A DNA stretch of 27,214 nt, from positions 1 to 27,214 of IMG/VR virus record IMGVR_UViG_3300032315_000060. One strand, written 5' to 3'. Made by a program: the position numbers and the translations under genes. This stretch comes from a virus. Under the pieces are notes generated by a model, which was not told the DNA's origin, made no database searches, and saw nothing but the letters and a program-made list of their open reading frames with translations. The number at the start of each line of letters is the position of its first letter. Within the stretch, counting starts at the first letter, position 1. Below, piece after piece: positions 1 to 27,214 of the stretch.

Positions 1-1
1 G

Positions 2-652
2 AATGCGCAGTACATGCAAAACCCCACTAGTGACATGAGTGCACTAGTAAGCCGAAAAGACTGGCGGATCTGGGAAGCAGAAGACCCACCCACATGTGAT
101 TACGTGATTCAGTCTTGGGATACAGCACACGAGGTAAAGACATCTAGCGACTACAGCGCTTGTACTACTTGGGGCGTTTGGTACAACAACGAGGACAAGA
201 ACAGCCCGAACCTGATCCTGCTTGACGCTTTCAAAGAGCGTATGACCTTCCCGGAATTAAAAGCGACGGCACTAAGGCACTATAAAGAGTGGAACCCAGA
301 TGCGTTTATCGTGGAAAAGAAAGCAGCGGGTAGCCCGTTAATTCAGGAATTACGTCGCATTGGCATACCAGTACAAGAGTTCAGCCCATCACGGGGTAAC
401 GATAAAATGGTGCGTTTGAATGCGGTTGCTGATTTGTTCACGAGTGGCAAAGTGTGGGCGCCAGATACACGCTGGGCACGTGAGGTGATTGAGGAAGTTG
501 CATCGTTTCCAGTTGGCGAACATGATGACTTCGTGGATACTACAACCCAGGCGCTCTTGCGTTATAGACAAGGCGGGTTCATAAGCCTTGAGACAGACGA
601 GAGAGACGACGATCTTTTATATAAATACCGCAGAAAAGCTGCGTACTATTAG
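2..652 (+). CDS. terL: Terminase large subunit, C-terminal nuclease part (5'-truncated by window edge)
   Basis: The frame is open to the left edge. The first visible residues read NAQYMQNP, typical of the hinge between the ATPase and nuclease domains of large terminases, so the start lies outside the window. The rest looks like the RNase H-fold headful or cos nuclease that cuts concatemeric DNA at the portal. Counting the Met at base 14 as residue 1, there is an acidic residue after a beta strand (SWDTA, D36), a second in VEKKAAG (E101) and an Asp cluster HDDFVD (D171, D172, D175). Together these fit the metal-binding triad. The ATPase half is not present here. Portal follows after 8 bases, the usual packaging order. 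Function is assigned from motifs and context. Confidence 0.93.
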   Translation, partial: NAQYMQNPTSDMSALVSRKDWRIWEAEDPPTCDYVIQSWDTAHEVKTSSDYSACTTWGVWYNNEDKNSPNLILLDAFKERMTFPELKATALRHYKEWNPDAFIVEKKAAGSPLIQELRRIGIPVQEFSPSRGNDKMVRLNAVADLFTSGKVWAPDTRWAREVIEEVASFPVGEHDDFVDTTTQALLRYRQGGFISLETDERDDDLLYKYRRKAAYY

Positions 653-660
653 GAAAAATC

Positions 661-3063
661 ATGAGCATAGAAAAATCACTATACGCAGCCCCAGAGGGAC
701 TTGCCGGATTAGATCAAGAACCCGATATTGAGATCGAGATCGAGGATCCAGAATCAGTAAAGCTAAGCATTGAAGGAGAAGAGATCCTTGAGATGCGCCA
801 AGGTGAGGGGTCTGAAGACTTTAACGAGAACCTTGCTGACGTGTTAGATGAAGGCACGATTCAATCTTTAGCAGGCGATTTGGCTGAGGATATTAGTAAC
901 GACCTAGCCTCCCGCAAAGACTGGGAGCAGATGTACAAAGACGGTATTACGCTCTTGGGATTGAAGTTTGAGGAAAGAACAGAGCCATGGGATGGCGCAT
1001 GCGGTGTGTTTCACCCGATGATTACAGAAGCGGTGGTGCGGTTCCAGTCAGACACCATCATGGAGACTTTTCCGGCAAGGGGCCCCGTACGTACACAGAT
1101 AGTTGGTAAAGAAACGCCAGAGAAAAAAGAAGCGGCGACTCGTGTTGAAGAAGATATGAACTACCAGCTTACGGAGAAAATGCCTGAGTACCGCCCTGAG
1201 CACGAGAAGATGTTGTGGAACCTACCGTCAGCCGGATCCGCCTTCAAAAAAGTTTATTACGACCCAAGCCTAGAGCGCCAAGTATCCATATTTATCCCAG
1301 CAGAAGATGTGATCCTGCCATACGGCGTCTCCGAAATTAACACCTGCCATCGCATTACCCACGTAATGCGTAAGAACAAGAACGACCTGTTAAAGCTAAT
1401 GAATGCAGGGTTTTATCGGGACGTTGAGCTAGGAGAGCCTAGCCGGTTTACAAGCGATATTCAAGAACGCAAGGACAAAGAGACTGGGTTCTCGGCATCC
1501 TACGACGACCGCTTTGAGATTTATGAGTCGCACGTTGACTTGGATATTCCTGGCTACGAGGACAAAGATAAGGACGGCGAGCCTACAGGTATTGCTCTGC
1601 CATATGTCGTAACGATGATTCGTGGCACGGACGAGGTCTTGGCGATCCGCCGTAATTGGAAAGAAGAAGATCCGTTAAAGCTAAAACGTCACCACTTTGT
1701 GCACTACCAGTACATCCCTGGATATGGGGCGTATGGCTTTGGTTTGTTTCATCTGATCGGTGGTTATGCGAAGTCTGCGACTTCAATAATGAGGCAGTTG
1801 GTTGACGCAGGTACGCTGTCGAATTTACCGGGAGGCTTAAAAGCCAGAGGACTACGCATCAAGGGTGATGACACGCCGATTAGTCCGGGAGAGTTCCGTG
1901 ACGTAGATCTGGGTAGTGGCAATATTCGGGACAACATCCTGCCCCTGCCGTACAAAGAGCCTTCGATGGTTCTGTCGGGGTTGATGGACAAGATCGTTGA
2001 GGAAGGTAGACGCTTTGCGGCTACTTCGGATATGAAGATTGCCGATATGTCTAACCAAGCGCCAGTTGGTACAACGTTGGCGATTCTGGAGCGGACGTTA
2101 AAAGTGATGTCGGCTGTCCAAGCCCGTGTACACTATTCGATGAAGCAGGAGTTGCAGCTTTTGGCTGCGATTATCAGAGACTACACAGATGACGAATACA
2201 CCTACGAGCCAGAAGACGGAACAGCGCGTGCAAAGAAGGCGGACTATAGCAATGTTGAAGTGCTTCCCGTCTCAGACCCAAATGCGGCTACCCTTTCCCA
2301 AAGAGTCGTTCAGTACCAAGCTGTCATTCAGTTGGCGCAGATGGCTCCACAGATTTACAATCTGCCAGTTTTACATCGTCAGATGCTGGAAGTGCTGGGT
2401 ATTAAGCATGCGAGTAAGCTGGTGCCGTTGGAAGAAGACCAGAAACCAAAAGACCCAGTAACAGAGAATCAGAACGTTCTTAAGGGTAAACCCTTAAAGG
2501 CATTCTCGTACCAAGACCACGAAGCACACATCAAGGTGCACCAGATGGCGATGCAAGATCCCATCGTACAGCAACTTATTGGGCAGAACCCCATGGCGCA
2601 GGTTATACAGTCAGCCATGCAGGCACACATCGCCGAGCACGTGGGTTATGCGTATAGAAACAAAATAGAACTAGCCCTCGGCGTTGCACTGCCTAGCTCA
2701 GAAGATGAGCTCCCAGATGAGATGGAGAAAGAGATCAGCCGCCTCATGGCAGAAGCCGCACCGCAGGTGTTGGCAGAGTCCCAAGCAATGGCTGCTCAAC
2801 AGCAAGCCCAGCAAAACGCACAAGATCCAGTCCTACAGATGCAGATGCAAGAACTTGAGCTTAAGAAGCAAGAGTTGCAGCTCAAAGCCCAGAAACTACA
2901 GGTGGATGGGGCTGCCAAGATGGACGAGCTAGCCATGAAGAAGCAGGAAATCGAGGCTAAAGCACAGCTTGACATGGTAAAAATCAGCCAAGATATGACC
3001 AAGAATCGTGAAAATATGCAGTTAAAACAACAACTTGAAATGATGAAAAAAACGAAGGAGTAA
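661..3063 (+). CDS. Portal protein
   Basis: At 800 residues this is large for a portal and close in size to P22-type portals. It would form the ring at the packaging vertex through which DNA enters and leaves. The N-terminal ~60 residues are acidic (DIEIEIEDPES). The core runs from about residue 85 (SRKDWEQMYKDG, then EPWDGACGVFHPMITEAV) to about 600, a pattern I associate with portals of short-tailed aquatic phages. The last ~110 residues (about 690-800) are Gln/Lys-rich and predicted coiled coil, resembling the barrel or helical C-terminus of long portals. The position directly after terL supports the call. A Shine-Dalgarno-like AGGAA lies just before the ATG. The acidic head resembles the N-terminus of the scaffold gene at 3707. 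Confidence 0.92.
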   Translation: MSIEKSLYAAPEGLAGLDQEPDIEIEIEDPESVKLSIEGEEILEMRQGEGSEDFNENLADVLDEGTIQSLAGDLAEDISNDLASRKDWEQMYKDGITLLGLKFEERTEPWDGACGVFHPMITEAVVRFQSDTIMETFPARGPVRTQIVGKETPEKKEAATRVEEDMNYQLTEKMPEYRPEHEKMLWNLPSAGSAFKKVYYDPSLERQVSIFIPAEDVILPYGVSEINTCHRITHVMRKNKNDLLKLMNAGFYRDVELGEPSRFTSDIQERKDKETGFSASYDDRFEIYESHVDLDIPGYEDKDKDGEPTGIALPYVVTMIRGTDEVLAIRRNWKEEDPLKLKRHHFVHYQYIPGYGAYGFGLFHLIGGYAKSATSIMRQLVDAGTLSNLPGGLKARGLRIKGDDTPISPGEFRDVDLGSGNIRDNILPLPYKEPSMVLSGLMDKIVEEGRRFAATSDMKIADMSNQAPVGTTLAILERTLKVMSAVQARVHYSMKQELQLLAAIIRDYTDDEYTYEPEDGTARAKKADYSNVEVLPVSDPNAATLSQRVVQYQAVIQLAQMAPQIYNLPVLHRQMLEVLGIKHASKLVPLEEDQKPKDPVTENQNVLKGKPLKAFSYQDHEAHIKVHQMAMQDPIVQQLIGQNPMAQVIQSAMQAHIAEHVGYAYRNKIELALGVALPSSEDELPDEMEKEISRLMAEAAPQVLAESQAMAAQQQAQQNAQDPVLQMQMQELELKKQELQLKAQKLQVDGAAKMDELAMKKQEIEAKAQLDMVKISQDMTKNRENMQLKQQLEMMKKTKE

Positions 3064-3066
3064 TGC

Positions 3067-3273
3067 ATGCAATTAGAAACAATGAGTTTTGCCCAAGCGC
3101 TTAGAGAAAAAATTCGCTCGGACATGAACAACTTTACAGACGACATGGCTAGTGGACAGTGCATTGACCATGCGTCGTATAAGGAACTTTGCGGGGTGAT
3201 TCGAGGTCTAGCCTACGCAGAGCGGCATTTAATTGACCTCGCTGACAACATAGAGAAGGCTAACGATGAGTGA
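3067..3273 (+). CDS. Small hypothetical head-module protein
   Basis: This is a 68-residue, mostly helical protein with no motif I recognise. The start is set by AGGAG at 3056-3060, six bases before the ATG, inside the 3' end of the portal gene. A second in-frame ATG at 3082 (MSFAQALREK) is possible but has a poorer spacing. The final codons overlap the start of the GroES-like gene by 8 bases, so the two are translationally coupled. Charged heptad-like stretches (LREKIRSDMNNF, LAYAERHLIDLADNIEKAN) suggest a helical hairpin. Its place between portal and co-chaperonin suggests a head-assembly accessory, but this is inference from position only. Confidence 0.75.
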   Translation: MQLETMSFAQALREKIRSDMNNFTDDMASGQCIDHASYKELCGVIRGLAYAERHLIDLADNIEKANDE

Positions 3274-3694
3274 AGCTATAGCAGTTCCGGAGAATGAATT
3301 AATCCTGCCGCCGGGTGTAAAAGCCCCAGAAGTGGATTCAGAGTACGAATCAGCAGAAGTTAAGGCAAAAGCGCTACCAGAGCCAAAAGGCTGGCGGTTG
3401 CTGTGTGCTTTGATTGACCCTGACGATACTTATGAAAGTGGTCTTGTAAAAGCCGATGCGACCAAGCAGGTTGAGGAGTTAACCTCTCCAGTGTTGTTTG
3501 TCATCAAAATCGGACCCACCGCATATGATCCAGATAAGTTCCCAGAAGGGGCTTGGTGTAAGGAAGGCGACTTCGTTATTACCCGTCCGTATACAGGTAC
3601 ACGGATCAAAATCCACGGCAAAGAGTTCCGCTTGATTAATGATGATCAAGTAGAAGCAACAGTCGAAGACCCACGCGGAATTTCCCGCGTTTAA
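3266..3694 (+). CDS. GroES-like co-chaperonin
   Basis: The protein has 142 residues. Residues ~42-135 follow the GroES fold pattern: a first strand GWRLLCALI, then a mobile-loop-like segment DDTYESGLVKAD (about 53-64), then VLFVIKIGP, EGDFVITRPYTGTRIKIHGKEF and a closing strand NDDQVEATV. The hydrophobic GLV in the loop corresponds to the GIVL tripeptide of GroES that docks on GroEL. The first ~40 residues are an extra, low-complexity acidic and proline-containing extension that GroES lacks. Known phage co-chaperonins (T4 gp31, RB49 CocO) replace GroES so that host GroEL can fold a bulky capsid protein. This gene lies in the capsid operon upstream of scaffold and capsid, which fits that role. 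The assignment is by pattern recognition; the fold was not computed. Confidence 0.78.
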   Translation: MSEAIAVPENELILPPGVKAPEVDSEYESAEVKAKALPEPKGWRLLCALIDPDDTYESGLVKADATKQVEELTSPVLFVIKIGPTAYDPDKFPEGAWCKEGDFVITRPYTGTRIKIHGKEFRLINDDQVEATVEDPRGISRV

Positions 3695-3706
3695 CAGGAG
3701 AAAAAT

Positions 3707-4684
3707 ATGCCAGATAATGATGAATTTAAGTTTCCTCACGAAGCAGAGGAAGAGGCGCAAGCCGACACCGAAATTGATATTGATGTATCGGCGGAATCCG
3801 ATGTAGACATTGAAATTGAGGACGATACCCCTGAAATTGACCGCAAAGCCAAGCCGCTAGAGCGGGAAGTTGAAGACCCAACGGATGAAGAAATTGAGTC
3901 TTATACCAAGGGGGCACAGGCACGGATCAAAGAACTCACCCACGCACGTCACGACGAAAGACGGGCTAAAGAAGAGGCTTTGCGTGAAAAAGTTGAACTT
4001 GAGCGGTTAACTCAACAGATCTTGGATGAGAACCGCAGGCTCAAAGAGTATGTAAAAACAGGCGAAACGACATATCAGGAAACGCTACAGGCTAAAGCTG
4101 AAGCAGAGATGGAGATGGCGAGACGCAAGTTTAAAGAAGCACAGGAGTCTTACGACTCTGATGCCATGCTTGAAGCCCAAGAAAATCTGACTGATGCAAA
4201 GATGAAACTTGAAAGTGCAAAAAATTTCAAGCCTACCCCTTTACAAAATAATCAAGATGATGTACAAAGATACCAAACGGCTCCCGAAGCCCCTAAACTT
4301 GATGACAAAACCTTGCGCTGGCAAGCAAAAAACCAGTGGTTTGGATCTCCGGGATACGAAGAAATGACGGCCTTTGCACTAGGGCTGCACCAAAAACTAG
4401 TTGCTACCGGGGTAGACCCCCGCTCAGACGAATATTTCGATCGTGTCGACGGTCGCTTGAAGCAAGTGTTCCCAGAAGTCTTTAGTGACATAAAGAGCGC
4501 TAACCCGGTTAAGGCTGAGCCGACTAAAAAACCTGCGAATGTTGTGGCTTCTGCCACCCGTTCTTCGGGTGCTAAGAAGGTAATAAAACTAACGACTACG
4601 CAAGCTCGTCTTGCAGAGAAGTATGGTTTATCCCACAAACAATATGCTCAGGAAATTTTAAAATTGGAGGCTCAAAATGGCTAA
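3707..4684 (+). CDS. Scaffolding protein (putative)
   Basis: The protein has 325 residues. The N-terminal ~60 are very acidic (EIDIDVSAESDVDIEIEDD). Residues ~65-180 are charged helix with coiled-coil character (RIKELTHARHDERRAKEEAL, then ELERLTQQILDENRRLKEYV). A linker follows, and a basic C-terminal segment is rich in Lys and Ala, ending in a short helix (ARLAEKYGLSHKQYAQEILK). This composition, with a basic C-terminal helix and the position two genes before the capsid-proximal proteins, is what internal scaffolds of HK97-fold phages look like. The basic end commonly binds the coat protein. No protease motif was seen, so the scaffold may leave intact. AGGAG lies at 3696-3700 with suitable spacing. 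Identification rests on composition and synteny, not on a sequence family. Confidence 0.75.
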   Translation: MPDNDEFKFPHEAEEEAQADTEIDIDVSAESDVDIEIEDDTPEIDRKAKPLEREVEDPTDEEIESYTKGAQARIKELTHARHDERRAKEEALREKVELERLTQQILDENRRLKEYVKTGETTYQETLQAKAEAEMEMARRKFKEAQESYDSDAMLEAQENLTDAKMKLESAKNFKPTPLQNNQDDVQRYQTAPEAPKLDDKTLRWQAKNQWFGSPGYEEMTAFALGLHQKLVATGVDPRSDEYFDRVDGRLKQVFPEVFSDIKSANPVKAEPTKKPANVVASATRSSGAKKVIKLTTTQARLAEKYGLSHKQYAQEILKLEAQNG

Positions 4685-5129
4685 TAACCGCACAAATCGT
4701 GAACAAGAATCACGCGAAAAAAACCCAACTCGGTATGTTTACAAACCGCCGAGCTCTTTGCCAGATCCAGCACCAGATCCAGATTATGAGTTTCACTGGG
4801 TTGCAATAGCGATCGCAGGACAATCTAACCACACTAACGTGTCGCAGAGATTCCGTGATCACTGGGTGCCATGTAAGGCAGAGGACTATCCAGAGTTGCA
4901 AATTGAAGCTAACAAGGATGGGAACGTAGAAATCGGTGGATTGCTTTTATGCAAGAAACCAAAAGAGATGGCTGAAGCCCGCAGAGACTATTTTGAGAAA
5001 AAAGCTCAACAACAAATGGAATCTGTAGACAACAGCTTTATGAAAAATAGCAACCCAAATATGCCTTTGTTTGCTGAGCGTAAAAGCACAACAACTAAAG
5101 GACGTGGGTTTGGTGATGGTAATTCTTAA
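4677..5129 (+). CDS. Conserved head-module hypothetical protein
   Basis: The protein has 150 residues and overlaps the scaffold stop by 8 bases. A proline-rich segment (PPSSLPDPAPDPDYEFHW, ~23-40) precedes a compact region with HWVAIAIAGQSNHTNVSQRF and DHWVPCKAEDYPEL, then GGLLLCKKPKEMAEARRDYF and a charged helix. The C-terminus is a flexible Ser/Thr/Lys/Gly tail. I have seen similar proteins between scaffold and capsid genes in aquatic phages, but I know no function for them. The Trp/His/Cys-containing core could be a small folded domain. The two Cys residues are too far apart and unpartnered to suggest a zinc site. It is most likely a minor virion or assembly protein, inferred from position. 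Confidence 0.8.
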   Translation: MANNRTNREQESREKNPTRYVYKPPSSLPDPAPDPDYEFHWVAIAIAGQSNHTNVSQRFRDHWVPCKAEDYPELQIEANKDGNVEIGGLLLCKKPKEMAEARRDYFEKKAQQQMESVDNSFMKNSNPNMPLFAERKSTTTKGRGFGDGNS

Positions 5130-5143
5130 TTTAGGAGTTTAAT

Positions 5144-5752
5144 ATGGCTTATCCTACTGTAGATAAACCGTACGGACTAAAACCAGTCAATTTAATTGGC
5201 GGTCAAGTCTTTGCGGGAGCAACTCGTCAGATGGAAATTGCAAGTGGCTATGCTACTAGTATTTTTTATGGCGATTTAGTAAAACGTATTTCTGATGGAA
5301 CGATTGAAAAAGATACTGGCACAACTACAGCTACGCCTTGCGGTGTATTTTTAGGTGTAAGTTTTACTAACCAGTCAACTGGTCAAGTACAGCAACAACA
5401 GTATTATCCAGCCAGCCAAGCAATTGCTTCGGGAAGTAAAATTTTCGCTGTAGTTGCAGACGATCCTGATACGCTGTTTCAAGTAGTTTCTTGTTCTTCA
5501 GGTACAACTGTTGCTGGCATGGGCATTTCTGCTATTGGTAATAACATTGCCCTAATTCAAAACGCTGGATCTACCGTTACTGGTAACTCCGCTGTAGCAA
5601 TTGATGAAGGTACGCAAGCTACTACTAATACTCTACCTATCCGCATTATTGATGTGGTAAGAGATACAGCAACTGGCGCTGACACATTTGTTGAGTTTAT
5701 CGTAAAGATAAATGCAACTATGCATCAGTACAACAACTCAACTGGCGTATAA
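5144..5752 (+). CDS. Putative capsid decoration or minor head protein
   Basis: This 202-residue beta-rich protein starts AYPTVDKPYGLKPVNLIGGQ and is preceded by TAGGAG at 5131-5136. It has repeated short strands (GDLVKRISDGTIEKD, GVFLGVSFTNQSTGQVQQQQ, SKIFAVVADDPDTLFQVV), no membrane segment and no catalytic motif. The coding sequence is visibly AT-richer than its neighbours; I hand-counted 22 G/C in 60 bases at 5221-5280. The gene lies immediately before the major capsid gene. In tailed phages this slot usually holds a capsid cement or decoration protein, and the small all-beta shape fits. That role is inferred from place and appearance. A maturation protease is unlikely because no Ser/His/Asp motif is visible. 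Confidence 0.65.
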   Translation: MAYPTVDKPYGLKPVNLIGGQVFAGATRQMEIASGYATSIFYGDLVKRISDGTIEKDTGTTTATPCGVFLGVSFTNQSTGQVQQQQYYPASQAIASGSKIFAVVADDPDTLFQVVSCSSGTTVAGMGISAIGNNIALIQNAGSTVTGNSAVAIDEGTQATTNTLPIRIIDVVRDTATGADTFVEFIVKINATMHQYNNSTGV

Positions 5753-5764
5753 GGAGCTTAAAAA

Positions 5765-6679
5765 ATGGCTATTTCACGTGCACAACTACTGAAAGAGTTG
5801 CTCCCAGGCTTAAACGCTTTGTTCGGTTTAGAGTACAAGCGTTACGGCGAAGAGCACAAAGAGATCTACGAAACTGAGAAATCAGAGCGTAGTTTTGAAG
5901 AAGAAACCAAGCTGTCCGGCTTCTCTGCTGCACCAGTCAAAAACGAAGGTTCTGCCATCGCTTATGACAATGCACAAGAAGCTTTTACAGCACGTTATAA
6001 CCACGAAACCATTGCCCTCGGCTTCTCCATCACTGAAGAGGCAATCGAGGACAACTTGTATGACAGCCTCTCTGGTCGTTATACCAAGGCTTTGGCTCGT
6101 GCTATGGCTTACACCAAGCAAGTTAAATCTGCGGCTGTATTGAACAACGGCTTTACCAACTCTGCCCAGTATTACGGCGGCGACGGTGTACCTCTGTTCT
6201 CTACTTCACATCCGTTGGTTTCTGGTGGTGTTAACAGCAACCGTCCTTCCACTAACTCTGACTTGAATGAGACTTCGTTGGAAAACGCAGTTATTCAAAT
6301 CGCAGCTTGGACAGACGAGCGTGGCTTGCTCATCGCAGCAATGCCCCGTAAGTTGATCATCCCACCAGCACTACAGTTCGTTGCAACTCGTTTACTTGAG
6401 ACTAACCTCCGTGTTGGTACCACTGACAACGACATCAACGCATTGAAGAACAATGGTTCGATCCCAGAAGGTTACGCAATTAACCACTATTTGACCGACA
6501 CCAATGCTTGGTTCTTATGTACTGATGTACCTAACTGCATGAAGCACTTTGAGCGTATGCCTTTGGCTAACTCAATGGACGGCGATTTCGACACTGGTAA
6601 CGTACGTTACAAGTCTCGTGAGCGTTATTCGTTTGGCTGGTCTGATCCACTCGGAATGTTTGGTTCACCAGGCGCCTAA
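5765..6679 (+). CDS. Major capsid protein (Mu gpT-like, HK97 fold)
   Basis: The protein has 304 residues, the usual size for a coat subunit without a delta domain. Features resembling the Mu gpT-type head subunit are an early helical segment (LLKELLPGLNALFGLEYKRY), the extended E-loop-like region FSAAPVKNEGSAIAYDNA, then RYNHETIALGFSITEEAIED, a conserved GVPLFSTSHPLVSGGVN block near residue 140 and an A-domain-like end with FLCTDVPNCMKHFER. AAGGAG at 5751-5756 gives a strong ribosome site eight bases before the ATG. The coding sequence uses many optimal-looking C-ending codons, as expected for the most abundant virion protein. A strong terminator follows immediately, closing the head operon. 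It is the likely substrate of the GroES-like protein. Confidence 0.9.
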   Translation: MAISRAQLLKELLPGLNALFGLEYKRYGEEHKEIYETEKSERSFEEETKLSGFSAAPVKNEGSAIAYDNAQEAFTARYNHETIALGFSITEEAIEDNLYDSLSGRYTKALARAMAYTKQVKSAAVLNNGFTNSAQYYGGDGVPLFSTSHPLVSGGVNSNRPSTNSDLNETSLENAVIQIAAWTDERGLLIAAMPRKLIIPPALQFVATRLLETNLRVGTTDNDINALKNNGSIPEGYAINHYLTDTNAWFLCTDVPNCMKHFERMPLANSMDGDFDTGNVRYKSRERYSFGWSDPLGMFGSPGA

Positions 6680-6700
6680 TAAACACACTATAGTGTTTGG

Positions 6701-6725
6701 ACCCCTCTTCGGAGGGGTTTTTTAT
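6701..6725 (+). terminator. Rho-independent terminator of the head operon
   Basis: A perfect 7-bp stem (ACCCCTC / GAGGGGT) is closed by a TTCG loop, giving the very stable C(UUCG)G tetraloop, and is followed by a run of T interrupted only by one A. It begins 21 bases after the capsid stop codon and ends just inside the last codons of the convergent minus-strand HNH gene. On the minus strand there is no downstream T tract, so it should act mainly on forward transcripts. A separate perfect 12-base palindrome, ACACTATAGTGT, sits immediately upstream at 6685-6696 and may form a second weak hairpin. Confidence 0.92.
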
Positions 6726-7093
6726 TTCTTCTTCGCTGCTTTTTTAGCTTTGCGTTCCTCATAATGGTGGATTCTATGGCAGTTTGCACACAATGGGATA
6801 CACTTTTTTATCTCTTCCATAGCTCGTTTAAAGCGTCCGTCTTTAGCTAATTGGTGAACACTTTGTTTTGTGTGGTCACGAACTACATGATGAAAATCAA
6901 TAATTGCTGGATGGCTAGATCCACAATACCTACATTTTTGAGTTGCTTTAAAGTCAATCCACTGCTTACGGTATTCCCTTTTGTTTTTGTTAGTTAATTT
7001 TTGGACTTTTTCTTTGTTGCTTGCGTAGTATTTAGCTGAGCCTTTACGAAGAGATTCTTTTTTTCTAGGGTCGTTTGGGTCTTTATAAGGCAT
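6722..7093 (-). CDS. HNH endonuclease
   Basis: This 123-residue protein of the small phage HNH type has Lys/Arg-rich ends that suit DNA binding. It has the zinc-binding pair C54/C57 (KCRYCGSS), then DFHH (H68, H69) with the first catalytic His, and C102-A-N104-C105-H106 followed by H109/H110, giving the N and last H of the HNH site and the second metal pair. The gene is last in the minus-strand island. Its ATG overlaps the metallopeptidase stop by one base (TAATG), so it is co-translated. Free-standing HNH genes of this size often behave as homing endonucleases beside conserved structural genes, and the capsid gene is next door. Others cut DNA during packaging with terminase, and that is less likely here because terL is 6 kb away on the other strand. 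Confidence 0.88.
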   Translation of the reverse strand: MPYKDPNDPRKKESLRKGSAKYYASNKEKVQKLTNKNKREYRKQWIDFKATQKCRYCGSSHPAIIDFHHVVRDHTKQSVHQLAKDGRFKRAMEEIKKCIPLCANCHRIHHYEERKAKKAAKKK

Positions 7094-7755
7094 TAAACAC
7101 GCTTATTGTATGAATGTTTAAGTATTAAGTCTTTGATTTTTTTAGGTAATTTTGTATAATCGTTATCAAAATCAGCAGGCATTTTAGTCCAAACTTCGGG
7201 AAGCGCAAATGGGGCTTTACCCTTGGGATACCATATACGGGTATGTTGCATTGCAAGATAAAAGTACACGTATGCGTTAGCTTTTTGTATGTATTCTTTG
7301 AGGTTTATTGGTAGATAAAATTGATCGATTTTCTTAGCCGATCGTTTTTCACAATCGAGTTCTAGATTTAAACACCCTTGTAACATTTCTTTTGTTTTAC
7401 GGGGCCCAAGCTCTATTTTATGCTCTAACCATTCGTGAAAAATAGTGAGGGGGTCATGGTTTTCCCCTTTAATTTGTATGGTTTGGTTCCATACTTTTGC
7501 CTGTTCGGTATATTGATCCCGGTGGCAGGTTTCGTGAACCATAATGGGTATCCAGTCTTTGGATAATCCTGCTACAAATAGTCGGTCCGTGTGACTACAA
7601 AAAAACCCTGAGACCATTACGCCATCCATACGGACTTGTTTTTTACGTTGAATATGCACCGCTATGTCATGCGCATTACTAGCCATGATTTCAAATTCAA
7701 CCCACGCCCGAACGTCTACTGGTAAGGCTTTGAGGTCGATTTCAATTTTATTCAT
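7093..7755 (-). CDS. Putative HExxH zinc metallopeptidase-like protein
   Basis: The protein has 220 residues. The segment IPIMVHETCHRDQ carries an HExxH motif (H74-E75-T-C-H78) preceded by hydrophobic residues, the standard active-site helix of zincin peptidases. A plausible third ligand is in the downstream helix LELDCEKRSA (E132, D134, E136), like the glutamate ligand of gluzincins. Other clusters are FHEWLEHKIEL (~106-116) and a C-terminal basic tail. There is no signal peptide. It may be a cytoplasmic protease or a degraded peptidase fold used for something else, and its target is unknown. It is not in a position typical of capsid maturation proteases and lies on the strand opposite the virion genes. 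The start ATG overlaps the stop of the upstream membrane protein (ATGA). The peptidase call depends on this motif alone. Confidence 0.6.
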   Translation of the reverse strand: MNKIEIDLKALPVDVRAWVEFEIMASNAHDIAVHIQRKKQVRMDGVMVSGFFCSHTDRLFVAGLSKDWIPIMVHETCHRDQYTEQAKVWNQTIQIKGENHDPLTIFHEWLEHKIELGPRKTKEMLQGCLNLELDCEKRSAKKIDQFYLPINLKEYIQKANAYVYFYLAMQHTRIWYPKGKAPFALPEVWTKMPADFDNDYTKLPKKIKDLILKHSYNKRV

Positions 7756-7898
7756 TTAGTAGCCATTAAATAAAGACCTACGTTACCGAAAGCGTATCCT
7801 GCATAGCAGATTGCCATACCAATATTTCCCTTAAATGCCTGTTCAGCAGCTATGTAGATATAGATCACGCCTGTAACAATAATTAACCATGCGCTCAT
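7752..7898 (-). CDS. Small membrane protein, 48 residues
   Basis: This short gene encodes a hydrophobic protein beginning MSAWLIIVTGVIYIYIAAEQ. The first ~18 residues form one membrane segment. Residues ~26-44 (IGMAICYAGYAFGNVGLYLM) form a second, with a short charged turn AEQAFKGN between, so a two-helix hairpin is likely. The ribosome site AGGGG (minus strand, 7904-7908) is five bases from the ATG. The stop overlaps the start of the metallopeptidase gene (ATGA), making it the first gene of the island. Upstream on the minus strand, AT-rich hexamers TATAAA (7925-7930) and TACAAT (7919-7924) could serve as -10 boxes, but no good -35 was found. The function is unknown; size and topology would allow a holin-like or membrane-adaptor role. 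Confidence 0.75.
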   Translation of the reverse strand: MSAWLIIVTGVIYIYIAAEQAFKGNIGMAICYAGYAFGNVGLYLMATK

Positions 7899-7941
7899 AA
7901 AGACCCCTATTATGTTTCATTGTATTTATAACAAAAAGATG

Positions 7942-7969
7942 TTGCACAAAGTTGAAAAAGTAGTAATAT
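7942..7969 (+). promoter_or_regulatory. Sigma70-like promoter for the second structural operon
   Basis: TTGCAC at 7942-7947 and TAATAT at 7964-7969 are separated by 16 bases, each differing from the consensus in two positions or fewer. The site lies in the 155-base gap between divergent transcription units, directly after the point where the head operon is terminated. A new forward start is needed there for everything downstream. The predicted start near 7976 gives a leader of about 78 bases. A second TTGAAA at 7952-7957 is too close to the -10 to act as its -35. Confidence 0.6.
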
Positions 7970-7977
7970 CTGTACAT

Positions 7978-8031
7978 CTGGGTGAATCGCTTATCAAACC
8001 GCCCCAGCGGACGCATACACGATTGATAGGC
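7978..8031 (+). promoter_or_regulatory. Structured 5' leader (nested stem-loops)
   Basis: A nine-pair outer stem (7989-7997 with 8023-8031, one G-U) encloses a perfect four-pair hairpin CCGC-CCCA-GCGG at 7999-8010. Two competing pairings also exist: CTGGG 7978-7982 with CCCAG 8003-8007, and AATCG 7985-7989 with CGATT 8020-8024. Because the pairings are mutually exclusive, the leader could switch between folds. The fold ends 12 bases before GGAG (8043-8046), leaving the ribosome site of the 8054 gene free. Whether it is a stability element, a processing site or a regulator cannot be told from one sequence. Confidence 0.4.
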
Positions 8032-8053
8032 TTACTTTGTATGGAGAATTAAC

Positions 8054-8593
8054 ATGGCACGATCCACATTCCAAGGTCCAATTCGTTCATTGGGCGGCAT
8101 TTATCAACAAGGTCCAGCTACTATTGTTGAAATTACAACCAGCACCACATTAAATCCAGAAGATCACGGCGGGCGTATTATTTCCATTGGTGGTTCTTTA
8201 GCTGCTGCTTTAACCTTAACACTACCAACCATTAACGCATCTGCAAACCCAACCACTTCCGGTCCTGGTCAAGATCCAAGCACCGCCAACAATGAAGGCG
8301 TGGTGTACACCATTTGGGTTCCAACCACAATCTCTACTTCTTCCTTGAAGATTGGTACTGACGGCACAGATAAGTATGTAGGCGCTATATTGTCTATTGA
8401 TACAGACACTTCTGGTGCTGCTGTAGGCTTCGTTGCTGGTGCAAGCGATGACTTTATTAACTTTAACGGTACAACTACTGGCGGTGTTGCGGGTACATTT
8501 GTACAGATCTACGCAATTGCTGCACTAAAGTATATGGTTACAGGCACAGTGTTAGGTTCTGGTACTGTTGCAACTCCGTTTGCTACTTCTTAA
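8054..8593 (+). CDS. Putative virion structural protein
   Basis: This 179-residue protein starts MARSTFQGPIRSLGGIYQQG and is rich in Thr, Ser, Gly and Ala with short beta strands and few charges, as in head-fibre or decoration proteins. Its first ~20 residues are basic and might anchor it to the capsid or tail. The rest reads as a beta sandwich (SIGGSLAAALTLTLPTINAS, YTIWVPTTISTSSLKIGTDG). There is no catalytic motif or membrane segment. GGAG at 8043-8046 is seven bases from the ATG. It is the first gene after the forward promoter and structured leader and is closed by a perfect hairpin. I have seen similar proteins in aquatic phage late regions but do not know a tested function. A capsid-surface role is inferred. 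Confidence 0.65.
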   Translation: MARSTFQGPIRSLGGIYQQGPATIVEITTSTTLNPEDHGGRIISIGGSLAAALTLTLPTINASANPTTSGPGQDPSTANNEGVVYTIWVPTTISTSSLKIGTDGTDKYVGAILSIDTDTSGAAVGFVAGASDDFINFNGTTTGGVAGTFVQIYAIAALKYMVTGTVLGSGTVATPFATS

Positions 8594-8603
8594 TTAATCT
8601 AGC

Positions 8604-8625
8604 GGACTAGGGAAAACCCTAGTCC
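8604..8625 (+). terminator. Perfect intercistronic hairpin without T tract
   Basis: A perfect nine-pair stem, GGACTAGGG / CCCTAGTCC, with an AAAA loop begins 10 bases after the stop of the preceding gene. No T run follows on either strand, so it is a poor intrinsic terminator. It may instead stabilise the upstream mRNA against 3' exonuclease or act as a partial attenuator before the next ribosome site at 8638-8642. Confidence 0.6.
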
Positions 8626-8649
8626 ACTTAACATCTTAGGAGATTGATT

Positions 8650-9450
8650 ATGGCTAATATTGGAATCTGGCGTTCTATTACCCAAGTGGGTACGTACGAG
8701 CCGTTTGAGCTTCAGGTTGCTCGTGGGCAAATTCAAGGACATCGGAATGTCACTGTCTTTGGATTCAACCCAGATGTTGACCAAACTCAAGTCTCGGTTT
8801 GGCCCTTGCAAAGTCTGATTACGTTCCCTGCATCTGCTTTGCAAATGAAGGTCAGTTCGACGAGTGCAAACGACACAAGCGCAGGAACTGGTGCACGAAC
8901 AGTCATCGTTCAGGGGTTGGACGCAAATTACAATGAAGTCACAGAGACCGTCACGCTGAACGGACAAACAGCCGTCACGATGACCGCATCGCTTCTTCGC
9001 ATCAATTACGCTTATGTGGCAACCGCAGGCTCTGGAAACAGCGCCGCAGGCGACATCTACATCGGCACAGGCACTGTGACCGCAGGCGTCCCTGCGACCG
9101 TCTACGACATCATCAAGACTGATTACAACAACACAACCACAGGTAGTTACACCATCCCAGCAGGGTATACGGGGTATTTGTCTCAAGGTCTGTTTTCGGC
9201 GGGTCAGCCCAGCGGCTCGACTCAAGTTCAAGGTCGTTTGTTGACCCGTGGTTTGAACAATATCCGCATGACTGCGGCGCTCACCACTTTGAACAACGGC
9301 GTGGCGGACTATGTGTTTGAGTACCCGCTGGCAATACCAGAGAAGACCACGGTTGAGGCAACTGCAATTGCCAGTGCAAACAACAACGCCGTGTCTTCCA
9401 TGTTCATTATCCTCGTAGTTCAAAACTACATGCAGGGCATAAATGGCTAA
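8650..9450 (+). CDS. Putative virion structural protein, GC-rich
   Basis: The protein has 266 residues. ATG at 8650 is chosen over an in-frame TTG at 8644 because AGGAG (8638-8642) is spaced seven bases from it. The protein is Thr/Ser/Ala/Gly-rich and beta-stranded. It starts MANIGIWRSITQVGTYEPFE and contains IVQGLDANYNEVTETVTLNG, a pattern I associate with virion proteins of marine and freshwater phages. There is no membrane segment or enzyme motif. Base composition is clearly different from the neighbours: hand counts give 33/60 G/C at 9001-9060 and 36/60 at 9061-9120, with many GAC, ATC, ACC and GCC codons. This suggests recent acquisition from a different phage background. The last eight bases overlap the next gene. 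Confidence 0.68.
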   Translation: MANIGIWRSITQVGTYEPFELQVARGQIQGHRNVTVFGFNPDVDQTQVSVWPLQSLITFPASALQMKVSSTSANDTSAGTGARTVIVQGLDANYNEVTETVTLNGQTAVTMTASLLRINYAYVATAGSGNSAAGDIYIGTGTVTAGVPATVYDIIKTDYNNTTTGSYTIPAGYTGYLSQGLFSAGQPSGSTQVQGRLLTRGLNNIRMTAALTTLNNGVADYVFEYPLAIPEKTTVEATAIASANNNAVSSMFIILVVQNYMQGING

Positions 9451-9763
9451 GACTCCTGCGTGGCAACGCAAAGAGGGCAAAAACCCCGAAGGCGGTCTAA
9501 ACGCTAAGGGGCGAGCTTCATACAATGCAGCAAATCCGGGGAAACCAGGATTAAAAGCTCCCCAGCCAGAAGGCGGTTCAAGACGTGATTCGTTTTGTGC
9601 CCGCATGAAAGGTATGAAGCGTAAATTAACCAGCGCTAAAACCGCTAACGATCCAGATAGCCGCATCAACAAGTCATTACGTGCTTGGAACTGTAAAGAA
9701 GGCGGGTCTGTTCGTGGTGGAGGATGTGAGATTCGTGGTAAGACTAAAGGGAAGATGGTATGA
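9443..9763 (+). CDS. Small basic protein, DUF6321-like, with C-terminal KGKTKG signature
   Basis: The protein has 106 residues and is strongly basic. The N-terminal AWQRKEGKNPEGGLNAKGRA and the central RRDSFCARMKGMKRKLTSAK with DPDSRINKSLRAWNCKEGG match what I remember of DUF6321, a family of small phage proteins of unknown function. It ends GGGCEIRGKTKGKMV (9716-9760), a signature shared with the genes at 10212 and 10494. No membrane segment was seen. Basic charge and helix-breaking glycines are compatible with DNA binding inside the head or nucleic-acid packing, but there is no direct evidence. The gene begins eight bases inside the previous one and its stop overlaps the holin start (ATGA), so it is co-translated with both. 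Confidence 0.8.
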   Translation: MAKTPAWQRKEGKNPEGGLNAKGRASYNAANPGKPGLKAPQPEGGSRRDSFCARMKGMKRKLTSAKTANDPDSRINKSLRAWNCKEGGSVRGGGCEIRGKTKGKMV

Positions 9764-9945
9764 AAGAGCATTTAACCGAAAGCACTAAACACGTTGTAGA
9801 TGGGATATCTTTAGTTACAGTGGTAGGCACACTAACAGACTTATTGCCTGCGGTAGCGGCTTTATTTACGATTGTTTGGACAGTAATTCGTATTTATGAA
9901 ACCAAAACAGTTCAAGGATGGATTAATCGTGCCAAGCGTAAGTAA
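9760..9945 (+). CDS. Holin-like small membrane protein (T7-type candidate)
   Basis: The protein has 61 residues. There is a charged N-terminus, then GISLVTVVGTLTDLLPAV and ALFTIVWTVIRIYETKTVQ. The stronger membrane helix is at about 29-46, with a weaker one at about 13-27, followed by a basic tail GWINRAKRK. The layout recalls T7 gp17.5-type (class II) holins, which form the lethal membrane lesion that lets lysozyme out. It starts inside the previous gene's stop (ATGA) and its end overlaps the next gene by 17 bases. It lies 17 kb before the lysozyme, where the three-TM holin candidate is found, so one of the two may act as antiholin or serve another membrane role. The call is based on size and hydropathy judged by eye. 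Confidence 0.6.
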   Translation: MKEHLTESTKHVVDGISLVTVVGTLTDLLPAVAALFTIVWTVIRIYETKTVQGWINRAKRK

Positions 9946-10210
9946 GAAGCAACACAATTTCATGGCGGCTGTGGCTAAGAACCCCGGTTTTGCTAAGAAA
10001 GCAGGAGTACCTTCTGCGGTTGGGAAGGAATTTTTAACTGCCGACAAAGGCAAAACTTTTAAAGAAGGTGGGACTATGAAAAAAGCAAATCCGTTTATGG
10101 AAATGATTGCAAAGAAAAAAGAAGCTGCTGCTAAAAAGCCAGCTAAAGCGGCTGCTATGCCTATGAAAAAAGGTGGCGTGGCTAAAAAGAAAAGCGGAAA
10201 GGCTTGCTAA
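9929..10210 (+). CDS. Small basic phage protein (KKQHNFM type)
   Basis: This 93-residue protein starts at GTG 9929, giving PSVSKKQHNFMAAVAKNPGF, a recognisable beginning of a widespread small phage protein of unknown function. An upstream in-frame ATG at 9896 would add 11 residues translated from inside the holin gene and is less likely. AAGGA (9914-9918) is ten bases before the GTG. The sequence continues AKKAGVPSAVGKEFLTADKG and then a very Lys/Ala-rich tail (KKKEAAAKKPAKAAA, MKKGGVAKKKSGKAC), similar to histone-like tails. It is highly positive, with no aromatic core, so it is probably partly disordered. It could be a packaged nucleic-acid-binding protein. That function is inferred from charge only. 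Confidence 0.72.
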   Translation: MPSVSKKQHNFMAAVAKNPGFAKKAGVPSAVGKEFLTADKGKTFKEGGTMKKANPFMEMIAKKKEAAAKKPAKAAAMPMKKGGVAKKKSGKAC

Positions 10211-10211
10211 C

Positions 10212-10493
10212 ATGGCTAAGTTTCCCGATCTAACCGGTGATGGTGAAGTAACTCAAGCCGACATCCTAAAGGGACGCGGCGTAAAAGCAGCTAAAAAAGG
10301 TGGACTTATGAAACATTCAGATATTAAAAAAGACATGCCGATGATGAAAAAAGTAGCTGCTAAGGCAGTTAAAGGGCACGAGTCACGTATGCACAAGATG
10401 GCGGGTGGTGGTGTAACCCGTGCTGATGGCTGCGTTATGAAGGGTCACACCAAAGGCAAGATGGTTAAGATGGCGGGCGGCGGAAGTTGCTAA
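10212..10493 (+). CDS. Small basic protein with EF-hand-like loop and ADGC/KGHTKG signature
   Basis: This 93-residue protein has its start at ATG 10212, one base after the previous stop, because an upstream in-frame ATG lies within another gene. Residues 6-17 (DLTGDGEVTQAD) match a 12-residue EF-hand or dockerin calcium loop, with D6, T8, D10, T14 and D17 in ligand positions. A Lys-rich region follows, then KMAGGGVTRADGCVMKG with HTKGKMV at 10419-10466, and a second KMAGGGSC at the very end. The duplicated KMAGGG and the signature tie it to the proteins at 9443, 10494 and 11281. Only one loop is present and the supporting helices are short, so calcium binding is a hypothesis. The role is unknown. 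Confidence 0.75.
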   Translation: MAKFPDLTGDGEVTQADILKGRGVKAAKKGGLMKHSDIKKDMPMMKKVAAKAVKGHESRMHKMAGGGVTRADGCVMKGHTKGKMVKMAGGGSC

Positions 10494-10889
10494 ATGCCAA
10501 GTTCTCGTGTTAACCCCATTTCTCCTGCCGCCCAATTAGATTTGGGCTTTGGTAATACCCCTGAACAAGTACAAAAGGGTAGAGCGGCAGATCCGGGGTA
10601 TAAGGAAGTACACGAGAAGTACAACCCACCAGAGAAAGACCAGAAAGCTAAAGCTGCTGAGAACAAAGAGTTTGAAGACAAGCGCCAGCAAAGAAGTAAG
10701 TTAATACAGCAGACGGAAATGGCTAAGATCAAAGAGATCTTTGAGCGGTCTAAAGGGGGTGGCGGTGCTGCTGGTATCCCTAAGACTGGTAAAAAGCCCT
10801 ATGACTTTAAGAAGGGCGGATTAATTAGTGCATCATCCCGTGCTGACGGTTGTGCTGTACGGGGCAAGACTAAAGGACGCATGATATGA
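10494..10889 (+). CDS. Small basic protein with C-terminal RADGC/KGKTKG signature
   Basis: This 131-residue protein starts directly after the previous stop (TAAATG). The N-terminal third is Pro/Asn-containing (NPISPAAQLDLGFGNTPEQ). Residues ~40-85 form a charged helix (EKDQKAKAAENKEFEDKRQQ and RSKLIQQTEMAKIKEIFERS), followed by a glycine stretch and KKPYDFKKGG. The last 16 residues, RADGCAVRGKTKGRMI (10839-10886), closely match the end of the preceding gene's signature. The codons differ at many synonymous sites between the copies, so the motif looks conserved by protein-level selection, not freshly copied. The stop overlaps the next ATG (ATGA). No family or function is known to me. A helical body with a fixed basic Cys-containing tail suggests a shared docking partner. 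Confidence 0.75.
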   Translation: MPSSRVNPISPAAQLDLGFGNTPEQVQKGRAADPGYKEVHEKYNPPEKDQKAKAAENKEFEDKRQQRSKLIQQTEMAKIKEIFERSKGGGGAAGIPKTGKKPYDFKKGGLISASSRADGCAVRGKTKGRMI

Positions 10890-11284
10890 GAGCTAGTCGA
10901 GGCATGGGCGCTGTGATGCCTAGCAAAATGCCGGGCAAGAAAGTCATTCATCGTAAGGACAACCCTAACGATGTGGATATGTACGCCAAGGGCGGTAAGG
11001 TTGGTAAAAGCGTTACTACTACCAAAGGTGGTACAGCTTCTGCCATAGCTAAAAAATTACTACAGAAGCCGGGTTCGTTAACTGCGGCTGATACGTTTGC
11101 AGAAGGTGGCAAAACTTCTAGCGTTAACAAGGCGGGTAACTACACCAAACCCGGTATGCGCAAGTCTTTATTTGAGAGTATCAAAGCGTCTGCTACGCAT
11201 GGTACGGGGGCGGGTCAATGGTCTGCTAGGAAAGCACAACTCCTAGCTAAACGCTATAAAGAAAAAGGCGGGGGCTATAAGTGA
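10886..11284 (+). CDS. Small basic protein with QWSARKAQ C-terminal domain
   Basis: The protein has 132 residues. The N-terminal part, ASRGMGAVMPSKMPGKKVI then HRKDNPNDVDMYAKGGKV, is a recognisable phage small-protein type. The middle is a Thr/Ala/Gly linker. Residues ~85-132, KAGNYTKPGMRKSLFESIKA then GAGQWSARKAQLLAKRYKEK, form a compact Trp-containing domain seen in many phage and some bacterial proteins, with no proven function. It looks like a fusion of two short modules. The start lies in the previous stop (ATGA) and the end overlaps the next gene's GTG (GTGA), so translation is coupled throughout. It could be a DNA- or RNA-binding internal head protein, inferred from charge. Confidence 0.75.
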   Translation: MRASRGMGAVMPSKMPGKKVIHRKDNPNDVDMYAKGGKVGKSVTTTKGGTASAIAKKLLQKPGSLTAADTFAEGGKTSSVNKAGNYTKPGMRKSLFESIKASATHGTGAGQWSARKAQLLAKRYKEKGGGYK

Positions 11285-11631
11285 AATGGTCAGACAAACG
11301 CAAAAAATCAATCAACTGCGACAGCCCAAAGGGGTTCTCGGAGAAAGCCCATTGCGCCAGCAAAAAGAAGAAAATGGCAGGGGGTGGTTTAGCCGCATCG
11401 CAACGTTCCTTAAAAGCTTGGGGCGACCAAGAGTGGACAACCAAGTCAGGGAAGAAGTCATCCGAGACGGGGGAACGATACCTGCCCAAAAAAGCAATAC
11501 AAGCGTTAAGCCCGTCCGAGTACGCAGCAACAACACAAGCAAAGCGGGCGGGAAAAGCACAAGGAAAACAGTTCGTGCCCCAGCCCAAAGGAATAAAAGC
11601 AAAAGTAAAACCGTACAGAAAGGTTAAATAA
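11281..11631 (+). CDS. Small basic protein with GERYLPKKAI domain
   Basis: The protein has 116 residues and starts at GTG 11281, which overlaps the previous TGA. The N-terminus has KRKKSINCDSPKGFSEKAHC with two Cys, then KKKKMAGGGLAASQRSLKAW, which repeats the KMAGGG and SLKAW/SLRAW elements of the proteins at 10212 and 9443. The C-terminal half, SGKKSSETGERYLPKKAIQA then SPSEYAATTQAKRAGKAQGK, is a basic module common in aquatic phage genomes and of unknown function. Very high Lys content, no acidic stretch and no membrane segment. It is the last gene of the first small-basic-protein run and is followed after 3 bases by the adaptor gene. Its role is unknown. Confidence 0.75.
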   Translation: MKWSDKRKKSINCDSPKGFSEKAHCASKKKKMAGGGLAASQRSLKAWGDQEWTTKSGKKSSETGERYLPKKAIQALSPSEYAATTQAKRAGKAQGKQFVPQPKGIKAKVKPYRKVK

Positions 11632-11634
11632 AAG

Positions 11635-12387
11635 ATGACCGTAGTTGCCAATGCAACATTTAATCTTGACCTCTCGGAGATGGTCGAAGAAGCGTTTGAG
11701 CGCTGTGGCTCAGAGCTTCGTTCTGGTTATGATTTGCGTACAGCCCGTCGTTCTTTGAATCTGTTGTTTGCTGATTGGGCAAACCGAGGCATTAACTTAT
11801 GGACGATTGAGCAGGGACAGATCCCGCTGGTACAGGGTACAAACACCTATGACTTACCGCTTGATACTGTAGACTTAATTGAGCACGTTATTCGTACAAA
11901 CCCTGGAGTGCAGAATACTCAGGCAGACCTAACAATCTCACGCATCTCAGTATCTACATACGCAACAATCCCCAACAAGTTGCAGCAAGCTCGCCCTATT
12001 CAAGTATGGGTAAATCGTCAGTCTGGTGCTACATACGCAGGTACAAGCAGCTCTACCCCACCAGCAGGCGTTAATGCCCCTAAGATCGTTATTTGGCCTA
12101 CCCCAGACCAAGGCACTGCCCTAGACCCCTATTACACGTTTGTTTACTGGCGACTGCGCCGTATTCATGATGCGGGTGATGGCGTTAACACAATGGACAT
12201 ACCATTTCGTTTTTTGCCCTGTTTGATTGCCGGTCTGGCTTATTACTTGGCGTTGAAGATTCCGGGCTCGGATGTACGTTTGCCGATCCTAAAACAGCAG
12301 TATGACGAGGCTTGGGAGTTTGCGGCTACAGAAGACAGAGATAAGTCGCCTGACCGCTTTGTACCACGCCGGATGTATATTACCTAG
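11635..12387 (+). CDS. Head-tail adaptor (P22 gp4-like connector)
   Basis: The protein has 250 residues. The beginning, LSEMVEEAFERCGSELRSGY then DLRTARRSLNLLFADWANRG, is the helical bundle typical of gp4/gp6-type adaptors that bind below the portal ring. The middle is beta-rich with a Ser/Thr/Pro linker (TSSSTPPAG), and the end returns to helices (YYLALKIPGSDVRLPILKQQ and YDEAWEFAATEDRDKSPDRF). Size and order fit the connector that closes the head after packaging and receives the tail. The ATG follows a weak AAAG site and is three bases after the previous stop. The following zinc-ribbon and neck genes support the assignment. Family assignment is by recognised pattern. Confidence 0.85.
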   Translation: MTVVANATFNLDLSEMVEEAFERCGSELRSGYDLRTARRSLNLLFADWANRGINLWTIEQGQIPLVQGTNTYDLPLDTVDLIEHVIRTNPGVQNTQADLTISRISVSTYATIPNKLQQARPIQVWVNRQSGATYAGTSSSTPPAGVNAPKIVIWPTPDQGTALDPYYTFVYWRLRRIHDAGDGVNTMDIPFRFLPCLIAGLAYYLALKIPGSDVRLPILKQQYDEAWEFAATEDRDKSPDRFVPRRMYIT

Positions 12388-12395
12388 AGCTAGCC

Positions 12396-12824
12396 ATGCC
12401 AAACACCTTTGCATCTGGTAAACGGGCTATATCGCAGTGCGACCGCTGTAATTTCAGGTTTCAGTTAAAAGAGCTGCGCATTGAGATTATCAAGACTAAG
12501 CCCTATCAGCTATACGTTTGTAAGGCGTGCTGGGATCCTGACCATCCTCAATTGCAGTTGGGTATGTACCCTGTTGAAGATCCGCAAGCATTACGGCATC
12601 CAAGACCGGATAATACGTACTATCAGGGTGGATATACGGGCTTGCAGTTAAATCAAAATGCAGGTTCAACGCTTAATGGGTTTGGAGACCCTACAGGCGG
12701 TAGCAGAGTGTTTCAATGGGGTTGGGCACCCGTGGGCGGAGCAAGCGGTTTTGATACCCCATTAACGCCAAATTACTTGCTTTCACAAGGGCAAGTGGGT
12801 AATGTAACGGTAACGACAACATAG
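12396..12824 (+). CDS. Zinc-ribbon virion-associated protein
   Basis: The protein has 142 residues. The N-terminal ~50 residues hold two CxxC knuckles, C15-D-R-C18 and C42-K-A-C45, followed by WDPDHPQ, a layout that fits a small zinc ribbon. The rest is Gly/Asn/Thr-rich and extended (QGGYTGLQLNQNAGSTLNGF), with a C-terminal VGNVTVTTT strand. Proteins of this form often follow the adaptor gene in aquatic short-tailed phages and are probably neck or tail components. The zinc site may brace a small fold within the connector. There is no DNA-binding helix, so regulation is less likely. It sits 8 bases after the adaptor stop and is followed by a good AGGAG for the next gene. Confidence 0.8.
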   Translation: MPNTFASGKRAISQCDRCNFRFQLKELRIEIIKTKPYQLYVCKACWDPDHPQLQLGMYPVEDPQALRHPRPDNTYYQGGYTGLQLNQNAGSTLNGFGDPTGGSRVFQWGWAPVGGASGFDTPLTPNYLLSQGQVGNVTVTTT

Positions 12825-12833
12825 GAGAAAGAC

Positions 12834-13043
12834 ATGTTTAAAAAAGGCGCAGACGGTGTTACTAAAAAAGGTAAAACCAAGGGTACAAACCTAGGTGATA
12901 CAGGCCCAAGCGTTGGCATCCAAAAGGGTGGCAAAGGCGGTGCGGGTGGTAAAACCAACGAGCAAATGCTAAAAATGGGTCGCAATATGGCTAAAATAGC
13001 TAACCAAGGAATGATGCGCAAAAGCGCAGGAAGAGGTCGATAA
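12834..13043 (+). CDS. Small Gly/Lys-rich protein with KGKTKG element
   Basis: This 69-residue, very basic protein has ~20% Gly. GADGVTKKGKTKGTNLGDTG near its N-terminus echoes the ADGC-x2-KGKTKG signature of the 9.4-10.9 kb genes, but without the Cys and at the opposite end of the protein. A glycine/lysine stretch (IQKGGKGGAGGKTNEQM) and a short helix ending RKSAGRGR follow. AGGAG at 12823-12827 sets the start. The stop overlaps the next ATG by one base (TAATG). Composition suggests a disordered nucleic-acid-binding chain. No function is known to me, and the relation to the other small basic proteins is inferred from the motif. Confidence 0.7.
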   Translation: MFKKGADGVTKKGKTKGTNLGDTGPSVGIQKGGKGGAGGKTNEQMLKMGRNMAKIANQGMMRKSAGRGR

Positions 13044-13306
13044 TGGCTAAGTACAGCATGAAACGTGATGGTAAAGAGGTAGGTCCAGCGTCTGTGTATG
13101 CTGAGCCACATACTATGTCAGGCAAAAAAGTAACTGTTGCTGGTGCTATTAAAGATACGTCTGGTGCACAAGTTATGGATGAGCTCGATATTTCTGTGGG
13201 TAAGCTGAGCAAAAACCTTGGTAAAGGCGTGAAGACATCGGGTATTGAGACTCGTGGTAACGGAGCTGCTACTAAAGGGCGTATTGCTAGAGGACCAATG
13301 GCTTGA
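13043..13306 (+). CDS. Small basic protein
   Basis: The protein has 87 residues. An N-terminal beta-like part (KYSMKRDGKEVGPASVYAEP, then GKKVTVAGAIKDTSGAQVMD) is followed by a helix and a basic Gly/Ala tail, GNGAATKGRIARGPMA, which recalls the KG(K/R) endings of the other small proteins. It is coupled to both neighbours: TAATG with the previous gene and TTGA with the next. The N-terminal half may be a small folded domain. I do not recognise a named family. Its place just before the neck protein, with the second cluster of small basic proteins, suggests a virion component delivered or packaged with DNA, but that is only an inference. Confidence 0.7.
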   Translation: MAKYSMKRDGKEVGPASVYAEPHTMSGKKVTVAGAIKDTSGAQVMDELDISVGKLSKNLGKGVKTSGIETRGNGAATKGRIARGPMA

Positions 13307-14229
13307 ACTACGTTCAGTTATATCAAGCCGTTCAGGATTATGCGGAGTCTACAGAGCAACTCTTTGTAAACAATATACCTACTTTTGTCCGTCAGGCAGA
13401 AGAAAGGATATATAACACCGTACAAATCCCATCGTTACGCAAAAACGTGACGGGTACGCTTACGGCTAGTAATAAGTATTTAAGCTGCCCCAATGACTAT
13501 CTGTCTAGCTTTTCAATGGCGGTTATTGAAGGTTACAACACGGCTAACGAGAACTACACATACTTGCTTAACAAAGATGTTAACTTTATCCGTGAGGCGT
13601 ACCCAAACCCAACATCCACCGGGGTGCCTAAGTACTACGCTTTATTCGGGTCACAGTACTCTAATGCCAACGAACTATCTTTTATCCTAGGACCAACCCC
13701 AAACGACAGCTATACAGTTGAGTTGCACTACTATTACTACCCCGTTTCTATCGTGCAAGGCGCTATTGCTAGCGGCACTGCTACTGGTGGTTCTAGCTAT
13801 GTAAACGGGATTTATAGCAACGTACCGCTATCTGGTGGTCAAGGTTCTGGCGTGTTGGCAAATATTGTCGTAAGTGGCAATGCTGTAACTAGCGTAAACA
13901 TTAAGAACCAAGGTAATTTTTATACTGTTGGAGACGTTTTAACAGCGTCTTCTTCTTATATTGGCGGCTCTGGTACGGGCTTTTTATACACCGTTACTGC
14001 TGTAGACAATATCGCTGGTACGTCTTGGCTGGGTGATAACTACGATCCCTGCTTACTTTATGGTTCGTTACGTGAAGCCGTTATATTCCAAAAAGGCGAA
14101 GCCGATATGGTTGCCCTTTACGAGAAACAATTCCAAGATGCCATGGCACAGCTTAACCGTCTTGGTACAGGTCTTGAGCGTGGCGATGCTTACCGTGATG
14201 GGCAAGCTAAGATTAAGGTTAACCCATAA
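13303..14229 (+). CDS. Neck or tail-tubular-type protein with inserted beta domain
   Basis: The protein has 308 residues and starts at TTG 13303 (overlapping TGA, AGAGG at 13289-13293). This start gives NYVQLYQAVQDYAESTEQLF, the natural beginning of the family as I know it. Residues ~1-150 and ~240-308 form one conserved body: TFVRQAEERIYNTVQIPSLR, YLLNKDVNFIREAYPNPTST, ELSFILGPTPNDSYTVELHY, and then DNYDPCLLYGSLREAVIFQK. This resembles tail tubular A or adaptor proteins of short-tailed phages. Residues ~152-240 are a Gly/Ser/Thr-rich insert (SSYVNGIYSNVPLSGGQGSG, VVSGNAVTSVNIKNQGNFYT) like the beta modules in phage fibres. The body would sit in the neck with the insert exposed. The tail role is inferred. 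Confidence 0.8.
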   Translation: MNYVQLYQAVQDYAESTEQLFVNNIPTFVRQAEERIYNTVQIPSLRKNVTGTLTASNKYLSCPNDYLSSFSMAVIEGYNTANENYTYLLNKDVNFIREAYPNPTSTGVPKYYALFGSQYSNANELSFILGPTPNDSYTVELHYYYYPVSIVQGAIASGTATGGSSYVNGIYSNVPLSGGQGSGVLANIVVSGNAVTSVNIKNQGNFYTVGDVLTASSSYIGGSGTGFLYTVTAVDNIAGTSWLGDNYDPCLLYGSLREAVIFQKGEADMVALYEKQFQDAMAQLNRLGTGLERGDAYRDGQAKIKVNP

Positions 14230-14654
14230 TGCCAATATCACAGGGTTTATGTACCGTTTTCAAAAAGAACTGCTTAAGCGGTTTAGAGAACTTTGCTGCT
14301 GGCACACCGTATACATATAAGATTGCGCTTTATACCTCTTTTGCAAACCTAGACTACACAACGTTGGTTTATACAACGACTAACGAAATAAGTAGTACAG
14401 GAGGGTATACCGCTGGGGGTAACACGCTAACTCGAATCGTTCCAGCCACTGAGGATCAAGTAGCTTACATATCGTTTCAAAACACTACTTGGAGCCCCGC
14501 TAGCTTTACTGCTAGAGGTGCCTTGATCTACAATAGCACTACGAATGCGGCAGTTGCGGTACTAGATTTTGGATCAGATAAAACGGCTACAAATACGTTT
14601 ACTGTAACTTTCCCAACGGCGAACGCAACAAACGCCATTATTAGATTGACTTAA
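14229..14654 (+). CDS. Putative tail-associated structural protein
   Basis: The protein has 141 residues. It begins MPISQGLCTVFKKNCLSGLE, then IALYTSFANLDYTTLVYTTT and a beta-rich Thr/Asn region ending FTVTFPTANATNAIIRLT. Proteins of this type are frequent in the tail or fibre regions of aquatic phages and look like all-beta sandwich subunits. The start is coupled to the neck gene by TAATG. There is no enzyme motif or membrane segment. Two Cys near the N-terminus (positions 8 and 15) are the only unusual residues. It may be a small fibre base or a head or tail surface protein. Position at the beginning of the fibre region favours the former. Confidence 0.7.
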   Translation: MPISQGLCTVFKKNCLSGLENFAAGTPYTYKIALYTSFANLDYTTLVYTTTNEISSTGGYTAGGNTLTRIVPATEDQVAYISFQNTTWSPASFTARGALIYNSTTNAAVAVLDFGSDKTATNTFTVTFPTANATNAIIRLT

Positions 14655-14663
14655 GGAGTATTT

Positions 14664-15257
14664 ATGAGTTCAGAATTAACAAAATTAGGTGATAGCTTCG
14701 GAGCTAGTGCTTCTTATGGCGGCGGTTCTGTAGAAGCTGTAGGCTTAGAAGGTGTTTATTTAGCAGAGTGTTTTGATTCTGAGGGAAACCTTAAATGGAG
14801 CGACACCATCCCCAACCTGACTACCAACGTAGGTCGTAAGAACTTATTGGACTCTTACTTCGGTAACACAGGCGGCGGCGCTATTGTTATGGGTTTAGGA
14901 GGCGCTAATGGTTCTGGTACGTTTACTCCTGCTTATGGTGATACTCAAGCTAGCCATGCTGGTTGGTTTGAAGTTGGCGGTGCAAATGCCCCAACCTACT
15001 CTGGCACACGCAAGACCCCAAGTTTTTCAGCGGCTACAACAGCAAACCCATCCGTACTAGCTACATCTGCTGCGGTAGTATTTAGCATGACGGGTTCTGG
15101 CACGGTTTACGGTGCGTTCATTAACGTGGGTGGATCTACAGCGATTGATAACACCACAGGCACTTTATTTAGTATCGGTGCATTTACGGCTGGTTCTAAG
15201 ACTGTAACTTCTGGTGACACAATCAACGTAACGTATACACTCAGCGCTGCTGGCTAA
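14664..15257 (+). CDS. Putative tail fibre or tail surface protein
   Basis: The protein has 197 residues. The N-terminus is short and polar. NLTTNVGRKNLLDSYFGNTG is followed by VMGLGGANGSGTFTPAYGDT, and the end is a run of Thr/Ser/Gly strands (VVFSMTGSGTVYGAFINVGG, SIGAFTAGSKTVTSGDTINV). The SGDTINVTYTLS ending is typical of small beta-sandwich tail proteins. AAGGAG is at 14653-14658. No membrane or catalytic motif. The role is probably a receptor-facing or fibre-base protein because it precedes clear fibres. No specific family is assigned. Confidence 0.68.
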   Translation: MSSELTKLGDSFGASASYGGGSVEAVGLEGVYLAECFDSEGNLKWSDTIPNLTTNVGRKNLLDSYFGNTGGGAIVMGLGGANGSGTFTPAYGDTQASHAGWFEVGGANAPTYSGTRKTPSFSAATTANPSVLATSAAVVFSMTGSGTVYGAFINVGGSTAIDNTTGTLFSIGAFTAGSKTVTSGDTINVTYTLSAAG

Positions 15258-15266
15258 GGGGGTTAA

Positions 15267-15845
15267 ATGCCTCTCCAGTTAAAAGACAGAGTACTAGAAA
15301 CTGCCAGTGCACCCGGCACGGGGACAGTCACTCTTCTTGGTGCTTCGCTTGGGTATCAGTCGTTTAATACTGCTTTAACTAGCGGGAATACGACTTACTA
15401 CGCCATTGCTGATCTAGGCGGCGCTAACTGGGAAGTTGGTATTGGTACGTTTACTTCGCCAAACCAATTAGCTCGTAATACTATTTTAGAGTCTAGCGGT
15501 GGTGGTTCTATCGTTAACTTTAGTTCTGGCACACAGAACGTATTTATTACTTATCCTGCTGAAAAGTCAGTAAATCTTGATGCGTCTAATAATGTATCAG
15601 CGTTAGGCACAGTTTCTTCGGGAGTCTGGAATGGCACTGCGATTGTTACGACTTATGGTGGTACTGGGCTTACTTCCTATACTGCTGGTGATCTACCCTA
15701 TTACACTTCTGGTACTGCGTTGTCTAAACTGGGTATTGGCGCCAATGGGTTTGTTCTTACATCAAACGGTACAGCTCCGACATGGGCAGCAAACTCAGGC
15801 GCAACCGTAGACGATGCGTACTTTTTATCATTTATGATGGGTTAA
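15267..15845 (+). CDS. Tail fibre protein, N-terminal virion-anchoring type
   Basis: The protein has 192 residues. MPLQLKDRVLETASAPGTGT and ANWEVGIGTFTSPNQLARNT are familiar from the N-terminal domain of aquatic phage fibres. YGGTGLTSYTAGDLPYYTSG and GANGFVLTSNGTAPTWAANS form a collagen-like or beta-prism linker typical of phage fibre shafts. The protein lacks a receptor-binding or chaperone domain, so it may be the fibre base on which the following genes assemble. It ends with the hydrophobic DDAYFLSFMMG. GGGG lies near 15258-15262, and the next gene follows within two bases. Confidence 0.78.
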   Translation: MPLQLKDRVLETASAPGTGTVTLLGASLGYQSFNTALTSGNTTYYAIADLGGANWEVGIGTFTSPNQLARNTILESSGGGSIVNFSSGTQNVFITYPAEKSVNLDASNNVSALGTVSSGVWNGTAIVTTYGGTGLTSYTAGDLPYYTSGTALSKLGIGANGFVLTSNGTAPTWAANSGATVDDAYFLSFMMG

Positions 15846-15846
15846 T

Positions 15847-16173
15847 ATGCCAACTTATTCAAACAATTCATACGCAGTAAAGAACGTCAGTACGTCTGGC
15901 TCAACTGCTATATCAAGCATTGCTTCTGGTACTGTTGCGGTCTCAAGCCTCATCTTAGCAAACACAGGCGCAAGCCCAATTACTGTTAGCGCTTATATCA
16001 CTCGTAGTTCAGTGAACTACTACCTCGTCTATGTAGCTACTGTACCTGTTGGTGGTTCTTTAGAAGTCATTCAAGGCAACCGTGTTGTGCTAAAGGCTAG
16101 TGATTCTTTGACTGTTGTTGCTGGTACGGCTACTTCTTGTGATGCGTTTGTTTCTGCTTTGACTGCGACCTAA
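15847..16173 (+). CDS. Small beta-sandwich fibre-associated protein
   Basis: The protein has 108 residues, almost all beta strands and no charged clusters: SSLILANTGASPITVSAYIT then NYYLVYVATVPVGGSLEVIQ and ending TSCDAFVSALTAT. The pattern of a cupped sheet with VPVGGSLEVI is one I associate with short head-fibre or tail-fibre subunits. It starts two bases after the preceding fibre gene, and the next gene starts after one base. It would be an individual module of a composite fibre. Function is inferred from composition and position. Confidence 0.65.
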   Translation: MPTYSNNSYAVKNVSTSGSTAISSIASGTVAVSSLILANTGASPITVSAYITRSSVNYYLVYVATVPVGGSLEVIQGNRVVLKASDSLTVVAGTATSCDAFVSALTAT

Positions 16174-16174
16174 T

Positions 16175-17557
16175 ATGGCTTTTATAGGAAATACAGTTCA
16201 GAACCAAGGGTTTACACCCGCTATTGATTATTTCAATGGTAACGGCGTTACTGTAACTTTTACTTTATCTCGCCCTATTGCTTCTGTAGCGCAGATAATT
16301 GTTTCTGTTGATAACGTCATTCAAAACCCGAACTCTGCCTTTACTGTAGCTGGCAGTTCAATTACATTCTCTAGCGCTCCGTTATCTGGAACAAACAACA
16401 TCTGGGTTGAGTACACAAGTCTAATTACGACTTACCAAGGCATATCCCAAGACCCAACCGTTATTGGTGACATCAGGGCTACTGGTGGTTACTTAGCCGA
16501 GGGGGACTTTGGTAACTCGTTTGTTGACGGCGTAATTCTGGATTACGTTACAGGTTTAGGTCGGATTACTGTAGGTTCAGCAGAAGGAATAGCACTATAT
16601 AACGGCGGTACTTCTAGTCGTAATGCGTTACTGACGTTAGGCGCTACTGGTCAAGTTGCTGTTAATTCTAGTGGTTCAGCAGCAACCCCAGTAATTTCTA
16701 AATCAGATGATTTAAATACAGGCATCTTCTTCCCAGCAGCCGACACTATTGCTTTTTCTGAAGGCGGTGCAGAAGCAATGCGTATTGACTCTAGTGGCAA
16801 TGTTGGAATAGGAACTACAACTCCTACAGGAAAATTTGAAGTAAAAAGTGCAAACAATACCGGCACAGACCCAATTATCAGGGCAGTATCTAATAACGGT
16901 ACTGCATCTACTTGGTTAACATTTAATGGTGTAAGCGTAAGTTCAGGAAATGCTTGTGTGTTTTATAACGGCACAACAGAACGGATGCGTATTGATTCTA
17001 GTGGTCGTGTATTATTTGGGTCAACAGATACTAATCCAGCCGTAAATAATAATCCTGGAGTAGCTATAAATGCAAATGCTGATAACAACTATTATGTTGG
17101 TGTAATACAAGCATCAGCTACTGGTAATACAGCATTATTTTTAAATCGAGGCGCAGATGATGGAAATACAGCATCATTTAGAAGGTCGGGAACTACTGTA
17201 GGAAATATTTCTGTTTCATTTTCAGGAACTTCCTACAATACAACTTCAGATTACCGCTTAAAAGAAAACATTGCGCCAATGACGGGTGCTTTGGCAGTCG
17301 TTGGTCAATTAAAACCATGCATATATACATGGAAAGCAGATGGTTCTAGTGGTCAAGGATTTATTGCACACGAACTTCAAACTGTAGTGCCTGATGCTGT
17401 TTGTGGCGAGAAAGACGCTATAGATAAAGATGGTAATCCCGAATATCAAGGCGTAGATACTTCATTCTTAGTAGCTACCCTAACGGCAGCTATTCAAGAA
17501 CAACAAACACTCATCACATCTTTGACGGCACGAATCGCAGCACTGGAGGCTAAATAA
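16175..17557 (+). CDS. Tail fibre with C-terminal peptidase S74 chaperone domain (copy 1)
   Basis: The protein has 460 residues. The N-terminal ~90 residues, NQGFTPAIDYFNGNGVTVTF then IIVSVDNVIQNPNSAFTVAG, are a fibre anchor domain. The shaft has repeats with MRIDSSGNVGIGTTTPTGKF and ERMRIDSSGRVLFGSTDTNP. The last ~105 residues are an S74 intramolecular chaperone: the S-D-x-x-L-K pattern is SDYRLKEN with S358 and K363 as the Ser/Lys dyad, then GQGFIAHELQTVVPDAVCGE and a final coiled coil. In this family the domain trimerises the fibre and then cleaves itself off at the Ser. AGG lies close to the ATG at 16175. It is followed by a TAATG-coupled gene, and copy 2 is at 18108. Confidence 0.9.
   Translation: MAFIGNTVQNQGFTPAIDYFNGNGVTVTFTLSRPIASVAQIIVSVDNVIQNPNSAFTVAGSSITFSSAPLSGTNNIWVEYTSLITTYQGISQDPTVIGDIRATGGYLAEGDFGNSFVDGVILDYVTGLGRITVGSAEGIALYNGGTSSRNALLTLGATGQVAVNSSGSAATPVISKSDDLNTGIFFPAADTIAFSEGGAEAMRIDSSGNVGIGTTTPTGKFEVKSANNTGTDPIIRAVSNNGTASTWLTFNGVSVSSGNACVFYNGTTERMRIDSSGRVLFGSTDTNPAVNNNPGVAINANADNNYYVGVIQASATGNTALFLNRGADDGNTASFRRSGTTVGNISVSFSGTSYNTTSDYRLKENIAPMTGALAVVGQLKPCIYTWKADGSSGQGFIAHELQTVVPDAVCGEKDAIDKDGNPEYQGVDTSFLVATLTAAIQEQQTLITSLTARIAALEAK
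16976..16993 (+). repeat. 18-base exact repeat shared by the two S74 fibres
   Basis: The 18 bases encoding TERMRI in the shaft are identical to 18939-18956 in the second S74 fibre. Flanking sequence differs. It may be a short homology used for fibre exchange. Confidence 0.7.
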
Positions 17558-18108
17558 TGCCAATAAGCACAGTAAGTCAAAAAGGTTTAGACGCTCCGTT
17601 GACGCTAACTGCGCCGAATCTTGGTACGCCTTCGGCTATTAATTTAAGTAATGCTACTGCATTACCTAGTGCGGCTTTACCTGTTGGGTGTATTTTGCAA
17701 GTAGTTAGTACAAGCACAACATCAAGAACCGCTACAACTAGCACTTCTTTTGTTGATTGCACAAATGTTACTGCATCAATTACGCCAACACGTTCTAGCA
17801 GTAAAATTTTAGCTTTAGTTACTGCGTCTGGTTTATTAAGACCGTCTAATGCTGGTGAATCTGTTTCTATAAGACTTGTCAGGGGCTCTACTGAAATTGC
17901 GGCACAAATAAATCTTATGTACTCAGCATCTACTAATTTTGATTTCGTTTCATCTTCCAATATTGTTTATTTAGATTCTCCAGCAACTACATTATCTACA
18001 ACTTATAAGTTACAAATTAGGTCAAGACTTGGTGCTGGTACTGTTTATCTTAATCAAGATAATGGTCAAGATGTAAGCACAATTACTCTTATGGAAGTAG
18101 CCGCCTAA
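17557..18108 (+). CDS. Putative receptor-binding tip protein, paralogue of the gene at 22088
   Basis: This 183-residue protein starts TAATG-coupled to the S74 fibre. The N-terminal ~30 residues (GLDAPLTLTAPNLGTPSAIN) are fibre-like. The rest is a beta sandwich with SKILALVTASGLLRPSNAGE and IRLVRGSTEIAAQINLMYSA. The stretch IVYLDSPATTLSTTYKLQIR recurs in the gene at 22088, with a 25-base exact DNA match (17968-17992). Jelly-roll or C1q-like sandwich folds are common in phage receptor-binding proteins, and this looks like one. It probably forms the tip or a side adhesin of the preceding fibre. Receptor unknown. Confidence 0.7.
   Translation: MPISTVSQKGLDAPLTLTAPNLGTPSAINLSNATALPSAALPVGCILQVVSTSTTSRTATTSTSFVDCTNVTASITPTRSSSKILALVTASGLLRPSNAGESVSIRLVRGSTEIAAQINLMYSASTNFDFVSSSNIVYLDSPATTLSTTYKLQIRSRLGAGTVYLNQDNGQDVSTITLMEVAA
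17968..17992 (+). repeat. 25-base exact repeat between two tip genes
   Basis: These bases are identical to 22415-22439, encoding YLDSPATT in both proteins. The flanks have diverged, so the identity reflects exchange or a recent patch of duplication. The two copies are 4.4 kb apart in direct orientation. Confidence 0.8.
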
Positions 18109-19466
18109 TGCCATACATCGGAAACCCCATATACCAATCGGCTTTTGTAGTCGATCAATTCAACGGTAACGGCTCTACTACGGCTTTTACAATGTCGGTG
18201 GCTCCTGCTGGTGTTACTAACGTACTGGTAGCGGTATCTGGTGTTCTTCAAGACCCATCTACTTATGGTGTTGTTGGCAATACGATTACATTCTCAGCAG
18301 CCCCGCCTTCTGGTACAGGTAATATTTCATGCCGTTATCTTGGCGTACCTGCTTCTGGCGTAACTACCACAGCATACAGAACCGTAACGGAGTTTACGGC
18401 AACCGCTAGCCAAACAACATTCACACCACCAAGCTACACCGTAGGCTTTATTAACGTCTATTTGAATGGTGTGCTTTTAGGCTCTGCTGATTACACTGCT
18501 TCTAACGGCACCACCGTGGTCTTGGCTACTGGTGCTTCCGCTGGCAACTTACTTACTGTTGAGAGCTTCTTGGTTAGTTCAGTATTAAATGCCATACCAA
18601 ATACAGCCGGTTCTGTTTCTGCTTCTAATTTAGCCGCTAGCGGCACACCGTCGTCTAGCACTTATCTTCGTGGGGATATGGCTTGGGCATCTGTTGTTTC
18701 TAGTCAATGGACTACTACTGGCTCTGATATTTACTACAACACTGGTAATGTGGGTATTGGTACTACTAGTCCTTTAGTAACATCCGCAAACAGAAAAGTA
18801 GTAACGCTAAACGGCACAACAGATGCTATGTTTAACATTGGTATTAACGGAACTTATACTGGATTTTTTTATAGTTCTGCAAGTAATACTCAAATAGGTT
18901 CAGCAACATCTATTCCTTTACAGTTTTATACTGGTGATACAGAACGGATGCGTATTACCTCTGGTGGTAATGTGTTGGTTGGAAGAACTACAAATACTGT
19001 TGGTGCAAAAATGTGCGTTGATGGAGATGCTGGCTTGTCTATTGAAAGAGATAGCAATGGTTATAGAAGAATGACCATGACAAGCAGTATTATGTATTTT
19101 TTCAATGGTTCAAACGAAGCAACTTTGTCATCTTCTGGTGCGTGGACTAATGCTTCTGACGCTCGTTTAAAGACAAATATTGAACCAATTAAATACGGAT
19201 TAAATACTGTATTAGAAACTCAACCAAGAAGTTTTAATCGTGTAGATGTAGAAGGTGATTACATTGGGTTTGTTGCTCAAGAATTAAAAGAAAAAATACC
19301 TGAAGTAGTTTTTGGAGAAGAAGAAAGACAATATTCTGTAGATTATGGTTCGCTTGTAGCGGTAGCATTTAAAGCAATTCAAGAACTTTCAGCATCTGTT
19401 GATACTCTTAACGCTAAAGTAGAAGCACAAGCAGTCCGCATCGCTGAATTAGAAGGAGCACAATGA
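18108..19466 (+). CDS. Tail fibre with C-terminal peptidase S74 chaperone domain (copy 2)
   Basis: The protein has 452 residues. Two tandem fibre anchor-like domains are seen: VDQFNGNGSTTAFTMSVAPA (~16-85) and FTATASQTTFTPPSYTVGFI (~95-155). A linker, NAIPNTAGSVSASNLAASGT, leads to the shaft with NVGIGTTSPLV and TERMRITSGGNVLVG. The C-terminal S74 domain has S350 and K355 in SDARLKTN, then YIGFVAQELKEKIPEVVFGE and a final coiled coil. The anchor and shaft resemble the gene at 16175, but the chaperone domains differ strongly, so this is a diverged second fibre. TAATG couples it to the previous gene and ATGA to the next. Self-cleavage after Ser350 is expected from the family. Confidence 0.9.
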   Translation: MPYIGNPIYQSAFVVDQFNGNGSTTAFTMSVAPAGVTNVLVAVSGVLQDPSTYGVVGNTITFSAAPPSGTGNISCRYLGVPASGVTTTAYRTVTEFTATASQTTFTPPSYTVGFINVYLNGVLLGSADYTASNGTTVVLATGASAGNLLTVESFLVSSVLNAIPNTAGSVSASNLAASGTPSSSTYLRGDMAWASVVSSQWTTTGSDIYYNTGNVGIGTTSPLVTSANRKVVTLNGTTDAMFNIGINGTYTGFFYSSASNTQIGSATSIPLQFYTGDTERMRITSGGNVLVGRTTNTVGAKMCVDGDAGLSIERDSNGYRRMTMTSSIMYFFNGSNEATLSSSGAWTNASDARLKTNIEPIKYGLNTVLETQPRSFNRVDVEGDYIGFVAQELKEKIPEVVFGEEERQYSVDYGSLVAVAFKAIQELSASVDTLNAKVEAQAVRIAELEGAQ

Positions 19467-20587
19467 CACAAGCAGCTAACTTAGCAGCGCTCGGTACTAA
19501 CGCAGGTACTACTGGTATTTTGCCAGCAGCAGGGGGTGGTACGGGAACTGCATCGGGCGTGACTGGTTTTAAGAACCGCATTATCAATGGTGCGATGATG
19601 ATTGACCAGCGTAATGCTGGTGCTAGTGTTACTGTTAATGGAGCTGCTCCTTACACTCTTGATAGATGGAGAGCTCAAGATTTAACTGATGGTGTTTTTA
19701 CAGTTCAACAAGATGCTGGTGCAGTAACCCCTCCAACAGGATTTACAGATTATTTAGGTGTAACTACCACAACAGCCGATTCATCTTTAGGAGCAACTCA
19801 GGTTGCAAGAGTCTTTCAATCTATTGAAGGATTTAATGTTGCAGATCTAGGTTGGGGGACTGCTAATGCTAAGACAGTTACTTTGTCTTTTTGGGTTCGT
19901 TCTAGTTTAACAGGTAGTTTTGGTGGCTCTTTATTGAATGGTTCAGATAACAGAGCATATCCATTTAGCTACACAATCTCATCTGCTGATACATGGGAAC
20001 AGAAGTCAGTAACAATCGCTGGTGATACCACAGGAACATGGAATACAACTAATGGAACTGGTATAGTTTTAATATTTGGTTTAGGTATTGGCTCTACTTT
20101 TAGTGGAACTGCTGGAGCTTGGGCTGGCTCAGAACTATATGCACCTACTGGTTCTGTTTCAGTTATTGGCACTTTAAATGCTACATGGTACATCACAGGA
20201 GTTCAGCTAGAGGTAGGCTCTACAGCTACTAGCTTTGATTACAGACCTTATGGTACTGAGTTACAACTTTGCCAACGCTATTATCAGCAAATTGGTGGAA
20301 ATGGTGCTCCTGTTGGAAACGCAAGTGCATACAATGGTAGTTTTGCTATTTCTAATGTGTTTTTTCTAGTAGCTATGAGAACAGCACCTACTGGTATCAC
20401 TACAACAGGGTCTTTTATTATGTATACAAATAACACAGGCTATGGTATCACTAGTATTTCGTATGATTCGGCAAGCACTAACGCTATAAGACTTTTGGCA
20501 AATGGCACTAGCTTGCCTTCTACTGGAGGTTTTGATTTAAGAGCATCAGGAACAGCAACTATTGGATTTACTGGAGCAGAACTATGA
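19463..20587 (+). CDS. Tail fibre or receptor-binding protein with NRIINGAM domain
   Basis: The protein has 374 residues. A short fibre linker (NAGTTGILPAAGGGTGTASG) is followed by FKNRIINGAMMIDQRNAGAS then YTLDRWRAQDLTDG, a recognised beginning of carbohydrate-binding-like beta sandwiches in cyanophage and other aquatic phage fibres. Around residues 150-260 the strands TVTLSFWVRSSLTGSFGGSL and TWYITGVQLEVGSTATSFDY give the typical jelly-roll ending, and FDYRPYGTELQLCQRYYQQI is the classical fibre tail before a variable tip. The variable C-terminal part ends TIGFTGAEL. It lacks an S74 domain. It is coupled by ATGA to the S74 fibre before it and to the 58-aa gene after it. Confidence 0.85.
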   Translation: MTQAANLAALGTNAGTTGILPAAGGGTGTASGVTGFKNRIINGAMMIDQRNAGASVTVNGAAPYTLDRWRAQDLTDGVFTVQQDAGAVTPPTGFTDYLGVTTTTADSSLGATQVARVFQSIEGFNVADLGWGTANAKTVTLSFWVRSSLTGSFGGSLLNGSDNRAYPFSYTISSADTWEQKSVTIAGDTTGTWNTTNGTGIVLIFGLGIGSTFSGTAGAWAGSELYAPTGSVSVIGTLNATWYITGVQLEVGSTATSFDYRPYGTELQLCQRYYQQIGGNGAPVGNASAYNGSFAISNVFFLVAMRTAPTGITTTGSFIMYTNNTGYGITSISYDSASTNAIRLLANGTSLPSTGGFDLRASGTATIGFTGAEL

Positions 20588-20760
20588 TGTACAAACTTTA
20601 TATAAGAACTGGACATACAACATCTGATGCCGCAATGAGTATTGGTGTTGAGCCACAAGTTAGTTTTATTTTTGACCCAGACAACACCGACTACCAAAAA
20701 TACCTAGCTTGGCTCGCAGAGGGTAACACCCCACAGGAGGCAGACGATGCCGCTAACTAA
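20584..20760 (+). CDS. Short fibre-assembly-like protein, 58 residues
   Basis: This gene reads ATGATG at 20584, overlapping the preceding TGA, and encodes MMYKLYIRTGHTTSDAAMSI with a C-terminal DYQKYLAWLAEGNTPQEADD. The latter segment, (Y)xxYLAWLAEGNTP, is a short signature I associate with small tail-fibre assembly or chaperone proteins encoded next to fibre genes. It overlaps the next gene by 14 bases. Its length is below usual gene-calling cut-offs, but the overlap pattern, its own start and the motif make it convincing. It probably assists folding or attachment of the preceding or following adhesin. A degenerate Tfa-like relic is the alternative. Confidence 0.72.
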   Translation: MMYKLYIRTGHTTSDAAMSIGVEPQVSFIFDPDNTDYQKYLAWLAEGNTPQEADDAAN

Positions 20761-20959
20761 AGTCCAAAGTGCAATGATTGGTGGTGGGTCGGGTACTGTT
20801 GCGTTTGCTCCATCCGTGCCTGTATACGAGAACACCCAAACGATTAGCACGAACTACACAATTACGGCGGGCTCAAGCGCCATGTCTACAGGACCAATAA
20901 CAATCGCAAGTGGGGTCAGCGTAACTATTCCAAACGGATCAAGGTGGGTAATTCTATGA
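20747..20959 (+). CDS. Small fibre module ending in SRWVIL
   Basis: This 70-residue protein starts MPLTKVQSAMIGGGSGTVAF, followed by YENTQTISTNYTITAGSSAM and ending ASGVSVTIPNGSRWVIL. The VSVTIPNGSRWVIL ending is the C-terminal end of many phage fibres, so this is a complete short fibre tip, not a truncated gene. AGGAGG at 20736-20741 precedes the ATG by five bases, and the end overlaps the next gene by ATGA. It is one of several separately encoded modules of a composite fibre. Function inferred. Confidence 0.75.
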   Translation: MPLTKVQSAMIGGGSGTVAFAPSVPVYENTQTISTNYTITAGSSAMSTGPITIASGVSVTIPNGSRWVIL

Positions 20960-21363
20960 GTAATTTAACGATCCTTGGCGATACATCTGGTTCGGTATTA
21001 ATACAGGCTCCAGCCGTTGCTGGCTCTGGAACGCTTACTCTGCCAACAACTTCAGGTACGGTTGCTCTGACTTCTCAAGTAATAGGGATTAGTCAAACAA
21101 CACAAAACCTTACTGCAAGTAGAGCATTAAACACTACTTATACAAACTCAACAGGAAAACCCATTGTTGTATATGTGTCAGTAGCAAATTCAGTATCTTC
21201 TCCTGTAATGCTTAATCAAATAGATGGAGTAACTATTTACGGAGCTGCTTCCCCAACTGCAAATACTTGGTTTTCTTTTACTATGATTGTGCCAATTGGC
21301 TCTACATATTTAATAAACATGAATGGAATTCCTGCACTCCAATATTGGGTAGAGACACGATGA
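20956..21363 (+). CDS. Small fibre protein with GDTSGS module
   Basis: This 135-residue protein takes ATG 20956 (overlapping the previous TGA) as start in place of GTG 20944, which lies inside the previous gene. The first ~45 residues, LTILGDTSGSVLIQAPAVAG and TLTLPTTSGTVALTSQ, are a recurrent module in freshwater phage fibres, and the gene at 24322 begins with the same type. The rest is a beta sandwich (TTYTNSTGKPIVVYVSVANS, WFSFTMIVPIGSTYLINMNG) ending LQYWVETR. A surface or tip adhesin with a single module of shaft is likely. Confidence 0.7.
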   Translation: MSNLTILGDTSGSVLIQAPAVAGSGTLTLPTTSGTVALTSQVIGISQTTQNLTASRALNTTYTNSTGKPIVVYVSVANSVSSPVMLNQIDGVTIYGAASPTANTWFSFTMIVPIGSTYLINMNGIPALQYWVETR

Positions 21364-21587
21364 AATTATTTAAAGACAGTACTAATACAATTTATGCCTA
21401 TGAGTTAGATGGTTCTCAAGACCATTTAATTGGTGATAAAACAGCTATTACGCAAGAAGAAGCCGATAATATACGCCAAACAAGCCAAGCCGCTCTTCCA
21501 GTTTCTACGCCATTAACACCAGCGGAAAAGTTAGCTTCTGTCGGTTTAACTGTTGATGAATTAAAAGTATTGTTAGGAACAGCATGA
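21360..21587 (+). CDS. Small helical accessory protein in the fibre locus
   Basis: The protein has 75 residues. ATG 21360 overlaps the previous TGA (ATGA) and is preferred over an upstream in-frame ATG at 21267 inside another gene. The sequence differs from its neighbours: KLFKDSTNTIYAYELDGSQD then ITQEEADNIRQTSQAALPVS, with a C-terminal helix TPAEKLASVGLTVDELKVLL. It has charged, helical character with LTVDELK near the end, like small tail-fibre assembly proteins, not a beta fibre. A chaperone or assembly role for the fibres around it is plausible. It is coupled to the C1q-like gene by ATGA. No named family assigned. Confidence 0.68.
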   Translation: MKLFKDSTNTIYAYELDGSQDHLIGDKTAITQEEADNIRQTSQAALPVSTPLTPAEKLASVGLTVDELKVLLGTA

Positions 21588-22084
21588 CAACAACAATCAA
21601 TGCCTCAACCTCGTCTGGTCTGATCGCTACGCCTGACAACTCAGGCGCAATAGCGCTTCAAAATAATGGTGTGACTGGGTTAAATTTGACCGCTGCTGGA
21701 TACCCGTTAACACCGCTTCGTCCAGCATTTGATGTATATGGAACAGGTAGTTTTAGTGCTAATGCTACCGCTGTTTTTACTGGTGTTCATACAAACATAG
21801 GCAGTTGTTATAGCACAAGCACAGGTAATTTTACAGCGCCAGTAGCTGGTACCTATATGTTTACTTTTAACGGATTAGCTAACGGTGGTGTAGGTGATGC
21901 TGGCATCAGAGTAAACGGAACTCAAAAGTCTGTTTGTAGGGGTTCAGGCACTACAGCCGCATGCAGTTTAATTATTACTTTAGCTGTAAACGACCAAGTA
22001 CAAGTTTACATAGGTGCAGGACAACCGTTTTACTCAGACGGACCTTCAGGCTGGTCAACATTTACTGGCTTCTTAATAGGATAA
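21584..22084 (+). CDS. C1q-like receptor-binding protein
   Basis: The protein has 166 residues. A short fibre-like head (GLIATPDNSGAIALQNNGVT) is followed at ~45 by PLRPAFDVYGTGSFSANATA, then NFTAPVAGTYMFTFNGLANG and VNDQVQVYIGAGQPFYSDGP, ending SGWSTFTGFLIG. This is the C1q/TNF sandwich pattern: F-x-A-P-V-x-G-x-Y-x-F in the middle and a WSTFTGFLI closing strand. C1q-like domains in phages usually form trimeric tips that bind host surface carbohydrate or protein. It starts in the previous stop (ATGA). The receptor is unknown. The family call is by recognised motif. Confidence 0.8.
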   Translation: MTTTINASTSSGLIATPDNSGAIALQNNGVTGLNLTAAGYPLTPLRPAFDVYGTGSFSANATAVFTGVHTNIGSCYSTSTGNFTAPVAGTYMFTFNGLANGGVGDAGIRVNGTQKSVCRGSGTTAACSLIITLAVNDQVQVYIGAGQPFYSDGPSGWSTFTGFLIG

Positions 22085-22087
22085 ATT

Positions 22088-22543
22088 ATGGCTTTAATTC
22101 TAAGTGGCGATACTGGAGTTCCAGCTAGTGGCATGCCTACGGGGTCTGTGATTCAGACGGTACAATCAACAACTACAACAAGTTTTTCTACAACATCTTC
22201 TACCTTGGTAGACTCAGGCATATCTGCGTCTTTTACACCAACAGCAGCATCAAGCAAAGTTTTAATTATTGTGGTGGCTAATGTGAACCCCGGAACAGGC
22301 GGTGCTGGTTTTGGTTTATATAGAGGCACTACTCAAATATTTTCACCAATGCCTAGTGATGGTTCAGGATTTTATGGGGTATACCAAAACATTATTGCTC
22401 AAACACCCTTAACATATTTAGATTCTCCAGCAACTACATCCGCTATAACTTACAGACTTTATTTTGCTGCTAGAAGCGGTAACACTTCAACTATTGGCGG
22501 TGGTGGTACAACGCAATTTATATTTATGGAAATCAAACAGTAA
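22088..22543 (+). CDS. Putative receptor-binding tip protein, paralogue of the gene at 17557
   Basis: The protein has 151 residues. It begins ALILSGDTGVPASGMPTGSV, then VIQTVQSTTTTSFSTTSSTL, and has SKVLIIVVANVNPGTGGAGF and LTYLDSPATTSAITYRLYFA, ending QFIFMEIKQ. The central two thirds align by eye with the gene at 17557 (SK-(I/V)-L, R-G-(S/T)-T-x-I, YLDSPATT-x-S), including a 25-base identical DNA patch. The N-terminus has a GDT shaft start instead of the GLDAP start, so the same tip appears on two different bases. It starts three bases after the C1q-like gene and its end overlaps the next gene (TAATG). Confidence 0.72.
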   Translation: MALILSGDTGVPASGMPTGSVIQTVQSTTTTSFSTTSSTLVDSGISASFTPTAASSKVLIIVVANVNPGTGGAGFGLYRGTTQIFSPMPSDGSGFYGVYQNIIAQTPLTYLDSPATTSAITYRLYFAARSGNTSTIGGGGTTQFIFMEIKQ

Positions 22544-23271
22544 TGTTTGGAATCTCAGCCTTTGCTCAATCGCCTTTTGCTGCATTAGGTGGCAATGCGT
22601 TTCCAGTTGATTTAGCTGAGAGCTTTACCCTGTCTGACGTTTATGCAGGACCGGTTGCTTTTCAAGGATTAAACGATGAGTCTTTTGCCCTAGCTGATTC
22701 TGATGGCGGGGCTACAACCTTTGACTTCTTTGTTACTAATTCAGAGAACTACTCGCTAGACGACCAATCGTTTGGCGTTGCTGACTTACTAGTTGCCCAA
22801 GCCGACTCCTTTACTATTGCGGATTCTTTGGTGGGTAATGTGGACTTTGTTGGTGCATACGTAGAAACTTTTACCCTAACCGACGTATATACAGGCAACC
22901 AAGATGCCGTTGGGTTAGATGCAGAAACCGCCACATTCACTGATGTTTGGGCTGCCAACGTTAATTTTGTAGGGGCTGTTGCCGAAAACGCATCGTTCTC
23001 GGACGTTTATGTAGGTACTCAAGGCTTTGCCACAACTGTTTTGGAGTCGTTTGGTTTGACCGATTTATACGCAGCACAGGCTGATTTTGCCCCATCCATA
23101 GCCGAACTAATAACCTTTATAGACTCGCAAATTGCAAGGGGTTGGTTTAGAATTGATGATGACCAGACAGTAACTTGGCAGGCTGTAAATAACACGCAGA
23201 GCATCACTTGGCAAGACATTGGGAACAGTCAAAATCCCAATTGGGTAGAAATCGACAACTCGCAAGAGTAA
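22543..23271 (+). CDS. Repeat-containing tail fibre protein
   Basis: The protein has 242 residues. The first ~20 (MFGISAFAQSPFAALGGNAF) look like a short anchor. Residues ~23-205 are made of about eight imperfect repeats of ~18-24 residues with the core E-(S/T)-F-x-L-x-D-x-Y-x-G-x-x-x-F-x-G: AESFTLSDVYAGPVAFQG, VETFTLTDVYTGNQDAVG, AENASFSDVYVGTQGFAT and others. The C-terminal ~40 residues carry a separate Trp repeat: TVTWQAVNNTQSITWQDIGN then SQNPNWVEIDNSQ. A beta-solenoid or stacked-strand shaft is likely. It has no known enzyme site. TAATG couples it to the previous gene. Similar E-x-F-x-x-D repeat fibres occur in aquatic phages. Confidence 0.78.
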   Translation: MFGISAFAQSPFAALGGNAFPVDLAESFTLSDVYAGPVAFQGLNDESFALADSDGGATTFDFFVTNSENYSLDDQSFGVADLLVAQADSFTIADSLVGNVDFVGAYVETFTLTDVYTGNQDAVGLDAETATFTDVWAANVNFVGAVAENASFSDVYVGTQGFATTVLESFGLTDLYAAQADFAPSIAELITFIDSQIARGWFRIDDDQTVTWQAVNNTQSITWQDIGNSQNPNWVEIDNSQE

Positions 23272-23280
23272 GGATAAATT

Positions 23281-24312
23281 ATGGCAAGTACATTTTCACC
23301 ATCACTACGCATCGAGTTAATCGGTAACGGAGATCAGTCCGGAACTTGGGGCACTACAACCAATAACAACCTCGGAACCATTATAGAACAAGCAGTTACG
23401 GGCGTTCAAAGCATTGTTATGGCTAACGCCAACTACACGCTATCTAACTTTAACGGGGTATCGGACGAGGCTCGCAATGCGGTTTTGGTAGTTACTGGCT
23501 CAAACGGCGCCATACGGCAGATTATCTGCCCCCTGGTTAACAAGACCTATATTGTCACTAACAGCACTACAGGCGGGTTTGCTATAACAATTGGTGGGGC
23601 TACTGGCTCCACGGTGTCTATTCCTAACGGCGTAACAGCCCAAGTCTACTGTGACGGCATTAACTTTTTCTCCTCCCAGACTGGTTCGGCAGGTAACTTT
23701 GCTATAAGTGGTAATTTAACAGTAAGTGGCACAACAGCTTTAACGGGCGCTTTAACCGCCACAACAGGTGTATTTTCAGGAACTGTAGCTCTAGGCGGCA
23801 CACCAACAGCACCAACCGCAGCGGCTGGAACAAATACAACCCAGATAGCAACTACGGCTTTTGTACAAGCGTCTTTACCTGCTGGTGTAATTGTTATGTG
23901 GTCTGGCTCTATTGCCAGTATTCCAAGCGGCTGGCTATTATGTAATGGCTCTAGCGGAACGCCTGATTTAAGAGATCGTTTTGTTGTTGGCGCAGGAACT
24001 ACCTATGCTGTTAATGCCACAGGTGGTAGTGCAAATGCAACGCTGGTAAGCCATACCCATACGTTTACAGGTACTGCTCTTGGAAATCACAACCACACCC
24101 TTACAACTAATAGAACTCAGAAGTCAGGTAACAACACACCATATATGTTGTCTGATCCAAACGTAGGTGAAAATCTTGATGGTTCAGCTACATTTAATAC
24201 AAGTTCAGCATCTGCTGGAACACCTGCAGGAACAAATAGTACAGAAGGTTCAAGCGCAACTAACGCTAACCTACCACCCTACTACGCTCTTGCGTACATT
24301 ATGAAGGCTTAA
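23281..24312 (+). CDS. Tail fibre with phage tail collar-like domain (copy 1)
   Basis: The protein has 343 residues. The N-terminal ~130 residues, MASTFSPSLRIELIGNGDQS then GTWGTTTNNNLGTIIEQAVT, are a known fibre anchor. A shaft linker, TPTAPTAAAGTNTTQIATTA then FVQA, leads to the collar at ~201: AGVIVMWSGSIASIPSGWLL then CNGSSGTPDLRDRFVVGAG. The tip has paired histidines, SHTHTF and NHNHTL, which could bind metal in a trimer as in T4 gp12-like fibres, and ends NANLPPYYALAYIMKA. AGGAT lies near 23271-23275. It shares a 19-base DNA patch with the second collar fibre. The collar architecture is well established for short tail fibres and receptor binding. Confidence 0.88.
   Translation: MASTFSPSLRIELIGNGDQSGTWGTTTNNNLGTIIEQAVTGVQSIVMANANYTLSNFNGVSDEARNAVLVVTGSNGAIRQIICPLVNKTYIVTNSTTGGFAITIGGATGSTVSIPNGVTAQVYCDGINFFSSQTGSAGNFAISGNLTVSGTTALTGALTATTGVFSGTVALGGTPTAPTAAAGTNTTQIATTAFVQASLPAGVIVMWSGSIASIPSGWLLCNGSSGTPDLRDRFVVGAGTTYAVNATGGSANATLVSHTHTFTGTALGNHNHTLTTNRTQKSGNNTPYMLSDPNVGENLDGSATFNTSSASAGTPAGTNSTEGSSATNANLPPYYALAYIMKA
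23854..23872 (+). repeat. 19-base exact repeat shared by the two collar fibres
   Basis: These bases, encoding TAFVQA plus one base either side, are identical to 24896-24914. The surrounding TNTTQIATTAFVQA is conserved at protein level but has synonymous changes. A 16-base patch encoding SHTH is also shared (about 24046-24061 and 25154-25169). These short homologies lie at shaft and tip boundaries. Confidence 0.7.
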
Positions 24313-24321
24313 GGAGATAAC

Positions 24322-24540
24322 ATGAGCTCAATATTTATTACTGGCGACACAAGCGGATCTTTGACTTTAGCTGCCCCTGCAATAGCTGGCACTACGACCA
24401 TTACTTTTCCCGCTGTTTCTGGGAATGCCTTGGCTTCTACGGCGGTGTCTGCTTCAACTACAAATACCGTGACTAACAAAATTGCTGTCAATATTGGCGG
24501 TACAACTTACTATTTATTAGCTTCTACATCGGGAACTTAA
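24322..24540 (+). CDS. Small fibre module with GDTSGS element
   Basis: The protein has 72 residues. SSIFITGDTSGSLTLAAPAI then AGTTTITFPAVSGNALASTA matches the module at the start of the gene at 20956. The C-terminal 25 residues, NTVTNKIAVNIGGTTYYLLA then STSGT, form a short beta cap. It is complete: AAGGAG at 24310-24315 precedes the ATG. It is followed one base after the stop by the second collar fibre, so it may be a separately encoded shaft or base for that protein. No catalytic motif. Confidence 0.7.
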   Translation: MSSIFITGDTSGSLTLAAPAIAGTTTITFPAVSGNALASTAVSASTTNTVTNKIAVNIGGTTYYLLASTSGT

Positions 24541-24541
24541 T

Positions 24542-25387
24542 ATGGCAACCGTAATTAATGCAGGTACTACTACCTCAACAGCCCTAAACATAACAACCGA
24601 CACTACTGGGGCAATGGTTATCCAGACCAGTGGGGCTAATGCTATCTCTATTAGTAATGCTCAAGTTGTTACTTTGGCTAACGCTCTTTTACCGGCTTCT
24701 GGTGGTACGGGAATAACTTCTTTAGGATCAGGCGTAGCTACGTTTTTAGGCACTCCGTCTTCAGCAAACTTAGCGGCTGCCGTAACAGACGAAACAGGCA
24801 CAGGGGCTTTAGTATTTGCAGCATCCCCAACTTTATCGGGAACCCCCCTAGCGCCAACTGCTGCGGTTGGGACTAACACCACTCAAATTGCTACAACGGC
24901 TTTTGTACAAGCGTTTGGAATACCGGGCGAAATAAAAATGTGGCCCACTGCTTCTGCACCGACTGGGTATTTGCTTTGTAACGGATCGTCTGTATCAACA
25001 ACTACCTATGCGACGTTGTTTGCGGTTATTGGGTATACCTTTGGTGGTAGTGGCGCTTCGTTTACTTTGCCAGATTATCGTGGCAGGATGCCTATTGGTG
25101 TCAGTGGTTCTTATGCCCTAGCAGCAACAGGCGGTAGTGCCGACGCAGTGGTTGTAAGCCATACCCATAGTGCAACTTCTACAGATTCTGGACATACGCA
25201 TACAGTACCAAGCGGAGCATCGGGAGCTTCTACTCCAACAGGCCCCGCTCAATGCGCAAGTATTAGCGGGCAAACAACAGCCACAGGTACAGCAAACATT
25301 ACGACAACCGTTGCATCTGCTGGAGTGAGTGGTACAAACGCTAATTTACCACCATACCTCGGTATTAACTTTATTATAAAAACTTAA
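24542..25387 (+). CDS. Tail fibre with phage tail collar domain (copy 2)
   Basis: The protein has 281 residues. A Thr-rich head, LNITTDTTGAMVIQTSGANA, and GGTGITSLGSGVATFLGTPS form the shaft. TNTTQIATTAFVQAFGIPGE leads to the collar at ~129-190: GEIKMWPTASAPTGYLLCNG then GYTFGGSGASFTLPDYRGRM then PIGVSG, close to the standard Tail_Collar pattern. The tip has SHTHSATSTDSGHTHTV, again paired His, and ends TNANLPPYLGINFIIKT. The NANLPPY ending is the same as in the gene at 23281, but the collar is a different variant, so two collar fibres coexist. It is the last fibre gene before the oxygenase. Confidence 0.9.
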   Translation: MATVINAGTTTSTALNITTDTTGAMVIQTSGANAISISNAQVVTLANALLPASGGTGITSLGSGVATFLGTPSSANLAAAVTDETGTGALVFAASPTLSGTPLAPTAAVGTNTTQIATTAFVQAFGIPGEIKMWPTASAPTGYLLCNGSSVSTTTYATLFAVIGYTFGGSGASFTLPDYRGRMPIGVSGSYALAATGGSADAVVVSHTHSATSTDSGHTHTVPSGASGASTPTGPAQCASISGQTTATGTANITTTVASAGVSGTNANLPPYLGINFIIKT

Positions 25388-25393
25388 TCTCTA

Positions 25394-25891
25394 ATGAAAA
25401 TTGAGCAAAACATTTTGTCTGAGCAGTTAATAGTAAAGTTAAAAGCATTTACTAGGGACGGTAAACAACCTACCCAGACTAATTTTTTTGGGTACGACAA
25501 AGGTGTAACTGGCTTTAGTAACGCTGTTTTTGGTTTTACGCTTAGTGAGGATTTAAAGTCTGAGGTATGCCAAGAGTTGGTTGCAAAAGGTGTATTTGAA
25601 AAAGAGCCTAAAGATTGGAAAGTGTTTATTCATTTAATGTCTAGAGCGTCTTTTATACCTTGGCACGACGACAATACCTACGTATATACAGGAACAATTT
25701 ATTTAAACGAAGTATGGGATAAAAACTGGGGTGGTTATTTTGCTTACGAAGATGGCAATGAAACAAAGTGCATAGCACCGTTTTATAACCAAGGGTGTTT
25801 TTTTGCTCCACCAGTCATGCACTCAGCTTTAATAACCGCAGGAAACGCGCCTTTACGGGAAAGCGTACAACTTTTTGTTAAAGAATATTAA
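25394..25891 (+). CDS. 2-oxoglutarate/Fe(II) oxygenase (prolyl-4-hydroxylase-like)
   Basis: The protein has 165 residues. Residues ~78-165 contain the double-stranded beta-helix with IPWHDDNTYVYTGTIYLNEV: H91 and D93 are the HxD metal ligands, H143 in APPVMHSALI the distal His and R155 in PLRESVQLFV the 2-oxoglutarate-binding Arg. All four key residues are present, so it should be active as an oxygenase. GGYFAYED between them is the usual loop. The N-terminal ~75 residues are a helical cap. Such enzymes hydroxylate proteins or nucleic-acid bases. Those encoded next to fibres in other phages may act on fibre, host-surface or cell proteins, but this substrate cannot be inferred. No clear ribosome site was seen. 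It lies seven bases after the last collar fibre. Confidence 0.85.
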   Translation: MKIEQNILSEQLIVKLKAFTRDGKQPTQTNFFGYDKGVTGFSNAVFGFTLSEDLKSEVCQELVAKGVFEKEPKDWKVFIHLMSRASFIPWHDDNTYVYTGTIYLNEVWDKNWGGYFAYEDGNETKCIAPFYNQGCFFAPPVMHSALITAGNAPLRESVQLFVKEY

Positions 25892-25909
25892 AGGTGCAAA
25901 TAGTGAATC

Positions 25910-26362
25910 ATGGCAGACGAACTTGGGTTAGCGGCTGGTGCCAAGGGGATCAGCGAAGGGATTAAGACTGGTCGAGAGGCTGGCAAAGAGATTGGCAAGA
26001 ACATCGAGGATGTTCAAAAAGAAGCAGTAGATGTTGCAAAGCAGCAAGCAAACGCAAGGATTCGTGAGCGTAGAGAAGCAGAGTTAAGGAAAGAGCGGGC
26101 GATATTTAAAGCCCTTGAGGAGTACAGGCACCGCAAGAAGATAAGCGATGAAGAGTACAAATTAAGGGTAGATTTTATAAAGCAGTATGGCACTAAAGAA
26201 TGGCAGAAGCTAATAGACATCAAGACCGAGATTGAACGGCTTGAGAAAGAAGACAAGAAGTATTTTGATGCAGAGTTGGCAAAGGTTAAATGGGTGCAGT
26301 TCTGGTGCTTTATGGCAGCAGGCTGGATTGCTTATTACGTAGTATGGGGGTCTAAACAATGA
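25910..26362 (+). CDS. Coiled-coil protein with C-terminal membrane anchor (lysis module)
   Basis: The protein has 150 residues. The N-terminus is a glycine-spaced amphipathic helix, GLAAGAKGISEGIKTGREAG. Residues ~35-125 are a long charged helix with coiled-coil character (QQANARIRERREAELRKERA, then YGTKEWQKLIDIKTEIERLE). Residues ~128-146, KWVQFWCFMAAGWIAYYVVW, form one membrane helix and GSKQ is the tail. Its stop overlaps the holin start (ATGA), so the two are made together. This might be an antiholin or a spanin-like connector, but i-spanins have the anchor at the N-terminus, the reverse of this. It could also be a virion protein delivered to the membrane. AAGG is 17 bases upstream, so the ribosome site is weak. 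Confidence 0.75.
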   Translation: MADELGLAAGAKGISEGIKTGREAGKEIGKNIEDVQKEAVDVAKQQANARIRERREAELRKERAIFKALEEYRHRKKISDEEYKLRVDFIKQYGTKEWQKLIDIKTEIERLEKEDKKYFDAELAKVKWVQFWCFMAAGWIAYYVVWGSKQ

Positions 26363-26841
26363 TTACTTTATTTACAACACTAATTTCGTTCCTATCAGGC
26401 GGGCTACCTAACCTATTAGGGTTTTTCCAAGATAAGTCCGACAAGAAGCATGAGCTGGAGATGGCTCGTTTGCAGACAGAACGGGAACTTCAAATGATGG
26501 AGCGTGGCTTTGCAGCCCAAGCCCATGTAGAAGAAATTAAGACCCAACAGATAGAGATGCAGACCCAAGCCCAAGAAAGGGCGTCTTTGTATGCTCACGA
26601 CATCGAGATTGGCAAGGGTGCGTCCCAGTGGGTTACGAACTCTAGGGCGATGGTAAGACCAGCCATTACCTACGGTATGTTCATCATGTTCATGTTTGTA
26701 GAACTGTTTGGGTTCTGGTTTGCCTTTCATCGGGAAGTGCCATTTGACGTGGCGTTAAATCTTTTATGGGATGACGAAACCCAGATTATCTGGGCAAGTA
26801 TTGTTTCTTTCTGGTTTGGCACACAGGCATTTAAGAAGTGA
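26359..26841 (+). CDS. Holin, three-TM type (GTA-holin-like)
   Basis: The protein has 160 residues. TM1 is at ~3-22 (LFTTLISFLSGGLPNLLGFF), followed by a charged helix of ~75 residues. TM2 is at ~104-122 (YGMFIMFMFVELFGFWFAF) and TM3 at ~143-157 (IIWASIVSFWFGTQAF), with the ending LLWDDETQIIW. The RAMVRPAITYG and WDDETQ...FWFG pattern is that of three-TM holins of gene transfer agents and aquatic phages. It is coupled by ATGA to the membrane-anchored protein and by GTGA to the lysozyme. Its position next to lysozyme makes this the main holin candidate; the second is at 9760. Function is assigned from pattern and position. Confidence 0.82.
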   Translation: MITLFTTLISFLSGGLPNLLGFFQDKSDKKHELEMARLQTERELQMMERGFAAQAHVEEIKTQQIEMQTQAQERASLYAHDIEIGKGASQWVTNSRAMVRPAITYGMFIMFMFVELFGFWFAFHREVPFDVALNLLWDDETQIIWASIVSFWFGTQAFKK

Positions 26842-27214
26842 AAGTAAGCGATAAAGCCATCAAAATGATTAAGCACCATGAGGGCGTTCGCCAGCGTCCA
26901 TATCGCTGTCCCGCAAAATTGTGGACGATTGGTGTCGGGCATGTACTCTACCCACGGCAAGGTGCTTTGAAAATAGACGAGCGAGATGCAGTTCCTTTGG
27001 AATATAAGGATGACCGTACCTTTTCGATGGAGGAAGTAGATGACATTCTTAGAGACGATCTTAATCGCTTTGAGCGAGGTGTTGAACGCTTCTGTCCTGT
27101 CAAGCTCACTCAAGGTCAATTCGATGCTCTTGTATCTTTTAGCTTTAATGTTGGTCTGGGAACACTACAGCGCAGCACCCTCCGTCAGAAGGTTATTCGG
27201 GGCGAAATGGAAGA
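26838..27214 (+). CDS. Endolysin, T4-type lysozyme (GH24), 3'-truncated by window edge
   Basis: It starts at GTG 26838 overlapping the holin stop (GTGA), and 125 codons are visible. HHEGVRQRPYRCPAKLWTIG then VGH matches the T4 lysozyme active site E-x8-D-x5-T with E15, C24 and T30. Spacings are exact, but the Asp is Cys. The C variant is known from other phage lysozymes and T4 D20C keeps activity, so the enzyme is probably functional. PVKLTQGQFDALVSFSFNVG is the conserved second lobe. No N-terminal signal-arrest helix is visible, so it is released by the holin. It would cut the glycan strand of peptidoglycan. The C-terminus lies outside the window. Confidence 0.92.
   Translation, partial: MKVSDKAIKMIKHHEGVRQRPYRCPAKLWTIGVGHVLYPRQGALKIDERDAVPLEYKDDRTFSMEEVDDILRDDLNRFERGVERFCPVKLTQGQFDALVSFSFNVGLGTLQRSTLRQKVIRGEME

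Follow-up and report, generated by a model that had tools for sequence, protein, structure and literature searches.

What is the cluster of small genes between the head and tail genes of this phage for, and why do several of its proteins, whose bodies look unrelated, carry the same short peptide at or near their ends? The window analysed here is the whole of virus record IMGVR_UViG_3300032315_000060 (27,214 bases), which encodes, among further genes, a large terminase (3′ part only), portal, GroES-like, acidic scaffold-like and capsid proteins. After the capsid gene come two possible cement genes, then an island of small basic genes, then the portal-adaptor gene (Table 1); the last is identified from the genes at the equivalent place in Pag-Yong1 and DSL-LC04, annotated as portal-adaptor or Pam1 adaptor protein. 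PDB sequence searches with four island proteins and the capsid protein returned no relative. No separate protease was found among the portal-to-capsid genes scanned; weaker matches to protease-fused capsid families were seen for the capsid gene itself. Within the island, the gene for the SKKQ-type protein probably starts at GTG 9929 rather than at the alternative ATG 9896, because relatives begin MPS[KV]SKKQHNF; its product also matches phrog_22033 (virion structural protein, E 2.1e-8).

Table 1. Features of the window discussed in the text; sister loci are the 28 loci fetched by their capsid protein.
Feature	Position	Strand	Basis and distribution
Major capsid protein, upstream anchor of the island	5765..6679	+	phrog_371, E 1.8e-22; anchor for the capsid-fetched locus set
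DUF6321 (PF19846) protein, 106 aa, GG linker and variant tag GGGCEIRGKTKGKMV at 9716-9760	9443..9763	+	Pfam E 4.5e-19, 69.3 bits against a cutoff of 28.5
Holin-like protein, 61 aa, one hydrophobic stretch	9760..9945	+	Sequence; homologue in 10/28 sister loci
SKKQ-module protein (phrog_16759), Lys-rich, ending SGKAC	9929..10210	+	PHROG E 5.4e-18; homologue in 24/28 sister loci
93-aa protein, EF-hand-like loop DLTGDGEVTQAD, tag RADGCVMKGHTKGKMV at 10419-10466, then terminal KMAGGGSC	10212..10493	+	Sequence
131-aa tagged protein, tag RADGCAVRGKTKGRMI at 10839-10886	10494..10889	+	Sequence; body belongs to one cluster of 3
132-aa basic protein, phrog_17747 module QWSARKAQLLAK, without tag	10886..11284	+	E 4.9e-26; in 25/28 sister loci
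116-aa basic protein, phrog_14910 module, without tag	11281..11631	+	E 2.2e-31; in 19/28 sister loci
Portal-adaptor protein, downstream border of the island	11635..12387	+	Homologue in 28/28 sister loci
69-aa basic protein, N-terminal reduced motif GADGVTKKGKTKG (12846-12884), outside the island	12834..13043	+	In 14/28 sister loci, downstream of the adaptor gene

The peptide had been noticed in a sequence-only reading of the window, and every motif copy it reported is present at the place and with the residues given, including the reduced motif GADGVTKKGKTKG at the N-terminus of the gene at 12834. Its description of three signature tails holds in that three island proteins (9443-9763, 10212-10493 and 10494-10889) are tagged, but the tail of the first is a variant without ADGC. 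Likewise, RADGCAVRGKTKGRMI and GGGCEIRGKTKGKMV are terminal as described, whereas the tag of the 10212 protein is internal by 8 residues; this type, with roughly 8-13 residues after the tag and an end of the form GG..C, recurs in many relatives. Searched for as a degenerate DNA pattern, the motif turns up twice in the window and not once in 100 dinucleotide shuffles. Of 13 codons the two ADGC tags share only 3; 6 differ synonymously and 4 non-synonymously, in agreement with the claim that the tail is kept at the protein level.

A DNA pattern for DGCAxxGKTKGxM finds at least 120 stretches in IMG/VR, where counts are lower bounds and the fetched loci a non-random sample. Tagged genes number 1-6 per genome, and most motif-fetched contigs have two to six tagged ORFs. 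Because these first loci had been chosen by the motif itself, we built an independent set of 80 IMG/VR loci fetched by the capsid protein, taken from among the matches listed; 28 of them had at least 5 kb downstream and serve as sister loci. By regular expression 27 of the 28 carry the tag, in every case 1.6-5.7 kb downstream of the capsid gene, with no tag upstream of that gene and none on the other strand in any of the 28. The 28th has two diverged tags, KANGIAIKGKSKGRNV and KANGCAVRGKTRGKIC, each directly before a stop. Across these loci and the window, tag-ended ORFs make up 42 of 274 between the capsid and adaptor genes versus 0 of 488 elsewhere; the control ORFs include spurious ones, which somewhat lowers the motif rate without accounting for the zero. 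The ORFs come from simple calling in environmental contigs, and some start sites are wrong. Chance occurrence or an unrelated location, which the sequence-only reading had named as grounds against its proposal, thus fails as an explanation, and a common tail on unrelated bodies, restricted to a single site between the head and tail genes, is borne out.

The association also holds in reverse. Tag-fetched loci that extend far enough upstream carry the same capsid protein (79-90% identical) in 27 of 28 cases, and all 79 that extend far enough downstream have the adaptor. When 18 whole records (20-67 kb) were scanned with a tag profile, the matches in each were grouped within a few kilobases. About 85,000 bacterial genomes yielded only 6 matching stretches, mostly phage-like; a match in Insolitispirillum (L126) looks like chance and was set aside. 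The tag-bearing phages are a large group, mostly uncultured: a search of 50,697 phage records found the tag in a single genome of 65,014 bases, which was deposited under three names (MinM2, Pag-Yong1 and Pra-JY27). Planktothrix phage Pag-Yong1 has one tagged gene, whose 309-aa product ends in GRDGCAKRGRTKGRFI and lies between the minor capsid and portal-adaptor genes. Other cultured phages bearing DUF6321 or SKKQ gave no tag beyond Pag-Yong1 and its two copies. The capsid-to-adaptor genes read in Roseobacter phage CRP-902, pelagiphage HTVC023P and the metagenome-assembled DSL-LC04 hold no tag either, and CRP-902 lacks the island altogether. These three are relatives with 56-64% identical capsid proteins, which shows that assembly in general can do without the tag; judged by its absence from relatives this close, it is accessory and specific to one phage lineage. 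HTVC023P has what we take to be a second type of C-terminal motif, GCGAV.KGTKF.. (compare GGGAAVRGMGFKGVF); a search of cultured phages for it gave one self-match and no other, and we therefore do not claim a superfamily. We found no published description of the tag among open-access PMC papers, although an earlier one is possible.

In environmental contigs the tag, of about 16 residues, has the consensus KGG-x(n)-SAS[KS]R[AG]DG[CI]Ax[RK]GKT[KR]G[KR]M[VIC]-COOH. The capsid-fetched loci (n=42 tags, picked by the loose pattern G-x4-G-x-T-x-G) give SAS[SK]R[AG]DG[CI]Ax[RK]GKT[RK]G[KR]M[VC]; the invariance of G-13, G-8, T-6 and G-4 is fixed by that pattern while conservation elsewhere in the tag is not. 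Cys is not essential: its position is C or I at 50:50 in the capsid-fetched loci, and its apparent importance, produced by the way the first pattern was written, was rejected. When 64 diverse tags are aligned, a near-invariant GG appears upstream at variable distance, usually within KGG. In motif-fetched loci the tag is mostly C-terminal, ending exactly 3 residues past KTKG; the exceptions, some tags with 8-40 trailing residues and one form that stops at GKTRA, imply that a free C-terminus is not strictly needed. AF2 gives no confident fold for the tag (model confidence is low), which is expected of a docking peptide.

What the tag is attached to varies far more. Clustering of at least 802 tagged bodies gave 226 clusters, of which 160 contain a single body. 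Searches with 102 cluster representatives gave no Pfam match, and 3 of the 102 match PHROGs, all through the SKKQ module, which is present on 122 of at least 826 tagged ORFs. With DUF6321 and SKKQ excluded, 38 of 52 tagged bodies have no homologue in any of the 28 sister genomes; a body of this kind has a homologue in only 6% of the other genomes of the set, against 100% for the adaptor and 89% for DUF6321. All tagged bodies are net basic (median about +6 to +10, none negative), and no known anti-defence or ejection protein was identified among them. A few have hydrophobic stretches or β-repeat segments. One (L374) gave a weak match to an endolysin PHROG (E 3.4e-4); no phage relative of it was found, and the match was dropped as evidence.

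DUF6321 offers a case in which one body can be compared with and without the tag. Most of its relatives stop at LRAWKC, without a tag extension, and several clades run on into a GG linker and tag. A DNA tree of the domain calls for six changes of tag state, and well-supported branches force three of these. On this tree the tag is portable, gained or lost several times on DUF6321 (at least three changes, up to six).

A constant tag on changing bodies, at a fixed site in the head block of one capsid lineage, is the pattern expected of an address tag for particle cargo, and we give about even credence to the proposal that this C-terminal peptide brings variable basic proteins to the particle as it forms. 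The stretch at 9.4-11.6 kb would then be a cargo island within the capsid gene block, each cargo built from a small, basic, fast-turning-over body, a KGG linker and the conserved C-terminal tag. The tag would act as a short linear motif with a single constant docking partner, be it the capsid shell, the scaffold, the portal or the adaptor, and any bodies owned by the phage could be loaded through it into or onto the particle. The bodies may be ejected with the DNA, and their variety could then be set against that of hosts or defences. A place in the virion, a partner to dock on, ejection and a role as cargo are what we infer from sequence.

Comparable addresses are known elsewhere. The cargo-loading peptide of encapsulins is short and C-terminal and sits on unrelated cargo of an HK97-fold shell; ours is also a short C-terminal peptide on otherwise unrelated proteins, but the shell here is a DNA-filled phage head and docking is putative. 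PEP-CTERM and LPXTG similarly place a common C-terminal tag on unrelated proteins and involve a membrane helix and a processing enzyme, whereas the present consensus has no hydrophobic membrane helix beside the tag. The capsid targeting sequence (CTS) of phage T4 is N-terminal and is cut off by the prohead protease. By analogy, the nearest precedent would be the T4 internal proteins, with the address at the opposite end: these are highly diverse defence proteins in which only the CTS is conserved (review PMC3012670), and the island likewise combines one short conserved address with highly diverse small bodies, most of them (38/52) without a sister homologue. Unlike the CTS, the tag is C-terminal and different in sequence; it is not a member of the CTS system, and packaging of the proteins that carry it is putative.

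Binding to nucleic acid offers another account of the same basic residues. If the tag were a nucleic-acid- or phosphate-binding peptide, its proteins could condense DNA or neutralise charge without a docking partner, and the Lys or Arg kept at four tag positions, together with the Walker-A-like spacing [GA]x4GK[TS] in 40 of the 42 capsid-fetched tags, would be accounted for. We nevertheless think this unlikely: D and the hydrophobic positions (C/I, A, M, V) are kept too, and the P-loop NTPase nucleotide-binding fold, with a helix after the motif and a Walker B, was not found, the motif lying within the last 13 residues, for which AF2 predicts no fold. The positive charge of all bodies permits compaction without showing it, and body turnover is far above what generic compaction needs, which argues against compaction as the whole job; DNA compaction alone is a weaker rival to an address tag.

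That the tag works inside the infected cell and not in the particle, for example by bringing proteins to a membrane, to some host complex or to the holin-like neighbour, strikes us as less probable still. The strict cement-to-adaptor site and the single capsid lineage suit a particle-linked role better, and a long hydrophobic stretch occurs in only 16 of at least 826 tagged ORFs, even though a gene for a small hydrophobic protein lies inside the island in the window and in several relatives, and the hydrophobic and β-repeat segments of those few bodies would fit such a role. That the tag is a functionless repeated DNA end, a by-product of tandem duplication or recombination between neighbours, is very improbable and already disfavoured. 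The tagged genes do lie head to tail, and the repeated gain or loss on the DUF6321 gene would accord with such exchange; yet tags of one genome differ at most synonymous sites and little in protein (mean pS 0.69 versus pN 0.16, a ratio biased low by the residues that the pattern fixes), and the tag holds its C-terminal place across divergent genomes.

Should the address-tag reading hold and the tag be a loading signal, it would make hundreds of virion-cargo genes of a common phage lineage, which cannot otherwise be recognised, easy to find by sequence. It would also offer a natural source of candidate anti-defence proteins, as well as a portable peptide with which to place proteins in phage heads. 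A bolder version, which we regard as possible though doubtful, is that a widespread phage lineage uses this one C-terminal loading tag to put fast-changing orphan proteins into its particles and deliver them into the host. It would then be a C-terminal counterpart of the T4 internal proteins, and the bodies would be a large pool of candidate anti-host effectors, hardly explored so far, that could be read from metagenomes through the tag alone. Even without a known function, so strict a tag on such variable bodies at so fixed a site is unusual, and it can be tested in cultured Pag-Yong1.

The mini-domains carried by window genes 9929 (SKKQ type) and 9443 (DUF6321) also occur in other phages. 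The SKKQ module is found in jumbo phages, and it forms the N-terminus of CBB_322 of phage CBB, a protein detected by mass spectrometry in purified CBB virions (30 peptides, 43.57% coverage; PMC5259590). This counts in favour of particle cargo, but it bears on the SKKQ module, not on the tag. Many cyanophages and pelagiphages carry DUF6321. In P-SSM2 the domain sits at the end of a protein (T4-GC119) whose gene lies between gp15 and gp16; a cyanophage virion proteome paper (PMC3037559) makes no statement on the presence of this protein in virions. In several relatives of the window, other short hydrophobic proteins come after the DUF6321 gene.

Downstream of the portal-adaptor gene, a small protein with homologues in 25 of the 28 sister loci (relatives fetched by capsid protein) ends in GIETRGNGAATKGRIARGPMA, a second conserved C-terminal motif. 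Among the small basic bodies that precede the C-terminal tag, one in the window carries an EF-hand-like loop, DLTGDGEVTQAD, and similar loops occur in a few others. A few tagged bodies from environmental virus loci appear to comprise repeated amphipathic beta strands with an aromatic residue last, followed by the KGG linker, and by eye resemble outer-membrane barrels; scanning three of these five returned no family matches.

Coordinates of the features discussed (window positions unless a locus is named)
Feature	Position	Strand or context
Small protein	13043-13306	3' of adaptor gene
Tagged protein	10212-10493	
EF-hand-like loop	10227-10262	
Barrel-like tagged bodies	L014:3877-4230; L222:12748-13155; L256:5136-5558; L381:12355-12777; L283:1589-2143	by eye
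Two genes	6722-7755	minus; between capsid and cement genes
Possible oxygenase	25394-25891	
GroES-like co-chaperonin gene	3266-3694	between portal and scaffold-like genes

The minus-strand pair is possibly an inserted homing element; one gene appears HNH-endonuclease-like by eye (CxxC and HH patterns) and the other contains a HETCH motif. Motif content also suggests a possible 2-oxoglutarate/Fe(II) oxygenase. The placement of the GroES-like gene matches that in HTVC023P-type pelagiphages.
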